Below are positions 1 to 64,000 of a DNA stretch of 64,000 bases, one piece after another. The notes beneath the pieces were generated by a model. The model ran no database searches, was not told the origin of the DNA, and saw only the letters and a program-made list of their open reading frames with translations. The stretch covers positions 1-64,000 of the forward strand of contig NZ_WHJH01000026.1 of the NCBI RefSeq assembly GCF_011682145.1, in the 5' to 3' direction. Made by a program: the position numbers and the translations under genes. The first letter of the stretch is position 1, and each line of letters opens with the position of its first letter. The stretch is from Massilia mucilaginosa (GTDB lineage: Bacteria; Pseudomonadota; Gammaproteobacteria; Burkholderiales; Burkholderiaceae_D).

Positions 1-76
1 TGACCCTTCGGTCGGCATGGCCCAGTGCAGTGCAAAGGTGTTCGAGATACTCGTCCAGATCTGCCAAATTGTCCAT
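1..76 (-). CDS. IS701-like transposase, N-terminal fragment (runs off left edge)
   Basis: Reading leftwards from an ATG at 76 gives MDNLADLDEYLEHLCTALGH and then ADRRV before the window ends. Alternative in-frame ATGs lie at 88 and 94. The pattern LDEYLEHL followed by G-H-A-D-R resembles the N-terminus of IS701-family DDE transposases as I remember them. Only about 25 residues are visible, so no catalytic residue can be checked. Its upstream side faces the IS5-type element that begins at 158, so two insertion sequences probably abut here. Family assignment is inference from a short motif. Confidence 0.5.
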   Translation of the reverse strand, partial: MDNLADLDEYLEHLCTALGHADRRV

Positions 77-157
77 CTTCACCCCCATCGTCATGGAAGG
101 TTTCAGTATACACAAGGGCTAATAGTTTACAATGCTTTTATGACACAGTAAGATTAA

Positions 158-1491
158 CAGGGTGTTGATTTAATCGCCGAGCCCGTCAACCGCCCAGCGC
201 CAGTAAACGTTGTTCAATCAACCTCACTTTACCGCCGTAACCATGCGTAAAACCGACGTCACCCAGCACTCCTTGTACAGCTACCGCACGCTGGAGGAAC
301 GCATTCCCGATGCACATCCATTGCGCAAGTTGCGGGTGCTGGTCGACGGCATCCTCGCCAACATGAATGATGATTTCCAGGCACTGTATTCGCGACGCGG
401 CCGTCCGTCCATCGCTCCCGAGCGCCTACTGCGGGCCAGCCTGATCCAGACGCTATTCTCGATCCGCTCTGAGCGTCAACTGGTGCAGCACATCGAATAC
501 AACCTGTTGTATCGCTGGTTCGTGGGCATGAACCTCGACGAGCCCGTGTGGAACCACTCGACCTTTAGCGCCAACCGCGAGCGCTTGTTCAGCGAGGCAA
601 TGACGCAGCGTTTCTTCGCCCAAGTGCTGCGCATCGCTGAATGGCAAAGCCTGATTTCGGACGAGCATTTCACTGTCGACGGCACCATGATCGAGGCGTG
701 GGCTTCGGTCAAGAGCTTCACCAAAAAGGATGGCAGCGGGCCACCGCCGAGCGATGAAGGGCGCAACGCCACGGTTGACTTCAAGGGCGAAAAACGTTCC
801 AACGAGACGCACCAATCGACGACCGATCCGGACGCGCGCCTATACAAAAAGGGCGACGGCGACAAGTCCAGGCTATGCTACCTGGGCCACGCGCTGATGG
901 AGAATCGCAACGGCCTGGTGGTCGATGCCACCACCACGCTGGCGAGCGGCACAGCCGAACGCGACGCGGCGCTCATCATGGCCAAACGCAGTGTCCAAAA
1001 AGCCGGCGCGACGCTGGGTGCCGACAAGGGCTACGACGCGGCCGAATTCGTCAAGCAGTTGCGCGAGGAAGGCGTGACCCCGCATGTGGCCCAGAAAAAG
1101 CACAGCGCCATCGATGGGCGAACCACGCGCCACGCTGGCTACACGGTCAGTATTAAGAAACGAAAGCTGGTTGAGGAGATCTTCGGCTGGAGCAAGACCA
1201 TCGGCGGGCTGCGCAAGGCGCGCTTCGTCGGCCTGGTCAAGGTGCGCGCGCAGACCACGTTCACCTTCGCTGCGTACAACCTGACTCGCATAGCGACCAT
1301 CTTTGGCTGGCGTTTGTCGGCCGTGGTGGGATAAATCCGTCCGGAGGGGGCGGGAAACGCTGAAAAGTACCAAAAAACAGCCTAAAAGGCGGCTAGAAAC
1401 CAGTTCCTAGGCAGAATGTGGGTTCCAGCCCGAAAAATTGGTGCTTCGGGCGACAAAACCCGAAGGACTGGGCCACTTTTTCAACGCCCTG
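158..1491 (+). mobile_element. IS5-type insertion sequence with TTAA target duplication
   Basis: The left end begins CAGGGTGTTGATTT and the reverse complement of the right end begins CAGGGCGTTGAAAA. About 15 of the outer 21 positions match. Both ends are flanked by TTAA (154-157 and 1492-1495), a 4-bp duplication that fits the YTAR target preference of the IS5 group. The element is 1334 bp and carries one transposase gene with all three DDE regions intact, so it may still be mobile. The right end lies about 235 bp upstream of the double-glycine peptide gene. Confidence 0.85.
243..1334 (+). CDS. IS5-family transposase (DDE)
   Basis: This is a 363-residue cut-and-paste transposase. I chose the ATG at 243 (MRKTDVTQHSLYSYRTLEER); an in-frame TTG at 210 is less likely. 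The N-terminal region (about 20-130) looks like the DUF772 DNA-binding part, with LLRASLIQTLFSIRSERQLV. The catalytic core follows: first Asp in EHFTVDGTMIEAWAS, second Asp in GADKGYDAAEF, and Glu in KLVEEIFGWSKTIGGLR. The length is normal for the family and no frameshift is visible. It fills almost the whole element between the inverted repeats at 158 and 1491. Confidence 0.93.
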   Translation: MRKTDVTQHSLYSYRTLEERIPDAHPLRKLRVLVDGILANMNDDFQALYSRRGRPSIAPERLLRASLIQTLFSIRSERQLVQHIEYNLLYRWFVGMNLDEPVWNHSTFSANRERLFSEAMTQRFFAQVLRIAEWQSLISDEHFTVDGTMIEAWASVKSFTKKDGSGPPPSDEGRNATVDFKGEKRSNETHQSTTDPDARLYKKGDGDKSRLCYLGHALMENRNGLVVDATTTLASGTAERDAALIMAKRSVQKAGATLGADKGYDAAEFVKQLREEGVTPHVAQKKHSAIDGRTTRHAGYTVSIKKRKLVEEIFGWSKTIGGLRKARFVGLVKVRAQTTFTFAAYNLTRIATIFGWRLSAVVG

Positions 1492-1727
1492 TTAAGTCCT
1501 ACAATGCCGCTTCTGGCAGCGAATGAACAACGGGTTATTCGAGGCGCCAAATCGGAATTTCATTTCATCAACTTCTGTTTCGCGGACTATCAGTCTAATA
1601 GAAAAACCAAAGGAATGTTTAAACAGCCCTGCATGATGCGCGATCAGCTATTGACAGAAATCAACACTGAAATATTGCACTCCCGTAAAGTGACCAATGC
1701 CAATATTGGCTACTACTGGAGCATGTC
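1492..1727 (+). promoter_or_regulatory. AT-rich leader with candidate promoter for the peptide gene
   Basis: This stretch runs from the IS5 target duplication to the peptide start and is clearly AT-richer than the host background. A perfect TTGACA lies at 1651-1656, followed after 16 bp by TATTGC at 1673-1678, a weak -10. Transcription would begin near 1685. GGAG at 1718-1721 sits six bases before the ATG at 1728. No convincing gene is seen in it: the open frame ending at 1740 begins inside the IS. Promoter assignment is by eye only. Confidence 0.4.
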
Positions 1728-1907
1728 ATGCACGAATTGAATGCTGAAGAGATTATCATGGTATCCGGAGGCAGGACCGTTAGCCGCAGGTTTGATAGAG
1801 TCCCAAATGCGCAGTCTGAATGGGGCAAAGTAGCCAACGACGCTTTTAATGCCCTTGGAGAACTTGGCTCTGATATTGGAGTCGGCTTGTACGATCTCTT
1901 CCATTAA
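1728..1907 (+). CDS. Double-glycine leader peptide, bacteriocin-like precursor
   Basis: This 59-codon gene encodes a peptide starting MHELNAEEIIMVSGG. That is the classic double-glycine leader: E-L near the start, hydrophobic residues at -4, -7 and -12, and GG at the cleavage point (residues 14-15). The predicted mature peptide has 44 residues (RTVSRRF to LYDLFH), no cysteine, a basic N-terminus, and a Gly-rich helix with LGELGSDIGVG, reminiscent of class II bacteriocins and microcins. GGAG lies six bases upstream. A hairpin and a CPBP protease gene follow in the same direction. No ABC peptidase-transporter is visible nearby, so export machinery would have to be encoded elsewhere. Function is inferred from the leader only. 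Confidence 0.72.
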   Translation: MHELNAEEIIMVSGGRTVSRRFDRVPNAQSEWGKVANDAFNALGELGSDIGVGLYDLFH

Positions 1908-1936
1908 TATTCGTATCAAAAACACGATGTTGAAAC

Positions 1937-1963
1937 ATCGCACCGCCGAACACACGGTGCGAT
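1937..1963 (+). terminator. Hairpin between peptide and CPBP genes
   Basis: ATCGCACCG (1937-1945) pairs perfectly with CGGTGCGAT (1955-1963) around a nine-base loop. The following bases are only moderately T-rich. It could be a partial terminator that lowers transcription of the downstream protease gene relative to the peptide, or an mRNA-stabilising stem. Confidence 0.5.
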
Positions 1964-2031
1964 ATTTCCTTATAGTCAATAGAATCCCATCTCCATAATT
2001 TCAACGGCCAATAAATGGACGAGGTGCAGAC

Positions 2032-2868
2032 ATGACCTTCAAGGTTACCATCTTAATATTTATCTTCAGTATGGTAATCCGCGCAGGATTTTATAATGCT
2101 GTAGCCGCGAATTGGCCTGAAAGCACATATTATGCAGAACACATTGCCATCGTAGCGATGTATGCAACTTTGACTATCGCATGCATTATTCAATTTAAGA
2201 TTACCCGTGAAAAATTTTCATTTATCATGGGAAATAATCCAACTTTTTCGCAAGTATGTTTATCGATATCTATCGCCATTTTGCTACTTATGCTCAGCTT
2301 TGGCGAAAATGCGATTTTCACGTTTTCATATGCACAATTTAATCTTGAGAATGCATATGATTCAGGAAAATTTCATTCCCAACCACATCAGTCGCATTCT
2401 GTATTTTCCTGGATGATCATGAGTTTTATTCTGTCAAGTGTAATTCTTCCCGCATTAATTGAAGAAGTATTTTTCCGCGCATTGATTTTTCGCTCACTTT
2501 ACAAAAATTTCTCGTTTTTTAAAAGCGCGCTTGCAACAGCAACGTTTTTTACGTGCATTCATTTTTCTCAGCCAATCTACATCAGTACGTTTATATTTTC
2601 ATTTGTATTATCCTATCTGTACGCGACAACACGTTCCCTACCGACTTGCATGATCGTGCATGCCACTTTTAATCTCCTCGCATTTTTGATTCAACATTAC
2701 TTTGACCTACATCGCATCAGAACCATAGATCAGCTAAGCCATTTACAGGACTGGATTCCTGAGCTAGTAATGCTTGGGTTCGCCATATCTGCGTTTAGCT
2801 TGCTCATCGTCTGGGCCAAAGATCGATTAACGCAAGCGGCCCTTCCGCATCTACCGTTAGGGAACTGA
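2032..2868 (+). CDS. CPBP family intramembrane metalloprotease (Abi/CAAX type)
   Basis: This 278-residue polytopic membrane protein has all three CPBP motifs: E144-E145-x3-R149 (EEVFFRALIF), H177 in CIHFSQP, and H210-x3-N214 (HATFN). Six to eight hydrophobic segments are visible. The family includes CAAX prenyl endopeptidases and bacterial proteins that give self-immunity to, or process, bacteriocins. The start at 2032 follows GAGGTG five bases upstream. It lies 124 bp after the double-glycine peptide gene on the same strand, so immunity to or maturation of that peptide is the natural inference. Its low GC and rare-codon look match the peptide gene and differ from the genome, which suggests joint transfer. 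Confidence 0.88.
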   Translation: MTFKVTILIFIFSMVIRAGFYNAVAANWPESTYYAEHIAIVAMYATLTIACIIQFKITREKFSFIMGNNPTFSQVCLSISIAILLLMLSFGENAIFTFSYAQFNLENAYDSGKFHSQPHQSHSVFSWMIMSFILSSVILPALIEEVFFRALIFRSLYKNFSFFKSALATATFFTCIHFSQPIYISTFIFSFVLSYLYATTRSLPTCMIVHATFNLLAFLIQHYFDLHRIRTIDQLSHLQDWIPELVMLGFAISAFSLLIVWAKDRLTQAALPHLPLGN

Positions 2869-3155
2869 ACATGCAGGCGCAAATAAGTAAGAGATTCCGC
2901 TAAACTTAGCGGCATTCGATGCATGACACTTGACGCAGCGCACGCGGGAGGAGCAACCACGCTTTAAGGCGCTAAGAATGGGTAACAATCATAATTATGT
3001 TTGTTCGGGCTCTTGCTGCTCAACATAGTGGCGGTCAGGCATTCAGCTATGCTCAGCCATTACCCGCCCATACCAGCGCAATGGCGTCGGTCGCTGGCTC
3101 GGTGAATCGGTGATATCACCTACTAATGCCTGTCGCAAGGCGAACTATCGCCGCC
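2869..3155. other. Non-coding junction between AT-rich island and host DNA
   Basis: I see no supported gene here. It contains a small perfect palindrome (CCGCTAA/TTAGCGG, 2897-2912, two-base centre) and another (GGTGATATCACC, 3109-3120). Composition shifts from the low-GC island back to the host level. It may hold remnants of a mobile-element end, but no target duplication was found. Confidence 0.4.
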
Positions 3156-3506
3156 TCATAGCATGCGCACGAAAGAAAGTGGCGATCCCAGATAGACAAA
3201 AGCGCTCACATTGCTGATCACCGTCATCCAGAACGCCACTTGAAACGCCCGCTTGGACGACTTGTGCCGCAGCCACTGCTGAGCCAGCACCGCGCCTGGC
3301 CAGCCGCACAGCAGCCCGAGCAGGAGCAAGCTGCGTTCCGGCGTACGGCGCTGTCCGGCGCGCGCCGCCGCCTTGTCGCGCGCGTAGACGGTAAAGCACA
3401 CCACGCTGGCGAGCGCGTACAGAGCCCCCACCCACAGCGGAACATGCCAGGCGAGCACGGCGCTCGCGAAAACGGCGGCAAACAACAGGATCGACAGATA
3501 GGGCAT
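3156..3506 (-). CDS. DUF1294 family membrane protein
   Basis: This small inner-membrane protein of 116 residues has the DUF1294 pattern: two N-terminal membrane segments, a Y-x-R-D-K-x-A loop (VYARDKAAARAG), RTPERSLLLLGLLCGWPGA, an R-H-K-x-x-K-x-x-F stretch (LRHKSSKRAFQVAFW), and a last membrane helix. In other proteins this domain often follows a cold-shock domain, which is absent here. Function is unknown. The ATG at 3506 is used; only a weak ribosome site precedes it. No co-directional neighbour suggests an operon. Confidence 0.82.
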   Translation of the reverse strand: MPYLSILLFAAVFASAVLAWHVPLWVGALYALASVVCFTVYARDKAAARAGQRRTPERSLLLLGLLCGWPGAVLAQQWLRHKSSKRAFQVAFWMTVISNVSAFVYLGSPLSFVRML

Positions 3507-3714
3507 CGGCGTGAGCTCGGAAAAACCGCCAGCTTAGAGTGCGCCGGCTTGTCACGCAACCATTCCCGTGAACCCAGGAAACTTGCCTGATTGGCAGCTT
3601 AATGTACCGCATGGTGCGTTGCCGTACAGATGCCGCCGCCGCACCGGCCTAAGCTCCCGCATCGGCTTCGCGCTCGCCAACAGCGCAAGCCTTCTCAATC
3701 CACGTGGAGGTATG

Positions 3715-4236
3715 ATGGCTTTCGATCTAGGCAATCTGTTACAGCAATACCTGGGCGGCGCCGCCGGCAACAATGGCGGGCGTGCCGTGGACGACGACTT
3801 CGACCAGGTCGCGCAGAACGCGCCGCGTAGCACGGTGGCCCAGGGTGTCACGGAGGCATTGCGTTCCGACCAGACGCCGCCGTTCCCGCAAATGATCGGC
3901 CAGCTGTTCGGTCACAGCGATCCCAGCCAGCGTGCCGGCATGCTCAACCAGCTGATCAGCAACGTCGGCCCTGGCCTGCTCAGCTCGATCGCGGGCGGCG
4001 CCCTCGGCAACCTGTTCCGTGGCGGCGCGACGCCGGCGGCGATTACGCCGGAACAGGCGGCCCAGCTGACGCCGGAGCAAGTCCAGCAGATTGCGGAAGA
4101 CGCCGAACGCAACAATCCAAGCATCGTCGACCGCATGGGCGACTTTTACGCCGAGCATCCGACCCTGGTCAAAACCATCGGCGGCGCGGCGCTGGCGATC
4201 GTGCTCGGCCGCGTGGCCGAAGGCATGAAACGCTGA
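3715..4236 (+). CDS. Hypothetical protein, Gln/Gly-rich with C-terminal hydrophobic helix
   Basis: The product is about 173 residues, starting MAFDLGNLLQQYLGGAAG. GGAGG at 3706-3710 points to the tandem ATGs at 3712/3715 rather than to the in-frame codon at 3568. The middle has LLSSIAGGALGNLFRGG and a helix-rich segment with AAQLTPEQVQQIAEDAE. The end holds one hydrophobic segment, LVKTIGGAALAIVLGRVAEG, that could be a membrane anchor or glycine-zipper helix. I do not recognise a named family. It is 54 bp upstream of the DUF3597 gene in the same direction, so the two are probably co-transcribed. Confidence 0.75.
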   Translation: MAFDLGNLLQQYLGGAAGNNGGRAVDDDFDQVAQNAPRSTVAQGVTEALRSDQTPPFPQMIGQLFGHSDPSQRAGMLNQLISNVGPGLLSSIAGGALGNLFRGGATPAAITPEQAAQLTPEQVQQIAEDAERNNPSIVDRMGDFYAEHPTLVKTIGGAALAIVLGRVAEGMKR

Positions 4237-4290
4237 TCCGTTAGTATTCCGCTACAATTAACTTATTCACCAACAAAAACGAGGTATTAC

Positions 4291-4704
4291 ATGGGCATTC
4301 TCAGCAATATTTTCCACAAAATCTTCCCGTCGACGCACCCAGCCGTGCAGCCGGCATCGACCCAGGCCGCACCGCCGGCAGCGGCGCCTGCAGCTGGCGC
4401 AGCGCCAGCCGCCGCCCCGGCAGCGGCGCCGAAACCAGCGGCAGCGCTGGAACAGGTTGACGTCGAAGCCATCCTGAGCGGCATGCCGCAAAGCCAGGCG
4501 CTGAACTGGCGCACCTCGATCGTCGACCTGCTCAAGCTGCTGAACCTCGACAGCAGCCTGCAATCGCGCAAGGAACTGGCCGCCGAACTCCACTACACGG
4601 GCGACACCAGCGATTCGGCCTCGATGAATATCTGGCTGCACCGCCAGGTCATGAACAAGCTGGCGGCCAATGGCGGCAAAGTGCCGGCCGACCTGAAAGA
4701 CTAA
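4291..4704 (+). CDS. DUF3597 domain-containing protein
   Basis: The protein has 137 residues. The first about 15 (MGILSNIFHKIFPS) are followed by an Ala/Pro-rich linker (about 18-50). A compact helical DUF3597 domain then runs to the C-terminus, with VDVEAILSGMPQSQALNWR, a VDLLKLLNLDSSLQSRKELA stretch and MNIWLHRQVMNKLAANGGKVP. The domain is widespread in proteobacteria; no biochemical role is established that I know of. It is followed by a strong terminator at 4751-4782 that separates it from the convergent PEP-CTERM gene. Confidence 0.9.
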   Translation: MGILSNIFHKIFPSTHPAVQPASTQAAPPAAAPAAGAAPAAAPAAAPKPAAALEQVDVEAILSGMPQSQALNWRTSIVDLLKLLNLDSSLQSRKELAAELHYTGDTSDSASMNIWLHRQVMNKLAANGGKVPADLKD

Positions 4705-4750
4705 GCACTAGGCGCGGGACTGCGGTCCCGCCTTGCTCAGAACGAAAAAA

Positions 4751-4782
4751 CGCCGCCGGGCAATCAAGCCGGCGGCGTTTTT
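4751..4782 (+). terminator. Bidirectional rho-independent terminator
   Basis: CGCCGCCGG (4751-4759) pairs with CCGGCGGCG (4769-4777). There is an A-run immediately before and a T-run after, so it works on both strands. It ends the DUF3597 gene on the + strand and the PEP-CTERM gene on the - strand. Confidence 0.9.
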
Positions 4783-4805
4783 CATTGGCGCTTCGCCTGT
4801 GAAAC

Positions 4806-5453
4806 TCAGGCTTTTTTGTTGCGGCGGGTCGTGAAACCGACAACAGCCAGACCCAGCAGGAACAGGGCGTAGGTTTCCGGCTCGGGTACCGGCGTCACTT
4901 CAACCGATACGGCATCGAGGTAGGAACCGTAGGTTGGCGACGAGCTCGGGCCAACCGATTCGAAACGCAGCTTGGTCAGCGCGCTGGTGGCGACCAGGTC
5001 GGTGATGCTGAAGAAGCTCCACTGGCCGTTGGTGCTGCCCATCAGCAGCGAATCGTTCAGCTTGGTGTCGCCCCAGTACACATTCATCGCACTGTTGGCG
5101 CCGCCGGCGGTGTCCGGACGGCCCGAGAAGGCGAACGAGACCGAGTACAGGCCGGCTTCCGAGGTATCGATCATCTGCCACACCGAGCTCAGGCCGGTGC
5201 TGTTCAGTTCCAGGTACTGGCGGCCATTGGCTGCGTACGGATTGAAACCGGCGACGCCGCCCTGCTTGGCACCTTTTTGGATTTCGAAAACGCCATTGCT
5301 CGAGGTCCAGCCGTTGACGGCGTTGAATTGCTGCCACGAACCGGACGACTTGTTGACTTCGAAGCTGCCGTTGGTGACCAGTTCGGCGCGGGCTGCGCCG
5401 CTGACGAGCATGGCGGCGGCAAACAGGCCGCCCAGGAGTGCTGTGAATTTCAT
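4806..5453 (-). CDS. PEP-CTERM sorting domain protein
   Basis: A 215-residue exported protein. The signal peptide is MKFTALLGGLFAAAMLVSG with cleavage near ARA. The mature part begins LVTNGSFEVN, typical of DUF642-like or carbohydrate-binding beta-sandwich proteins. The C-terminus is the exosortase signal: VPEPETYALFLLGLAVVGF followed by TTRRNKKA. It should be processed by exosortase/EpsH and placed at the cell surface or released with exopolysaccharide. A 213-bp AT-rich region (5454-5666) separates it from the divergent GH1-RmlD fusion gene and must hold both promoters. No binding partner can be inferred. Confidence 0.93.
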   Translation of the reverse strand: MKFTALLGGLFAAAMLVSGAARAELVTNGSFEVNKSSGSWQQFNAVNGWTSSNGVFEIQKGAKQGGVAGFNPYAANGRQYLELNSTGLSSVWQMIDTSEAGLYSVSFAFSGRPDTAGGANSAMNVYWGDTKLNDSLLMGSTNGQWSFFSITDLVATSALTKLRFESVGPSSSPTYGSYLDAVSVEVTPVPEPETYALFLLGLAVVGFTTRRNKKA

Positions 5454-5666
5454 GAATACCCTAACTGTTATCTTGAAGGAAATAGTTGTTACGTAATTGA
5501 TAGCGGATCATATCATTGATCCATATCATCTTTGTACACAGTTAACAAAACTTTCCTCCCCACCGGCAATTTCTCCTTGTTTTTTGCCATCTCCGCCACA
5601 TCGCGCCTCAACAAACTGAACTTTTCCGCAGCGCCGGATATCTAAATTTCAAATTGCTTAAATGGT

Positions 5667-7994
5667 ATGAGTGAGCCTATGCAAACAACTGACAGCGATG
5701 CAGCACGCCAGCCGCTCGCCCTCTGGGGCGGGCTCGAATGCACGGTCAACCGTGTGGGAGAAAACTACTTCAGCCAGATAGAAAGGAATGGACATCACGG
5801 CCGCGCCGACGACGTGGCCCGCTTTGCCTGGCTCGGGATCGGCACGATCCGCTACCCGCTGCTATGGGAACGGGTGGCGCCCGACGGCCTGGCCAGCGCC
5901 GACTGGCGCTGGTGCGACCAGCGCCTGCAAGCCCTGCGCGAGGCCGGCATCAGCCCCATCGCCGGCCTGGTGCACCACGGCAGCGGCCCGCGCACGACCT
6001 GCCTGACCGACCCCGGCTTTGCCACCGGACTGGCCGGGTACGCCGGCGCCGTGGCCGCGCGCTACCCGTGGATCGACGACTACACCCCCGTCAACGAACC
6101 GCTGACCACGGCGCGTTTTTCCGGCCTGTACGGCTTGTGGTACCCGCACGGCCGCGACGACCGCAGTTTCCTGCGGGCGCTGCTGATCCAGTGCCGCGCC
6201 ACCGTGCTGGCGATGCGCGCGATCCGGCTGGTCAACCCGCGTGCCCGCCTGGTCCAGACCGACGACCTCGGCAAGACCTACAGTACGCCCCCCATGGCCC
6301 GCTGCGCCACCTTCTACAACGAGCGGCGCTGGCTGGCCTGGGACTTGTTGTGCGGCAAAGTCGACCGCGAGCATGCCCTGTGGGACTACCTGACCGGCCA
6401 CGGCGCCGATCCGGCCGCGCTGCTCTGGTTCCGCGACAACCCCTGCCCGCCCGACATCATCGGCGTCAATTACTACGTCACCAGCGAGCGCTGGCTGGAC
6501 CACCGGGTCGAACGCTACCCCGCGCATTTTCGCGGCGATGCCGATGGCGTGCCCTGCGCCGACATCGAAACCGCGCGTGCCCTGGCCACGCCCACGCCCG
6601 GCATCGCCCCGCTCCTGCAAGAAATCTGGGACCGCTACGGCATTGCGCTGGCGGTCACCGAAGCGCACATCGACGCCAACCGCGAAGACCAGCTGCGCTG
6701 GCTGCTCGAAGTATGGGAAGCCGGGCAGCAAGCGCGGCGCAACGGCATCGACCTGCGCGCCGTCACCGTCTGGGCGCTGCTCGGCTCGTTCGACTGGAAC
6801 TGCCTGGTGACCGCCTGCCGCGGCTACTACGAACCGGGGCCGTTCGACGTGCGCCCGCCGCTGCCGCGCCCCACCGCGCTGGCGGCCATGATGCGCGAAC
6901 TGGCCGCCGGGCGCGCGCCCACCCATCCGGTGCTGCGCGGCCAGGGCTGGTGGCGGCGCGCCGGGCGCTGCCTGTGCCCGCCCGTGGCCACGCCGGAAGC
7001 GCCGACCTCGATCACGGCGGACGGGCACAGCCTGGTCGGCAGCGCGTCCGCCCCGATCCTGATCGCCGGCGCCAGCGGCACCCTGGGGCGCGCCTTCGCC
7101 CGCATCTGCGCGCGCCGCAACCTGGCCTACCGCCTGCTCAGCCGCCAGCAGATGGACATCGCCGACCCGGTCTCGGTCGAGCAAGCCATGCAGCGCTACC
7201 AGCCCTGGGCCGTCATCAACGCCAGCGGCTACGTGCGGGTGGACGAGGCCGAGAACGATGTCGAACGCTGCTTTCGCGACAACGTCGCCGGCCCGGCGGT
7301 GCTGGCCGCCGCCTGCGCCCGCCACGGGGTGCACCTGACCACCTTTTCCAGCGACCTGGTGTTCGACGGCCGCCAGCAATGTCCCTACGTGGAAAGCGAC
7401 GGCGTCACGCCGATCAACATCTACGGCAAGAGCAAGGCCGCCGCCGAGCGCGCCGTCCTCAAGCGGCAACCGGGTGCGCTGGTGGTGCGCACCAGCTCCT
7501 TCTTCGGCCCCTGGGACAGCCACAATTTCGTGACCCGGGCCCTGGCCAGCCTGGAAAGCGGCGCCCCGTTCGCGGCCGCCAGCGACATCACGGTCACGCC
7601 GACCTACGTGCCCGACCTGGTCAACGCCTGCCTCGACCTGGCCATCGACCAGGAAAGCGGGGTCTGGCACCTGACCAATGGCGATCCGCTCACCTGGGCC
7701 GAGCTGGCCGGCAGGGCGGCGCACCAGGCCGGGGTCGATGCCAGCCGGCTCGAAGCGCAGCCGGGCAGCGCTTGCCGCTACCTGGCGCCGCGCCCGCCCT
7801 ACAGCGCGCTGCACACCGAACGCGGCATGCTGATGCCGGGCCTGGACGACGCGCTCCAACGCTTTTTGCAGGCGCGCGGCCAGCAGGCGCGCGGCCAGCA
7901 GGCGCGCGGCGACGCCATCGAACTGGCGCAGCCGATTCACTGCACCGATACGCGCCAGCAGGCCAACAGCGGGAGGCGCCAGAAAGCGAGCTGA
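5667..7994 (+). CDS. Fusion of GH1-like glycosidase and RmlD-like sugar reductase
   Basis: A 775-residue two-domain protein. Residues about 15-400 look like family 1 glycoside hydrolase, with the acid/base Glu144 in TPVNEP and a probable nucleophile Glu332 in AVTEAHID, where canonical GH1 has TENG. Residues about 460-745 are a short-chain-type dTDP-4-dehydrorhamnose-reductase domain: Rossmann loop AGASGTLGRAFA and catalytic YGKSK (Tyr586). The tail carries three in-frame copies of a 15-bp unit giving ARGQQ repeats. It probably acts in the cytoplasm on a deoxy-sugar or glycoside for surface polysaccharide. Reaction and substrate are unknown. The two activities in one chain are unusual but appear intact. 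Confidence 0.85.
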   Translation: MSEPMQTTDSDAARQPLALWGGLECTVNRVGENYFSQIERNGHHGRADDVARFAWLGIGTIRYPLLWERVAPDGLASADWRWCDQRLQALREAGISPIAGLVHHGSGPRTTCLTDPGFATGLAGYAGAVAARYPWIDDYTPVNEPLTTARFSGLYGLWYPHGRDDRSFLRALLIQCRATVLAMRAIRLVNPRARLVQTDDLGKTYSTPPMARCATFYNERRWLAWDLLCGKVDREHALWDYLTGHGADPAALLWFRDNPCPPDIIGVNYYVTSERWLDHRVERYPAHFRGDADGVPCADIETARALATPTPGIAPLLQEIWDRYGIALAVTEAHIDANREDQLRWLLEVWEAGQQARRNGIDLRAVTVWALLGSFDWNCLVTACRGYYEPGPFDVRPPLPRPTALAAMMRELAAGRAPTHPVLRGQGWWRRAGRCLCPPVATPEAPTSITADGHSLVGSASAPILIAGASGTLGRAFARICARRNLAYRLLSRQQMDIADPVSVEQAMQRYQPWAVINASGYVRVDEAENDVERCFRDNVAGPAVLAAACARHGVHLTTFSSDLVFDGRQQCPYVESDGVTPINIYGKSKAAAERAVLKRQPGALVVRTSSFFGPWDSHNFVTRALASLESGAPFAAASDITVTPTYVPDLVNACLDLAIDQESGVWHLTNGDPLTWAELAGRAAHQAGVDASRLEAQPGSACRYLAPRPPYSALHTERGMLMPGLDDALQRFLQARGQQARGQQARGDAIELAQPIHCTDTRQQANSGRRQKAS

Positions 7995-8012
7995 AACGCA
8001 ACACCGGGCCGC

Positions 8013-8495
8013 CTACTCGAGCGGCCAGAACCAGATTTCCCGGGCTTGCCAGTAGCATTCGGTGCCGCAGGCGGGGCTGCCGTCCGCGTTCGGGTCCGGA
8101 TAGACGATATCGATATGGCCTTCGTCCGGCCCGTTGCCATTTTGGATGCCCCAGAACGACACAATGCCGCTGCGCTTGCCGATGGCCTGGCGCGCCTGGC
8201 CGGCGCGATGAATCTCCGGCAGGCCGAGCAGGTTGCGGCGTTGCAGCAGGATCGACAGGCGCGCGTGGCCCGGTTCGATCAGGCTGCCCTTGAACTCGCC
8301 TTTCAGGATGGACAGGCGCCCGGGCAGGCGCATGCCCGAGCGCACCAGCGCCAGGCTGACCCGGGTGGCGCAGGTATTCTGGTAGGCCGTCACGCCGATC
8401 AGGGCATCCCAGCCGATCGCCTTGTACAGCGCGGCGAGGTTGATCGACGCGCGGCTCGGGTAATTGCTGCGGACGGTGAAAAACGAAGGCTTCAT
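8013..8495 (-). CDS. tae4: Type VI secretion amidase effector, Tae4 family
   Basis: A 160-residue protein from the ATG at 8495, chosen because GGAG lies seven bases upstream (an in-frame ATG at 8528 is less likely). It matches Tae4 peptidoglycan amidases throughout: catalytic Cys in YQNTCATRVSLALVRSGM, ILKGEFKGSLIEPGHARLS, LLGLPE, GKRSGIVSFWGIQNGNGPD, and the catalytic His in EGHIDIV. Tae4 cleaves the gamma-D-Glu-mDAP bond in peptidoglycan of competitors after T6SS delivery. The usual Tai4 immunity gene is not next to it: the neighbours are the convergent GH1-RmlD fusion and a divergent antiporter gene. No T6SS structural gene occurs in this window. Confidence 0.88.
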   Translation of the reverse strand: MKPSFFTVRSNYPSRASINLAALYKAIGWDALIGVTAYQNTCATRVSLALVRSGMRLPGRLSILKGEFKGSLIEPGHARLSILLQRRNLLGLPEIHRAGQARQAIGKRSGIVSFWGIQNGNGPDEGHIDIVYPDPNADGSPACGTECYWQAREIWFWPLE

Positions 8496-8727
8496 ACAGG
8501 AACTCCGATGAGGCGGCAGGTCCATCATCTTGCCTCGAGGATACAGTCAAGCTTTTGCGCGGTCGCAAGGCAAGCCCACGCCACCGGCCAAACGCGGCCG
8601 CGCCCGCGCCGGGGCGGCCACCGGAACTTGCCCATTTTTCTATCCGGCCACAGGCAGGAACACCCGCCACGCGCCACCCCCTGTTATAGAATGGCAAGCG
8701 CGATCAACCACACGACAGGCCCCACCC

Positions 8728-10506
8728 GTGCAAGAGCAACACGCCTTCCCCTTCCTGCGCGAAATCCTCCTGTTCCTCTCGCTGGCGGGCATTCTCATTC
8801 CCACACTGCAACGCCTGCGCATCAACCAGGTGCTCGGATTCCTGGCCGTGGGCGCCCTGCTCGGCCCGTTCGGCCTGGGCCTGTTCGCCGACACCCATCC
8901 GTGGCTGGCCTACCTCACCTTCCCGCGCGCCGAAGGCGTGGTGGCGCTGGCCGAACTGGGCGTCATGTTCCTGATGTTCATGATCGGCCTGGAACTGTCG
9001 GCCGCCCGCCTGTGGTCGCTGCGGCGCTGGGTGTTCGGGGCCGGCACGGCCCAGGTCTGCATCAGCGCCGCCCTGCTGGGCGCGGTCATCCATCTGCTCG
9101 GCTACCGGCTTGAAAGCGCCGTCATCCTCGGCATCGTGCTCTCGCTCTCCTCGACCGCCGTGGTGATCCAGCTGATGAACGAGCAGCACAGCACCAACAC
9201 CCCGCTCGGCCAGGCCGGTTTTTCGATCCTGATGCTGCAGGACCTGGCGGTGGTGCCGCTGCTGATCCTGATCGGCGTCATGGCCAAGGGCGAGTCCGAC
9301 GGCATCGTCTCGCTGGTGGCCATCACCATGGTCAAGGCGGCAGCCGCCATCGCCCTGATCTACCTGGTCGGCGGGCGCCTGATCCGCCCGCTGTTCCGCA
9401 TCTTCACGCGCCATCGCCAGCCCGACGTGTTCATGGCGCTGGTGCTGCTCTCGACCCTCGGCATCGCCGGCCTGAGCGCGGCGGCCGGCCTGTCGATGGC
9501 GCTCGGCGCCCTGATCGCCGGCCTGCTGCTGGCCGAAACCGAATTCAAGCACGAAGTCGAACTGATGGTCGAGCCCTTCAAGGGATTGCTGATGGGCCTG
9601 TTCTTCATGACGGTCGGGATGGGCATGGACGCGCGCCAGATCATCGACGCCCCGCTGTGGCTGGCCGCCGCCGTGTTCGGCCTGATCGCCATCAAGGCGC
9701 TGGTGATCGCCGTGCTGTTCCGCATCGGCGGCTTGAGCTGGGGCCGCGCGGTCGAAGGCGGCCTGCTGCTCGGCCAGGGCGGCGAATTCGCCTTCATCGT
9801 GATCGGCTACGCCACCGCCAGCAAGCTGGTCGACGCCGACCTGGGCGCGCGCGTGATGCTGGCCGTCGGCCTGTCGCTGTTCGTCACGCCGATGCTGGCG
9901 CGCCTCGGGCGCGAGATCGGCACGCACTGGGAGCCGCGCGGCGACGAACAGGCGGCCACGCCCGACCAGGCGGCACTTAGCGCGGCGCGCGGCCACATCA
10001 TCATCGCCGGCTTCGGCCGGGTCGGCCAGCAACTGGCCAAGCTGCTCACGGCCGAAGGCATCGGCTACATCGCGTTTGAAAACGATGCGCGCCTGGCCAC
10101 CAAAATGCACGGCCAGGGCTTGCCGGTCTACTTCGGCAACGCCGCGCGCGCCGAGCTGCTGCGCCATGTGAACGCAGGCGAAGCGCCCGCGATCGTGCTG
10201 ACGATGGACCATCCGGCGTCGGCCCTGCACGCGGTGCGCGGCATCCGGCGCGAATTTCCCGACGTGCCGCTGCTGGCGCGCTCGCGCGACGAAGCCCATG
10301 CGCGCGAACTGAAACGCGCCGGCGCCACCATCGTCGTGCCCGAAACGCTGGAGGCGAGCCTGCAGCTGTCCGCCTTCGTGTTCGAAGCGCTCGGCATGGA
10401 CGAGGACCGGGTCGACCGCATCGTCGACGCCGAACGCGACCTGTTCCTGGCCACGCTCGACGCCGAGGCGCATGCCGTCAGACGCGGCGCGGCGGCGGCA
10501 TCATGA
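8728..10506 (+). CDS. CPA2 family monovalent cation:proton antiporter (KefB/RosB type)
   Basis: An integral membrane antiporter of about 592 residues. The GTG at 8728 (VQEQHAFPFLREILLFL) is favoured because upstream in-frame sequence is low-complexity and not membrane-like. The N-terminal two thirds carry about 12 membrane segments of the Na+/H+ exchanger fold (INQVLGFLAVGALLGPFGLG; LGQGGEFAFIVIGYA). The C-terminal third is a TrkA-N Rossmann domain (GHIIIAGFGRVGQQLAKLL). The family exports K+ or Na+ in exchange for protons, often under electrophile or redox control. Its stop overlaps the next start by four bases (ATGA), so it is translationally coupled to the binding protein. Confidence 0.92.
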   Translation: MQEQHAFPFLREILLFLSLAGILIPTLQRLRINQVLGFLAVGALLGPFGLGLFADTHPWLAYLTFPRAEGVVALAELGVMFLMFMIGLELSAARLWSLRRWVFGAGTAQVCISAALLGAVIHLLGYRLESAVILGIVLSLSSTAVVIQLMNEQHSTNTPLGQAGFSILMLQDLAVVPLLILIGVMAKGESDGIVSLVAITMVKAAAAIALIYLVGGRLIRPLFRIFTRHRQPDVFMALVLLSTLGIAGLSAAAGLSMALGALIAGLLLAETEFKHEVELMVEPFKGLLMGLFFMTVGMGMDARQIIDAPLWLAAAVFGLIAIKALVIAVLFRIGGLSWGRAVEGGLLLGQGGEFAFIVIGYATASKLVDADLGARVMLAVGLSLFVTPMLARLGREIGTHWEPRGDEQAATPDQAALSAARGHIIIAGFGRVGQQLAKLLTAEGIGYIAFENDARLATKMHGQGLPVYFGNAARAELLRHVNAGEAPAIVLTMDHPASALHAVRGIRREFPDVPLLARSRDEAHARELKRAGATIVVPETLEASLQLSAFVFEALGMDEDRVDRIVDAERDLFLATLDAEAHAVRRGAAAAS

Positions 10507-11240
10507 AAACCCTGCTCCTGCCGCTGCTGCTCCTGTGCGCGCTGCTGGCGAAAAGCGCGCCGGCCCAGGTGGTCACGGTCTACACCAGCGCCAGTTTCGC
10601 GCCGCTGATGCTGGCCGACGGACGCGGCATGTACCCGGACCTGATCGCCTACCTGAACCAGCGCAAGCTGGGCACCCTCACCTTCCGGCTGCGCTACATG
10701 CCGCGCAAGCGCCTGCAGGTCAAGCTGGAAGAGGGCAGCATCGACGGCATGGTGATCGGCATGATGCCGGAGTGGTTCGACGACGTGGAGCAGAAAAAGT
10801 ATCTGTGGTCGGCGCCCTTCGCCACCGACCGCTACGCGCTGGTGTCGCTGGCGGCAAAACCGGTCAGCCCGGACGCCCCGGCCAGCATGGTGGGCGCGTC
10901 GGTCGGGGTCACGTTCGGCTACCACTATCCCGGCATCGAGGCCTGGCTGTCCGGCTCGGGCATGCTGCGCAGCGAAGGGCCGAGCGACGAGAAGAACATC
11001 GAAAAACTGCTGCTTGGCCGGGTCGAGTGCGTGCTCGTGGCCGAGTCGATGGCGCGCTACTTCATGCGCGCAAACGGCATGACGGCCAGGCTGCACCTGG
11101 CCACCCTGGCCAGCCCGCCCACCGAACGGCGCATGCTGGCGCCGCGCAGCCACGCCGCCGCTTTCGACAAGATCGCGCCGGTGCTGAAACAACTCAAGAG
11201 CGATCCGGCCTGGCAGCGCATCGTCGCCACCTACCAGTAA
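10503..11240 (+). CDS. Periplasmic substrate-binding protein (SBP family 3-like)
   Basis: The product is 245 residues with a signal peptide (MKTLLLPLLLLCALLAKSAPA). The mature domain, VVTVYTSASFAPLMLADG onward, has the two-lobed fold of polar amino acid binding proteins: YPDLIAYLN in lobe 1, a region giving DGMVIGMMPEW, and ASVGVTFGYHYPGIEAWL in lobe 2. No permease or ATPase gene is adjacent, so it may act as a solute sensor or serve a distant transporter. ATGA overlap couples it to the upstream antiporter. The ligand is unknown. Confidence 0.82.
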   Translation: MKTLLLPLLLLCALLAKSAPAQVVTVYTSASFAPLMLADGRGMYPDLIAYLNQRKLGTLTFRLRYMPRKRLQVKLEEGSIDGMVIGMMPEWFDDVEQKKYLWSAPFATDRYALVSLAAKPVSPDAPASMVGASVGVTFGYHYPGIEAWLSGSGMLRSEGPSDEKNIEKLLLGRVECVLVAESMARYFMRANGMTARLHLATLASPPTERRMLAPRSHAAAFDKIAPVLKQLKSDPAWQRIVATYQ

Positions 11241-11259
11241 ACGCCTGTTCGGCAAGCGC

Positions 11260-12867
11260 CTATTTCAGCACCTTCAGCGCGGCCTGCACGCCCCACCACG
11301 CGGCTTCCTCGAACACCGAAAAGCCCGACAGGTCGGCGTGCGCGAACACGATCGGTCCGTCCGCGTCGCGCAAGGCCTTCAGGCCCGCATTGCTGCGAAA
11401 GCCCGGCAGCGGCGCCGCCATCGCGTGCCCGCGCAGGGTAATGTCGACCCGCTCGACGCAGGCCGCGAACTTCCAGCCGTAGGCGCTGGTCAGGTCGGCG
11501 CTGGCCAGCGCCACCAGTTCATCGCCGCTGGCGCCCATCATCCATTTGCGCGCCGCCTCGGGCGTGCGGTCCGACAGCGCCACGTAGGAAGAAAACACCG
11601 TCTTGCCGGGCGGCGCGACGCGGATATCCTGGTGGGTCGAGACCACGTAGCCCAGGCCCGGCTCCTGGTACACCACGTTGTCCCACGACAGCGGCGCGTG
11701 CGGCAGCTCGCGCGGGAAGTCCTTCATGAGGAAGTTCGCCACCAGCCACGGGGCGTACGACGGCGTGTGGCGCTTCGCATCGAAGCCATACGCGCCGATG
11801 TTCTCGACCACGCGCGCGGCCACGTAGAGCGGCATCGCGCAGATGGCCTTGCGCGCCCGCACCAGCGTGGTGCGGGCCACGCCGCCTTCCAGGGTGAAGC
11901 ACAGGGCTTCGACGCCCTCGCCGCCGCGCTTGAGCGAGACGGCGGTGCCGGCGCGGCGCCGCACGCCGGAGGCCGCAGCCAGCTTGTCGGCCACCACCTG
12001 CATCCCGCCCGGCCAGGTCAGCCAGGCGCCGTTGCCGGCATTGGCCGCCTGTCCCCAGCGGCTGCAGTAGTAATGCAGCCCGGCCCATGCCGAGACCTTG
12101 TCGTAGCGGGTGCCGTAGTCGTCGCGGCAGCAGTAGTTCAGGTACCAGTGCAGGGTCGGCGAGCGGTAGCCCTGCTGGTCCAGCCAGTCCTTGAGCGTGA
12201 TGCGGTCGAGCGCGTCGAAGGCCGGGTCGCGCGACGAGTTCACGGTCGGGAACACAAAAACGCGGCGTCCGTCGCTCCCGCGCAGCGTGCGCAGGCGCTC
12301 CACTTCCGCGAAAAAGCGTTTGTGCTCGCCCAGTTCCCCGGCGCTCACGCCCTCGGTCGGAATGAAGCCTTCCTGCCAGCGGCCGTTGAACAGCAGCCGT
12401 TCTTCGGGGCCGTGCAGGATGCTGCGCTCGTCGTAGTAGGGTTTTTCGCCGTAGGGATCGCGCTCGATGATGCCAAGGTCGAACAGGATTTCGCGCACAT
12501 GCACCGATTCGGGCGACGGCAGCGGCAGGTAGTGGCCGCCGGTCGGGTAGGCCAGCTCGCCGAAGCGGCCGCCGGCGGCGTTCCCGAACGGCTGCGGGCC
12601 ATCGATCATCAGCACCTTGCGCTGCCCTTCGCGCTCCAGCTTCCAGGCAGCGCTCAGGCCGGCGATGCCGGAGCCGAGGATCACGATATCGGTCTCGATG
12701 ACCTCTTCCGGCGCCGGCAGCTTGCCGCGCTCGCGCAAGAAGTGGCCCTCCGCGCGGCCCGGATAATGCACGGCCGGGGTCATCTCGAGCCAGCGCCGGA
12801 AGAGCGCCGCGCTCAGCGCCGCCGCTCCCGCGCCGCCGGCCAGCGCCAGGAACGAGCGCCGGTCCAT
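11260..12867 (-). CDS. FAD-dependent amine oxidase-like protein, Tat-type signal
   Basis: A 535-residue flavoprotein. It begins MDRRSFLALAGGAGAAALSA, a twin-arginine-like export signal, so the enzyme is probably periplasmic. The FAD dinucleotide-binding site is IVILGSGIAGLSAAWKLE (about 60-77). The rest fits the amine oxidase/protoporphyrinogen oxidase fold. Its ATG shares one base with the TGA of the upstream spermidine-synthase-like gene (TGATG), so the two are translationally coupled. Polyamine or polyamine-conjugate oxidation is the natural inference from that pairing and from the S-adenosylmethionine decarboxylase across the divergent promoter. The substrate is not proven. Confidence 0.85.
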   Translation of the reverse strand: MDRRSFLALAGGAGAAALSAALFRRWLEMTPAVHYPGRAEGHFLRERGKLPAPEEVIETDIVILGSGIAGLSAAWKLEREGQRKVLMIDGPQPFGNAAGGRFGELAYPTGGHYLPLPSPESVHVREILFDLGIIERDPYGEKPYYDERSILHGPEERLLFNGRWQEGFIPTEGVSAGELGEHKRFFAEVERLRTLRGSDGRRVFVFPTVNSSRDPAFDALDRITLKDWLDQQGYRSPTLHWYLNYCCRDDYGTRYDKVSAWAGLHYYCSRWGQAANAGNGAWLTWPGGMQVVADKLAAASGVRRRAGTAVSLKRGGEGVEALCFTLEGGVARTTLVRARKAICAMPLYVAARVVENIGAYGFDAKRHTPSYAPWLVANFLMKDFPRELPHAPLSWDNVVYQEPGLGYVVSTHQDIRVAPPGKTVFSSYVALSDRTPEAARKWMMGASGDELVALASADLTSAYGWKFAACVERVDITLRGHAMAAPLPGFRSNAGLKALRDADGPIVFAHADLSGFSVFEEAAWWGVQAALKVLK

Positions 12868-14378
12868 CAGCGGATCACCCTGCGCCAGTCCTGCTCGAAC
12901 TCGTGCACCAGCGACTGGGTATTGAGCCGGTTCGGCGCCATCTCCAGGCGCTGCATGTCGGGCGGGAAGACGAACATCTCGCGCGTGGTCGCTTCGTTCA
13001 GGTAGCGCATCGGCAGCCGGTAGCTGGTCGGCGCCACATATTCCCGCTCGGGCGAGGCCATGATGAAGCCCCATTCGCCGAACGAGGGCACGTAGGCGTG
13101 AAACGGGTAGGTGCGCATGCCGACCTCGCGCAGGGTGGCGTCGATGGTCCAGTAGGCGTGCGGCGCAAAGAAGGGCGAGGTCGATTGCACCACCACCAGC
13201 CCCTTGGCCGCCACATGCTTTTTCACCATGCCGTAGAACGGCACCGAATACAGTTTGCCGAGAGCGAAGCTGGACGGATCGGGGAAGTCGATGATGACCG
13301 CGTCGAACATCTGGCGCGTATTCTGCAGCCAGATCGCGGCGTCGGCGTTGACCACCGTGACGCGCGGATCGGCAAAAGCGCCACCATTGAGCCTGACCAG
13401 TTCCGCGCGGGTGGTGAAGGCCTGCGTCATGGCCGGGTCCAGGTCGACCACGGTGACGTGCCGGATGTTCGGATAGCGCAGGATTTCGCGCAGCGCCAGT
13501 CCGTCGCCGCCGCCCAATACCAGCACGCTGCGCGCCCACGGCAAGGTTTGCAGCGCCGGATGCACCAGCGCTTCGTGGTAGCGGTACTCGTCGCGCGAGG
13601 AGAATTGCAGGTTGCCGTTGATGTACAGGCGGGTGTCGTCCTTCCAGCGCGTGATCACCAGGCGCTGGTACGGCGTGCTGGTGGAGTACACGATCTCGTC
13701 GCCGAACAGGCCATGCTCGCCCCACTGCACCATGCGCTCCGACAGCGCAAAGCCGGCCACCAGGACGATCATGACGAACGTGGCGCGCAGCACGCGTGCG
13801 CCGATGTTGGTCAGTTCGGCGCGGAACACATACAGGGTCCAGAAGCCCACGCCGACATTGAGCATGCCGAACAGGAAGCCGGTGCGCACCAGCCCGACGT
13901 AAGGCGCCAGCACCAGCGGGAACAGCAGCGATACCGCCAGCGCCCCGAGGTAATCGAAGGTCAGCACGCGGCTGACCAGGTCATTGAAGGCGGTGTCGCG
14001 CGCGTTCAGGGCGCGCATCACCAGCGGCACCTCCATGCCGACCATGGCCCCGATCATGAAGACCAGCACATACAACAGGGTGCGGAAAGGCGCGGTCATC
14101 CACGAAAACGTCATGAACAGGATGGCCGCCGAGAGGCCGCCGATCAGGCCCACGGCCAGTTCGATGTCGATAAAACGCGACAGCACGTCCTCGTCGGCCA
14201 CATACTTGGAAAAGTGGGCGCCGACGCCCATGGCGAACAGGTAGCAGCCGATGATGGTGGAAAACTGCAGGATCGAATCGCCCAGCAAATAGCTGGACAA
14301 AGCGCCGGCAATGAGTTCGTAGGCCAGCCCGCAGGAGGCCACCACGAACACGGAAAGTATCAAAATTCGTTTGGTCAT
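12867..14378 (-). CDS. Membrane-fused spermidine-synthase-like aminopropyltransferase
   Basis: A 503-residue protein. About seven N-terminal membrane segments (residues 5-220, starting MTKRILILSVFVVASCGLAY) precede a spermidine synthase domain. That domain has YQRLVITRWKDDTRLYINGN, the S-adenosyl ligand site LVLGGGDGLALREIL, and DFPDPSSFALGKLYS in place of the canonical acidic catalytic loop. Soluble spermidine synthases lack the membrane half, so it probably transfers an aminopropyl group at the membrane. The start at 14378 faces the DUF350 gene across a 65-bp divergent promoter. Known family members cluster with DUF350 and decarboxylase genes, as here. Confidence 0.9.
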   Translation of the reverse strand: MTKRILILSVFVVASCGLAYELIAGALSSYLLGDSILQFSTIIGCYLFAMGVGAHFSKYVADEDVLSRFIDIELAVGLIGGLSAAILFMTFSWMTAPFRTLLYVLVFMIGAMVGMEVPLVMRALNARDTAFNDLVSRVLTFDYLGALAVSLLFPLVLAPYVGLVRTGFLFGMLNVGVGFWTLYVFRAELTNIGARVLRATFVMIVLVAGFALSERMVQWGEHGLFGDEIVYSTSTPYQRLVITRWKDDTRLYINGNLQFSSRDEYRYHEALVHPALQTLPWARSVLVLGGGDGLALREILRYPNIRHVTVVDLDPAMTQAFTTRAELVRLNGGAFADPRVTVVNADAAIWLQNTRQMFDAVIIDFPDPSSFALGKLYSVPFYGMVKKHVAAKGLVVVQSTSPFFAPHAYWTIDATLREVGMRTYPFHAYVPSFGEWGFIMASPEREYVAPTSYRLPMRYLNEATTREMFVFPPDMQRLEMAPNRLNTQSLVHEFEQDWRRVIR

Positions 14379-14443
14379 GTGGTGTTTTTTGCTCTAAGAT
14401 CGTCGTGCGCTGCCATTATGACCATCTTTCATGGGGAAACTTC

Positions 14444-14830
14444 GTGCCCGCCATCCTAAACTATCTGCTCCACCTTGCAACAGCGGTTGCCATGGTGATG
14501 GCGTTTTTTGTCATCTATACGCGCCTGACGCCATTCAACGAAGTGGCGCTGATCCGGGGCGGGAACCACGCGGCCGCCCTGTCGCTGGGCGGCGCCCTGA
14601 TCGGTTTTTCGCTGACCATCGCCTCGGCCCTGCTGCATACCCGCGACTATTACCAGTTTCTCGAATGGGCGGGCGGCGCCATGCTGGTCCAGGTACTGGC
14701 GTATAACATCGCCACGCGCCTGCTGAAAATGTCGAAGGACCAGATCGAGGCCGACAATTCGGCCTTCGGCGGCCTGCTCGGCGCCATCTCCGTGTCGATT
14801 GGCCTGGTCAACGCCGGCGCCCTGTCCTGA
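14444..14830 (+). CDS. DUF350 family membrane protein
   Basis: A four-helix integral membrane protein of about 128 residues (YjfL-like). The GTG at 14444 is preferred: GGGGA at 14433-14437 sits upstream and the preceding residues are polar. The helices are ILNYLLHLATAVAMVMAFFV, a segment at ALSLGGALIGFSLTIASALL, one after YYQFLEWAGG, and a final FGGLLGAISVSIGLVNAG. DUF350 proteins recur next to PspA/SPFH, DUF4178 and polyamine-related genes, but their molecular role is unknown. First gene of a five-gene operon running to 17929. Confidence 0.9.
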   Translation: MPAILNYLLHLATAVAMVMAFFVIYTRLTPFNEVALIRGGNHAAALSLGGALIGFSLTIASALLHTRDYYQFLEWAGGAMLVQVLAYNIATRLLKMSKDQIEADNSAFGGLLGAISVSIGLVNAGALS

Positions 14831-14867
14831 CCGGCCCTCATTTCACGTATCTTTACCGGAGACCGAC

Positions 14868-15914
14868 ATGTCCCTTGGCTCATTCATCCGAAAACAGTTT
14901 ATCGATGTCCTGCAATGGAACGAAGAAAACGACGGCGTGCTGGCGTGGCGCTTTCCCATGCAGGACTTCGAAATCCAGAACGGCGCCATCCTCAATGTGC
15001 GCGAGTCGCAGATGGCGCTGTTCGTCAACGAAGGCAAGATCGCCGATGTCTTCGGCCCCGGCACCCACACGCTCACCACCAACACGCTGCCGCTGCTGAC
15101 CAACCTGAAAAACTGGGACAAGTTCTTCGACTCGCCCTTCAAGTCGGATGTGTACTTCTTCAGCACGCGCGTGCAGACCGGCCGCAAATGGGGCACGCCG
15201 CAGCCGATCACGATCCGCGACGCCGACTTCGACATGATCCGCGTGCGCGCCTTCGGCATGTACTCGTACCGGGTGGCCGATCCGCGCCTGTTCTTCACCG
15301 AAATCAGCGGCACGCGCGAGGTCTACACGCGCGACGAGGTCGAAGACCAGCTGCGCGGCATCCTGATGGCCACCATGGCCTCGTCGCTGGGCAGCGCCAA
15401 GGTCGCCTTCCTCGACATGGCCGCCAACCAGGCGCTGATGGCGCAGCAGGTCAAGGGCGACCTGTATGCCGCGTTTGCGCGCTACGGCGTGGGGCTCGAT
15501 GAATTCAACGTCGCCAGCGTCAGCCTGCCCGAAGAACTCCAGGCCGCGCTCGACGAACGCATCTCGGCCGGCATGAAGGGCGGCCTGTCGAGCGAGAAGA
15601 TGGGCGGCTTCACCCAGTTCCAGGTCGCCACCAGCATTCCGCTGGCGGCACAGAACGAAGGCGGCCTGGCCGGCATCGGCGCGGGCCTGGGGGCCGGCGC
15701 GATGCTGGGCCACGCCATGGCGCAGGGCATGAGCGGCTCGATGATCCCGCAGGTGCCGCCGGCGCCGACCGCGCCCCTGCACGCGCCAGTGCCGGAACTC
15801 GACCCCATCGAGCAACGTCTGATCAAACTCAAGGGATTGCTCGACAAGGGCCTGATCTCGCAAGAAGACTACAACAGCACCAAGACGGAGCTGCTCAAAA
15901 AACTGCTCGACTAA
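14868..15914 (+). CDS. SPFH domain protein with C-terminal SHOCT-like motif
   Basis: A 348-residue protein of the YdjI/virion-core-like SPFH class, starting MSLGSFIRKQFIDVLQW after a CGGAGACC ribosome site. Residues about 20-250 form the SPFH/band-7 domain (RESQMALFVNEGKIADVFGP; TRDEVEDQLRGILMATMASS; YGVGLDEFNVASVSLPEELQ). A Gly/Ala/Met-rich linker follows. The last 40 residues are a SHOCT-like zipper (EQRLIKLKGLLDKGLISQED). SPFH proteins scaffold membrane microdomains. It lies between the DUF350 and DUF4178 genes of this cassette and probably assembles with them at the membrane. Confidence 0.9.
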   Translation: MSLGSFIRKQFIDVLQWNEENDGVLAWRFPMQDFEIQNGAILNVRESQMALFVNEGKIADVFGPGTHTLTTNTLPLLTNLKNWDKFFDSPFKSDVYFFSTRVQTGRKWGTPQPITIRDADFDMIRVRAFGMYSYRVADPRLFFTEISGTREVYTRDEVEDQLRGILMATMASSLGSAKVAFLDMAANQALMAQQVKGDLYAAFARYGVGLDEFNVASVSLPEELQAALDERISAGMKGGLSSEKMGGFTQFQVATSIPLAAQNEGGLAGIGAGLGAGAMLGHAMAQGMSGSMIPQVPPAPTAPLHAPVPELDPIEQRLIKLKGLLDKGLISQEDYNSTKTELLKKLLD

Positions 15915-15924
15915 CCGGCTGTCC

Positions 15925-17385
15925 ATGCACATTGTCTCCTGCCCAAGCTGCGGCGCCGAGGTCCGGTTCAAATCGCACGCCGCCGTCATGGCGGTGTGCG
16001 GGTTTTGCCGCGCCACCCTGCTTAAGGATGCCGAATCGGTCAAGAACCTGGGCACCATGTCGTCGGTGCTGGAAGACTATTCGCCGATCCAGATAGGCAC
16101 CAGCGGCATCCTCGACGGACGCGATTTCACGGTGGTCGGGCGCATCCAGCTGCGCTACGCGCACGGCATGTGGAACGAATGGCATGTGCTGTACGGCGAC
16201 GGCGGCAATGGCTGGCTGGGCGACTCGTCCGGCCAGTTCACCATGACGGCCGAGCGCAAGGTGCGCGAGGCGCTGCCTGCGTTCGACACCCTCAGGATCG
16301 CGCAGCCGGTGCGCATCAACGGCGAGAACTTCCTGGCGGCCGAGATCCGCAGCGCGGAGTGCATCGCCGGCCAGGGCGAGCTGCCGTTCCGGATTGGCGA
16401 AGGCTGGCGCATCCGGGTTGCGGACTTGCGCAACGGCGCGGCCTTTGTCACGCTCGACTACACCGACGGCGAAGTGCCGCTGGTGTATGCGGGCGTGGCC
16501 GTCACGCTCGACGAGATGCGCTGCCAGCTCCTGCGCGACGATGACCAGGTCAAGGCCGGCGCCGGGCGCTTTCGCGGCAAGGTCGATGCGCTCGATTGTC
16601 CGTCCTGCGGCAGCGCGATCAAGTACCTGCCGGGCATCACCACCACCCTGATCTGCCCGGCGTGCAAGGCGCAGCTGGACGCCTCCGGACCGCAGGCGAG
16701 CGTGCTGGCTGCCGGCGCCAAGACGGCGGCCATGCGCACCACCATCGAACTCGGGGCCACGGCCAACATCCGCGGCAGCGAGCACACCGTCATCGGCGCC
16801 ATGGTGCGCGCCACCAGCGGCGCGGGCGCCAGCAAATGGACCGAGTACCTGCTGTTTTCGGCGCGCGGCGGCTTTTTCTGGATCGTCGAGACCAATGCCG
16901 GCTGGTTCCAGGCCAAGGTGATGCACCGCTGGCCGGCCTGGGATCCGGCGGCCGGCGAGGTGGCCAGGGCCGAGAACCAGGCCTACCAAAAGAGCGACAG
17001 CTACCTGGCGACCGTGGTGGCGGCGGCGGGCGCCTTCAACTGGCGCGTGAGCGTGGGCGACCAGGTGTTCGTCACCGAATACGAGAACACTTCCGGCACG
17101 CTGGCGGCCGAAACCACGCGCGAAGAAATGACTTGGTCGCGCTCGACCCGGCTGGCCTTCGACCAGATCAAGACCTGGTTCGGCGTGGCGCCGAAGGCGG
17201 TCGACGCCATGACCGCGACCGAGGCGGCGGCGCCAGGGGCGGGCACCCTGCAAAAATTCTTCTGGTGGCTGATCGGACTCAATGCGATCCCACTGATTTT
17301 CAATTTCAAGGAGACGGCGATCATCCTCGCCCTGACCCTGTTTCTGATCGCCGGGATGATCTTCTCTGGCGACGACAAGCAATGA
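15925..17385 (+). CDS. Double DUF4178 domain protein with zinc ribbons and membrane anchor
   Basis: A 486-residue protein. It starts with a zinc ribbon (SCPSCG ... VCGFCR, residues 5-30) and a DUF4178 domain. A second ribbon pair (DCPSCGSA ... ICPACKA, near 230-250) and a second DUF4178 domain follow. Two hydrophobic segments close the protein (FFWWLIGLNAIPLIF and ILALTLFLIAGMIF), so it is membrane anchored with most mass probably cytoplasmic. DUF4178 has no assigned reaction but is repeatedly linked with SPFH, DUF350 and polyamine genes. The stop overlaps the next start (ATGA, 17382-17385). Confidence 0.92.
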   Translation: MHIVSCPSCGAEVRFKSHAAVMAVCGFCRATLLKDAESVKNLGTMSSVLEDYSPIQIGTSGILDGRDFTVVGRIQLRYAHGMWNEWHVLYGDGGNGWLGDSSGQFTMTAERKVREALPAFDTLRIAQPVRINGENFLAAEIRSAECIAGQGELPFRIGEGWRIRVADLRNGAAFVTLDYTDGEVPLVYAGVAVTLDEMRCQLLRDDDQVKAGAGRFRGKVDALDCPSCGSAIKYLPGITTTLICPACKAQLDASGPQASVLAAGAKTAAMRTTIELGATANIRGSEHTVIGAMVRATSGAGASKWTEYLLFSARGGFFWIVETNAGWFQAKVMHRWPAWDPAAGEVARAENQAYQKSDSYLATVVAAAGAFNWRVSVGDQVFVTEYENTSGTLAAETTREEMTWSRSTRLAFDQIKTWFGVAPKAVDAMTATEAAAPGAGTLQKFFWWLIGLNAIPLIFNFKETAIILALTLFLIAGMIFSGDDKQ

Positions 17386-17555
17386 AAAACAAACACTTTA
17401 TCGGCGCGGTTTGCCTGACGATCGTCGCCACCATGACCAGTTGGGCCTTCATGTTCGATACCTCCTCCAACATCGGCAGCGGCAGGGGCGGCGGCAGCAG
17501 CTGGAGTTCCGGCGGCGGCAGTTATGGCGGCGGTTCGGGCGGCGGGCACAAATGA
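17382..17555 (+). CDS. Small Gly/Ser-rich exported peptide of the polyamine cassette
   Basis: A 57-codon gene coupled at both ends by ATGA overlaps (17382-17385 and 17552-17555), which strongly supports translation. The product has a hydrophobic N-terminus, MKNKHFIGAVCLTIVATMTS, usable as a signal or anchor. An extended Gly/Ser tail (GSGRGGGSSWSS and further G-rich runs) ends in HK. No enzyme motif is possible at this size. It may be a membrane-tethered subunit of, or substrate for, the cassette around it. I do not recognise a family. Confidence 0.8.
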   Translation: MKNKHFIGAVCLTIVATMTSWAFMFDTSSNIGSGRGGGSSWSSGGGSYGGGSGGGHK

Positions 17556-17929
17556 GCATGGGCGCGCATCGTCCGGCCGGCATTCATCTGCTGGCCGATT
17601 TCCATGGGGTCGATGCGGCGCTGCTGACGGCCGGCGCGGAGATCGACGCGCTGCTGCGCGCCGGCGCCGAAGCGGCTGGCGCGTGCATTTTGCACAGCCA
17701 TTTTCATAGTTTTGGCGAGGCGATGGGCGTGACCGGCGTGCTGCTGCTGGCCGAGTCGCATATCTCGATTCATACCTGGCCTGAATACGGCTTCGCGGCG
17801 GCCGATATTTTCATGTGCGGCGACGCCCAGCCGCAGCTGGCGTTACAGGTGATTGAGCTGGCGTTCAAGCCGGTCTCGCGCGTGGTGCAGACCATCGAGC
17901 GCGGCGTGGCGCAGGTGCCGGCCGCTTAA
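17552..17929 (+). CDS. S-adenosylmethionine decarboxylase proenzyme (SpeH/SpeD2 type)
   Basis: A 125-residue proenzyme of the small bacterial/archaeal class. Autocleavage between Glu68 and Ser69 in LLAESHISIHTWPEYG generates the pyruvoyl cofactor. Upstream HSHFHSFG and downstream AAADIFMCG are also family hallmarks. The reaction converts S-adenosylmethionine to the decarboxylated aminopropyl donor used by spermidine synthases, matching the divergent gene at 12867-14378. It starts at 17552 by ATGA overlap with the tiny Gly-rich gene and ends four bases into the convergent aldose epimerase gene. Confidence 0.94.
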   Translation: MSMGAHRPAGIHLLADFHGVDAALLTAGAEIDALLRAGAEAAGACILHSHFHSFGEAMGVTGVLLLAESHISIHTWPEYGFAAADIFMCGDAQPQLALQVIELAFKPVSRVVQTIERGVAQVPAA

Positions 17930-18801
17930 GTCACGGTAAATCGGAACGTGCGGCGCAGGCGCTGCCCCGGCGCCAGGATCGTCAAGCCATGCCTGGCCGG
18001 CCCGCCCGCCATGTTGTGCGCGTTGATCAGGTGGTCCACCGGTTCGAAGCAGAAAAAATCCCCGCCGGCCGGCGCATACACGATGTAGTACCCGCCATCG
18101 GCCTCTATCGCCAGCGTCAAGCCGCTCTGCGGCCAGGCAATGCGCGCCTGGCCATCCCAGCCTTCGAACACATTGTCGACCGGGCCCTCGGGCAGCGCGC
18201 GTTCGCGCTCGAACGACCAGGCCTCGGGAATCGCCTGCGCGTGCGACGGCAGCTTGTCCGCCCCCGCCATCCACACCTTGCGCGCCCCGGCCTGCAAGGT
18301 GGTGCCGGCAGTGCGCGGCATCCACGGATGCAAACCCAGGCCGAAGGGCAGCGCCAGCGCGCCGGTGTTGCTCACTTCCAGCGTGACCAGCAGCGCATTG
18401 CCGCGCAGGGCATAGCCGAGCGAGGCGCGGTACGAGAACGGCATGCCGTCGCGGCGTTCGAGCATCAGCAGCACCTGGCTGGCCGACTGGAACGCCACCG
18501 TCCATGGCCGCTGCCAGCCTTCGCCATGCATCGGAAACGGATCGCCTTCGCGGTTCGGCGCGATGGCGTAACGCTCGCCGCCATACGAAAACCCGCCAGC
18601 CATGCGGTTCGACCACGGCACCAGCGGAAAGCAGGCCAGCTGGTTGGGACGCGGCGCGGCGTCGCCCGCTGCGCCCGCGTACGGGCGCAGCACCGGCACC
18701 GGGGCGTCGCCGCCGATCCAGTCCAGGCGCGACAAAGCACCGCCGAAACCCGGAAGGATCTCGGCGGACAGCTGCGCGCTGCGCAGGACCAGCGACGGCA
18801 G
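17926..18801 (-). CDS. Aldose 1-epimerase (mutarotase)-like
   Basis: The galactose-mutarotase fold is clear: NQLACFPLVPWSNRMAGGFS, a conserved His in FPMHGEGWQRPW, GLGLHPWMPR, and an acidic residue region after FFCFEPVDHLINAHN. It would interconvert sugar anomers. Family similarity continues upstream of the first usable codon (TTG at 18735): LVLRSAQLSAEILPGFGGAL reads in frame back to a TGA near 18810. No ATG, GTG or TTG occurs there, so a CTG near 18801 is the only obvious start that covers the domain. It directly follows the uronate dehydrogenase stop (two bases), so coupling by reinitiation is possible. Confidence 0.8.
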   Translation of the reverse strand: MPSLVLRSAQLSAEILPGFGGALSRLDWIGGDAPVPVLRPYAGAAGDAAPRPNQLACFPLVPWSNRMAGGFSYGGERYAIAPNREGDPFPMHGEGWQRPWTVAFQSASQVLLMLERRDGMPFSYRASLGYALRGNALLVTLEVSNTGALALPFGLGLHPWMPRTAGTTLQAGARKVWMAGADKLPSHAQAIPEAWSFERERALPEGPVDNVFEGWDGQARIAWPQSGLTLAIEADGGYYIVYAPAGGDFFCFEPVDHLINAHNMAGGPARHGLTILAPGQRLRRTFRFTVT

Positions 18802-18802
18802 C

Positions 18803-19609
18803 TTAGTTATATTTCGGCCCGGTCAGCAGGAATGGCCCACCCTGGTAGGTGATGGCGAGGTCGTCGTCCGGCGCGTAGGTGCCGCTGAACGGGAACATGC
18901 CCTCGAACTGGGTCGAGCTGTCCTTGGCCACGAAGCCGAGATGGCGCGAATGGCGGTCGTCCCACCATTTGGCCTTGTTGTCGGAGACGCCGAAGGCGAT
19001 GGTGTGGCCGACGCGCGCGGCGAACAGCGAGCAGCGCAGCGATTCGACCAGGTCGGCCAGGCTCAGGTAAGTGATCATCATGCGCGCGCTGCCCGGCTTG
19101 GGGAAGCAGGAGCCGATACGCAAGCACACGGTCTCGATGCCGAAGCGGTCGAAGTAGTAGCGCGACAGCGATTCGCCGAACACCTTGCTGATGCCGTACA
19201 TGCCGTCGGGGCGCGGCGGCATCTCGGCGTCGACCAGGTCGGTGGTCTTGTAGAAGCCCATCGTGTGGTTCGAGCTGGCGAATACCACGCGCTTGACGCC
19301 GCACTTGTGGATCGCTTCGTACAGATTGGCCATGCCGAGGATGTTGGCCTGCATGATGGCGTCGAACGGCGCTTCGACCGAGATGCCGCCGAAGTGCAGT
19401 ACCGCGTCCACGCCTTCCATCAGCGCCAGCACGGCGGCCTTGTCGGCCAGGTCGCACTGCACGACTTCTTCGCCCTCTCCGGCCGGGCCAATCTCGGCCA
19501 GGTCGGACAGGCGCACGATGTCGGCCCACGGTTTGATATGGTCGCGCAGCTGGCGTCCGAGGCCGCCGGCGGCGCCGGTCAGCAAAATGCGTTTGAAGGG
19601 TTTGCTCAT
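18803..19609 (-). CDS. udh: Uronate dehydrogenase (NAD-dependent)
   Basis: A 268-residue short-chain dehydrogenase/epimerase-type enzyme. It has a Rossmann loop (LLTGAAGGLGRQLRD), LHFGGISVEAPFDAI, FASSNHTMGFY and the catalytic YGISK, and lines up well with Agrobacterium uronate dehydrogenase from memory (SSNHT and GGISVE are shared). It oxidises galacturonate or glucuronate to the aldarolactone with NAD+. The galactarate dehydratase gene lies immediately upstream (two-base gap) and an aldose epimerase downstream, which fits the oxidative uronate route. The start at 19609 (MSKPFKRILL) is the only sensible ATG. Confidence 0.88.
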   Translation of the reverse strand: MSKPFKRILLTGAAGGLGRQLRDHIKPWADIVRLSDLAEIGPAGEGEEVVQCDLADKAAVLALMEGVDAVLHFGGISVEAPFDAIMQANILGMANLYEAIHKCGVKRVVFASSNHTMGFYKTTDLVDAEMPPRPDGMYGISKVFGESLSRYYFDRFGIETVCLRIGSCFPKPGSARMMITYLSLADLVESLRCSLFAARVGHTIAFGVSDNKAKWWDDRHSRHLGFVAKDSSTQFEGMFPFSGTYAPDDDLAITYQGGPFLLTGPKYN

Positions 19610-19611
19610 AA

Positions 19612-21162
19612 TCAGGTCACCGGTGCAGGATTGAAAAGGGTCAGGGCATTGTGCAGCTTCCAGTGTTCGGCCCAGGTCTTGCTGCCGCTGGCCACATCGA
19701 GCATCAGCTTGAACAGCTCCCAGCCGACGTCTTCGATGCTCGCTTCGCCACTGGCGATACGGCCCGCGTTCACGTCCATCAGGTCGTGCCAGCGGCGCGC
19801 CAGGTCGTTGCGCGTGGCCACTTTGATCACCGGGCATTCGGCCAGGCCGTACGGCGTGCCGCGCCCCGTGGTAAACACGTGGATATTCATTCCCGCCGCC
19901 AGCTGCAAGGTGCCGCAGATGAAATCGCTGGCGGGGGTGGCTGCGTAAATCAGCCCTTTCTGTTTGAGTTTTTCGCCCGGCGAGAGCACGCCGGTGATCG
20001 CGGACGATCCCGACTTGACGATCGATCCCATCGCCTTTTCGACGATGTTCGACAGCCCACCCTTCTTGTTACCCGGCGTGGTGTTGGCGCTGCGGTCGAC
20101 GCCGCCGCGCGTCAGATAAGCATCGTACCATGCCATTTCGCGGATCATCGCCTCGGCCACCTCGGCGTTGACGGCGCGCGAAGTCAGCTGATCGATCCCG
20201 TCGCGCACTTCCGTCACTTCCGAAAACATCACCGTGGCGCCGGCGCGCACCAGCAGATCGGTGGCGTAGCCGACCGCCGGATTGGCGGTCACGCCCGAGA
20301 AGGCATCGCTGCCGCCGCACTGCACCCCCACCACCAGGTCGGACGCCGGGCAGGTTTCGCGCCGGCGCGCGTTGAGCGCCTTGAGCTGGACTTCGGCGGT
20401 GCGCATGATCGAATCGATCATCGACTGGAAGCCCACATGGCCGTCGTCCTGCAGGCAGACGTGCGCGGGGTCGGCGCCGGAGAGGATCGGGATCGAGCCT
20501 TTCGGGAACAGGCGCGCCGGCTGCAGTTTTTCGCAGCCCAGGCTGACCACCATGGCCTGGCCGCCGAAGTTCGGGTTCTGGGTGATGTTGCGCAAGGTGC
20601 GGATCGGGATCTCGGCGCCCGGCGCGTCAATCGCCACGCCGCAGCCGTAGGTGTGTTCGAGGCCGACCACGTCGTCCACGTTCGGGTAGCGCGGCAGCAG
20701 TTCGCTCTTGATGCGCTTGACCGCGTGTTCGACCACGCCGGAGACGCATTGCACGGTGGTGGTAATGGCCAGGATATTGCGCGTGCCGACCGAGCCGTCG
20801 GCGTTCTTGAAGCCCTGGAAGGTGTAGCCTTCGAGCGGCGCCATGACCGGCGCGGCGCGGGTGGCGATCGGCAGGCCTTCGAGTTCGCGCGCGGCCGGCA
20901 TGCGCAGCACCGCTTCCGAAATCCAGCTGCCCTTGGGCAGGGCGCGGGCGGCAAAGCCGATCGTCACGTTATAGCGCGTGACCGGGTCGCCTTCGGCGAA
21001 ATCGGCCAGGGCCACCTTGTGCCCCTGCGGCACCGCGTCGACCAGCACCAGCCCATCGGGAAACACCGTCCCCGCCGGCAAGCCGCCATCGTTGACCACG
21101 ATGGCCACGTTGTCGGCCGAGTGCATGCGGATATGGAGCGGGGGTTTTTCCGGTGTCGTCAT
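19612..21162 (-). CDS. garD: Galactarate dehydratase (UxaA/GarD family)
   Basis: A 516-residue dehydratase close to the length of E. coli GarD. The N-terminal SAF-like domain (about 1-95) includes [18 protein letters not shown]. The large catalytic region carries [55 protein letters not shown], and [20 protein letters not shown]. It removes water from galactarate (possibly glucarate) to give the keto-deoxy acid. The ATG at 21162 starts [11 protein letters not shown]; in-frame sequence further upstream is not family-like. It is the first gene of a probable operon with udh and the aldose epimerase. A GntR-type palindrome lies 115 bp upstream. Confidence 0.92.
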
Positions 21163-21276
21163 GTTGATAGCCTTGTCTGCCCGTACCCGCATACGCCCGG
21201 GAATGGCGGGCGCGATTGCGGTCGGTTTTGCTAAGTATGCCAGCAAACTTTAGAATCGGCTAGTCCAATTGTCGTT

Positions 21277-21291
21277 ATTGGTCAGGCCAAT
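21277..21291. promoter_or_regulatory. Candidate GntR/FCD-type operator
   Basis: ATTGGTCAGGCCAAT is a near-perfect inverted repeat that resembles the AATTGGT-n3-ACCAATT boxes of PdhR/LldR-type regulators. It lies in the 239-bp divergent region between the galactarate dehydratase operon and the CoA-transferase gene. A sugar-acid-responsive GntR regulator could act here, but none is encoded in the window. Confidence 0.4.
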
Positions 21292-21401
21292 TTAACTTTT
21301 CCACACAAAATGGTCAGGGTGGTCCGACCGCGTTCCGCGCTTGGCCGAAGCGGCCCGCAAGCCGATATAATTGCTGCCTGATTTGCAACAAGGCAGACAC
21401 A

Positions 21402-22928
21402 ATGACTCAAGCATTTTCGGGCATGCCCAAGGCGCTCGGCCACATCCGCGTACTCGATCTGTCGCGCGTGCTGGCCGGTCCCTGGTGCTCCCAGAACCTC
21501 GCCGATCTCGGCGCCGACGTGATCAAGATCGAACGACCCGGCGTGGGCGACGACACGCGCGCCTGGGGCCCGCCGTACGCGCGCGACGCCGACGGCAACA
21601 ACACCAGCGAGGCCGCCTACTTCCTGACCGCGAACCGCGGCAAGCGTTCGGTCACGGTCGATATCGCCACCCCCGAGGGCCAGGCGCTGATCCGCGACCT
21701 GGCGCGCGAGGCCGACGTGGTGCTCGAAAACTACAAGGTCGGCCAGCTGAAACGCTACGGCCTCGATTACGACAGCCTCAGGGAGATCAAGCCCGACCTG
21801 GTGTACTGCTCGGTGACCGGCTTCGGGCAGGACGGGCCGTATGCGCACCGCGCCGGCTACGACTTCCTGATCCAGGGCATGGGCGGGCTGATGTCGGTTA
21901 CCGGCGAGCGTGACGACCTGCCCGGCGGCGGTCCGCAAAAGGCCGGGGTGGCGCTGACCGACCTGATGACCGGCATGTACGCCACCGTGGCGGTGCTGGC
22001 CGCGCTCACGCACCGCGACCGCAGCGGGCAAGGCCAGTACATCGACATGGCGCTGCTCGACACGCAGGTGGCGATGCTGGCCAATGTGGGCAGCAACTAC
22101 CTTAACAGCGGCAAGCCGCCCAAGCGCTGGGGCAATGCGCATGCCAACATCGTGCCGTACCAGACGTTTGCGTGCGCGGACGGGCATATCATCGTCGCCA
22201 CCGGGAACGATGGGCAGTACCGCAAGTTCGTGGAAGCGGGCGGACGCGACGATTTGCTGAGCGACCCGCGCTTTGCCACCAACCCGCTGCGCGTGCAGCA
22301 CCGCGACGTGCTGGTGCCGCTGCTGGCCGGGATGGTCGCAACGCGCACGCGCGGCGAGTGGATTGCGCAGCTCGAAGCGGTCGGCGTGCCGTGCGGGCCG
22401 ATCAACGATGTCGGTGAAGTGTTCGAGAACGAGCAGGTGAAGGCGCGCGGCGTGGCCATCGAGATGGATCATCCGGCGGCGGGCAAGGTGAAGCTGGTGC
22501 GCAGCCCGATGAAACTGTCGCTCACGCCGGCGCAGGCCGATCTGCCGCCGCCGATGCTGGGGCAGCATACCGATGAAGTGCTGCGCGACCGGCTGGGGCC
22601 CCGCGATGAGGCGCGCGCGCCGCCCCGGGCCACGGGCGCGAGCTCAACCCCCCGTCGTCCCCGCGCCGGGCGCGGGAACGACGCGCTCAGGCGGCCTTCA
22701 GGCCGGCCGCCTCGATCGGCGCCAGTCCGCGCAAGCGCAGCGCCATCGCCAGCGCCAGTCCGAGGGCCAGCGCCAGCAGCGCGACCACGCCATTCCAGCC
22801 GGCCGCGCTCCACACAATCCCCGACCCCGCGCCGATCACGCTCGATCCGATATAGTAGAAAAACAGGTACATCGCCGACGCCAGCGCCTGCGGCGCCCTG
22901 GCCCGCCGCCCCACCCAGCTGCTGGTGA
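21402..22928 (+). CDS. CaiB/BaiF family CoA-transferase with run-on C-terminus
   Basis: A class III CoA-transferase. It has IRVLDLSRVLAGPWCSQNLA, GADVIKIERPGVGDDTRAWG, LTANRGKRSVTVDI, the catalytic-Asp region after AGVALTDLMTGMYATVAVL, and a normal family end near LPPPMLGQHTDEVLRDRLG (about residue 400). Beyond that the frame stays open for about 100 Arg/Pro/Ser-rich residues with no family similarity and overlaps the 3' end of the convergent MFS gene by 242 bp. A TGA in the +2 frame at 22607-22609 sits where the family usually ends. A recent frameshift or lost stop is therefore likely. Catalytic regions are intact. Confidence 0.85.
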   Translation: MTQAFSGMPKALGHIRVLDLSRVLAGPWCSQNLADLGADVIKIERPGVGDDTRAWGPPYARDADGNNTSEAAYFLTANRGKRSVTVDIATPEGQALIRDLAREADVVLENYKVGQLKRYGLDYDSLREIKPDLVYCSVTGFGQDGPYAHRAGYDFLIQGMGGLMSVTGERDDLPGGGPQKAGVALTDLMTGMYATVAVLAALTHRDRSGQGQYIDMALLDTQVAMLANVGSNYLNSGKPPKRWGNAHANIVPYQTFACADGHIIVATGNDGQYRKFVEAGGRDDLLSDPRFATNPLRVQHRDVLVPLLAGMVATRTRGEWIAQLEAVGVPCGPINDVGEVFENEQVKARGVAIEMDHPAAGKVKLVRSPMKLSLTPAQADLPPPMLGQHTDEVLRDRLGPRDEARAPPRATGASSTPRRPRAGRGNDALRRPSGRPPRSAPVRASAAPSPAPVRGPAPAARPRHSSRPRSTQSPTPRRSRSIRYSRKTGTSPTPAPAAPWPAAPPSCW

Positions 22929-23901
22929 CCGAATGGGTCCCAAAAAAACCGAACGTGAACAAACTCATTCCCGCCAGGATCAGCACCAGATGGCTGGACA
23001 GGGTCAGCAGCAGCCCGGCCAGCATGATCACGGTCACCATCCACAGCACATTGCGCCGTCCGATGCGGTCGGCCAGGCGGCCGGCCCACACGGAACTGAA
23101 CATCCCGATCAGATACAGCACCGACATCGCCCCCACCGCGCTCTGGCTCAGGTTGAACGGCGCGGCCAGCATGCGGTAGCCGATGTAGTTATACAGGCTC
23201 ACGAACACGCCCATCACCAGGAAACCCAGCGCGAACAGCCACGGCATGCCGTCGTCGCGCAGATGGGTGCGGGCGCCTTCCAGCAAACCACGGACGCCCG
23301 GCTTGCCGCCCCTGAAATTCTGCGATTCCGGCAGGCTGCGCGCGAACTCCCAGGCCGCGACCAGGCCGGCGGCGCCCATCGCACCGAGCGCCAGGCGCCA
23401 CGAGTAATGGTCGCTGACGACCGAGGCGATCACCCGGCCCGCCATGCCGCCCAGCGCGGTGCCGCTGATGTAGAGGCCCATCGACAGCCCGAGCGACGGC
23501 CCTTCGATCTCCTCGCTCAGGTAAGCCATGGCCACCGCCGGCATGCCGCCCAGCGAAAAGCCGAGCAAGGCGCGCAGCACCAGCAATTGAAAGTAGTTCT
23601 GGGCGACGGCGGTCAGCACGGTGAAGACGGCGGCGGCCACCAGCGCGAACGTCATGAGCTTCTTGCGGCCGATGCGGTCCGACAGCGCGCCGCTGATCAC
23701 CAGCGACACCGCCAGCGCCAGGGTGGCGATCGACAGCGACCAGCTGCTCTGCGCCGGCGTGAGCGCGAACTGGTGCGCCAGCAGCGGCATCAGCGGCTGC
23801 ACGCAGTACAGCAGCGCGAAGGCGGAAAAGCCGCCGCACAGCATGGCGCGGTTGATGCGCTTGAAAGCGGGGGAAGCGGCGGTAACGGCGCTGGAAGACA
23901 T
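22687..23901 (-). CDS. MFS transporter, YnfM-like
   Basis: A 12-helix major facilitator of about 404 residues from the ATG at 23901 (MSSSAVTAASP). A TTG nine bases upstream is less likely. It has LLYCVQPLMPLLAHQFALTP, the loop 2-3 signature GALSDRIGRKKLM, GRLADRIGRRNVLW, and LFTFGFFGTHSVTSSWVGRR. These are typical of the YnfM/arabinose-efflux-like group. Substrate unknown. It is divergent from the LysR gene at 24008, its probable regulator. Its 3' end is overlapped antisense by the run-on tail of the CoA-transferase gene. Confidence 0.92.
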   Translation of the reverse strand: MSSSAVTAASPAFKRINRAMLCGGFSAFALLYCVQPLMPLLAHQFALTPAQSSWSLSIATLALAVSLVISGALSDRIGRKKLMTFALVAAAVFTVLTAVAQNYFQLLVLRALLGFSLGGMPAVAMAYLSEEIEGPSLGLSMGLYISGTALGGMAGRVIASVVSDHYSWRLALGAMGAAGLVAAWEFARSLPESQNFRGGKPGVRGLLEGARTHLRDDGMPWLFALGFLVMGVFVSLYNYIGYRMLAAPFNLSQSAVGAMSVLYLIGMFSSVWAGRLADRIGRRNVLWMVTVIMLAGLLLTLSSHLVLILAGMSLFTFGFFGTHSVTSSWVGRRARAPQALASAMYLFFYYIGSSVIGAGSGIVWSAAGWNGVVALLALALGLALAMALRLRGLAPIEAAGLKAA

Positions 23902-23988
23902 GATGGACAACCCGAAGTGAATAGACTGGGATCATCTTAGGTTTGCGCTTTTATACTGTCCAATATATATTTATGGCGTTACTTATAC

Positions 23989-23999
23989 ATCGAATCGAT
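23989..23999. promoter_or_regulatory. Possible LysR-type operator
   Basis: ATCGAATCGAT is a perfect palindrome within the 106-bp AT-rich divergent region between the MFS and LysR genes, just before the LysR start. LysR regulators usually bind such dyads between divergent genes. Assigned on position and symmetry only. Confidence 0.35.
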
Positions 24000-24007
24000 T
24001 ACAGATA

Positions 24008-24898
24008 ATGGAATTTCGCCAGCTTCGCTACTTCATCGCCGTGGCCGAGGAACTGCATTTCACGCGCGCCGCCGAGCGCCTGCACATCGGCCAGCCGCCG
24101 CTGAGCCACGCGATCCAGATGCTCGAAGCCGACGTCGGCGCGCAGCTGTTCGAGCGCACCAAGCGCTGGGTGAGGCTGACCGAGGCCGGTAAACTGTTCC
24201 TGGACGATGCGCGCCGCATCGTGGCCTTGTCGGAGCAGGCGGCCAGCACCGCGCGCAGGGCCGAGCGCGGCGAGGCGGGCGAACTGCGCATCGGGTTCAC
24301 GTTCTCGACGCCGCTCACGCCCTTGTTTGCGAACGTGATCAACCGCTATCGCCAGCAGTATCCGGCAGTAACGTTGACCCTGCACGAAATGGCGACCGTG
24401 CCGCAGCTCGACAAACTGGCGCGGCGCGAGCTCGATCTGGGCTTCGTGCGCCCCCCGGAAAATGGGCTGCCCGAGAATATCGGCTTGACGGCGCTGCGCG
24501 AAGATCCGCTGGTGGCGGTGCTGCCGACCGGGCTGGCCCTGGCGCGCAAGAAAGCGATCGCGCTCAGCGAGATGGCCGAGCTGCCGTTCGTGATGTATCC
24601 GCACAGCGCGGGGACCGGGATCTATCCGCAGATTTTCAGGTTGTGCCGGGATGCCGGGTTTGTGCCGAGGGTGGAGCAGACCGCGGGGGAAGCGTCGACC
24701 ATCATCGGGCTGGTGGCGGCGGGATGCGGGGTGTCGGTGCTGCCAGGGTCGTTCGAGCGGATCAGGATGGATGGGGTGTGTTACCGGCCGCTGCTCGATG
24801 CGGGAGCGACCACCACCTTGTTGCTGGCGCAGAGGAAGGGCGAACATGCGCCGCTGGTGCAGGCGTTTCTGGCGTTGGCGAGCGAGGCGGCGCTTTGA
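24008..24898 (+). CDS. LysR family transcriptional regulator
   Basis: A 296-residue regulator. The N-terminal winged helix is MEFRQLRYFIAVAEELHFTR, a segment with AERLHIGQPPLSHAIQMLE, and QLFERTKRWVRLTEAGKLFL. The C-terminal substrate-binding domain is GELRIGFTFSTPLTPLFANV onward. Similar to the BenM/CatM-like group that senses aromatic or small organic acids, but the inducer cannot be read. It is divergently transcribed from the MFS gene and probably controls it. A 20-bp palindromic repeat follows immediately downstream. Confidence 0.93.
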   Translation: MEFRQLRYFIAVAEELHFTRAAERLHIGQPPLSHAIQMLEADVGAQLFERTKRWVRLTEAGKLFLDDARRIVALSEQAASTARRAERGEAGELRIGFTFSTPLTPLFANVINRYRQQYPAVTLTLHEMATVPQLDKLARRELDLGFVRPPENGLPENIGLTALREDPLVAVLPTGLALARKKAIALSEMAELPFVMYPHSAGTGIYPQIFRLCRDAGFVPRVEQTAGEASTIIGLVAAGCGVSVLPGSFERIRMDGVCYRPLLDAGATTTLLLAQRKGEHAPLVQAFLALASEAAL

Positions 24899-24918
24899 TT
24901 CGCCCCACCCGCTTCCTC

Positions 24919-24966
24919 GGCGGGAATCCATAGCACCTTTGCTCACAGGTGCTATGGATTCCCGCC
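24919..24966. repeat. REP-like palindrome, 20-bp perfect arms
   Basis: GGCGGGAATCCATAGCACCT (24919-24938) pairs perfectly with 24947-24966 around an eight-base loop. The outer part, ending CCCGCCTTCGCGGGAA, forms a second small dyad. It belongs to the same family as the elements at 41832 and 43447, which share GGCGGGAAtcc/ggaTTCCCGCC or GGGAACGACG. Located between convergent genes, it may act as a terminator. Confidence 0.85.
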
Positions 24967-25025
24967 TTCGCGGGAACGACGGTTTCAAGGGCTAGTGGTA
25001 CTAATTACAGAAGCTACAGAAGCGC

Positions 25026-25916
25026 CTAACCGTAGTCGGCATCCAGCTCCGAGCCCGCATAATTTTCGAACTCGGCAAACAAGGTCTTCATCGCCGTGCG
25101 CGTGCGGATTTTTTGAATGACCGTGCAGTTGGTGCGGTACGATTCAATCCGCTCCGCGATCACCGGCTGATGCTGCGCCGGCACCTGCTTCATCAGCGCC
25201 GCCCAGCCCTCTTCGTAATCGGGCTTGTTCTTGCGGACCGATTTGACCAGGCGCTCAAAATCGGCCTGCCCGGTGCGCGCCACGATGCGCCCGCCGCCTT
25301 CGATCGCAAAAATGATCGCGACCGCAATCACGCCTTCCGCATTCAGGTCGGCGTCGTTGATCGGCCCCGCGTAGTGATGGCGGCGCAGCCAGCCGGCCGC
25401 GCGCACGATCGCCTGCACCGCCTTGCGCTGCTTGTACTGGACCTCGAATTTTTCGAACCCGGCCCAGTTCTGGTACGGATCGGCGGCGCAAATATCGACG
25501 AACAAATCCTTCAGGCGCCGCTGCGCGTACACCGGGTCCTGGTCGTACTCGCCCACCAGCGAGTCTTCCGGCAAGGCGGCCAGATCGCGCACCATGCGAA
25601 AACCCGTCTGGAACGCATGCTCGGCGCCTTCGTCGATCAGGAAATCGAGCGTGGCATCGTCGTCTTCTTCGCCCAGTTCGTGCTCGAGTCCCAGCGACAC
25701 GCAGCCCACCGTCAGCAGCAGGGCCTTCTGGATGCCTTCGGCGGTGCGGTCGTTGGTGAACTTTTCGGCCACCATGGCGGTGATGCCGGCCAGTTCGTCG
25801 GCCAGGATCACCGACTCGTCGCCGATCGCGCGCGCGGACAGGCAGCGGATCGCCCGCACCAGCCGCGGCAGGCGTTCGACGACGATGGCCGGCAGCATGT
25901 TCTGCGCCGCCTCCAT
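25026..25916 (-). CDS. Hypothetical protein, last gene of J-domain operon
   Basis: A 296-residue, mostly helical acidic protein from the ATG at 25916 (a GTG one codon upstream is possible). Landmarks are LPAIVVERLPRLVRAIRCLS, LLLTVGCVSLGLEHELGEE, an acidic EEDDDATLDF, and GVIAVAIIFAIEGGGRIVAR. No signal peptide and no family I recognise. The start overlaps the stop of the upstream gene (TGATG). The order J-domain protein, then three unknown proteins, with overlaps at two of the three junctions, suggests one complex or pathway, possibly with a dedicated Hsp70 co-chaperone. Confidence 0.78.
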   Translation of the reverse strand: MEAAQNMLPAIVVERLPRLVRAIRCLSARAIGDESVILADELAGITAMVAEKFTNDRTAEGIQKALLLTVGCVSLGLEHELGEEDDDATLDFLIDEGAEHAFQTGFRMVRDLAALPEDSLVGEYDQDPVYAQRRLKDLFVDICAADPYQNWAGFEKFEVQYKQRKAVQAIVRAAGWLRRHHYAGPINDADLNAEGVIAVAIIFAIEGGGRIVARTGQADFERLVKSVRKNKPDYEEGWAALMKQVPAQHQPVIAERIESYRTNCTVIQKIRTRTAMKTLFAEFENYAGSELDADYG

Positions 25917-26695
25917 CACGAGAAGATTCCCGTGCCGATGCTCTTGCGCGCGCCGCGCTTGGGCACATTGCTGCGCGAGGACGGCACTTGCTTGCGCAAG
26001 CGGTACAGCAATTCCTTGGTGCTGCGCATCAGGAACTGCTGTTCTTCGTCCGGGTCGTCGGTGTACTCGGCGTCGGCAATGTCGCCGCTGTGGCGGAAGT
26101 CGGGGAACAGTTCGAACAGGGCGCGGTCCCAGCCATCTTCGCTGGCCTTGGCCAGTTCGATCGCGAGCGGCGCCACGTCGCTGTCGGACGAAGTCTGGCT
26201 GGTGATGTACGGGCCCTTGGCCAGCACTTCGCCAGCCAGCTCGAGCATCTCTTTCGGCGCCATCGAGAACAGGATCGCGAACACGGTGGCGCCATGGTCG
26301 GTGGCCGAGGCTTCCGACAGCAGCTCGGCGCGGCGCTCCGGGTCGTCGGCCGAAAAGACGATGCCGTGCACGTGCGCGAACAGGGTTTCGGCGACGCGCT
26401 CAGGGTCGTCTTCGATCATGTCGTCCGACCAGGTGGCGGCGAAAAACGCCAGGCTGTCGGCCCAGGCCTTGGGCGGCACAAGCAGGGTCGCCAGCGAGGT
26501 CTTGCCGCCGTCGAAGCCGGACAAATGCAGGGCCGTGACCTGCGGCGCGAGCGTGGAGAGCACCTCGACCACGGCCAGGTCGCCATGCGTCTCGACCGCT
26601 TCCGAAAACGCCTGCTCGGCATGCGACAGCGAACCGGCCAGTACCAGTTCGCTGATCTGTTTCGACAGCGCGGGCAGATTGCTGTTGTCGCTCAT
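25916..26695 (-). CDS. Hypothetical protein of J-domain operon
   Basis: A 259-residue cytoplasmic protein. The ATG at 26695 (MSDNSNLPALSKQISELVLA) is preceded by AAGGAAGGAG with suitable spacing, better than an in-frame TTG at 26701. Features are a helical N-terminus, SLSHAEQAFSEAVETHGDLA (TPR-like in look), FDGGKTSLATLLVPPKAW, an acidic middle, and a basic C-terminal tail (VPKRGARKSIGTG). No recognised family. It is flanked by the other two unknown members and probably co-translated with both. Confidence 0.78.
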   Translation of the reverse strand: MSDNSNLPALSKQISELVLAGSLSHAEQAFSEAVETHGDLAVVEVLSTLAPQVTALHLSGFDGGKTSLATLLVPPKAWADSLAFFAATWSDDMIEDDPERVAETLFAHVHGIVFSADDPERRAELLSEASATDHGATVFAILFSMAPKEMLELAGEVLAKGPYITSQTSSDSDVAPLAIELAKASEDGWDRALFELFPDFRHSGDIADAEYTDDPDEEQQFLMRSTKELLYRLRKQVPSSRSNVPKRGARKSIGTGIFS

Positions 26696-26697
26696 GC

Positions 26698-27201
26698 TCA
26701 ATCTCCTTCCTTATCGAACATCTGGGCGAAGTCGTCGGTGACGCCGTCGTCTTCGTCGTCGTAGCGGTCGTCGCCGTCATCGTCGCGCGAGAGCTGTTCG
26801 AGCGACTCGTCGTCCTCGTCCCACAGGCGCGGGTGCTTGAACAGGAAGGCGGTGATGATGGCCTGGCGCGCCAGTTCCGGATGGTTATCGGTCATGGCCT
26901 TGTACATGGCTTCGGCATCGCCTTCGCAGGCGGCCATGGCGAACACGTTCTCGGGGCTGCCGCCTTCGTAGTCGCCCGCTTCCACCAGCAAGCCCTTGGG
27001 ATTGCTGAAGGTGATGTGGTCGACCAGCGCGAAGCTCATCATGTTGACGTCTTCGATGCCGCCGCCGCTGGTGTATTCGCCAACCAGCGCACTGACCATC
27101 ATGTCGTAGTTCTTGCGGTTCGGCGGGTCGCCCAAAATGCCGTCGATCTGGCCGCCGAGTTCACGCGACTGGTAGGCAAATTCGGGATGTACTTTTCTCA
27201 T
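26698..27201 (-). CDS. Hypothetical acidic protein of J-domain operon
   Basis: A 167-residue protein starting MRKVHPEFAYQSRELGGQID at 27201. The body has NYDMMVSALVGEYTSGGGIE, a segment with VEAGDYEGGSPENVFAMAAC, and a helical AEAMYKAMTDNHPELARQAI. The C-terminus is a strongly acidic Asp-rich tail (RDDDGDDRYDDEDDG) ending FDKEGD. Such tails occur in chaperone clients and RNA mimics, but no role can be assigned. It is 88 bp downstream of the J-domain gene and its stop abuts the next start region. Confidence 0.78.
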   Translation of the reverse strand: MRKVHPEFAYQSRELGGQIDGILGDPPNRKNYDMMVSALVGEYTSGGGIEDVNMMSFALVDHITFSNPKGLLVEAGDYEGGSPENVFAMAACEGDAEAMYKAMTDNHPELARQAIITAFLFKHPRLWDEDDESLEQLSRDDDGDDRYDDEDDGVTDDFAQMFDKEGD

Positions 27202-27289
27202 TTTCTGATCCTGTTGGTAATGCGTATGAAGCGCGGAGGCACGGCGCACGCGGCAGGCGCGCGCCATGTCCGAAAGTTGGGGGCGGTGC

Positions 27290-27580
27290 TTACGCCGGCA
27301 AGGTCACGCCGTTCAGGCTGAACAGCGAACGCCACAGGGCGAAAGCCTCTTCTTCCGCATCGATGATGATGCGGTGGTTGACGCTCTGGTTGTATTCCTC
27401 GCGCCTGGCCGGGTCGGACAGGATTTCGTAAGCCTTGACGATGCTCTTGAAACGCACTTCCGCACCGGGAGCGTCGTTGCGGTCCGGATGGAAACGCATC
27501 GCCAGCGAGCGGTAAACCTTCTTGATCTCGTCGTCGGTCGCATTCGGCGCCACGCCGAGGGTGGTGTATAAATTGTCCAC
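27290..27580 (-). CDS. Small J-domain protein (DnaJ-like co-chaperone)
   Basis: A 96-residue protein with a complete J domain: [32 protein letters not shown] with the essential His-Pro-Asp, and [20 protein letters not shown]. It lacks the Gly/Phe region, zinc centre and C-terminal domains of DnaJ, so it should stimulate an Hsp70 ATPase in a substrate-specific manner. The start is GTG at 27580, with AGGAG six bases upstream. It leads an operon of three unknown proteins (27201-25026). This unusual linkage suggests it recruits DnaK/HscA to those products. Confidence 0.93.
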
Positions 27581-27744
27581 GGGAAACTCCTGCTGCCGAA
27601 ACTGTAAAGCGAGATTATCCTATAGAACGGGATCAAAGGGGCGGAACGCGGCGGCCGGCGCCGGGACAGGCGCCCTTTGACAGCGATAGCGACTCCTAAT
27701 TGCGTTAAAATGACACAACCTTATCATTCGCAAAGCATCCCTCC

Positions 27745-29502
<1,758 letters not shown>

Positions 29503-29536
29503 CTGTTGCCCCGAAGCGACACTTTCGTCCCCTCCA

Positions 29537-29572
29537 AACCCCGCCCCGGCACTGCCGCGGCGGGGTTCTTTC
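29537..29572 (+). terminator. Rho-independent terminator of glnS
   Basis: AACCCCGCC (29537-29545) pairs with GGCGGGGTT (29559-29567), followed by a short T-rich run (CTTTCTAT). Confidence 0.85.
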
Positions 29573-29596
29573 TATATTCAGACTTTTCCGATCTCC

Positions 29597-29620
29597 ATAC
29601 CTATCAGTCTAAATAGGTAT
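29597..29620. promoter_or_regulatory. Inverted repeat upstream of histidine kinase gene
   Basis: ATACCTAT and ATAGGTAT form a perfect eight-base dyad with an eight-base spacer, in an AT-rich leader about 80 bp before the kinase start. It could be a response-regulator site or the operator of an autoregulator. No bound protein is known. Confidence 0.35.
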
Positions 29621-29698
29621 TATGACAACTAACTTCCGGTTAATGTGGATCAAACACTGCATCGCCATTTGCGGCTACCGAAAGGAATGCAACGCGCC

Positions 29699-31540
29699 AT
29701 GCTTACTATGAAGACAACGATAAAAGCATTCTCGACGGCTCGGCCCGCCCTCTGGGTAGGTCTGCCCTTTTCCCTGGCGGTGGGCATGGTGCTTTACCTT
29801 GCCACCGCCAATTCTATTGAAACCGACTCGCGCGCCCGCTTCGCCGGCCTGGCGCAAAATGCCCGCAACAACATCAACGCCCGCATCAAGTCGTATACCG
29901 ACGTGCTGCGCGGCACGGTCAGCGTGTTCCAGATCAGCGAGCCGCTCACGCGCCGCCAGTTCCACGGCTACGTCAACGGGCTGGGACTGGCGCGCAATTT
30001 TCCTGCCATCGAAAGCATCAATTTCGCCCAGATGCTGCAGGACGCCGACCGCGAAGCCTTCCTGCAGCGCGTGCGCAAGGAACGCGCGGCCGACGGCGCC
30101 GAGGCGGAGGAGTTTTCCATCAAGCCGCCCGGGCGCCGCCCTTCCTACACGGTGGTCACCTTCGCGGAGCCGGAAGAACGCTGGGCCGCCACGCTCGGCT
30201 ACGACCTGTTGACCAATCCGCTGATCGTCGGCACTCTGGGCGAGCTGCGCGACACCGGCAAGCTGTTCACCTCGGGCTTGCCGATTTCCTTCATTTCGGG
30301 ACCGAACCGTACCGGGCTCGGCATGCGCCTGCCGGTCTACCGGCCGCATGCGCCGACCGCGACCGTGGCGCAGCGGCGCGCCGCCTATCTGGGTACGGTC
30401 GGGATCGCCTTCAGCGTGCACAAGCTGGTGCAGGGCGTGATCGACGAAGTGCCGATCAAGAATGTGCGCATGATGCTGATCGATAACGCCATGGGGCCGG
30501 ACAAGTTGAGCGGGCGCGTGTTGTTCGACAGCGGCGGCGACGCCTCGCCCCTGCCCTCCCTGCTGGCGCCCAAGCACTTCAATGCGACCCTGCCGATCGA
30601 CTTCAACGGGCGCCAGTGGGACGCCACCTTCACCGTCTCCGCCAACGAGCTGTACACGGGCTTCGAGGAATTCGCGCCATGGCTGGCGATGATGGCCGGC
30701 TCGGTCAGCTCGATGCTGCTGTACGCCCTGTTCCATGCGCTGACCTCGTCGCGCCGGCGCGCCATCAAGATGGCCAAGGGCATGACGCGCGAACTGCGCG
30801 ACAGCCAGGCCAAATTGCAACTGTCGCACCAGAACCTGCGCCGCCTGGCGGCCCACGCCGACCAGATCAAGGAAGGCGAGCGCAAGCGCATCGCGCGCGA
30901 AATCCACGACGACCTCGGACAAAACCTGCTGGCGCTGCGGATCGAAGCGGACATGCTCAGTTCGCGCACGCGCGAGCGCCATCCGCGCCTGCACGCGCGC
31001 GCCCGTTCCACCCTGCAGCAGATCGATGCCACCATCAAGAGCGTGCGCCAGATCATCAACGACCTGCGTCCGAACGTGCTCGACCTGGGCCTGTCGGCGG
31101 CGGTCGAGTGGCAGATCGCCGAATTCAAGCGCCGCACCGGCATCGCCTGCGAACTGATCGACGAACCGAAGGAAGTGGCGCTCGGCGACCATGCGGCCAC
31201 CGCCTTCTTCCGCATCCTGCAAGAGTCGCTGAGCAACATCGTGCGCCATGCGCAAGCCACCCGGGTCAGGGTCGAACTCAAGCTGAGCGGCAACCGCCTG
31301 TCGATGACCGTCAGCGATAACGGCATCGGTTTGCAGGCGAACGAACGGGCCAAGGTCGGCTCGTTCGGCCTGGTCGGCATCGAGGAGCGCATCAGCATCC
31401 TGGGCGGCTCGTTTTCCATCGCCAGCGATGCCGGAGAAGGGACGACGGTCTGCGTGAGCGTCCCTTTGCACAATGAACCGGCGCGTGGCCACGCCACCGG
31501 CGCACCCAGCAAAACCGAATCGCATGCCGCGTTTGTCTGA
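29699..31540 (+). CDS. CHASE-domain sensor histidine kinase (NarL partner type)
   Basis: A membrane sensor of about 613 residues. The start is ambiguous between GTG 29645 and ATG 29687/29699/29708; AAGGA at 29682-29686 favours 29699. Membrane helix 1 is LWVGLPFSLAVGMVLYLATA. The periplasmic CHASE domain runs about 40-320 (YVNGLGLARNFPAIESINFA), and helix 2 is LAMMAGSVSSMLLYALFHAL. The HisKA_3 box EGERKRIAREIHDDLGQNL carries the phosphoacceptor His. The HATPase domain has NIVRHAQ, DNGIGL and GSFGLVGIEERI. No response regulator gene is adjacent, so it is an orphan kinase here. CHASE ligands are typically small extracellular molecules. Confidence 0.92.
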   Translation: MLTMKTTIKAFSTARPALWVGLPFSLAVGMVLYLATANSIETDSRARFAGLAQNARNNINARIKSYTDVLRGTVSVFQISEPLTRRQFHGYVNGLGLARNFPAIESINFAQMLQDADREAFLQRVRKERAADGAEAEEFSIKPPGRRPSYTVVTFAEPEERWAATLGYDLLTNPLIVGTLGELRDTGKLFTSGLPISFISGPNRTGLGMRLPVYRPHAPTATVAQRRAAYLGTVGIAFSVHKLVQGVIDEVPIKNVRMMLIDNAMGPDKLSGRVLFDSGGDASPLPSLLAPKHFNATLPIDFNGRQWDATFTVSANELYTGFEEFAPWLAMMAGSVSSMLLYALFHALTSSRRRAIKMAKGMTRELRDSQAKLQLSHQNLRRLAAHADQIKEGERKRIAREIHDDLGQNLLALRIEADMLSSRTRERHPRLHARARSTLQQIDATIKSVRQIINDLRPNVLDLGLSAAVEWQIAEFKRRTGIACELIDEPKEVALGDHAATAFFRILQESLSNIVRHAQATRVRVELKLSGNRLSMTVSDNGIGLQANERAKVGSFGLVGIEERISILGGSFSIASDAGEGTTVCVSVPLHNEPARGHATGAPSKTESHAAFV

Positions 31541-31829
31541 TGAAGACGGGCATTGTCCTAAACAGATTCCTCCTGTATGGCCTGCGGCACAGTCAGTGCA
31601 TCCGCGGTGCACTAGGAATATCCCCCGAGCAATGATTGAGCTAAGTCAACAAGTCGGTCGCGGACCGGCGCAACATCCTCAAACAGTAACGGAAATCAAT
31701 GTAATCGGACAATTGATTGACCGTAAGAAAGAAAGGAGACAGGCAGTCAGCAGCACCGGCAATATCCGCAAGTCCAAACAGGGAATGTAGTCACTAAACC
31801 AATCACAACTCTACAAAAGAGGCTTAATC
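31541..31829 (+). other. Leader region upstream of AWCTR-repeat gene
   Basis: There is no well-supported gene. A dyad AGTGCA/TGCACT (31595-31613) lies shortly after the kinase stop. A 52-codon open frame from the ATG at 31632 ends at 31790 but lacks a good ribosome site and has no recognisable motif. AAGAGG seven bases before 31830 is the ribosome site for the repeat protein. The promoter is probably within this interval, giving it transcription separate from the kinase. Confidence 0.4.
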
Positions 31830-33029
31830 ATGATGAGCAACGACGCAATCAAAGCAATTTCAGAACTCGATCTGGACCCGATCAAATTCAAGCTCACGCA
31901 TGCCGAATCCGGCGAAGGCTGGTCGCAGGAAAAGGCCGATGCGGTGGAAGTGGAATATCGCCGTTTCCTGTATCTGATGAAGGCCTTCCCTGAAGACGAA
32001 ACCGCGCCGATGATTGAAGTCGACATCTTCTGGCACTACCATATTCTCGACACGATGAAATACGCGAAAGATTGCGAGCACGCGTTCGGCTACTTCCTGC
32101 ACCACTATCCGTATGTCGGCATGAGCGGCGAAGAAGAAGATACGCAGCACCTGCAGGACTGCGGCAACCGCATGCGCGACCTGTATGAAAGCACCTTCGG
32201 CGAAGTGTACGGCGCCCGCGCCGCCGCCTGGTGCACCCGCACCGTGGAAGCGGCAGCGCCGCTGGAAGCTGCCGGCGCGCAATCGGCCTGGTGCACACGC
32301 ACCGCCACCGAAGGTGAAACGGCGGTATCGGCCGGCGCCAAAGCCGCATGGTGCACCCGGACCAACGCCGAAGCAGCCAAAGCCGCCTGGTGCACGCGTA
32401 CCACGACCGACAGCGCCAAATCGGCCTGGTGCACCCGCACCACGACCGACAGCGCCAAAGCCGCATGGTGCACCCGCACTGTGACGCCAGAGGCAAAAGC
32501 CGCCTGGTGCACCCGCACCACCACCGACAGCGCCAAATCAGCATGGTGCACGCGCACTGTGACGCCGGAGGCAAAAGCCGCCTGGTGCACCCGCACCACC
32601 ACCGACAGCGCCAAATCAGCATGGTGCACGCGCACTGTGACGCCGGAGGCAAAAGCCGCATGGTGCACCCGCACCACGACCGACAGCGCCAAATCCGCCT
32701 GGTGCACGCGCACTGTGACGCCAGAGGCAAAAGCCGCATGGTGCACCCGCACCACCACCGACAGCGCCAAATCCGCCTGGTGCACGCGCACTGTGACGCC
32801 AGAGGCAAAAGCAGCATGGTGCACGCGCACCGTGACGCCAGAAGCCAAAGCGGCCTGGTGCACACGCACCAGCACGGAGGCGGTGAAATCGGCGTGGTGC
32901 ACCAGGGCCATGCCTGCGGCTGTGCAATCAGCCTGGTGCACGAGGGTCGCGAGCGAGCCAACGATCGTCACGGCAGCCACGTCGGAGCTGCTGCTAGCGA
33001 TCAGCAAGGGCGTCGCGCAGCCGGCTTGA
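31830..33029 (+). CDS. GRDP-like domain protein with 18 Ala-Trp-Cys-Thr-Arg repeats (possible multicore RiPP precursor)
   Basis: A 399-residue protein. Residues 1-130 resemble the glycine-rich-domain-protein-like (GRDP/DUF1399) fold: IEVDIFWHYHILDTMKYAKD, then a Cys-Glu-His turn and YFLHHYPYVGM. The rest is 18 copies of AWCTR, with Trp134 first and Trp369 last. The first two intervals are 20 residues; the next 15 are exactly 13. Spacers alternate between TTTDSAKS and TVTPEAKA. Only two other Cys occur. There is no signal peptide or membrane helix. A folded N-domain plus identical Cys-containing cores is the layout of a multicore modified-peptide precursor, but no modifying enzyme is adjacent. 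Metal binding by the Cys array is an alternative. The start at 31830 has AAGAGG upstream. Confidence 0.85.
   Translation: MMSNDAIKAISELDLDPIKFKLTHAESGEGWSQEKADAVEVEYRRFLYLMKAFPEDETAPMIEVDIFWHYHILDTMKYAKDCEHAFGYFLHHYPYVGMSGEEEDTQHLQDCGNRMRDLYESTFGEVYGARAAAWCTRTVEAAAPLEAAGAQSAWCTRTATEGETAVSAGAKAAWCTRTNAEAAKAAWCTRTTTDSAKSAWCTRTTTDSAKAAWCTRTVTPEAKAAWCTRTTTDSAKSAWCTRTVTPEAKAAWCTRTTTDSAKSAWCTRTVTPEAKAAWCTRTTTDSAKSAWCTRTVTPEAKAAWCTRTTTDSAKSAWCTRTVTPEAKAAWCTRTVTPEAKAAWCTRTSTEAVKSAWCTRAMPAAVQSAWCTRVASEPTIVTAATSELLLAISKGVAQPA
32226..32946 (+). repeat. In-frame 39-bp tandem repeats (78-bp higher-order unit) encoding AWCTR cores
   Basis: Eighteen GCNTGGTGCAC cores lie in one reading frame, sixteen of them at an exact 39-bp pitch from about 32346 on. 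From about 32385 to 32860 two unit types alternate, so the effective repeat is 78 bp with very few differences, a sign of recent duplication. It is wholly coding, so it is not a CRISPR array. Copy number is likely to vary among strains. Confidence 0.95.
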
Positions 33030-33189
33030 ACACGTCAGGCCACGCGCAATACTGGAATGAGTAAGGCACTGCCGCACGCACAGTGTGCGCCACGCCATGG
33101 TCCGGCAGGCATGGCGGCTGCCAGTTCCGCACACGGGCTCTAAATCGGAAAACGAAAGCCGACGCGCTGCACAGCGGATCGGCAATCCC

Positions 33190-33219
33190 AAGGGGCACGC
33201 GGTGCCCCTTTTCTTTTGG
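33190..33219 (+). terminator. Rho-independent terminator downstream of AWCTR-repeat gene
   Basis: AAGGGGCAC (33190-33198) and GTGCCCCTT (33202-33210) form a tight stem with a three-base loop, followed by TTCTTTT. It lies 160 bp after the repeat gene stop. The intervening DNA has no convincing gene; a 28-codon frame from the ATG at 33057 is the only candidate. Confidence 0.85.
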
Positions 33220-33225
33220 CTCGCC

Positions 33226-33492
33226 TCAGGCGTTGAGGCTGATGCTCACCGCCGGCACGCCCATCATCGCGCGCAATTCCCGGATACTGAAATCGCTGAT
33301 CTCGTGCATGCGCAGCAGGATGGTTGCGCCGATCGGCAAGGTGCGGTGGCGAATTTTACTGATCACAGGCGGCGCAACTTCAAGCGCGCGCGACAAAGCC
33401 GCATCGTTCTTGAGCTGCAAGCGTTCGATGATGGCATCGAGCACCTTATTGGGATCGTAAGTCGGTTCTTCTGGAAATCTGCGGTTGGTCAT
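33226..33492 (-). CDS. Small helix-turn-helix (Cro/XRE-like) protein
   Basis: An 88-residue protein. DPNKVLDAIIERLQLKNDAA and LSRALEVAPPVISKIRHRTL form a helix-turn-helix resembling phage-repressor or YdaS-type DNA-binding domains. The tail is LRMHEISDFSIRELRAMMGV. It is convergent with the AWCTR-repeat gene across the terminator at 33190 and could regulate neighbouring genes, though similar stand-alone proteins are common in this bacterial family. The ATG at 33492 is used. The AT-rich 186 bp upstream probably carry its promoter. Confidence 0.78.
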   Translation of the reverse strand: MTNRRFPEEPTYDPNKVLDAIIERLQLKNDAALSRALEVAPPVISKIRHRTLPIGATILLRMHEISDFSIRELRAMMGVPAVSISLNA

Positions 33493-33678
33493 GAATTTAA
33501 GTCTCTCGAAATTCGCGCCCGTGGCATATTCGCCAGGGCACTGTCTTTACAGTCGATTAGTAAGCGGCAATGGCAAAAACAACCCGAATATGCGGCTGCT
33601 TCGGCATAGGATTGCATCATACACCTAAGTGTTGACATTCGCTCAACCAACAGAACTTAAACTCAATACACTTTGTAT

Positions 33679-33987
33679 TTAAGGCAATATTTGGTGAGAT
33701 TGTGACCGGCGCGCAGCGCGCCGCACGGGCGCAAACAGCCAGTCCAGCGCGATCTGCGTGGCCAAACGGCTGTAGTTGGTGGGAATCAGATAGAATTCGA
33801 CGAGCAAGCGCTCACTGTCGTTCGGGACCAGGCGCCAGCCGAGCTGGCGGCGGATCTCGTCTGGCGGCGGCGGCGGGCGGCGCGCGCCCTCGCGCCGGGC
33901 CATGTAGGCACGGACTTGTTCTTTGCTGGGCTGGATGATCCGATGCGGCACGGCGGTAGGCACAAGTGAGCAATTGAGAAACGACAT
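33679..33987 (-). CDS. Hypothetical protein, basic
   Basis: A protein of about 102 residues from the ATG at 33987 (MSFLNCSLVPTAVP). An in-frame TTG at 34005 is possible. A Pro-rich RRPPPPPDEIRRQLGWRLV is followed by NDSERLLVEFYLIPTNYSRL and a basic C-terminus. The protein-like order LLVEFYLIPTNYSRLATQIA supports a real gene, but no family is recognised and its ribosome site is weak. Codon usage matches the genome. Confidence 0.55.
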   Translation of the reverse strand: MSFLNCSLVPTAVPHRIIQPSKEQVRAYMARREGARRPPPPPDEIRRQLGWRLVPNDSERLLVEFYLIPTNYSRLATQIALDWLFAPVRRAARRSQSHQILP

Positions 33988-34074
33988 CGCACACGATACG
34001 ACCAAGCCGCGTCCAGAACTTGACGGCCGTCAAACGAGCGCCAGTATTTGCCCATTGACAGCCGGGTTCCTGCC

Positions 34075-34278
34075 CTATTTCTTCTGGCTGGCCAGATACA
34101 AGGCCTTGGCATCCTGATGCGCGCGGTCAACGGTGCGCATGGCTTCCTTTTCGTCATGCTCGACGAAAAATTCGGCGTCCTGCGCCTTTACGACCAGCTT
34201 GATCGCGGCGGCATCGCTCAGGTTGTACTTTTCGGTGATCAGGGTGGTTACTTCGTCAAGATATTCTTCGTAGGTCAT
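34075..34278 (-). CDS. Hypothetical small helical protein
   Basis: A 67-residue acidic helical protein starting MTYEEYLDEVTTLITEKYNL. A helical middle contains AAAIKLVVKAQDAEFFVEHD. It has a strong ribosome site (AAGGAAG) before the ATG at 34278. It lies 22 bp downstream of the NAD-dependent epimerase-like gene and is probably co-transcribed. No catalytic motif. Small proteins of this type recur in the family, as I recall, without known function. Confidence 0.72.
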   Translation of the reverse strand: MTYEEYLDEVTTLITEKYNLSDAAAIKLVVKAQDAEFFVEHDEKEAMRTVDRAHQDAKALYLASQKK

Positions 34279-34300
34279 CGCGCTTCCTTAGTGAGGACCG

Positions 34301-35188
34301 TCATTTTACCAGCGCCATCGCCGCCACCGCCGGCGCCACTTGCGGATAGCGCAGGCGCACGCCCAGTTCCTGCTTGATGCGGCGGTTGCTCATGCGGCGC
34401 GACTCGGACATGAACGACAGCAACATAGGCGATACCGAAGCAACTAGTTGCGATCTCGCAACGCGCGGCGGGCGCGCCATGCCGAAGGCGTCGGCCACGG
34501 TATCGAAATAATCGGTCATTTTCATGTGGGTATCGTCGACCGCATGATAAATGCGTCCTGGCAATGTCCTGTACAAGGCCAGGGAGACAATGCGCGCCAG
34601 GTCGTCGGCGTGGATGTGGTTGGTGAAAACGTCTTCCGAGGCCAGCAGCGCCGGCGTGCCCTGCTCCAGGCGGCGCAGCGGCAGGCGGTCGCGCGCATAG
34701 ATGCCGGGCACGCGCAGGATCGCCAGGCGCGCGCCGCTGCGGGTCGCCCAAGCGCGCAGCACCCGTTCGGCATCGACCCGGCGCTGGGCGCGCGCATTGC
34801 GCGGGGCCACGGTGCGGGTTTCATCGATCAGCGCGCCGCCGCAGTCGCCGTACACACCGGTGGTGCTGATATACACCATGCGCGCGCCGGGCGGCAGCAC
34901 CGCGCACAGCTTGCGGGTGCGCGTATCGAGCGTTCCTTCGCTCGGGGGTGGCGCCATGTGCACCACCCAGTCGGCCAGGCCGGCCAGGCGTTTCAGGCTG
35001 GCCGGCCGGTCCAGGTCGGCAATGATGGGAATCGCGCCGGCCGCGCGCAGCTCGGCGCAGCGTTCGGCGTTGCTGGTCACGGCAAACACGCGAAAGCGCG
35101 CGCGCACCAGCGGCAGCAGGCGCATGCCGACATCGCCGCAGCCGAGAATCAGGAGGCGCGGCCGTTTGAAGGATGAAATGGTGATCAT
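34301..35188 (-). CDS. NAD(P)-dependent epimerase/dehydratase family protein (YeeZ-like)
   Basis: A 295-residue extended short-chain dehydrogenase. The nucleotide loop is LLILGCGDVGMRLLPLV, an atypical GxGxxG near residues 12-22. VVHMAPPPSEGTLDTRTRKL and VYISTTGVYGDCGGALIDET follow, then VFTNHIHADDLARIVSLALY. It resembles E. coli YeeZ and related atypical SDRs that lack the full Tyr-x3-Lys pair; I see no clean YxxxK, so catalysis is uncertain. The upstream 180 bp separate it from the divergent ferredoxin-type oxidoreductase gene. Confidence 0.85.
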   Translation of the reverse strand: MITISSFKRPRLLILGCGDVGMRLLPLVRARFRVFAVTSNAERCAELRAAGAIPIIADLDRPASLKRLAGLADWVVHMAPPPSEGTLDTRTRKLCAVLPPGARMVYISTTGVYGDCGGALIDETRTVAPRNARAQRRVDAERVLRAWATRSGARLAILRVPGIYARDRLPLRRLEQGTPALLASEDVFTNHIHADDLARIVSLALYRTLPGRIYHAVDDTHMKMTDYFDTVADAFGMARPPRVARSQLVASVSPMLLSFMSESRRMSNRRIKQELGVRLRYPQVAPAVAAMALVK

Positions 35189-35386
35189 GTGAATGGATGG
35201 TTATCGATGGCGTAGCCGGACAATATACAAGATAAGGGCGCAGCTGGTGCCGGGGACCGGCGGCCTGTTGCACGCGGCGCTGTCGGGAGTGCATGTAAAA
35301 TACCGGCAACCGTCGATCGCCGCGGCAAAAGCCGCAGCAACAGTGCAATCGACCCCGATTATGTAGCTTTGATTGATGATGACGAT

Positions 35387-36409
35387 ATGACGTTTCAGAT
35401 TACTGTCCAGCCCAGCGGCCACCAGTTTGCCTGTGAAGCGGACGAAACCGTGCTGGCGGCGGCGATCCGCGCCGGCGTCGGCCTGCCCTACGGCTGCAAG
35501 AATGGCGCCTGCGGCTCCTGCAAGGGCAAGGTTGTGTCCGGCACGGTCACGCACAAGGCGCACCAGCAACGCGCTCTGAGCGAGGAAGAACAAGCCCAGG
35601 GATTTTCGCTGTTCTGCTGCGCCATCACGGCGGCCGATCTGGTGATCGAAGCGCGCGAAGTGGGTGGCAGCACCGATTATCCGGTGCGCAAGATGCCATC
35701 GCGCGTGGCCAGCATCGAAAAACCGGCGCCGGACGTGGCCATCGTCACCCTGCAACTGCCGGCCAATGAAGCGCTGGCCTACCGTCCCGGCCAATATATC
35801 GAATTCATGCTGCGCGACGGCAAGCGGCGCAGCTACAGCATGGCCAGCGCGCCCAGCCAGGGCGGTCCGCTGACCTTGCACATCCGCTACATGGCGGGCG
35901 GGCTGTTCACCGAGCAAGTATTCAACACCATGAAGGAGCGCGACATTTTGCGTTTCGAGGGTCCGTTCGGCACCTTTTACCTGCGCGAAGAGTCCGACAA
36001 GCCGATCGTGCTGCTGGCCTCGGGCACCGGCTTCGCGCCGGTCAAGGCGCTGGTCGAGCACCTGATTCACCTGGGTTCCACCCGTCCGGTCAGCCTGTAC
36101 TGGGGCGGACGGCGGCCTGTCGACCTGTACATGAACGCGCTGTGCGAAGAATGGGCGGCCACCCTGCCCCACTTCAGCTACGTGCCGGTGGTCTCGCATG
36201 CCTTCCCGGAAGACCACTGGACCGGGCGCACCGGCTACGTGCATGCCGCCGTGATGCACGACTTCCCCGACCTGTCCGGCCATCAGGTATACGCCTGCGG
36301 CGCGCCGGTGGTAGTCGACGCCGCGCGCCGCGAGTACGTCGAGCAATGCGGGCTGCCCGCCGACGAATTCTACGCCGACGCCTTCACCAGCGAAGCCGAC
36401 CTGGCCTGA
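35387..36409 (+). CDS. 2Fe-2S/FAD/NAD(P)H oxidoreductase (AscD/phenol hydroxylase reductase type)
   Basis: A 340-residue electron-transfer reductase. The plant-type ferredoxin domain (1-90) has Cys ligands in GCKNGACGSCKGK plus a later Cys in SLFCCA. The FAD domain has RRSYSMASAPSQ, and the NAD domain has PIVLLASGTGFAPVKALVEH and YWGGRRPVDLYM. It resembles CDP-6-deoxy-delta-3,4-glucoseen reductase and oxygenase reductases. No oxygenase partner is adjacent. The ATG at 35387 (MTFQITVQPSGHQF) is preferred over an in-frame TTG at 35369. A cluster of palindromic repeats follows the stop. Confidence 0.92.
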   Translation: MTFQITVQPSGHQFACEADETVLAAAIRAGVGLPYGCKNGACGSCKGKVVSGTVTHKAHQQRALSEEEQAQGFSLFCCAITAADLVIEAREVGGSTDYPVRKMPSRVASIEKPAPDVAIVTLQLPANEALAYRPGQYIEFMLRDGKRRSYSMASAPSQGGPLTLHIRYMAGGLFTEQVFNTMKERDILRFEGPFGTFYLREESDKPIVLLASGTGFAPVKALVEHLIHLGSTRPVSLYWGGRRPVDLYMNALCEEWAATLPHFSYVPVVSHAFPEDHWTGRTGYVHAAVMHDFPDLSGHQVYACGAPVVVDAARREYVEQCGLPADEFYADAFTSEADLA

Positions 36410-36433
36410 TCCGGGCCACGCCCCCCCCCGGCC

Positions 36434-36538
36434 CACACCGGGGTCAGAGCTCTGACTCGAAACATTTCCTACACGCCAGCCGCGGTCCACACCGGGGTCA
36501 GAGCTCTGACTCGAAACATTTCCTACACGCCAGCCGCG
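36434..36538. repeat. Tandem pair of GGGGTCAGAGCTCTGA elements (54-bp period)
   Basis: Two 51-bp copies (36434-36484 and 36488-36538) are identical: CACACCGGGGTCAGAGCTCT, then GACTCGAAACATTTCC, then TACACGCCAGCCGCG. A degenerate third core (ACCGGGGGCTGACCTCTGAT) follows at about 36542. The cores are the same family as the perfect palindromes at 60861 and 61041. The region 36410-36751 holds no gene, only these repeats and their inverted relatives at 36679 and 36724. Confidence 0.9.
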
Positions 36539-36678
36539 CCAACCGGGGGCTGACCTCTGATTGGCAATAAATTGCTTAACCGCAGGCTCTACCCGGCCTG
36601 GTCACGGCTACAAGCCCCGTTTTTTTGACCATGCGCATCAATACCGGCACTTTACCGTCTGATCAGCAACTCATGTCT

Positions 36679-36746
36679 AATCAGAGCTCAGACCCCGGTG
36701 ATGGGGTTTAGGAATTAATTGCAAGTCAAAGCTCTGACCCCGGTTG
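36679..36746. repeat. Inverted relatives of the GGGGTCAGAGCTCTGA element
   Basis: AATCAGAGCTCAGACCCCGG (36679-36698) and AGTCAAAGCTCTGACCCCGG (36724-36743) are reverse-orientation, slightly diverged copies of the cores at 36434 and 36488. Together they form a loose inverted array just beyond the acyltransferase stop. Confidence 0.8.
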
Positions 36747-36751
36747 TAGGA

Positions 36752-37363
36752 TTATTTACGCTTGACCGCGCTGGCGTCGAACTGGTCGCTGTTCTTGCCG
36801 GTCACGCCGCTGTAGAACTGCTGGATCTCGGCCATGTCGAGCGCGATGTCGCCCGTGGTCTGGAACATGCGCCCGATCCCGCCTGTCTTGCGCTTGAAGT
36901 CGAGGAAGGCCAGCGCGATCGGTACGTTGGCGCCATGCGCAATGTGGTAAAACCCGGTCTTCCAGTGCGTGACCTTGCCGCGCGTGCCTTCCGGCGCGAC
37001 AATCACCGCCAGCCGCTCGCGCTTGGCGAACGCGTCAATCGTGTTCTGCACCGTGTTGTTCGAGGCCGTGCGGTCGATCGCTATGCCGCCCAGCCAGCGC
37101 GAGAGCCAGCCGATCGGCCATGTGAACAGACTCGACTTGGCCATCCAGTACACCCGCAGCCGCAAGGCGAAACACACCATCAGCGTGACCGGGAAATCCC
37201 AGTTGCTGGTGTGGGGCGCGGCAATGAGCACGTACCTGGAATAGCCGGCAATCTGCTCCGGCGTCAGCCCTTCGGTACGCCAGCCCATCAGCCGCAAGGT
37301 CAGGAGGGAAAAACCTCTCATCAGGGTGTTGACGACAGGGGTATCAAATATGGTCTTCTGCAT
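36752..37363 (-). CDS. 1-acyl-glycerol-3-phosphate acyltransferase-like (PlsC superfamily)
   Basis: A 203-residue membrane-associated acyltransferase from the ATG at 37363 (MQKTIFDTPVVNTLMRGF). Motif I is LIAAPHTSNWDFPVTLM (His-x4-Asp), motif III is VIVAPEGTRGK, and a hydrophobic segment WPIGWLSRWLGGIAIDRT lies between. It belongs to the group of small PlsC-like proteins often called lysophospholipid acyltransferases. The acyl acceptor is unknown. Divergent from the MFS gene at 37489. Confidence 0.9.
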   Translation of the reverse strand: MQKTIFDTPVVNTLMRGFSLLTLRLMGWRTEGLTPEQIAGYSRYVLIAAPHTSNWDFPVTLMVCFALRLRVYWMAKSSLFTWPIGWLSRWLGGIAIDRTASNNTVQNTIDAFAKRERLAVIVAPEGTRGKVTHWKTGFYHIAHGANVPIALAFLDFKRKTGGIGRMFQTTGDIALDMAEIQQFYSGVTGKNSDQFDASAVKRK

Positions 37364-37488
37364 AAAACAATAACGGCAAGGAGGGGGCACAGCCAGCAGG
37401 GTCGGGAAACATCGGGCACAATACAACGTTGATGGTTCTAGAAAGAATCATTTTACCCTACCTGCTTAGCCCCGCCCCGAAAGTTCCT

Positions 37489-38769
37489 ATGTCCGTGATG
37501 TCGCCGTCCAACGGTTTCAGTGTTTTGCGCAACCGAAATTTCTCGTTTTACCTGGCGGCGCGCGTGTTGGGGACCCTGGCGGTACAGATGCAAAGCGTGG
37601 CGATCGGCTGGCAGGTGTACCAGATGACCGGCAGCCTGTTCGACCTGGGCCTGATCGGCCTGGCCCAGTTCGCCCCTTTCCTGGTGCTGATTTTGCTGGC
37701 CGGCCATACCGCCGACCGCTACAACCGGCGCCTGATCATCATTCTGTGCCTCATCACGCAGTTGCTGTGCGGTTCGCTCCTGCTGGCCTTCACCGTGAGC
37801 GGGATCGCCGTGGTGTGGCCGGTGTTCGCGGTCCTGGTGCTGTTCGGCAGCGCGCGCGCTTTCATGATGCCGGCCACCCAGGCGGTGCTGCGCAATATGG
37901 TGCCGAACGAGAGTTTCAGCCAGGCTGTCGCGCTCAGTTCGTCGGCCTTTCACGTCGCCGTCATTGTCGGACCGGTGCTCGGCGGCTTGCTGTACATCGC
38001 CGGGCCGGCGACCGTGTACATGGCGGCCGCCGCGCTGCTGGTGTTGTCGGTGATCCTGATGACGCTGACCAAAAGCGCGCCGCAGGCGGTCAACAAGGAG
38101 CCGGCCACCTGGCACACGGTGCTGGAAGGATTGCGCTTCGTGTGGTCGCGCCCGATCATGCTGGGCGCCATTTCGCTCGATCTGTTCGCGGTGCTGTTCG
38201 GCGGCGCCACGGCGCTGCTGCCGGCGTACGCGCACGATGTGCTGCAGGTGGACTCGGCCGGCCTGGGCCTGCTGCGCACCGCCCCCGGCGTCGGCGCCGC
38301 GCTGTGCTCGGTGCTGCTGGCGTTCTATCCAATCCGCCGCCGCGTCGGCGCGTGGATGTTCGGCGGCGTGGCCGTGTTCGGCCTGGCTACCCTCGTGCTG
38401 GGCTGGAGCGCGAGCTTTCCGGTCGCGCTGGCGGCCCTGTTCCTGCTCGGCGCGGGCGATATGGTCAGCGTCTACGTGCGCCATCTGCTGGTGCAGTTCG
38501 AAACGCCGGATGAAATCCGCGGGCGCGTGAGCGCGGTCAATGCGGTGTTCATCGGCGCGTCCAACGAGCTCGGCGAATTCGAGTCGGGCCTGACCGCCGG
38601 CTGGTTCGGCCTGACCCGCGCCATCCTGTTCGGCGGCGCCGCCACCCTGGCGGTCACGGCGATCTGGATCTTCAAGTTCCCGGTGCTCTCGCGCATGGAC
38701 CGCTTTCCCCATCACGACAAGGAAGCAGCGGAAGAGGCCGCCGCGCGCGATGCCAAGGCCGGGGCATGA
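37489..38769 (+). CDS. MFS transporter (EntS-like group)
   Basis: A 12-helix permease of about 426 residues from the ATG at 37489 (MSVMSPSNGFSVLRNRNFSF). In-frame codons up to 37429 are possible. LGTLAVQMQSVAIGWQVYQM and GLIGLAQFAPFLVLILLAGH precede the loop signature HTADRYNRRLIII. RAFMMPATQAVLRNMVPNES and VSAVNAVFIGASNELGEFES are typical of EntS/enterobactin-exporter-like MFS proteins. Substrate is not known. The stop overlaps the GNAT start (ATGA at 38766). Confidence 0.9.
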   Translation: MSVMSPSNGFSVLRNRNFSFYLAARVLGTLAVQMQSVAIGWQVYQMTGSLFDLGLIGLAQFAPFLVLILLAGHTADRYNRRLIIILCLITQLLCGSLLLAFTVSGIAVVWPVFAVLVLFGSARAFMMPATQAVLRNMVPNESFSQAVALSSSAFHVAVIVGPVLGGLLYIAGPATVYMAAAALLVLSVILMTLTKSAPQAVNKEPATWHTVLEGLRFVWSRPIMLGAISLDLFAVLFGGATALLPAYAHDVLQVDSAGLGLLRTAPGVGAALCSVLLAFYPIRRRVGAWMFGGVAVFGLATLVLGWSASFPVALAALFLLGAGDMVSVYVRHLLVQFETPDEIRGRVSAVNAVFIGASNELGEFESGLTAGWFGLTRAILFGGAATLAVTAIWIFKFPVLSRMDRFPHHDKEAAEEAAARDAKAGA

Positions 38770-39257
38770 GCCTGGCCGCCCATCTGCACGCCTTCGGCGC
38801 GCGCGCGCCGCTGCCGGGCGATGCGCCGTTCCTGGCGCGCCTGTACGCGTCGACGCGCCAGGACCTGCTCGGCAGCGGCCGCGCCGATCCGACCCTGGCG
38901 GCCTCGATCATGTCGATGCAGCAGCGCCTGCAAATGGCCGGTTACCGCGCGCGCTTTCCCGATGCCCTGTATCTGATCCTGCAGGAGGGCGGCGAGCCGG
39001 TGGCGCGCATCGTCGTCGACCATGGGCCGCTGGCGCTGCGCCTGGTCGATATCGCCCTGCTGCCGCAGGCGCGCGGACGCGGCACCGGCAGCGCGCTGCT
39101 GCGCGCGCTGCAGCAATGGGCGGCCGCTCATCAACTGCCGCTGACCTTGTCGGTGCACCGCGGTAACCCGCAAGCGCGCCGTTTGTACCTGAGCATGGGC
39201 TTCGCCATCGAGCGCGCCGACGAGCACGCCGACGCCCTGCGCTGGCAGCCCGCATGA
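38766..39257 (+). CDS. GNAT family N-acetyltransferase
   Basis: A 163-residue acetyltransferase. The acetyl-CoA loop is LLPQARGRGTGSALLRALQQ (R/Q-x-x-G-x-G/A). HRGNPQARRLYLSMGFAIER is the typical C-terminal element. The N-terminus FGARAPLPGDAPFLARLYAS matches RimI-like proteins. Translationally coupled to the MFS gene by ATGA overlap, so the pair may form a drug or metabolite export/modification unit, though that is only inferred from linkage. Confidence 0.88.
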   Translation: MSLAAHLHAFGARAPLPGDAPFLARLYASTRQDLLGSGRADPTLAASIMSMQQRLQMAGYRARFPDALYLILQEGGEPVARIVVDHGPLALRLVDIALLPQARGRGTGSALLRALQQWAAAHQLPLTLSVHRGNPQARRLYLSMGFAIERADEHADALRWQPA

Positions 39258-39418
39258 CCCGATTTCATTTGCACTGGGCAATATCAACGAAAGGTGTAAT
39301 ATAGGACTGTGCTTAACGAAGTGCCAACCCTGGCGTGGCGCAGCAATGCGCGCAAGCCGCACATGCAGGTCAACAAGGGGTTGTGCGAGTACCTTTATGA
39401 ACAGCCGGGAGTGAGCTT

Positions 39419-39784
39419 ATGCAAATCAACATCAATACCGATAAAACGATCGAACGTCATCAAGGCCTGGACGATCATGTGCAATCCGTGGTCTCGGCCG
39501 CCGTCTCGCGTTTTAGCGAACACATTACCCGTGTTGAAGTCCACCTCAGCGACGAAAACAGCCAGAAATCCTCCGACGGCGGCAATCGCTGCCTGCTCGA
39601 AGCGCGCGTGACCGGCTATCAGCCGATCGCGGTCAGCGACCACGCGGTCAGCTTGCACCAGGCCATCAGCGGCGCTGCGGACAAACTCAAGCGCGCCATC
39701 GACAGCGCCCTGGGCCGTCTGCACGACAAGCAGCTGCACGCCACGCCGAAGCTGGTGCCTGAACCGGACGAAGTGAACGAGTAA
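39419..39784 (+). CDS. HPF/RaiA family ribosome-associated protein
   Basis: A 121-residue protein. The beta-alpha fold begins MQININTDKTIERHQGLDDH, with RVEVHLSDENSQKSSDG and a conserved AISGAADKLKRAIDSALGRL helix. These proteins bind the 30S decoding site and promote ribosome hibernation or suppress translation under stress. The short length (no dimerisation domain) fits short HPF or YfiA-like forms. The acidic tail PKLVPEPDEVNE is a variable extension. Monocistronic by position. The 161 bp upstream carry no gene. Confidence 0.85.
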   Translation: MQININTDKTIERHQGLDDHVQSVVSAAVSRFSEHITRVEVHLSDENSQKSSDGGNRCLLEARVTGYQPIAVSDHAVSLHQAISGAADKLKRAIDSALGRLHDKQLHATPKLVPEPDEVNE

Positions 39785-39875
39785 TTGCCTGACAATCGGG
39801 CCAGCGCCTGCCCCCGCGGCAGGCCGGCCTGAGCCAGCGCGAGGCAACACCGGCATGGCACATCCGCTGCCCAGC

Positions 39876-40670
39876 TCAGAACATCTGCGCCGACTGCGCC
39901 ATGGCGCGCAGGTAGCGCAAACCAGCCAGCGAACGGCTGCCATACCACGACATCATTTCACCATCGACCAGATGGACCGGCTTGCCGATCTGCTTTTCCA
40001 GCGCGTCCGCGTGGACCTCGGTGAAGCGGTAGGGCTCGGTCGACAGCAGCACGCCGTCAATGCGCGCCACCAGTTCCTCGGACCAGGTAAAGCGCGGGTA
40101 GCGCGTCGCATCGCCCAGTTGCGGCACGCTCCAGCCGATTTCGGCCATCATGCGGGCGATATAGGTATCGGCCGAAATGCTCATCCACGGATCTTGCCAG
40201 ATGCAGTACAGCACTGTCGCCGGGCGGCCTTTGGGCAGCGCCTGCAAGGCCGCGTACTCCGCTTCAAAGTCGGCGCACCAGGCTTCGGCCTTGTCTCCGG
40301 CGCAAAAAATCCCGCCCATCAAGCGCGCCAACGCCAGGTTGTCGCGCGGCGCCAGCGGATGGGTGACGACGATGTTCGGCACGAATTCGGCCAGCGCCTC
40401 GACCGTCGGCTTGTCGTTTTCGTCGATGTTGACCACCAGATGGGTGGGTGCGAGCTTGCGGATCTTTTCCAGGTTCACATCCTTGGTGCCGCCGATCTTG
40501 GCGATCGACGCCACCTGCCCGGCCGGATGGATGCAAAAGCCGGTGCGCCCGACCAGTTGCCCGGCCAGGCCGAGGTCGCACAGCAATTCGGTAATCGAGG
40601 GCACCAGCGACACGATCCGTGCCGCCGGGTCCGGCGTGTGTTGGGTGCCAAGGGCGTCGGTGAAGTGCAT
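39876..40670 (-). CDS. Cobalamin/metal-binding BtuF-like protein without signal peptide
   Basis: A 264-residue helical-backbone metal-receptor fold. AARIVSLVPSITELLCDLGL and LVGRTGFCIHPAGQVASIAK open it, IGGTKDVNLEKIRKLAPTHL is the BtuF signature, and PLAPRDNLALARLMGGIFCA belongs to the second lobe. Canonical BtuF is periplasmic; here the N-terminus MHFTDALGTQHTPDPAAR lacks a signal peptide and no permease is adjacent. It may be cytoplasmic or a stand-alone cobalamin protein, as in several betaproteobacteria. No good ribosome site before 40670. Confidence 0.85.
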   Translation of the reverse strand: MHFTDALGTQHTPDPAARIVSLVPSITELLCDLGLAGQLVGRTGFCIHPAGQVASIAKIGGTKDVNLEKIRKLAPTHLVVNIDENDKPTVEALAEFVPNIVVTHPLAPRDNLALARLMGGIFCAGDKAEAWCADFEAEYAALQALPKGRPATVLYCIWQDPWMSISADTYIARMMAEIGWSVPQLGDATRYPRFTWSEELVARIDGVLLSTEPYRFTEVHADALEKQIGKPVHLVDGEMMSWYGSRSLAGLRYLRAMAQSAQMF

Positions 40671-40763
40671 GATAGGGATGGTTCAATTCGAATGACGCTA
40701 TTGGAACACTGATATGATGCAAACGCCAATGGTTATAGCGGCGCATACTTGACCGGAGAGACT

Positions 40764-41732
40764 ATGTTGGAACAGATCGGCACCTTCGCAGCATCGAGCT
40801 ACACCATCCGCGACCTGCATTTGTTCCGCGACATCGACGACGAACAGATCGCGCAAGCGCTGGCCGAGTGCGCCGTGATCCGGCTCGACACCGGCGCCAC
40901 GGTCGAAGACAGCAACCGCGCGCGCCTGTACATCGTGCTGCGCGGCGCGCTGGCGGTCGAGGCCGACACCCGCAACGGCATGGCCGACGGCACCGTCAGC
41001 AAGATCTTGCCGGGCGAGAGCGTGGGCGAGCAATCGGTGCTGGACGAAGCGGCCAACCTGGCCTCGATCAGCGCGCTCGAAGAAACCGAGCTGCTGGTCA
41101 TCGAAGGCGAACTGGTGTGGAAGCTGATCGACCAGTCGAACGGCCTGGCGCGCAACCTGCTGCGCCTGCTGTCGTTCCGCATCCGGGCCGCCAACGCGCT
41201 GCTGCGGCGGCGCCAGAAGCTGGGCGAATTCTACCGCCAGCTGTCGATGAACGATGGCTTGACCGGGCTGTACAACCGGGCCTGGATGAACGACATGCTG
41301 CCCAAGCTGATCGCCACCGCGCACCGTGCCGGCACGCCGCTGGCGCTGGTGATGCTCGACCTCGACCACTTCAAGCTGTTCAACGATACCCACGGCCACC
41401 TGGCCGGCGACGATGCCCTGCGCGCGGCGGCCGATGTGATTTCGACGGCGCTGCGCCCGTCCGATTTTGCGCTGCGCTACGGCGGCGAGGAACTCATGGT
41501 GATCCTGCCCGAAACGCCGGAAGCGCTGGCCGTGATGGTGGCCGACCGCCTGTGCGCGCGCATGCGCGAAGCGCCGATTTTCCGCGACATGCGCGTTCCC
41601 CTGCCGCACATCACTGCCTCGTTCGGCGTGGCCTTGCTGGAGCCGGGCATGGATGACAGCGCCCTGATCGCAGCGGCCGACGCCGCCTTGTACCGCGCCA
41701 AGGATGGCGGACGCAACCGCGTTTCGCGCTGA
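40764..41732 (+). CDS. Diguanylate cyclase with N-terminal cyclic-nucleotide-binding-like domain
   Basis: A 322-residue protein from the ATG at 40764, with GGAG five bases upstream. Residues about 15-130 resemble a cNMP-binding/Crp-like beta-roll (LHLFRDIDDEQIAQALAECA; LPGESVGEQSVLDEAANLAS). Residues about 165-320 are a GGDEF domain: NDGLTGLYNRAWMNDML, DLDHFKLFNDTHGHLAGDDA, and the active-site RYGGEELMVI. An RxxD inhibitory site (RPSD) lies five residues before GGEEL. It should make cyclic di-GMP, probably gated by the sensory domain. Orphan gene. Confidence 0.93.
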   Translation: MLEQIGTFAASSYTIRDLHLFRDIDDEQIAQALAECAVIRLDTGATVEDSNRARLYIVLRGALAVEADTRNGMADGTVSKILPGESVGEQSVLDEAANLASISALEETELLVIEGELVWKLIDQSNGLARNLLRLLSFRIRAANALLRRRQKLGEFYRQLSMNDGLTGLYNRAWMNDMLPKLIATAHRAGTPLALVMLDLDHFKLFNDTHGHLAGDDALRAAADVISTALRPSDFALRYGGEELMVILPETPEALAVMVADRLCARMREAPIFRDMRVPLPHITASFGVALLEPGMDDSALIAAADAALYRAKDGGRNRVSR

Positions 41733-41831
41733 AAGCACGCCCCACGGGGCGTCAATCTGTGTACCATATGGGTCCGCCCCTGCCGCCGTCGAGATTCTGA
41801 CCGCAACATTCAGAACCGTCATTCCCGCGCA

Positions 41832-41882
41832 GGCGGGAATCCAAGGCAATGTCGATTAGCGTACATGCCTTGGATTCCCGCC
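41832..41882. repeat. REP-like palindrome, 17-bp arms
   Basis: GGCGGGAATCCAAGGCA (41832-41848) pairs with TGCCTTGGATTCCCGCC (41866-41882). Outer ATTCCCGCGCAGGCGGGAAT (41821-41840) and CCCGCCTTCGCGGGAATGAC form extra nested dyads. Same family as 24919 and 43447. It lies upstream of sbcB. Confidence 0.85.
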
Positions 41883-41978
41883 TTCGCGGGAATGACGGAA
41901 CTGAGGGTAGTGGATAGCCGCAGGGTCCGTCCCGGACGACCCACGTCCTCCGGGCTGCAACTTATTGATCGACGTTCC

Positions 41979-43427
41979 ATGACCAACCATACTTTTCTCT
42001 GGCACGACTACGAAACCTTCGGCGCCCAGCCGCGCCGCGACCGTCCCGCGCAGTTCGCCGCGATCCGCACCGATGCCGCCCTGAACGAAATCGGCGAGCC
42101 GATCATGCTGTACTGCCAGCCGGCCCCGGATTTCCTGCCCGACCCGCAAGCGTGCCTGATCACCGGCATCACGCCGCAGCAATGCCTGGAAATGGGCGTG
42201 CCGGAGCATCAGTTCGCGGCCACCATCGAGGCGGCCTTCAGCCAGGCAGGCACCATCGGCGTGGGCTACAACACCATCCGTTTCGACGACGAAATCACCC
42301 GCTTCCTGTTCTGGCGCAACCTGATCGACCCGTACGCGCGCGAGTGGCAGCATCATTGCGGGCGCTGGGACTTGCTCGACGTGGTGCGCATGACCTACGC
42401 ACTGCGTCCGGAAGGCATCGAATGGCCGATGCGCGAGGATGGCAAGCCGAGTTTCAAACTGGAGCACCTGGCCAAGGCCAACGGTTTGCTGCACGAGTCC
42501 GCGCACGATGCGCTGTCGGACGTGCGCGCCACCATCGCGCTGGCGCGCCTGATCCGCGACAGGCAGCCCAAGCTGTTCGATTTTTGCCTGGCCCTGCACA
42601 AGAAAGACAAGGTCGCCTCGGAAATGGGCATGCATCTGGCGGCGGCGCAGCGCCAACCCTTCCTGCACGTGTCGGGCATGTTCCCGACCGAGCGCGGCTG
42701 CATCGGCCTGGTGTGGCCGCTGGCGACGCATCCGACCAACAAGAATGAAGTGCTGGTGTGGGATTGCAGCTACGATCCGACCGAGCTGTTCGGGCTCGAT
42801 GCCGACACCATCCGCCTGCGCATGTTCACGCGCTCGGCCGACCTGCCGGAAGGCGTGACGCGCTTGCCGATCAAGAGCATCCATGTGAACAAGTCACCGA
42901 TGCTGGTGGGTAACCTCAAGACCTTGAGTACCGAGATGGCGCGGAAATGGGGCATCGATATCGAGCAGGCACGCGCGTTCGCGGCGGTGGCGGCGGCGGG
43001 GCCGGACATGGGGGCCTTGTGGGCGCAGGTGTACCAGCGGCCGGGGGCGCAGGAGAGCGTGGATGTGGATGAGGATCTGTACGGCGGGTTTATCGGCAGC
43101 GGCGACCGGCGCAAGCTGGAGTCCTTGCGGGCAGAGACGCCGGAGAAGCTGACCAAGGCCAGGCCCTCGTTCGAGGATCAGCGGCTGGTGGAGCTGGTGT
43201 TCAGGTATCGCGCGCGCAATTTCCCGGCGTTGTTGAATGAAGCCGAAGCGCAGCGGTGGGAAGAGCACCGCGCGGCCAGGCTGTTCGACGGGGAAGGCGG
43301 GGCGCGGACGATCGAGCAGTTGTTTGCGGAGATCGATACCTTGTCGGAAGACGCGGATGAGCGGGCCGAGGAGATTCTGGGGACCTTGTACGATTACGCG
43401 GAGGCGATTGCGCCGAGCAGGTATTAA
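41979..43427 (+). CDS. sbcB: Exodeoxyribonuclease I
   Basis: A 482-residue DnaQ-superfamily nuclease from the ATG at 41979 (MTNHTFLWHDYETFG), close to E. coli ExoI in length. The catalytic ExoI motif is HDYETFGAQPRRDRPAQFAA. Others are GYNTIRFDDEITRFLFWRN and HDALSDVRATIALARLI (ExoIII, with catalytic His and Asp). The C-terminal SH3-like and helical regions follow. It degrades single-stranded DNA 3' to 5' in recombination and mismatch repair. It is preceded by a REP-like palindrome and followed by another. Confidence 0.96.
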   Translation: MTNHTFLWHDYETFGAQPRRDRPAQFAAIRTDAALNEIGEPIMLYCQPAPDFLPDPQACLITGITPQQCLEMGVPEHQFAATIEAAFSQAGTIGVGYNTIRFDDEITRFLFWRNLIDPYAREWQHHCGRWDLLDVVRMTYALRPEGIEWPMREDGKPSFKLEHLAKANGLLHESAHDALSDVRATIALARLIRDRQPKLFDFCLALHKKDKVASEMGMHLAAAQRQPFLHVSGMFPTERGCIGLVWPLATHPTNKNEVLVWDCSYDPTELFGLDADTIRLRMFTRSADLPEGVTRLPIKSIHVNKSPMLVGNLKTLSTEMARKWGIDIEQARAFAAVAAAGPDMGALWAQVYQRPGAQESVDVDEDLYGGFIGSGDRRKLESLRAETPEKLTKARPSFEDQRLVELVFRYRARNFPALLNEAEAQRWEEHRAARLFDGEGGARTIEQLFAEIDTLSEDADERAEEILGTLYDYAEAIAPSRY

Positions 43428-43446
43428 TTATCCTGTCGCCGCTAGC

Positions 43447-43513
43447 TCGTCGTTCCCGGCCTCGGCGGCCCCCTTGGCGGGAAGGACGGTTTGGAAGCTA
43501 GCGGGAACGACGA
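43447..43513. repeat. Palindrome TCGTCGTTCCC/GGGAACGACGA
   Basis: Perfect 11-bp arms at 43447-43457 and 43503-43513, with a GC-rich interior containing a degenerate GGCGGGAAGGACGG core. A diverged member of the REP-like family at 24919 and 41832, between the convergent sbcB and pyrF genes. Confidence 0.75.
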
Positions 43514-43514
43514 T

Positions 43515-44333
43515 CTAGCGATACAAATTGATCGCGTCGCGCGTCTCGGTCGCCACCCGGCGCGCAGCCGCGGCGAAATCCTCGCTCCCCTGCGGCGCCG
43601 CATACAAAATCGCGCGCGAGGAGTTGATCATCATGCCGGCGCCGCCAGCCGTGCGGCCCGACCTGACGGTCGCTTCCACATCCCCACCCTGGGCACCCAC
43701 GCCCGGCACCAGCAGCGGCATCTCGCCCACGATCGCCCGCACCTGCGCCAGTTCTTCCGGAAAGGTCGCTCCCACCACCAGCGCGCACTGCCCGTTCTTG
43801 TTCCACTTGTCGGCCACCATGCGCGCCACATGCTGGTACAGCGGCTTGCCGTCGGCCATCAGGAACTGCAGATCCGATCCGCCCGGATTGGACGTGCGGC
43901 ACAGCACGATGGCGCCGCGGTCGGTCCATTCCATGTACGGCTCGACCGAATCGAAACCCATGTAGGGGTTGACCGTCACCGCATCGGCCCCATAGCGGTC
44001 GAACGCTTCGCGCGCGTACTGGCGCGCGGTGGCGCCGATGTCGCCGCGCTTGGCGTCGAGAATCAGGGGGATGTGCGGATAATGCTGGCGCGCATAGGCG
44101 CAAATGCGCTCGAGCTGCCCCTCCGCGCCCAGCGCGGCAAAGTAAGCGATCTGCGGCTTGAAGGAACAGGCCAGGTCCGCCGTGGCGTCGATGATTTCCT
44201 TGCAAAACAGGTAAATCGGGTCCGGCTCGTTTGCCAGTTGCGCCGGGAAACGCGACAGGTCGGGGTCCAGGCCCACGCACAGCAGGGAGTTGTTGGTGGT
44301 CCAGGCGGCGGACAGCTTGTTGATAAAGTTCAC
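43515..44333 (-). CDS. pyrF: Orotidine 5'-phosphate decarboxylase (type 2)
   Basis: A 272-residue enzyme starting at GTG 44333 ([19 protein letters not shown]), with GAGG seven bases upstream. Active-site residues lie in [20 protein letters not shown] (Lys and Asp of the DAKRGDI motif). The fold is completed by [34 protein letters not shown] and [17 protein letters not shown]. It makes UMP from OMP, the last step of pyrimidine synthesis. The longer 272-residue form is the type 2 family usual in betaproteobacteria. Divergent from lemA. Confidence 0.96.
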
Positions 44334-44481
44334 AGGACAGCCTCGTAGTCGATTACAAACCCGCCATTGTAACCTTCCCCTTCCCCTCCCCGCCCGCCGC
44401 CACGCACGTTTGAAAAGTCGTCTTGTTGGCATTTAGGGTATATTTTTGACCATTCGACAACTTGCTACGGACGGAAATACC

Positions 44482-45093
44482 ATGACAAACAATGCATTCG
44501 CACGCTGCGCACGGGTGTTGCTGACCCTGGCACTGACAGGAACACTCCTGTCCGGCTGCGGCTACAACGAGTTCCAGACCAAGGATGAAGCCACCAAAGC
44601 AGCCTGGGGCGAAGTCGTCAACCAGTACCAGCGCCGCGCCGACCTGATTCCGAATCTGGTCAACACGGTCAAGGGTTACGCCAACCACGAAAAAGAAACG
44701 CTGGAATCGGTCACGCGCGCGCGCGCCGCCGCCACCAGCATCCAGGTCACGCCCGAGGTGCTCAACGATCCGGAAGCGTTCAAGAAATTCCAGCAGGCCC
44801 AGGGCGAGCTGTCCGGCGCCCTGTCGCGCCTGATGGTGGTAGCCGAGAAATATCCCGACCTGAAGGCCGACGCCAGCTTCCGCGACCTGCAGTCGCAACT
44901 GGAAGGCACCGAGAACCGCATTACCGTCGCGCGCCAGCGTTACATCGTCACGGTGCAGGATTACAACGTTCAGGTACGCAAGTTCCCGACCAACCTGACC
45001 GCGATGATGTTCGGCTATGAAACCAAGCCGTCGTTCACTGTCGAAAACGAAAAGGCGATTTCGACCGCCCCGGCCGTGAACTTTGGCAAGTAA
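44482..45093 (+). CDS. LemA family lipoprotein
   Basis: A 203-residue LemA protein from the ATG at 44482. The lipobox LSGCG gives lipidation at the Cys near residue 28. The conserved helical core has AWGEVVNQYQRRADLIPNLV, NTVKGYANHEKETLESVTRA and RFSV-like helices up to RYIVTVQDYNVQVRKFPTNL. LemA proteins are membrane-anchored four-helix bundles of unknown role, usually next to TPM-domain proteins, as here (two follow within five bases). First gene of a three-gene operon. Confidence 0.94.
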   Translation: MTNNAFARCARVLLTLALTGTLLSGCGYNEFQTKDEATKAAWGEVVNQYQRRADLIPNLVNTVKGYANHEKETLESVTRARAAATSIQVTPEVLNDPEAFKKFQQAQGELSGALSRLMVVAEKYPDLKADASFRDLQSQLEGTENRITVARQRYIVTVQDYNVQVRKFPTNLTAMMFGYETKPSFTVENEKAISTAPAVNFGK

Positions 45094-45097
45094 GCCG

Positions 45098-45889
45098 ATG
45101 AAGCTGCTGCGTTATCTCTGGCTGCTGGCCCTGGCGTTCGGCCTGGGCCTCGGCGCCACCGCGCATGCCCAGCTGGCGCCGGTGCCGACCCTGAGCACCC
45201 ATGTCACCGACCAGGCCGGCATGCTGAGCGCGGAACAGCGCGCCAAACTGGAAGCCGTGCTGACGGATTACGAAAGCAAGACCGGCAGCCAGATCGCGGT
45301 GCTGCTGGTCAAGACGACGGCGCCGGAACAGATCGAGCAGTACAGCATCCGCGTGACCGATGCCTGGAAGCTCGGCCGCAAGGGCGTCGACGACGGCGTG
45401 CTGCTGGTGGTGGCGCCCGACAATCCGCCGGCCCTGCGGCGCTTGCGCATCGAGGCCGGGCGTGGCGTGCAAGGCGTGCTGACCGATGCGCAATCGAAGC
45501 GCATCTTGCAGGATGTGATCGCTCCGCATTTCCAGCAGAAACAGTTTTATGACGGCCTGGTGGCCGGCGTGGGCGCGATTGCGACCCTGCTCAACGCCGA
45601 GCAGTTCCCGGCACCGCCTCAGGCACAGCGCCCGGCGCAGGAGTCGGGCGGCGGCGGCATGCTGGTGCCGCTGATCCTGTTCGGCGCCATTGCGCTGGCA
45701 TCGATGCTGCGGCCGCGCCGTTCGCGCCTGGGCAGCGGCGGCTGGAGCAGCGGTGCGACCGGCTTCATCATCGGCAGCGCGCTTGGCGGCCTTGGCCGTG
45801 GCGGCGGTGGCGGCGGTGGTTTTTCCGGCGGCGGGTTTTCCGGCGGCGGCGGCAGTTTTGACGGCGGCGGCGCCTCGGGAGATTGGTAA
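45098..45889 (+). CDS. TPM domain protein, YgcG family
   Basis: A 263-residue exported membrane protein: signal peptide MKLLRYLWLLALAFGLGLGA cleaved near AHA. The TPM domain (about 35-165) has THVTDQAGMLSAEQRAKLEA and DDGVLLVVAPDNPPALRRLR. One membrane helix follows (LVPLILFGAIALASML), then a Gly/Ser-rich tail (GGGFSGGGFSGGG type). TPM proteins have a phosphatase-like fold; in plants the family helps photosystem II repair. The start at 45098 is five bases after lemA. The stop overlaps the next start (TAATG). Confidence 0.92.
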   Translation: MKLLRYLWLLALAFGLGLGATAHAQLAPVPTLSTHVTDQAGMLSAEQRAKLEAVLTDYESKTGSQIAVLLVKTTAPEQIEQYSIRVTDAWKLGRKGVDDGVLLVVAPDNPPALRRLRIEAGRGVQGVLTDAQSKRILQDVIAPHFQQKQFYDGLVAGVGAIATLLNAEQFPAPPQAQRPAQESGGGGMLVPLILFGAIALASMLRPRRSRLGSGGWSSGATGFIIGSALGGLGRGGGGGGGFSGGGFSGGGGSFDGGGASGDW

Positions 45890-46428
45890 TGAGTCAGTCC
45901 GCCACATCGACAAGCGCTTCGCGCCTGGCGCCTCGCGCAGCGCGTATCTGGCGCCACTGGCGCAGCACGCAGGCAAAAGGCCGCCGCGCGTTTCCGCCGG
46001 AAACGCTGGACGCGATCGGCAAGGCCATCACGGCCGGCGAACAAACCCATCGCAGCGAACTGCGCCTGATCGTCGAGACCGGCATGCCGTTCGACGCCTT
46101 GTGGGCCGGCATGGGCATCCGCGAACGCGCGATTGCCTTGTTTGCGGAATATGGCATCTGGGATACGGAAGACAATTGCGGCGTGCTGGTCTACGTGAAC
46201 CTGGCCGAGCATAAGGTCGAAATCGTGACCGACCGCAACGTCGGGCGCAAGATCGACAATATCGTCTGGAAACGCATTTGCGCGACGATGACGCAGGGCT
46301 TTGCGCGTGGCGAATTCCATGCCGCCACCCTCGCTGCATTGGAGCAAGTCAACGCTTTGCTGGCCGAACACTTTCCGGCCAATGGCGTGCGCGCCAATGA
46401 GTTGCCGGATCGCCCCATCATGCTGTGA
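45889..46428 (+). CDS. TPM domain protein without signal peptide
   Basis: A 179-residue protein from the ATG at 45889, coupled to the upstream TPM gene (TAATG overlap). RIWRHWRSTQAKGRRAFPPE leads into a TPM-type domain: IVETGMPFDALWAGMGIRER, WDTEDNCGVLVYVNLAEHKV, and EIVTDRNVGRKIDNIVWKRI. No signal peptide or membrane helix, so this paralogue is cytoplasmic, facing the membrane-anchored pair. The LemA-TPM-TPM order is common in betaproteobacteria. Reaction unknown. Confidence 0.9.
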   Translation: MSQSATSTSASRLAPRAARIWRHWRSTQAKGRRAFPPETLDAIGKAITAGEQTHRSELRLIVETGMPFDALWAGMGIRERAIALFAEYGIWDTEDNCGVLVYVNLAEHKVEIVTDRNVGRKIDNIVWKRICATMTQGFARGEFHAATLAALEQVNALLAEHFPANGVRANELPDRPIML

Positions 46429-46504
46429 CGCAGCGCAAAAAACCCGCCGCCGGGCGCGCTGTGTGGTTAAAATTCGCTATTCCGCACCACATTGAAAGCA
46501 ATAC

Positions 46505-47269
46505 ATGAGACTTGAGCAAAAAGTAGCGATCGTCACCGGCGCCACGCAAGGCATCGGCCTGGCCTGCGCCCAGCGTCTGGTGAAGGAAGGCGCGCGCGTG
46601 ATGCTGGTCGATATCAAGGCCGACGGCGCCGCCGCGGCCGAGGCGCTTGGCGAGAACGCCCGCTTCTTTGCCGCCGACGTCAGCCAGAAGGCCGATGTCG
46701 ACGCCATGATCGCCGCGACCGTGACCGCCTTCGGCCGCATCGATGTGCTGGTCAACAACGCCGGCGTGACGCACGCCGCCGATTTCCTCGACCTGACCGA
46801 AGACGATTTCGACCGCGTGATGCGGATCAACCTCAAATCGATGTTCCTGTGCGGCCAGGCTGCCGCGCGCCACATGGTGAGCCAGCAGCACGGCTGCATC
46901 ATCAATATGTCGAGCGTCAATTCGGAAGTGGCGATCGCCAACCAGGTGCCGTACGTGGTGTCCAAGGGCGGCATCAACCAGCTGACCAAGGTGATGGCGC
47001 TGAACCTGGCCGGCTACGGCATTCGCGTCAACGGCATCGGCCCCGGCACCATCCTGACCGAACTGGCCAAGAAAGCCGTGCTGGGCAGCCCGGAAGCGCG
47101 CAACACGATCCTGTCGCGCACGCCGCTGGGACGCTGCGGCGAGCCGGACGAAATCGCCTCGGTGGTGGTGTTCCTGGCCAGCGACGACGCTTCCTACATG
47201 ACCGGCCAGACCATGTATGTCGATGGTGGCCGCCTCGCCCTCAACTACACGGTCCCGGTGAAGGAATGA
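46505..47269 (+). CDS. SDR family oxidoreductase
   Basis: A 254-residue classical short-chain dehydrogenase: cofactor loop VTGATQGIGLACAQRLVKEG, NNAGVTH, catalytic Ser in IINMSSVNSEVAIANQVPYV, and YVVSKGG with the Tyr-x3-Lys pair. ASDDASYMTGQTMYVDGG is the usual C-terminus. Similar to glucose 1-dehydrogenase or 3-oxoacyl-ACP reductase, but substrate cannot be set. Its stop overlaps the ohrR start (ATGA), so it belongs to the peroxide-stress operon and may reduce carbonyl products. Confidence 0.92.
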   Translation: MRLEQKVAIVTGATQGIGLACAQRLVKEGARVMLVDIKADGAAAAEALGENARFFAADVSQKADVDAMIAATVTAFGRIDVLVNNAGVTHAADFLDLTEDDFDRVMRINLKSMFLCGQAAARHMVSQQHGCIINMSSVNSEVAIANQVPYVVSKGGINQLTKVMALNLAGYGIRVNGIGPGTILTELAKKAVLGSPEARNTILSRTPLGRCGEPDEIASVVVFLASDDASYMTGQTMYVDGGRLALNYTVPVKE

Positions 47270-47742
47270 GCCAAACCAAACAGCCGCTGCCGGCAGGGAT
47301 CAACATGCTGGCGCTGGAAAACCAGTTCTGCTTCGCACTGTATTCGGCCTCGCACGCGATGACCAAGACCTACAAGCCGATGCTCGACCGGCTTGGCCTG
47401 ACCTACCCGCAATACCTGGTGATGCTGGTGCTGTGGGAACAGGATGCGATCCTGGTCAAGGATATCGGGGCGCGCCTGTTTCTCGATTCGGGCACGCTCA
47501 CGCCGCTGCTCAAGCGCCTGGAAGCGAACGGCCTGCTCTCGCGCAACCGCGATCCGCATGACGAGCGCCAGGTGCGCATCGTGCTGACCGCGCAAGGGCA
47601 GGCGCTGCGGGTCCAGGCCGAAGCGATCCCGGAACAGGTGCTGTGCGCCAGCGGCCAGGAACTGGCCGCGCTGGGACGCATGCGCAGCGAGCTGTCGGGC
47701 GTGCGCGACGACCTGTTCAAGGCGATGGAAGACCACGACTGA
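47266..47742 (+). CDS. ohrR: MarR family organic-hydroperoxide sensor OhrR (2-Cys type)
   Basis: A 158-residue MarR regulator. The reactive Cys22 ([15 protein letters not shown]) and a second Cys127 ([10 protein letters not shown]) are at the same positions as in Xanthomonas OhrR, so oxidation should form a disulfide and release DNA. The winged helix has [20 protein letters not shown] and [20 protein letters not shown]. Coupled to the SDR gene by ATGA overlap. Its target is probably the operator at 47803-47815 before ohr, 61 bp downstream of its own stop. Confidence 0.93.
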
Positions 47743-47796
47743 TTGCACGGCGGGGCACGTCCCCGCCCTTCGCATCAACAAATTCGAATAAAACGA

Positions 47797-47825
47797 TTGC
47801 ACACAATTGAATTGTTCGCTATAGT
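47797..47825 (+). promoter_or_regulatory. ohr promoter with OhrR operator in the spacer
   Basis: TTGCAC (47797-47802) and TATAGT (47820-47825) are separated by exactly 17 bp. The spacer contains ACAATTGAATTGT (47803-47815), a perfect inverted repeat that fits the known OhrR box ACAATT-n-AATTGT. Repressor bound here would block RNA polymerase directly. The start codon of ohr is about 42 bp downstream of the predicted transcription start. Confidence 0.85.
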
Positions 47826-47873
47826 TCTCTCATCGGCACAGCGTTGCCGCCCCAACCCAACCAAGGAGTCACC

Positions 47874-48296
47874 ATGCAAGTTCTCTACACAGCACACGCA
47901 ACAGCAACCGGTGGTCGCGATGGCCGCGCCGTTTCCGATGACAAAGTCCTGGATGTCAAACTGTCGACGCCGAAGGCGCTGGGCGGCGCGGGTGGCGCCG
48001 GCACCAATCCCGAGCAACTGTTCGCGGCAGGCTATGCGGCGTGCTTCCTGTCCGCACTGAAACTGGTCAGCGGCGCGCTGAAGACCCCGGTTCCAGCGGA
48101 CACCAGCATCGACGCATCGGTCGGCGTTGGCCCGAACGACAAAGGCGGCTTCGGCCTGACCATCAAGCTGGTGGTCAACACCCCCGGCATGGACCAGGCG
48201 ACGGCCCAGGCAGCGGTGAACAAGGCGCATGAAGTCTGCCCTTACTCGAACGCAACACGCGGCAATATCGACGTCGACCTGAGCGTCACCGTCTGA
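47874..48296 (+). CDS. ohr: Organic hydroperoxide resistance protein (peroxidase)
   Basis: A 140-residue OsmC/Ohr-type thiol peroxidase from the ATG at 47874, with AAGGAG upstream. The two catalytic cysteines lie in LFAAGYAACFLSALKLV and HEVCPYSNATRGN. NPEQLFAAGYAACF is the family signature. It reduces alkyl and lipid hydroperoxides with a dihydrolipoyl reductant. It is preceded by its repressor gene and an OhrR operator and ends before a strong terminator at 48420. A full regulon in about 1.8 kb. Confidence 0.97.
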   Translation: MQVLYTAHATATGGRDGRAVSDDKVLDVKLSTPKALGGAGGAGTNPEQLFAAGYAACFLSALKLVSGALKTPVPADTSIDASVGVGPNDKGGFGLTIKLVVNTPGMDQATAQAAVNKAHEVCPYSNATRGNIDVDLSVTV

Positions 48297-48419
48297 GGCG
48301 ACCGCAACAGATATAAGACAGGCGTATGTCTGGTATCCAAAATGGCAATTAGACATATAAGTCCCCGCACCGCATAATTGCACCTGTCTCCACTATCTTC
48401 CTCCAAGAAAATAGTTTGA

Positions 48420-48448
48420 AGCCCGCTTTCATCAGCGGGCTTTTTTTT
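48420..48448 (+). terminator. Rho-independent terminator after ohr
   Basis: AGCCCGCT (48420-48427) and AGCGGGCT (48434-48441) with a six-base loop, followed by a run of eight T residues. Confidence 0.9.
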
Positions 48449-48564
48449 GCCTGTTCGAACAGTGCGCAAACGGCACTCGATGCCGCCCGACACTTTTCTC
48501 ATTGTTTTCCCACATTGTTGCGCAGTGTCATAGCTGGGTAACATTCCCTGCCTATACTTGCTTC

Positions 48565-48698
48565 ATCTGCTGTACACGTAACCGATATGCGTGACTGGCA
48601 GCCAGGTGTGCCGACCCAGAGGGCGGCACACCACTCCGAATTGACGATCTCTTGGCCCGATCTTGGGTTTAGCCCGCTCCCACAAGCGGGCTTTTTTT
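48565..48698 (+). ncRNA. Candidate small RNA ending at a strong terminator
   Basis: TATACT at 48553-48558 could be a -10 box, placing the start near 48565. The transcript would contain a perfect stem GGTGTGCCG (48605-48613)/CGGCACACC (48624-48632) and end at the terminator 48671-48698. No protein-coding frame with a ribosome site is seen between the two terminators at 48420 and 48671. A free-standing promoter, stem and terminator between genes is the usual look of an sRNA. I do not recognise a known RNA family, and the -35 box is weak. Confidence 0.4.
48671..48698 (+). terminator. Rho-independent terminator (sRNA candidate)
   Basis: AGCCCGCT (48671-48678) and AGCGGGCT (48685-48692) with a six-base loop and a T7 tail. 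The stem arms are identical to those of the terminator at 48420. Confidence 0.9.
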
Positions 48699-48838
48699 GG
48701 CGCAACACTTTTCCCTGTTCCTTTGACTAGAACTTGCAAAAAGATGACGCAAAGGCTTGAAGCTGGCGCCCATTCATCTATCATGAAGTTCCTCGAGCTT
48801 TTTTCATAACCATTGGCCAGCCAAGCGGAGCGATAAGA

Positions 48839-49165
48839 ATGAGCGAATATGTCCTAGATGCACTATCCGAGCCACTTTATCAACAGGCAAACGCCAGCCG
48901 CCGCCAGCGCCACACCCCGGACGACACGCTCGTCCTTACCGAGCTCAATCCCGACACGGTTGTCGACCACCTCGATAGCGATAATGCCCCGGTCGAACTG
49001 ATCACCTTCGGCACGGTGCGAGAGACTTGCCCGAATTGCAATCATACCCACCTCAAGCTGGTCTTGCGCCAGCGTGCCGTCCGCGTGGCCCATCTGTTCT
49101 GTGCCGAATGCCAAGCCTGCTTTGATGCGCGCTACCCCAACGGCGCGCCCGCACTGACGATCTGA
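48839..49165 (+). CDS. Zinc-ribbon hypothetical protein
   Basis: A 108-residue protein starting MSEYVLDALSEPLYQQANAS after a GGAG site at good spacing. A central acidic region (LNPDTVVDHLDSDNAPVELI) is followed by a four-Cys zinc-binding pattern: ETCPNCNHTHLKLVLRQRAV then FCAECQACFDARYPNGAP. Ribbon proteins of this size may bind nucleic acids or act as adaptors. No named family is recognised. Follows the sRNA candidate by 140 bp. Confidence 0.8.
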   Translation: MSEYVLDALSEPLYQQANASRRQRHTPDDTLVLTELNPDTVVDHLDSDNAPVELITFGTVRETCPNCNHTHLKLVLRQRAVRVAHLFCAECQACFDARYPNGAPALTI

Positions 49166-49265
49166 GCGCGTTATCGGACACACAACTCGGGCAAACAACA
49201 TGCCGGCCGCGCACGCGCGGCGGCCGGCATGGTAAGGTGGCGGTTTTCCCTCACGCCCCCCTGTC

Positions 49266-49658
49266 ATGTCCGCCCTGCTTTCCCTGCTTGTTCTCGATGA
49301 ACGCCTGCGCAAATTGCGCTACGGCACCGCGATCGCGATCTACGCCGCCATTCTCATCATGGGTTCCCTGCCTGGTGCGCGCGCCGAGATCGGCACTGTG
49401 GCGTCCGGCATCGTGCTGCACTCGCTGGCCTACGGCACCATTACCTTCCTCTTGTTCACCGGCAGCCTGGGCAGTGCACGCGAACGCGCCATCAAATCGG
49501 TGCTGACCGTGATGGTCATGGGCGCGCTGGACGAACTCGTGCAGAGTTTTTTACCGTACCGCACAGGCGCGCTCGGCGACTGGATGGTCGATTGCAACGC
49601 CGCACTCGTCACCGCCGGCCTGCTCTGGGCATTTCTGCCGCAAGCGCGTTCCCGCTAG
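49266..49658 (+). CDS. VanZ-like membrane protein
   Basis: A 130-residue protein with four hydrophobic segments. IYAAILIMGSLPGARAEIGT begins the domain, HSLAYGTITFLLFTGSLG carries the conserved His region, and ALDELVQSFLPYRTGALGDW with DWMVDCNAALVTAGLLWAF is the VanZ signature (D-E-x-x-Q...R...D...N). VanZ-like proteins are linked to low-level teicoplanin resistance and cell-envelope lipids, but the biochemical role is unsettled. Its 3' end is opposed by a small antisense frame (49551-49835). Confidence 0.85.
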   Translation: MSALLSLLVLDERLRKLRYGTAIAIYAAILIMGSLPGARAEIGTVASGIVLHSLAYGTITFLLFTGSLGSARERAIKSVLTVMVMGALDELVQSFLPYRTGALGDWMVDCNAALVTAGLLWAFLPQARSR

Positions 49659-49835
49659 CGCCGCCGCGCCGGGCGCGGCATCGCCAGCGCCAGCGCCAGC
49701 GTCATGCGCGTGCGCCTCGCGCATGAGGCGCCGCACCGCCTGTTCCGCGCGATGATGCTCGCGCAGGCTGGTGACGCTCGACTCCATCGAAGCGACCAGG
49801 TCGGTGATCAGGCTGGAAAGTGAAGTGGCAGGCAT
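49551..49835 (-). CDS. Doubtful small hypothetical protein antisense to VanZ end
   Basis: A 94-codon frame starting MPATSLSSLITDLVASMESS. A helical EHHRAEQAVRRLMREAHAHD follows, and the last about 36 residues lie antisense to the VanZ gene and look random. The first 45 residues could be a real helical protein with a shorter 3' end lost to mutation. The ribosome site is weak (GAGAG). The remaining stretch 49836-50095 has no gene. Confidence 0.25.
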   Translation of the reverse strand: MPATSLSSLITDLVASMESSVTSLREHHRAEQAVRRLMREAHAHDAGAGAGDAAPGAAALAGTRLRQKCPEQAGGDECGVAIDHPVAERACAVR

Positions 49836-50095
49836 GGAAAACTCTCAAAAATTTCAGTAGGAAAATTATTGCCCGTTCAAAGCTGCGGGCATTTGCGCTG
49901 TATCAAGCGCGCACTGCGCTGTTTTTGCGCCATCGCCGTACTCTCCGAAAAATTCAAGACAATCTGCTCATTGTTTGACCTGTGTCAAAAGGCATATGAA
50001 TGCATGGGAACGTTAGTCGAAACGCCCGCTCTTACCCCAGTGGCACGCGGCATTGTCACGCACACAAGGAAGACACCCAACCAAAGGAGTTGATC

Positions 50096-50869
50096 ATGAA
50101 GCGTATCGAACAAAGCGTGCTCTTGGCGGGCTTGCTGGCCCTGGCGGCCTGCAGTTCCACCGGCATGAACGGCAGCGACACGGCCAGCGGGACGAGCGGC
50201 ACCAGCGCAGACACCTCGGCAAGCACCGCATCGACCGGAAGCGGCACGACCGGCAGCGGCGGCGCGGCCGCTAGCGCAGGAAGCGGCGGCAGCGGTGGCG
50301 CGGCAACGGGCGGCAGCGGCCAGACCAGCGCCAGCGGCGGCAGCGGAAGCATGGCGGGCACCGGCACGGGCAGCAGTACAGGCAGCATGGGCACGGGCGG
50401 CTCGACCTCGACTGGAAGCACGATGGGCAGCGGCAGTTCCACGTCGGCCGCGAGCGGCAGCGGCATGGCGGGCTCGGGGAGCTCAGGCAGCGCCACCGGC
50501 ACCGGCATGGACAGCTCCATGGCGGGCGCGGGCAGCTCCACTGCGACGGGCAGCGCCCAGTCGGGCGGCAGCATGGCCAGTGGAACCAGCGCGTCCGGCG
50601 CGCCGGGCGGAACGCCCAACAGCACCGTGAGCAAGATCGAAGTCGTACCGCGTCAGGCCAGCGGGACCGCAGGCACCGGAGGCGCGGTTGGCGGCACCGG
50701 CAGCGCCGGCAGCACCGGCACCAGCGGCGGCACCATGAGCGGTGACCGCGTCTACCGCATTACCCTGAAAATGGACGATGGTGCGACCCGGGTCGTCACA
50801 CAGGAAACGGCGCCATCGTTCGCCACCGGCGACCGCGTGCGCATGTCGGGTGGCGCAATCGAGCGTTAG
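50096..50869 (+). CDS. Ser/Gly/Thr-rich low-complexity lipoprotein with C-terminal SH3-like tail
   Basis: A 257-residue lipoprotein: MKRIEQSVLLAGLLALAACS with lipobox LAAC. About 150 residues of Ser/Gly/Thr/Ala repeats follow (GSGGSGGAATGGSG style). A short folded C-terminus reads KIEVVPRQASGTAGTGG, then DRVYRITLKMDDGATRVVTQ and FATGDRVRMSGGAIER. The tail resembles the beta-barrel end of Rcp/SlyB-type outer-membrane lipoproteins (YRITV-x-MDDG...GDRV). Strong AAAGGAGTTGATC ribosome site. Likely an outer-membrane or periplasmic spacer protein. The low-complexity part is prone to slippage. Confidence 0.85.
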   Translation: MKRIEQSVLLAGLLALAACSSTGMNGSDTASGTSGTSADTSASTASTGSGTTGSGGAAASAGSGGSGGAATGGSGQTSASGGSGSMAGTGTGSSTGSMGTGGSTSTGSTMGSGSSTSAASGSGMAGSGSSGSATGTGMDSSMAGAGSSTATGSAQSGGSMASGTSASGAPGGTPNSTVSKIEVVPRQASGTAGTGGAVGGTGSAGSTGTSGGTMSGDRVYRITLKMDDGATRVVTQETAPSFATGDRVRMSGGAIER

Positions 50870-50929
50870 TAACGCCCGGTAGCGGGGGCTGGCGCTTGGC
50901 TGGCCTTCCTGTCGGCAATGCTGTCGCCG

Positions 50930-51001
50930 CTGGCGCACTGTGGACGCTAGCCTCTGGCGCACTTTGGACGCTAGCCGCTGGCGCGCTGTGGCCGCTGAAC
51001 G
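50930..51001 (+). repeat. Three 24-bp tandem repeats
   Basis: CTGGCGCACTGTGGACGCTA (start of unit 1 at 50930), a near-identical second unit from 50954 (TTTGGACG instead of TGTGGACG), and a diverged third from 50978. They lie between the lipoprotein and the convergent glycosyltransferase/mutase gene, in non-coding DNA. Confidence 0.8.
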
Positions 51002-51112
51002 GTTTGCCCACCAAGATGCGGTATTCGCGGACACCTTTGACCATCAGGCAACATCAGCGCACCAGAACATGCGTGCGCAGGATGTCAACGATGCCCGCTC
51101 GGATCACTCCGA

Positions 51113-53755
51113 TCACTCCGATCCGACATTCTTCGCCGCATCCGCGCGCTGGCGCAGCACCGCTTCCGCCGCCTTCTTGCCGGCGATGAACGCATGGTCG
51201 GAATTGTAGTATTCCCATTCGCTGTAACGGCCCGCCAGCACGATGTCGTAACGCGCCAGCCATGCTTTCACCAGCGCCACGTTGGCCGCGCGCGCGTGGT
51301 CGTACACGACATATGCATACGGCATGTCGACCAGGTTGGCGGTGATGATGCGGTCATCGGGCCTGAGCATGGTGACCTTGACGCAGTCCTCAATGCAGCG
51401 GTCGATCAGCGCCTGGCCGTCGAGCGGCAGCGGCTTCCAGGGGGAATACGAAATCTCGCAGGTCAGCCCGAATCCTCCGGGCGGATTGCAGTGCGGGCTG
51501 GCGTTGCCCTGCACGAAAATGCGGTGGAAAATCGTGTCTTCCGGATAGTAGATCCAGTGCTTGTCGGTGATGTTGTCGCGCGCCACGCCAAGGTTGACGC
51601 AGCGCACCGACAAGTGGCGCAAGCCGGCGGCCGCCGCCCGCACCTCGGGCGGCGCTTCACTGCCGATCAGCTTGATCAATTCGGGCAAGGGCATGGTGCT
51701 GATCAGGTGGTCGTAACGGTAGCGGCTGCCGTCCGCCATCACCAGCAGGTGTTCGCGCGGCAGCAGCTGGGCCGCTTCGGCATTCATCTCGATCTTGCCT
51801 TTGATGTGCGGCAGGAAACCGGACATCAGCGCCTGGAAACCGCCCGAGAGCGGATAGCCGAAGCGCGCATTCGGCCCCATCGGCCTGGCGACCGGTTCCA
51901 GCGCGCCTTCGATGATTTCTTGCAGATCGGGCAGCGGCACCCTGCCGCCGAGCCAGGAGGTCTCCATCTCGCTCAGCGGCACTGTCCACAGTTTTTTGTT
52001 GTAGGGAATCGCGAAGTGCTCGGCGATGCCGCGCCCCCATACCCGGTAAATGAATTCTTCGAAGTTCTGGCTCTCGCGCTTGCGCGGGACGATGCTGGCC
52101 GTGCCGTGAGCAAGCTCGACCGTACCGTCGGCGCAGCAGTCTTCCACCGGCTTGACCGCGCAGGGCGGCGCCGCCGCCGCAGCCCCGTTGATGCTGCCGA
52201 AGCGCGCTTCCACCGCGCCGACGATGCATTCGGTGATGACCTTGGGCGGCAAGCCGTACAGCGCGCCCTGGAAGGGGTAGCGCGTGTACACCTGCTTGCT
52301 GTAGACCCAGGCTTCGCGATTCTGCCAGTGCAGGTTGGGGCCGAGCAGCATCTCGTACAGCGAGAGCACGTAAGGATCGTTCGAGAACATGATGTGGCCG
52401 GCATGGTCGAAGGTGAAGCCCTGGTCGTGGATCGAGCGGCACCAGCCGCCGACGCTGCTGTTCTTGTCGAGCAGCAGCGCGCCCTCCCCCAGATGGTAGG
52501 CTGCGGACAGCCCGGTCGGACCGGCGCCGACGATGACAGTCTGCACGTTTTGCGCGCCAGTCTGCGAGCGCAGCGGGTTCACCGTGGCGCCGCTGCCGCT
52601 GCCGCCGCCAGCCGCGCCGGCGCCCGCATTCCCGGCGCCGCCAAAGCGCGCCGTGCTGCGTGACGGCGTGGTCTCGGCCAGCAGAAGGCGCATCGCGTCC
52701 ACGGTGACGTCCCACGAGGTGCCGGCCACGATATCGCGCATGGTGGCGCACATCGCGGCGCGCCGTTCCGGCGTCATCGACAGGGCCGCTTCGCACGCCG
52801 CGATGAAGTCGCCGGCATCGCGCGCGATCGCCACCACATGGCCGTAGGGCCGGGCCACGTCGGCAATGCCGGTGCTGACGATCGGCAATTCGGCGGCCAT
52901 GTATTCGAGCACCTTGGTCGGGCTGATGAAGCGGGTGGCCTCGTTCAGGGCGAACGGGAGCAGGCACACATCCCATCCGGCCAGCAGGCCCGGCAGCGCC
53001 GCGTACGGTTGCTGCCCCAGGTAGTGGATGTTCGGGCGTTGCGGCAGGCTGGCCGGGTCGATTTTCATGACCGGACCCACCAGCACCAGTTGCCATTCGG
53101 GATGCGCATCGGCCAGCGCACCGATCAGCGGCGCGTCGAAGCGCTCGTCGATCACGCCGTAAAAGCCCAGGCGCGGCGCGCCGATGCCGCCCTGGAGCGG
53201 ATGGCCGCGGTCGCGCTCGAGCGCGCGCTCGAAGTGGCGCACGTCCACGCTGCTGGGAAAGCAGTGCGCGTTGGGATGGCGCTCGCGCTTGGCCTGGTAC
53301 AGGCTCGGCCCGCCGGCAAACACCAGGTCGGCCAGGCTCAACAGGGCGGTTTCGCGCTGCAGGAGCTGGCGCGGCGGGTTCTTGAATGCCGCCAGTTCGT
53401 CCATGCAGTCGTACACCACCAGGCCCGCATGCAGCTCCTGCAGCAGCGGCAGGGCCATCGGCGTATAGAACCACACGATGGGCCGCTCGCCGGGCGGCAC
53501 CAGGCTGGCCAGCATCGGTTGCAGCAGGCGGATCTGGTCGTCGTGAAAGCCCGGCGCATGCACCGGCGTGTGCGGCCGCAACACGGTCACGTTCGGGACC
53601 GGACGCGATTGTTCCATGAAGCTGTCGCCATCATCGTGAACGGGCTCCTCCACAAAGAGGATGCGGAAGTGGTGCGCCAGCCGCGATAACAACTGCTGCG
53701 GCCGCTGGTAAACAAAGTCCCAGCGCAGGTGGCAAAAAACGATGATGGTCGACAT
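51113..53755 (-). CDS. Glycosyltransferase fused to FAD-dependent UDP-galactopyranose-mutase-like domain
   Basis: An 880-residue two-domain protein from the ATG at 53755, with AAAGGAG upstream. Residues 1-380 are a GT family 1-like domain: FCHLRWDFVYQRPQQLLSRL, VVYDCMDELAAFKNPPRQLL, and EYMAAELPIVSTGIADVARP. Residues about 415-870 start VQTVIVGAGPTGLSAAYHLG, a flavin dinucleotide loop, with FTFDHAGHIMFSNDPYVLSL and FAIPYNKKLWTVPLSEMETS, matching UDP-galactopyranose mutase/protoporphyrinogen-oxidase-like enzymes. A sugar-transferring and sugar-isomerising pair in one chain suggests galactofuranose-type polysaccharide synthesis. It follows the GH2 gene by 97 bp in the same direction. Confidence 0.86.
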   Translation of the reverse strand: MSTIIVFCHLRWDFVYQRPQQLLSRLAHHFRILFVEEPVHDDGDSFMEQSRPVPNVTVLRPHTPVHAPGFHDDQIRLLQPMLASLVPPGERPIVWFYTPMALPLLQELHAGLVVYDCMDELAAFKNPPRQLLQRETALLSLADLVFAGGPSLYQAKRERHPNAHCFPSSVDVRHFERALERDRGHPLQGGIGAPRLGFYGVIDERFDAPLIGALADAHPEWQLVLVGPVMKIDPASLPQRPNIHYLGQQPYAALPGLLAGWDVCLLPFALNEATRFISPTKVLEYMAAELPIVSTGIADVARPYGHVVAIARDAGDFIAACEAALSMTPERRAAMCATMRDIVAGTSWDVTVDAMRLLLAETTPSRSTARFGGAGNAGAGAAGGGSGSGATVNPLRSQTGAQNVQTVIVGAGPTGLSAAYHLGEGALLLDKNSSVGGWCRSIHDQGFTFDHAGHIMFSNDPYVLSLYEMLLGPNLHWQNREAWVYSKQVYTRYPFQGALYGLPPKVITECIVGAVEARFGSINGAAAAAPPCAVKPVEDCCADGTVELAHGTASIVPRKRESQNFEEFIYRVWGRGIAEHFAIPYNKKLWTVPLSEMETSWLGGRVPLPDLQEIIEGALEPVARPMGPNARFGYPLSGGFQALMSGFLPHIKGKIEMNAEAAQLLPREHLLVMADGSRYRYDHLISTMPLPELIKLIGSEAPPEVRAAAAGLRHLSVRCVNLGVARDNITDKHWIYYPEDTIFHRIFVQGNASPHCNPPGGFGLTCEISYSPWKPLPLDGQALIDRCIEDCVKVTMLRPDDRIITANLVDMPYAYVVYDHARAANVALVKAWLARYDIVLAGRYSEWEYYNSDHAFIAGKKAAEAVLRQRADAAKNVGSE

Positions 53756-53852
53756 GTGATCTCCTTTCGCCCGTCCCGGGCGTATATTGTTGGCGGGTGT
53801 GGTGTCCTGCAAACGCGTAGCGCCGTCGCGCGCGGGTGAGGAAGGTGGCTGC

Positions 53853-55640
53853 TCATGCAATTCCGGGGTAGCAATCCTCCTTCTCGAGGTCGTTGAGCGT
53901 GGCCGCGCGGATCAGTTCGAGCGGGACCTTGGGCGTGCGGTCGGCGCACAGCAGGCCGTTCGCTTCCTGGAAGGTGTCGCTGAACTGGGTGTAGCAAAAG
54001 CCGCTGAACATGGTCGTGGTATTGACCACCGCCAGCAGGCGCCGGTACAGATCGAGGAAACTGTCTTCGGTGTGGGCGCGCGAATAGCCCCAGGTACGCC
54101 CGCTGGCGCCATGTTTGTCGAAGGCGATGCCGCCGAACTCGGTCAGCACGATCGGCTGGCCGCGGTGCGGAAAGCCGTCCAGCGTGAGGATGCGTCCGCC
54201 CGGACGGCGCTGGTCGAACAGGGTGCGGGTCGGCTCGCTGGTGGTGTAGCGCGCCGCCAGCCGCTCGGGATTGCAGTCGTAGTCGTGGATGCCGAGGATG
54301 TCGGTGGCCGACGCTTCCCAGCCATCGTTGCCGATCACCGGGCGCGTGGCGTCGAGCGTGCGGGTCAGGTGGTACAGGGCCTCGACCGCGTTGCGGTGGG
54401 CCTGGGTCAGGGTCAGGTTCGGCACGCCCCACGATTCGTTGAAGGCGACCCAGACGATGATGCACGGGTGGCTGTAGTCGCGCTCGATCGCCTCGGTCCA
54501 TTCGCGCACCATGCGCGTGATGGCCTTGGGACTGAAACGGTAGGCCGAGGGCATTTCTTCCCACACCAGCAGGCCCAGCCGGTCGGCCCAGTACAGGTAG
54601 CGCGGGTCTTCGATCTTCTGGTGCTTGCGCACGCCGTTAAAGCCCATCGCCCTGGCCAGTTCGACGTCGCGCCTGAGAGCCGCGTCGGACGGCGCCGTCA
54701 GCAGCGACTCGGCCCAGTAACCCTGGTCGAGCACCAGCCGCAGCGCGTAGGCGCGCCCGTTGAGCATGAAGCGGTCGCGGTTGATCGCCACCGAGCGCAG
54801 CGCCGTGTAGGACCGCACCACGTCGAGCACCTTGCCGCGGTGGTGCAGGGTCACCTCGGCATTGAGCAGGGTGGGACGCTCGGGACTCCACAGCAGTTCG
54901 TTGCGCGAATCGTCGATGCCGGGGTCGGACAGGGAAATCTTGCGGTTGGCCTCGTGCCCGAGCAGCTTGTAGTGGTCGTCGGCCAGCAGGTTGTCGCCGT
55001 GCCAGATCTTGACTTCGACGAACAGTTCTTCGGTGATGTCGCCGGTGGCAAAGATTTCGCAGCCGATTTCGTAGGTTTCGAAAATCGGCGTCCAGCGCAG
55101 GCTCTGGATGTAGGTCGAGGCCACCTGTTCGATCCATACCGTCTGCCAGATGCCGGTGGTGCGCGGATACCAGATCGAGTGCGCTTCGAGCAGCCAGTCC
55201 TGCTTGCCGCGCGGCTTGGCCAGGTCGTGCGGATCGTCTTCGACGTACACGGTCACGAGCTGCGCGCCCTCTTCGTCGAGTACGCCGGTAATGTCGGCCG
55301 AGAACGGCGTGTGCCCACCCTCGTGCTCGACCACCAGGTGCTGGTTGACCCAGACCCGGGCGCGGTAGTCGACCGCGCCGAAATGCAGGATGGTGCGCCC
55401 GGCGTGCGGCTTGAGCTGGAAGCTGCGCTCGTACCAGCACACCGAATGAAAGCCGGTATCGCCCAGGCCGCTGGCGCGCGCTTCGGGCGCGAACGGCACC
55501 TCGATCTGGTGCGTCCATGCGCTCGCGCCATCGGGCATGCGGCAGCGCCGCTCGTCGTCGAACATGAATTTCCACGGGCCGTTCAGGCTGATCCAATGCT
55601 CGCGCACGAGCTGGGGCCGCGGGTATTCGAATTGACTCAT
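53853..55640 (-). CDS. Glycoside hydrolase family 2 enzyme (beta-glucuronidase/galactosidase-like)
   Basis: A 595-residue GH2 protein from the ATG at 55640 (MSQFEYPRPQLVREHWISLN), with GAGGAG upstream. Domain order is a jelly-roll sugar-binding region (HFGAVDYRARVWVNQHLVVE), an immunoglobulin-like domain, then the TIM barrel. The barrel has FNGVRKHQKIEDPRYLYWAD, VWVAFNESWGVPNL (the NE pair with acid/base Glu) and PIVLTEFGGIAFDKHGASGR (nucleophile Glu). No signal peptide, so it is probably cytoplasmic. Operon with the glycosyltransferase/mutase fusion suggests remodelling of a surface polysaccharide precursor. Confidence 0.9.
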   Translation of the reverse strand: MSQFEYPRPQLVREHWISLNGPWKFMFDDERRCRMPDGASAWTHQIEVPFAPEARASGLGDTGFHSVCWYERSFQLKPHAGRTILHFGAVDYRARVWVNQHLVVEHEGGHTPFSADITGVLDEEGAQLVTVYVEDDPHDLAKPRGKQDWLLEAHSIWYPRTTGIWQTVWIEQVASTYIQSLRWTPIFETYEIGCEIFATGDITEELFVEVKIWHGDNLLADDHYKLLGHEANRKISLSDPGIDDSRNELLWSPERPTLLNAEVTLHHRGKVLDVVRSYTALRSVAINRDRFMLNGRAYALRLVLDQGYWAESLLTAPSDAALRRDVELARAMGFNGVRKHQKIEDPRYLYWADRLGLLVWEEMPSAYRFSPKAITRMVREWTEAIERDYSHPCIIVWVAFNESWGVPNLTLTQAHRNAVEALYHLTRTLDATRPVIGNDGWEASATDILGIHDYDCNPERLAARYTTSEPTRTLFDQRRPGGRILTLDGFPHRGQPIVLTEFGGIAFDKHGASGRTWGYSRAHTEDSFLDLYRRLLAVVNTTTMFSGFCYTQFSDTFQEANGLLCADRTPKVPLELIRAATLNDLEKEDCYPGIA

Positions 55641-56040
55641 CGATGCTCCTCGTCGTGGGCCGAAACGGCCGTGGCCGCAGGTCCTTTTCAGGCTGCGCGT
55701 GGGCAGCGCCATGCCGCGAAAACGCCGTTGATCGCAGACAGGGAATGGATGCTAGCACGCCAATTTTGCGTATTTTCACGCTTGGACGAAGCAAGATTTC
55801 TAAAGGAAAATGGCTTGTAACCGGCTGTATTTCAGCGGCGCGAAGACGGCGTCGCGCGCCAGAGGGAGGCGTCGTGGGACTGACGATTGAGCGGAGCAAC
55901 TGGTTACATAAAGTAGGCTGCTACCTACATCACGGATCGGTGTTTTTACGGGTGCGATCGAAGCGGACACGTGGAGGTGCGCGGCCGGCGAGGCGCGGCC
56001 GGCGAGGCGGCGGCGCATGCCGCGTCGCCGCCGCGCGTGT
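55641..56040. other. Intergenic region with tandem repeat and GC hairpin
   Basis: No gene is supported. Its left half is AT-richer and probably holds the promoter of the GH2 operon. At 55981-56008 a 14-bp unit (GCGGCCGGCGAGGC) is duplicated, and at 56007-56034 GCGGCGGCG pairs with CGCCGCCGC over a ten-base loop. This GC stem lies just past the dipeptidase stop but lacks a T-run, so termination there would not be classical. Confidence 0.5.
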
Positions 56041-57552
56041 CTATTTTGCGAGCTCGACCATGACGGCCGTGTACATCTGCAGGTTCAGCATCAGCTGCTT
56101 GACGGTGATGAATTCATGCTCGGAGTGGCCCGAGTACACCGTGCCCGGCATGGCCGGCCCGAAACTGACCGCATTCGGGAACAGGCGCGAATTGGTGCCC
56201 CCGCCGATCGAGACCGGACGCGGATTCTTGATCCCGGTGTAGTAGGAAAACACCGACAGCAAGGTCGGCACCTGCGGCGCGCTTTTCTGCAGCCACGGTT
56301 CGGTGATCTCGACCTTCACATCGGCCAGCGCGACGCGCCGCGCCTGCCACTGCGCCAGCGCCGCGTTCACCTCGCGCGTCAGCTGTTCGGTCGTCTTGCC
56401 TTGCGGACGGCGCAGATTCACATGCAGGGAGATGCCGGCCTCGCCCTGCTTGATGACGGTCGGCGCCACTGTCAGCGGGCCCATGAATTTATCGCGGTAA
56501 GCGATGGCGCCGAACTTGTCGCCATACATGCTGGTCCCGATCAGGTCGTTGAGAAAATTGACCATGGCGCCGGCCGTGCTGTTCGGCCACGCCTGCACGC
56601 CGAGCGCATCGGCCAGCATGCTGATCGCGTTGACGCCGTCTTCCGGCTTGGACGAGTGGGCTGCGAGTCCCTGCGCCTTGACCAGCAACTGCTGGCCCTG
56701 GCGGGTGAAGGTGTAGCGCATGCCGCCCTGGGCGGTGGCGCGCTGGCGGATGCGCGCCTCCAGCTCCGGCGTGGCGTTGTCGATGGTGGCGTTGGCGTCT
56801 TCCGGAATCTGGCTGCCGAAAAAGCCGCCGCCGAAGGCGCTGAGCGAGGCCGTGCCCGCCTCCGCCGCCACCGCTGCCTGCGGCGGCACCGTCACGCTGA
56901 TGGTGCCGTAGCCCTTCTCGGCCGTCACCACCGGATACTCGGCGTCGAGGGTGATATTCACCTGCGGCGCCTGGTGCGTCTTGAGAAACCCGGTCAGCGG
57001 TCCCCAGTCCGATTCCTCGGCCATGTACACATACAGTTCCAGCCGTTTCGACAGCGCCAGCTTGCTGTCCTTGATCGCCTTCAGCGCGTACATGGCGGTT
57101 GCGATCGGTCCCTTGTCGTCCTCGGTGCCGCGCCCGATCAGGCGCCCGGCTTCGCTGGTCTTGTCCAGCTCGAACGGCGACTTTTTCCACTTGGAGGGAT
57201 CGACCGGCTGGATGTCGCCGTGCGTGATGATGCCGACCCGCTCGCTGCCGCTGCCCAGGCCGATGACCATCACATAGCCGTGGTCGGTGTAGTCGAGTCC
57301 GAGCCGCTCGGCCTCGGCCTTGAGGTACTGCTTGAAACCGAGATGCTGCGCATTGCGCTCGAACGGCACTGCCTTGTCGGCGACCGTATTGAAGCTGACC
57401 ATCTTGCCCAGGCTGTTGATCAGATCGGTGCGATACGTCGCCGCCGCATGGGCGGCCGCGCGCAAGGCCGCATCTCCCGGTGGTGGAGGAGCGGCGCCGG
57501 CGGCGGTGCCCAGGCAGCACAGCAGGCTGGCGATGACGAACGAATGGCGCAT
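56041..57552 (-). CDS. M20 family dipeptidase, exported
   Basis: A metallopeptidase of about 503 residues, exported: signal peptide MRHSFVIASLLCCLGTAAGA from the ATG at 57552 (the longer frame from 57588 lacks support). Metal and active-site motifs are IITHGDIQPVDPSKWKKSP, RLIGRGTEDDKGPIATAMYA and VYMAEESDWGPLTGFLKTH, with a C-terminal GHSEHEFITV His. It fits PepV/carnosinase-like M20 dipeptidases, here in the periplasm. It is followed by GC-rich hairpin DNA. No operon partner on its strand; 57553-57629 is short spacer. Confidence 0.92.
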   Translation of the reverse strand: MRHSFVIASLLCCLGTAAGAAPPPPGDAALRAAAHAAATYRTDLINSLGKMVSFNTVADKAVPFERNAQHLGFKQYLKAEAERLGLDYTDHGYVMVIGLGSGSERVGIITHGDIQPVDPSKWKKSPFELDKTSEAGRLIGRGTEDDKGPIATAMYALKAIKDSKLALSKRLELYVYMAEESDWGPLTGFLKTHQAPQVNITLDAEYPVVTAEKGYGTISVTVPPQAAVAAEAGTASLSAFGGGFFGSQIPEDANATIDNATPELEARIRQRATAQGGMRYTFTRQGQQLLVKAQGLAAHSSKPEDGVNAISMLADALGVQAWPNSTAGAMVNFLNDLIGTSMYGDKFGAIAYRDKFMGPLTVAPTVIKQGEAGISLHVNLRRPQGKTTEQLTREVNAALAQWQARRVALADVKVEITEPWLQKSAPQVPTLLSVFSYYTGIKNPRPVSIGGGTNSRLFPNAVSFGPAMPGTVYSGHSEHEFITVKQLMLNLQMYTAVMVELAK

Positions 57553-57629
57553 GATGACAATCCCGGACGTGGTGTTGATGAACGTCAAAGTCTATCACCG
57601 CCAGCCGTGCGGCGCAGCGGCCTGGCAGG

Positions 57630-57917
57630 CTAGCGGCTGCGCGCGGCCATCTTGCTCAGCAAGTAAATACCATACAGCGACGCGATGCCGACCAGCGCAT
57701 ACACCAGGCGCGACCAGGTGCTGCGCTCGCCGAACAGCGCGGCCACCAGGTCCAGGTCGAAGGCTCCGACCACGCCCCAGTTGATGCCGCCGACAATCAT
57801 CAGCACCATCGCGACCCAGTCCAGGGTCGAAAAGTGCGTTGAGTGCAAGATGCTGCTGGCGTTGCGCCGTTCGGGAATGTGGCGGCGTTCGTTTGCGGGT
57901 GCGTTCATTGTTGCCAT
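57630..57917 (-). CDS. DUF378 family membrane protein
   Basis: A 95-residue protein from the ATG at 57917, with a strong AAGGAGG site five bases upstream. Two membrane helices: WVAMVLMIVGGINWGVVGAF and LVYALVGIASLYGIYLLSKM. The first carries the DUF378 signature GGINWGVVG. The N-terminal 30 residues (ANERRHIPERRNAS) are polar and basic. DUF378 proteins are small inner-membrane proteins with no assigned role. Divergent from the pirin gene; the 149-bp gap holds both promoters. Confidence 0.9.
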   Translation of the reverse strand: MATMNAPANERRHIPERRNASSILHSTHFSTLDWVAMVLMIVGGINWGVVGAFDLDLVAALFGERSTWSRLVYALVGIASLYGIYLLSKMAARSR

Positions 57918-58066
57918 TATTGCCTCCTTGTGGTCTCCACCAGAGCGGTGGCGTCCCTCTAGGACAGCACACCGGGGCATAAAGTTTTCGCAATCGTGCA
58001 GGCCGACGCGCGCGCCGCGCTTCGGGTATGGTAATGGACGACACCACCCATCCAAGGAGTTTGCCC

Positions 58067-58924
58067 ATGAGCGAAAAGAGCATCAAGCGCCTGCACCCCG
58101 CGCAGCGCGACGACATTGGCGAGCTGATGACCCAGCGCCCGCTGCCCGGCCCGTACGCCGAGCAGATCGACCCGTTCCTGTTCCTCAATCACCATGGTCC
58201 GCAGCACTACCCGCCCGGCAACCGTGGCTTGCCGTTCGGACCGCATCCGCACCGCGGCTTCGACACCGTGACCTTCATTATCGACGGCACCCTGATGCAC
58301 AAGGATAGCGCCGGCCACGAAAGCGTCATCGGCGCCGGCGGCGTGCAATGGATGACGGCCGGCAGCGGCATCGTGCATGCCGAAGTCTCGCCGCCGGCCT
58401 TTCGCGAGCAGGGCGGCCAGCTCGAAATCCTGCAACTGTGGATCAACCTGCCGGGACGCCTGAAGATGAGCGCGCCGGCCTACACCGGCTTGCAGCGGGG
58501 CGACATTCCCACGATCGCGCTCGACGGCGGCAAGGTCGAGCTGAACCTGATCGCCGGCGCATGGGACGGCCGCCAGGGTCCGGTGCGCTCGCTCACCGGC
58601 GTGTTCATGAGCACCTTGGCGATGCGCGCCGGCGGCCAGCTGCACGTGCCCGACCTGCGCGCGCGCAACGTGTTCCTGTACGTGGTGCGCGGCACGGTGG
58701 AAGTGAACGGCGACCGCGCCGACGCCTTCCACCTGGCCGAACTCACCGAGGAAGGCGTCGCGCTCACGGTCACCGCCGAGACCGATGCGCTGCTGATCTT
58801 CGGCCACGCCACGCCGCTGAACGAGCCGGTGGTGTCGCACGGACCGTTCGTGATGAACACGCGCGAAGAAATCCAGGCCGCCATTGCCGACTTCGAAGCC
58901 GGGCGCTTCCAGAGCGTGCGTTAA
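58067..58924 (+). CDS. Pirin family protein (cupin)
   Basis: A 285-residue bicupin from the ATG at 58067, with AAGGAG upstream. The metal-binding cupin motif is FGPHPHRGFDTVTFIIDG, continued by GAGGVQWMTAGSGIVHAEVS. Pirins bind Fe(II) and some act as quercetin dioxygenases or transcription cofactors. Residues NHHGPQHYPPGNRGLPFG are typical of bacterial pirins. Its stop is seven bases from the convergent Lrp gene. No aromatic-degradation genes nearby, so the substrate is open. Confidence 0.94.
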   Translation: MSEKSIKRLHPAQRDDIGELMTQRPLPGPYAEQIDPFLFLNHHGPQHYPPGNRGLPFGPHPHRGFDTVTFIIDGTLMHKDSAGHESVIGAGGVQWMTAGSGIVHAEVSPPAFREQGGQLEILQLWINLPGRLKMSAPAYTGLQRGDIPTIALDGGKVELNLIAGAWDGRQGPVRSLTGVFMSTLAMRAGGQLHVPDLRARNVFLYVVRGTVEVNGDRADAFHLAELTEEGVALTVTAETDALLIFGHATPLNEPVVSHGPFVMNTREEIQAAIADFEAGRFQSVR

Positions 58925-58931
58925 GGCCGCA

Positions 58932-59435
58932 TCAACCCTGCGCGAGGAGCGCCTCGGTCGACAGCACCAGCGTCTCCTTGATCTCCTCCATCACCACATA
59001 GCTCTTCGACTGGGCCGCGCCGGGCAGCTGCAGCAGCATGTCGCCGAGCAGCTTGCGGTACTCCGCCATCTCGTGGATGCGCGCCTTGATCAGGTAATCG
59101 AAGTCGCCCGACACCAGATGGCATTCCTGCACCTCGGGAATGCGCAGCACCTCGCGCCGGAACTGCTCGAAGGCCGAGGCCGACTTCTGGTTCAGGGTAA
59201 TTTCCACAAACACCAGCAACTTCGCGCCCAGCGCGGCCGGATCGACGCGCGCGTAATAGCCGCTGATGACGCCGTCGCGCTCCATGCGCTTGACCCGTTC
59301 GATGCAGGGCGTGACCGACAAACCGACCCGCTCGCCCAGGTCCTTCATCGAAATGCGGCCTTCAAGTTGCAGGATGCGCAGGATGTGGCGGTCGAGCTTG
59401 TCGAGGCTGCGGGTCGATTCTTTAACGATGCGCAT
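58932..59435 (-). CDS. Lrp/AsnC family regulator (probable dadA regulator)
   Basis: A 167-residue Lrp-family protein. The helix-turn-helix is LDRHILRILQLEGRISMKDL and GERVGLSVTPCIERVKRMER. The RAM domain is GAKLLVFVEITLNQKSASAF through ECHLVSGDFDYLIKARIHEM. It matches the DadR/BkdR branch that senses alanine or other amino acids. It is divergent from the D-amino-acid dehydrogenase gene at 59539 with a 103-bp shared promoter, a standard arrangement for autoregulation and activation of dadA. Specific ligand not shown by sequence. Confidence 0.93.
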   Translation of the reverse strand: MRIVKESTRSLDKLDRHILRILQLEGRISMKDLGERVGLSVTPCIERVKRMERDGVISGYYARVDPAALGAKLLVFVEITLNQKSASAFEQFRREVLRIPEVQECHLVSGDFDYLIKARIHEMAEYRKLLGDMLLQLPGAAQSKSYVVMEEIKETLVLSTEALLAQG

Positions 59436-59538
59436 GAAATTCCACTAAATAAGTGCAGTTATACGTGAACAAAGACTGGTTGAAACCCAATAATATAGCG
59501 GAAATTCTTGCATCCACACTTAATCTTCCGGAGAGACC

Positions 59539-60828
59539 ATGCGTGTCGTCATTTTGGGCAGCGGCGTTATCGGCGTGACCACGGCTTACTACCTGGCCAG
59601 GGCCGGCCACGACGTCACCGTGCTCGACCGCCAGCCCGGCCCCGCGCTGGAAACCAGCTTCGCCAATGCCGGCCAGATTTCGCCCGGCTACGCCTCGCCC
59701 TGGGCCGCGCCCGGGATTCCCCTGAAAGCGGTGAAATGGATGCTGCAGCGCCACGCGCCGCTCTCGATCACGCCGGACGGCACCACCTTCCAGCTCAAAT
59801 GGATGTGGGACATGCTGCGCAACTGCACCGCCGACCGTTACGCGGTCAACAAGGAACGCATGGTACGCCTGGCCGAGTACAGCCGCGACTGCTTCAAGAC
59901 CCTGCGCGAAGAAGCCGGTATCAGTTACGAAAGCCGGCAGCGCGGCACCATGCAACTGTTCCGCACCGAACAGCAGTTCGCCAGTGCCGAAAAAGACATC
60001 AAGGTGCTGCAGGATTCCGGCGTCCCCTACGAACTGCTCACGCGCGACCAGCTCGGCAATGCCGAACCGGCGCTGGCGCTGGTCAAGGACAAGCTGGTCG
60101 GCGCGCTGCGCCTGCCCAACGACGAGACCGGCGACTGCCAGCTGTTCACCACGCGCCTGGCCGCCATGGCCGAAGCGCTGGGCGTGCGCTTTCGCTACAA
60201 CGTCGCCATCGACCGCCTGGCGCTGAGCGGCAACGCGATTGCCGGCGTGCATTGCGGTGACGAGCTGGTGCAGGGCGACGCCTACGTGGTCGCGCTCGGC
60301 GCGCACTCGACCGCGCTGTTGAAATCGATCGTCGACATTCCCGTGTACCCGATGAAAGGTTACTCGATTACCGTACCGATCACCGACGCCAGCAAGGCGC
60401 CGGTCTCGACCATCCTGGACGAGAGCTACAAGATTGCCGTGACCCGTTTCGACGACCGCATCCGCGTGGGCGGCATGGCCGAGATTGCCGGCTTCGACCA
60501 GCGTCTCAATCCACGCCGGCGCGCCACGCTCGAGATGGTCGTGGGCGACCTGTTCCCGGGTGCTGGCGACAGCGCGCGCGCCACGTTCTGGACCGGCTTG
60601 CGTCCGATGACGCCGGATGGCACCCCGATTGTCGGGCGCACCGCGCTGGGCAACCTGTACCTCAACACCGGCCACGGCACGCTGGGGTGGACCATGTCAT
60701 GCGGCTCGGCGCAGATGCTGGCCGATCTGATGTCGGCCAAGCGCCCGGCGATCCGCTTCGACGACCTCTCGGCCGGGCGCTACCACGGCCGCGGCAGCGA
60801 CGCCCGCCTCGACCTCGCCAACGCCTGA
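59539..60828 (+). CDS. dadA: D-amino acid dehydrogenase small subunit
   Basis: A 429-residue flavoprotein from the ATG at 59539, with CCGGAGAG upstream. The FAD loop is [20 protein letters not shown]. It has [20 protein letters not shown], a dadA hallmark, then [20 protein letters not shown] and [20 protein letters not shown]. It oxidises D-alanine and other D-amino acids to 2-oxo acids, passing electrons to the respiratory chain at the inner membrane. Length and motifs are normal. Likely controlled by the divergent Lrp gene. Palindromic repeats follow the stop. Confidence 0.96.
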
Positions 60829-60860
60829 CCCCAAAAACTCCTACCCCCATCCCAAAACCG

Positions 60861-60933
60861 CCTACAACCGGGGTCAGAGCTCTGATTCGAAACATTTTTT
60901 GTTGCTAATCAGAGCTCTGACCCCGGTTGTAGG
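60861..60933. repeat. Long perfect palindrome, 27-bp arms
   Basis: Arms CCTACAACCGGGGTCAGAGC plus TCTGATT (60861-60887) and their exact reverse complement (60907-60933) enclose a 19-base T-rich loop (CGAAACATTTTTTGTTGCT). The core is shared with 36434 and 36488 and with the element at 61041. Non-coding region 60829-61364 contains only these repeats and the promoter of the next gene. Confidence 0.92.
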
Positions 60934-61040
60934 ACGATTCGCGTTGCCCTGCCCGATGCTACCAACGGCGTGACACTGGCAACTCCTCGACCACGCCAAC
61001 TTCTGACGCCAAAACTCCTACAGCCGTAAGCAAAATACGC

Positions 61041-61105
61041 CAACCGGGGTCAGAGCTCTGATTCGAAACATTTTTTGTTGCTAATCAGAGCTCTGACCCC
61101 GGTTG
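61041..61105. repeat. Second copy of the long palindrome, 23-bp arms
   Basis: CAACCGGGGTCAGAGCTCTG plus ATT (61041-61063) pairs perfectly with 61083-61105. The 19-base loop is identical to that at 60888-60906, showing that the whole stem-loop is copied as a unit rather than only its arms. Confidence 0.92.
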
Positions 61106-61364
61106 GAGGCGGTTTGATGGCAAGGGTAGGAAATGTCCGTTGTAAAAGGTGGACAGCGCTGAGGAAGAAAGTTGGCGCAGGCGAATTCATGTTGCGATTT
61201 GGATACTGTTCGTGCATCCGGTAACTATCCGCTGCACCGTGATTCAGCGCCAGCACCCAGACTGACCGTCCATCGCACGCCTTGGACGCTCGTGCGGAGC
61301 GAAAACTTCTTTCATCCCGACCGCGCCGCCGTTGCGCGCGCACGGTCCTCGTCCAGGAAAATAT

Positions 61365-62027
61365 ATGAAAAAGAACCTCCCATGGGTCTTGGCCGCCGCT
61401 GCACTCGCCGTTGCCGGCAGTGTCTGCGCCAGTACGATCACGATCGAATCGGCTTCCGCCACGCCGTCCGGCATGCTGTCCGACGCCGGCGCTTACCAGA
61501 GCGCCGTCAACAGTTCGCTGCAGGGCACGACCTACACCAAGACCAGCGTCGCGTCGTACAACAACATCACCCACGCCAGCCTGTTCGGCGGGAACAGTAA
61601 CTTCGCGCTGAAGTCGACCATCCATTTCGGCGTGACGCAAGCGACCGCCGGCCTGTGGCAGTTCCGCGCCGGCGTCGATTTCGGCTACGGCGGCGCGCTG
61701 TTCCTCAACGATGTGGCGCTCGACGTGAAAAGCTACGACATGTGGTGGGCCGGCCAGTACAACAATGCGTCGCAGTATTTCAACGCGGCAGTCAATCTGG
61801 GCGCGGGCAACCACATCCTGACGATCTATGGCTTCGAGGGCTGCTGCGATGGCGGACAGCAGGCGCAGTTCATGGCGCCCGCCGGCACCTTCACCAGCTT
61901 CAGCAATACGGACAATCTGGTCAGCGCCGTGCCGGAACCGGAAACCTATGCCATGTTCCTGACCGGCCTGGGCATGCTGGGCTTCCACGCGCGCCGCCGC
62001 GAGCCCTCGGCCACCATCACGGCCTGA
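61365..62027 (+). CDS. CC-x-G family PEP-CTERM protein
   Basis: A 220-residue exported protein from the ATG at 61365, with an AGGAAA ribosome site. The signal peptide is MKKNLPWVLAAAALAVAGSV, cleaved near CAS. The mature beta-rich domain contains the paired cysteines in IYGFEGCCDGGQQAQF, the mark of the CCXG-type PEP-CTERM family. The sorting tail is VPEPETYAMFLTGLGMLGF and RRREP. It should be exosortase-processed to the surface. The twin Cys could form a vicinal disulfide. Transcribed alone, with REP-type palindromes 260 bp upstream. Confidence 0.93.
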   Translation: MKKNLPWVLAAAALAVAGSVCASTITIESASATPSGMLSDAGAYQSAVNSSLQGTTYTKTSVASYNNITHASLFGGNSNFALKSTIHFGVTQATAGLWQFRAGVDFGYGGALFLNDVALDVKSYDMWWAGQYNNASQYFNAAVNLGAGNHILTIYGFEGCCDGGQQAQFMAPAGTFTSFSNTDNLVSAVPEPETYAMFLTGLGMLGFHARRREPSATITA

Positions 62028-62073
62028 GACAAAGCGGGACCAGGGCGGGCCGCACCACGCCGGCCCTCCCCCC

Positions 62074-64000
62074 TCATTCCACCGTGATCGGCAGGTCGCG
62101 TCCGCTCAGCGCTTCATTGCCGGCATAGTCGGCCGCGAAGATGCGGATCACGTAGTCGCCCGGCGCCAGCGCGGCCGGGTCCCAGCCTCCGGTTTTGGCC
62201 ACGCCGTCGCGCACGGTGTTGGTCACCACGTACAGGAAGCGCGTCGTCGCGCTGCCATACACGGTGATGCCGCTGTTGTCGGCATACGCCAGCTTGACGC
62301 TTTCCGGATCCGGCGGCAGCTTGTTGAATTCGATGTTGACCAGCGGCTTGCCGAAGCCGGCCACCGGCGTGCCGTCCGCCTGCAAGACCTGGTAACCGAC
62401 CTTGTACAAACCGAGCTTGCGCCGCGCGGCGTTGCCGTCGGCCTGGTCGTAGGCATCGACCACGATCCCCAGCGGCCCGGCGCCGCGCGCCACCATCACG
62501 CGCTTGCCCGGTTTGCGCGCCAGCGCGCTGCCGGCCGCGTCGACCAGCCCGATTTTGTCGATGCGCGGCGCCACCTGGTCGCTAAAACCCGTGAACGGCA
62601 GCACCATCGGATTGGCTTCCACCCCGCCCGGCTGGTACACCAGGTGCACGTGGTACATGCGGTTGACCGTGCCCAGCGCGTCGCCGACATGAAAGCGCGT
62701 GCCGCGCCGCACGCGCATGCGCTCCGGCTTGCCTTTCTCGTTATCGAGCATGATGAAGCGCGCCGGGTCGAGCGGCGCGTCCTTGAGGGTGCGCCCGACC
62801 CGCATGTGGATGTAGGCCATGCTGTCGATGCTCATGCCTTCGCCCACCTCCCCGAAGGCCCAGTTGGGCACGGGGCTGCTGACCTTTTCGTCGGCCACCG
62901 CCAGCACCGGCACGCCCATGTCGGCCTGCACATCGAGGCCGCTGTGGAAGTGGTGGCGGCTTTCGCCGTTGTAGCTGCCGCGCACTTCGCCGATGGTGCC
63001 GACCACTTCGTGGCGCTGGTCCTGCGGCTTGAACGGCCACGGGAAATTCCCGGCCGCCGCCGGCCGCGATGCGGGCACAGGAACCGGCACGGTAGCCGAC
63101 GCGGTAGCCGACGCGGTAGCCGGCGCGGCGACCGGCGCGGCACCCGCCACATCGGCCGGCGCGGCGGCCGTGGCGACCGGCGCCGCCTTGGGCGCCAGCA
63201 CCGCGCTTGCACCGTCGGCGCGCGGCGAGACCCGGTGCACGGTGCGCCTGACGGCGTCGCTGACATACAGCCCGCCCGCGCGGTCGAGCGCGATGGCACT
63301 CGGCCGGCTCAAGCGCACCGATTGCGCGTCGCCGATCTCGATATCGACGCCGATCCCGGTCAGGCCCTGCAAGACGCCGTCGGGACTGAGCTGCAGGATG
63401 CGCCCGCGCCAGATGTCGCCCACGTACAGAAAGCCGTCATGCGTGAGCGCCAGCGCGACCGGGCGCCGCAGCAGCGGTTTTTCGGCGTTGTCCGGCGCTA
63501 TCGCCACGGTGCTGACCTGGCCGTCCGGCGCCAGCTTGCGCACCGCGCCGTTGCTGGTGTCGGCCACGTACAGGTTGCCTTTGGCGTCGACCACGACCGA
63601 GGTCGGCGTGTCGAACTGCGCGGCGCCGGCCAGGCCGTCCACGTAGCCGGGCGCACTGCCTGCGATGGTGCGCACCATGCCGTCCGGCCCGATGGCGCGG
63701 ATGCGGTCGTTGTAGGTGTCGGCCACGTACACCACGCCGGCCTTGTCGACCGCGACGCCAACCGGCCCGTTGAACATGGCGACGTCGGCCTTGCCGTCCA
63801 GGTAGCCTGGCACGCCGCCGCCGGCCAGGGTGCTGACCACGCCTTGCGGGGTGACTTTGCGAATCGCGTTGTTGCCGGTATCGGCGACATACAGGTTGCC
63901 GGCGGCATCGATGGCCATGCCGGACGGGGTGTGGAACGCGGCGCCGCCGCCGGTGCCGTCGGCAAAGCCTTCCTTGCCGCCAGCCAGGGTCGAGACCAGT
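62074..64000 (-). CDS. NHL-repeat protein with C-terminal M23-like domain (5' end beyond window)
   Basis: The reading frame enters from the right edge without a start codon (LVSTLAGGKEGFADGTGGG continues from outside). At least five NHL blades follow, each like GVAVDKAGVVYVADTYNDRI or NLYVADTSNGAVRKL, forming a beta-propeller. An Ala/Pro/Val-rich linker follows. The C-terminus has HHFHSGLDVQADMGVPVLAV and HVGDALGTVNRMYHVHLVYQ, a lysostaphin/M23-type peptidase pattern (H...GLD...H-x-H). Probably an exported cell-wall or surface protein. Whether the zinc site is complete cannot be judged without structure comparison. The stop is at 62074. Confidence 0.85.
   Translation of the reverse strand, partial: LVSTLAGGKEGFADGTGGGAAFHTPSGMAIDAAGNLYVADTGNNAIRKVTPQGVVSTLAGGGVPGYLDGKADVAMFNGPVGVAVDKAGVVYVADTYNDRIRAIGPDGMVRTIAGSAPGYVDGLAGAAQFDTPTSVVVDAKGNLYVADTSNGAVRKLAPDGQVSTVAIAPDNAEKPLLRRPVALALTHDGFLYVGDIWRGRILQLSPDGVLQGLTGIGVDIEIGDAQSVRLSRPSAIALDRAGGLYVSDAVRRTVHRVSPRADGASAVLAPKAAPVATAAAPADVAGAAPVAAPATASATASATVPVPVPASRPAAAGNFPWPFKPQDQRHEVVGTIGEVRGSYNGESRHHFHSGLDVQADMGVPVLAVADEKVSSPVPNWAFGEVGEGMSIDSMAYIHMRVGRTLKDAPLDPARFIMLDNEKGKPERMRVRRGTRFHVGDALGTVNRMYHVHLVYQPGGVEANPMVLPFTGFSDQVAPRIDKIGLVDAAGSALARKPGKRVMVARGAGPLGIVVDAYDQADGNAARRKLGLYKVGYQVLQADGTPVAGFGKPLVNIEFNKLPPDPESVKLAYADNSGITVYGSATTRFLYVVTNTVRDGVAKTGGWDPAALAPGDYVIRIFAADYAGNEALSGRDLPITVE

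Follow-up and report, generated by a model that had tools for sequence, protein, structure and literature searches.

What kind of product is encoded by a gene in which a folded N-terminal domain is followed by 18 copies of the same five-residue peptide? The question is raised by a 399-aa open reading frame (31830..33029, forward strand) in the window, by which we mean the whole 64,000-nt stretch of the Massilia mucilaginosa contig NZ_WHJH01000026.1 analysed here. Residues 1-128 (31830..32213, forward strand) make up a GRDP-like helical domain with the invariant elements FWHxHILDT, DC, FG and HHxP. The AWCTR array extends on the same strand from residue 133, where the first core starts, to residue 372, where the last one ends (32226..32945), and the C-terminal tail past the last core (32946..33026, forward strand) is without the RPx[L/I/F/V] motif of the Ser arrays described below. 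A first-pass annotation of the sequence had counted 18 AWCTR cores, sixteen of them at a 13-residue pitch, with two alternating spacers. Both observations were confirmed: the core spacings are 20, 20 and then 15 times 13 aa, which puts 16 cores in exact register, and the spacers TTTDSAKS and VTPEAKA alternate among the middle copies. The near identity of the repeats at the nucleotide level is likewise evident from a 39/78-nt tandem array at 32335-32871 (best Tandem Repeats Finder score 751), and the evolving copy number claimed along with it is seen among relatives, which across the family carry from 1 to 24 cores per protein. Open frames of 300 aa (32105-33007, reverse strand) and 238 aa (32348-33064, forward strand) also cross the array and are probably a by-product of its repeat composition. 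A Pfam match to Albumin_I_a, although above its cut-off, spans 24 residues within the repeats and was judged spurious. NCBIfam returned no match for the window protein at E-values up to 10, TIGR04222 included, PADLOC and PHROGs returned none for the array protein, and no obvious secretion signal was seen in it by eye.

The assignment of the N-terminal domain, also made in the first-pass annotation, holds up. The Pfam family PF07173 (GRDP-like) matches residues 42-81 with 23.7 bits (cut-off 22.7), a marginal pass, and the predicted structure points in the same direction. AlphaFold2, run on an alignment of 54 sequences, predicts a domain of six helices with high confidence (mean pLDDT 91.9, pTM 0.87); its fold resembles giant-virus proteins in the Foldseek BFVD set, the best match being a GRDP-like protein of Harvfovirus (E 1.9e-5, TM 0.70). 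Searches of the PDB yielded no solved structure with an E-value below 1 by fold (Foldseek) and a single match (E 0.92) by sequence. A six-frame search of 398 genomes with PF07173 at E 1e-6 found nothing and, as its 14 controls came back empty too, is uninformative. The domain is a strongly conserved region of about 125 residues, and H69, H71, D74, D81, C82, H91 and H92 are invariant in all 14 of 14 diverse rows. Compared with the GRDP-like/DUF1399 proteins of plants and giant viruses (PF07173), the window protein shares the N-domain fold and the WH/HH motifs but has no Gly-rich domain; the place of the glycine-rich tail is taken by the AWCTR array.

The domain is present in 22 of 40 relatives and in all 17 genomes of the window's genus (its own genome counted). 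Among 294 genomes of the family, 121 contain it at E 1e-4, and 112 still do at E 1.6e-17 or better. Our main sample of 99 loci comes from 98 of the 112 genomes; of the other 14, six are partial, on short contigs or more distant, and eight are near relatives of included loci. A second sample of 79 loci, drawn from the best 80 of 249 matches, consists mostly of Massilia, Telluria, Janthinobacterium, Duganella, Pseudoduganella and Rugamonas, together with one Herbaspirillum record and several MAGs. The two samples overlap, and synteny and relatedness are common among their loci; once identical tails had been collapsed, 183 distinct tails remained. The multicore layout read from the window, a conserved N-domain with tandem cores, is that of the family at large: at least one core is found at 99 of 99 and 79 of 79 loci, at least three at 94 of 99 and 76 of 79, and only one or two at 5 of the 99. 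Relatives from plasmid and phage searches were all under 60% identity. Several records are worth mentioning in their own right. A MAG contig labelled Streptosporangiaceae (L216) carries two Massilia-type GRDP arrays and is probably mis-binned. In another family of the order (L297, G430) a contig ends directly after AWS behind a GRDP-like N-domain, and this AWS may be an array's first core. At L087, L107, L039 and L223 there are copies of the array gene that are decayed, frameshifted or partial, some next to intact copies; some of them are possibly assembly errors.

Across the family, the tandem cores follow the consensus [A/S]-[Y/F/W/H]-[C/S]-small-x-x and are uniform inside an array, while their sequence is species-specific. 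AWCTR, AWCAK, AFCGIVKPP, AYCMIRP, AYSGRV, AYSGVP, AWSARAP, AHSGVV, AYCSSPGKP, AWCAAPGKQ and AWCMGTTR are among the variants, the small-aromatic-[C/S] part being constant. The first-pass annotation had expected an invariant Trp and a Trp-Cys core conserved in homologues. Invariance of Trp is contradicted by the N-domain tree, on which the aromatic residue changes at least 40 times, and the literal Trp-Cys form fails, but its general form, small-aromatic-[C/S], is present at all 99 loci. The strict pattern A[YFWH][CS] detects no core in three tails, two of which have SYC/GYC cores and one of which is a fragment. The pattern [AS][YFWH][CS] occurs 6.10 times per 100 aa in the 183 distinct tails versus 0.13 times in neighbouring ORFs, the background being the called ORFs in seven neighbour clusters (219,818 aa in all), a part of them possibly in the wrong frame.

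To see which part of the unit is under selection, we compared replacement and silent changes within arrays, using 137 arrays with 1022 units (those of the 183 tails with fewer than four matching units were dropped) and counting repeats rather than independent events. The ratio of replacement to silent changes is 7/332 at Ala, 30/153 at the aromatic position, where 25 of the 30 replacements are Y-F swaps, and 3/206 at C/S; the corresponding replacement rates are 0.7% at Ala and 0.3% at C/S. In the same 137 arrays the positions preceding the core give 279/187 (-3), 285/164 (-2) and 182/254 (-1), and those following the motif 29/238 (+1), 42/266 (+2), 19/321 (+3), 99/237 (+4) and 189/195 (+5). 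Because units were picked by their non-motif positions, picking does not bias the counts at Ala, the aromatic and C/S, whereas those at -3 to -1 and +1 to +5, which were used in picking, lean towards identity. A core in which nearly all changes are silent, set against a freely changing spacer, identifies the cores as the selected part, as had been proposed from the window alone. In other words, each core is under strong purifying selection and the spacers are only loosely constrained.

Arrays also divide by the residue that follows the aromatic. Among 171 labelled arrays (tails with fewer than three cores or a short N-side were left out of this labelling and of the N-domain tree), 92 have Ser and 79 have Cys at this position. 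The C/S state changes 4 times on the N-domain tree. In 167 array consensus types the aromatic is Y in 88, F in 39, W in 34 and H in 6, and the next residue is S in 91 and C in 76. A C-to-S change was seen once in 1022 units, so that C and S are hardly ever mixed inside one array. The division extends to both ends of the protein. Of 93 Ser arrays all 93 have RPx[LIFV] C-terminal to their last core, compared with 11 of 80 Cys arrays, and N-domain residue 93 follows the C/S type, being Phe in 92 of 92 Ser arrays, an association that comes down to only 2-4 independent pairs. Three single-core relatives (L228, L299 and L300) likewise end in RPKL or RPSF.

The constant neighbour of the array family is a sensor histidine kinase with CHASE, HisKA_3 and HATPase_c domains, located in the window at 29645..31540 (forward strand). 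Small called ORFs disregarded, it adjoins the array gene at 98 of 99 loci, in 88 cases with both genes on one strand, for the most part in the glnS context, and in 10 divergently and in a different gene context; CHASE was recognised by Pfam in the window kinase and one divergent kinase, the remaining kinases being assigned by similarity clustering. At the lone exception (L142) the neighbour of the array gene is a GGDEF-EAL protein that matches Cache weakly. Arrays on plasmids of Variovorax and Cupriavidus pinatubonensis (AWCSL and AYCAR cores) have a CHASE-GGDEF-EAL protein directly upstream, and the Cupriavidus P-10 array has the same layout, its upstream homologue being 80% identical to the CHASE-GGDEF-EAL protein. 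With a kinase or a GGDEF-EAL protein beside the arrays and CHASE in both, the input domain is common and the output differs. CHASE-type matches are frequent, occurring at E 1e-15 in 184 of 288 genomes and often more than once in each; nonetheless, chance would hardly account for adjacency at 98 of 99 loci, even though the independent arrangements are few, about four. The sensor does not need the array, since a kinase homologue (61-65% identity) is retained in all four array-less genomes examined, which belong to one genus. Nor was co-variation of the cores with CHASE in particular seen. In a mirror test on 83 loci corrected for GlnRS (97 loci had one kinase and an N-domain, and 83 of them GlnRS), the partial rank correlation of core similarity was 0.33 for CHASE, no better than the 0.32 for the kinase domain. 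Core similarity tracks the N-domain best (partial 0.56), and this may be simple linkage.

Other genes around the array look like syntenic flanks. Glutaminyl-tRNA synthetase (27745..29502, forward strand) has a clustered homologue at 85 of 99 loci and is not thought to be part of the system. A convergent gene for a conserved small protein of 88 aa (33226..33492, reverse strand), with no Pfam or NCBIfam match, is found at 74 of 99 loci. The MFS transporter gene 4.4 kb downstream, present at 66 of 99 loci, sits inside a housekeeping-like syntenic block. Beyond the ferredoxin reductase gene, at 36433-36560 of the window, lies a direct repeat of 54 nt (2.4 copies, 92% match) that includes GGTCAGAGCTCTGAC.

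Does the array come with a modifying enzyme? The first-pass annotation had reported none adjacent, and indeed Pfam finds no known one among the 13 flanking ORFs of the window: the matches are GlnRS, DnaJ, the CHASE kinase, an epimerase-like protein, ferredoxin reductase, an acyltransferase, the MFS transporter and a sub-cut-off DUF6178, and the remaining five ORFs match nothing. Across the 99 array loci the CHASE sensor and the syntenic flanks are the only genes that recur; no recurring modifying enzyme was found, and no dedicated protease was seen near the array gene. The enzyme neighbourhoods envisaged earlier do not recur at the arrays, but some distant GRDP-like proteins do lie in enzyme operons, as described below. 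Three enzyme classes, MNIO, SPASM radical SAM and YcaO, were compared across genomes, and none tracked the arrays. MNIO (PF05114) occurs in 19 of 22 array genomes versus 9 of 14 array-less genomes. The three array genomes in which it is absent at E 1e-6 are G278, G142 and G175, and one MNIO-less array genome is a single contig with 24 AWC cores. The conserved long MNIO has its own small Cys precursor adjoining it at the four loci read, and by our reading the small Cys protein that precedes it would be bufferin-like. In genomes whose coordinates were compared, some 60-80 kb separate it from the array gene, a distance that looks like general synteny. With 3 of 22 array genomes lacking it and a precursor of its own at four loci, MNIO was rejected as the obligatory enzyme. 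A SPASM radical SAM protein is found in 4 of 13 array genomes, and YcaO is near-universal with and without arrays (16 of 16 versus 16 of 18), so that it neither tracks them nor is excluded; SPASM and YcaO were both set aside as array enzymes. The genome of the window also encodes a 556-aa MNIO-domain protein beside a small Cys-containing precursor-like protein, a pair seen in relatives as well (L271, L288; G000 C416).

Bufferin and adjamnio MNIO precursors, as presented in the parts of PMC12452194 consulted, resemble the arrays in having Cys motifs, and some are long and repetitive; however, the array genes have no adjacent MNIO, MNIO is missing from the three array genomes, and half of the arrays carry Ser. 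Massilia sp. CF038 (L197 here) is named in those parts for a different family. Identity of adjamnio-1 (PMC12452194, same parts) with the array protein was set aside as unlikely: a CF038 MNIO adjoins an 87-aa Cys ORF (L290) instead.

By following relatives we came across the GRDP-like domain outside the arrays, and the occurrences given here are examples, not a survey. In two operons it precedes a short Cys tail. A 155-aa GRDP-like protein with the tail NPCKSTDCR, from a genome of the order Burkholderiales (L296:1-6965), is followed by a methyltransferase, TauD, a 258-aa ORF without assignment and a large ABC-type ATPase. On an Azospirillum ramasamyi plasmid (L340:5956-12348) the GRDP-like tail is GCKSQNCP, and the next genes encode a methyltransferase, TauD, an ATPase with a UvrA DNA-binding match and an annotated methyltransferase; the two operons agree in the order of their first three genes but not in that of the last two. 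These CKSxxC-tail operons look like an undescribed biosynthetic cluster. Another GRDP-like protein, ending in CWHDCEDRCWHACK, overlaps a TauD ORF (L310). On a Stanieria cyanosphaera plasmid (L339:5977-7500) the GRDP-like ORF has no tail; next comes an annotated ORF of 43 aa, which contains two cores (AAFCFL and GFCFL) and an RPS motif, and after it a methyltransferase. Short forms in further members of the class have no Cys tail, as is the case in Halomonas, Pseudomonas savastanoi and Maritalea, where the GRDP-like gene overlaps or abuts a hydrophobic ORF of 442-443 aa (one weak MatE match, two without a match). Further GRDP-like relatives have wholly different neighbours. On a Halomonas plasmid (L338:3993-7712) genes for a LuxR regulator and for an acyl-homoserine-lactone synthase lie close to the GRDP-like gene, and the overlapping gene that follows it has a weak MatE match. 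IMG/VR contigs L255, L256 and L257 encode GRDP-like proteins with ECNPPACCGDGGC-type tails, the next gene being similar in L255 and L256.

Of six long GRDP-like hits compared with NCBIfam, four, all from one genus (L232, L233, L236 and L237), have a GRDP-like segment with the motifs WHxHL..FC..LHHEP ahead of TIGR04222 and a Gly/Ser/Cys tail, while the other two have no NCBIfam match; a Gloeothece protein annotated by NCBI as TIGR04222 was also matched by a GRDP-like query. The window protein has the GRDP-like segment in common with these four, but it carries an aromatic-Cys/Ser array rather than a Gly/Cys tail and matches no NCBIfam model. Some TIGR04222 (near_uncomplex) membrane proteins have been proposed as MNIO substrates in the parts of PMC12452194 consulted, and GRDP or DUF1399 has no occurrence in its main text. 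The GRDP-like segment may bear on the recognition of these proposed substrates.

How, then, is the array to be understood? The architecture, the selection on the cores, the linkage to the sensor and the enzyme operons of some relatives are established from genome sequences, and the design of the family suggests a so far undescribed system that produces or displays peptides. The reading we prefer, tentatively and at somewhat less than even odds, is that of a precursor-like carrier of multiple peptide cores, in which a conserved GRDP-like domain and selected cores stand beside a CHASE sensor. The GRDP-like domain would act as a leader-like recognition or carrier module and present the cores, the functional output, to enzymes; the cores would probably be modified by enzymes acting in trans, and short aromatic-Cys/Ser peptides would then be released. 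The CHASE sensor could be the signalling partner that either reads the product or controls its production. A carrier domain followed by release is the simplest scheme to accommodate arrays, single tails and the split arrangement alike, and its strongest outside support comes from the same domain ahead of short Cys tails in enzyme operons and from the separate ORFs for domain and two-core peptide in Stanieria. Against it stand the lack of a recurring enzyme at the 99 loci, the mirror test, in which no sensor-specific co-variation was seen, and the relatives without a Cys tail. It is tempting to go further and suppose that a new and widespread class of ribosomal peptides is carried or matured by the GRDP-like fold, with aromatic-Cys/Ser or CxxC-type cores borne as one tail, as a separate peptide or as an array of up to 24 copies. 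The CHASE sensor would then read the released array peptides as species-specific signals, its output being a histidine kinase in some lineages and GGDEF-EAL in others. In this full form we think the proposal is unlikely to hold.

Known systems provide partial parallels to a precursor-like carrier. Multicore RiPP precursors combine a conserved N-terminal module with tandem short cores, variable spacers and an evolving copy number. The array family shares all four traits, selection on its cores included, but is without a recurring modifying enzyme, and its N-domain is an unusually conserved 125-residue fold. On sequence grounds the array protein would be a variant within the multicore-precursor kind, not a proven RiPP. 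In yeast, alpha-factor is made from a multi-copy peptide pheromone precursor and has a cognate receptor. Such precursors and the arrays both consist of tandem short species-specific peptides, and the array gene adjoins a sensor; on the other hand, the arrays have no identified secretion or cleavage signal and no special co-variation with CHASE. Literature searches on the motif, the domain names and RiPP combinations gave no account of the arrays among the matches listed. The first-pass interpretation is supported in part: layout and selection stand, Cys metal binding as the general function and Trp invariance do not.

The main alternative, which we nevertheless find somewhat unlikely, is an unmodified docking array. 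The cores would be short linear motifs, copy number would set the valency of the scaffold, and a partner, perhaps in the CHASE sensor pathway, would co-vary with the core. Such an array would work without a modifying enzyme and beside a constant signalling neighbour; its aromatic would be a hot spot tolerating Y/F/W/H exchange, in keeping with the many changes on the tree, and its tail would be disordered, as predicted for the part modelled (pLDDT below 50 at residues 135-172, the first cores, in a 172-residue model). However, +1 to +3 are near-fixed within each array and diverse across species, whereas a conserved pocket would be expected to be stricter; relatives that lie in enzyme operons and have a single short Cys tail are not scaffolds, and C/S mixing is almost nil. 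A very unlikely option is a low-complexity tail of aromatic stickers and spacers that drives condensation of the folded domain. FG or [G/S]Y[G/S] repeats are the natural comparison. Regularly spaced aromatics in a tail predicted to be disordered where modelled, as well as Gly/Ser/Cys-rich C-termini on other GRDP-like proteins, would suit it, but a sticker needs neither the preceding Ala nor the following Cys/Ser, which are replaced at rates of 0.7% and 0.3%, and one or two cores are all that 5 of the 99 loci have. An array of cysteines for metal binding, as suggested in the first-pass annotation, or for redox buffering is more improbable still. The window protein does have 18 core Cys residues, and the Cys type accounts for 79 of the labelled arrays, but Ser occupies that position in the other 92, which rejects metal binding as the general explanation, and the core has no second conserved ligand. 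Finally, functionless repeats, produced by slippage-driven tandem expansion on a functional domain, would agree with near-identical DNA repeats and differing copy number but are scarcely credible given core positions that, across 137 arrays, are rich in silent changes and have hardly any replacements.

For the biology of these bacteria, a gene at a largely conserved place in 98 genomes is one whose product is treated by selection as repeated short peptides. If the cores are modified or released, they would constitute a new peptide class discovered via its carrier domain, and the GRDP-like/DUF1399 domain would gain a biochemical role. The linkage to CHASE makes the peptide-signal hypothesis open to direct genetic testing.
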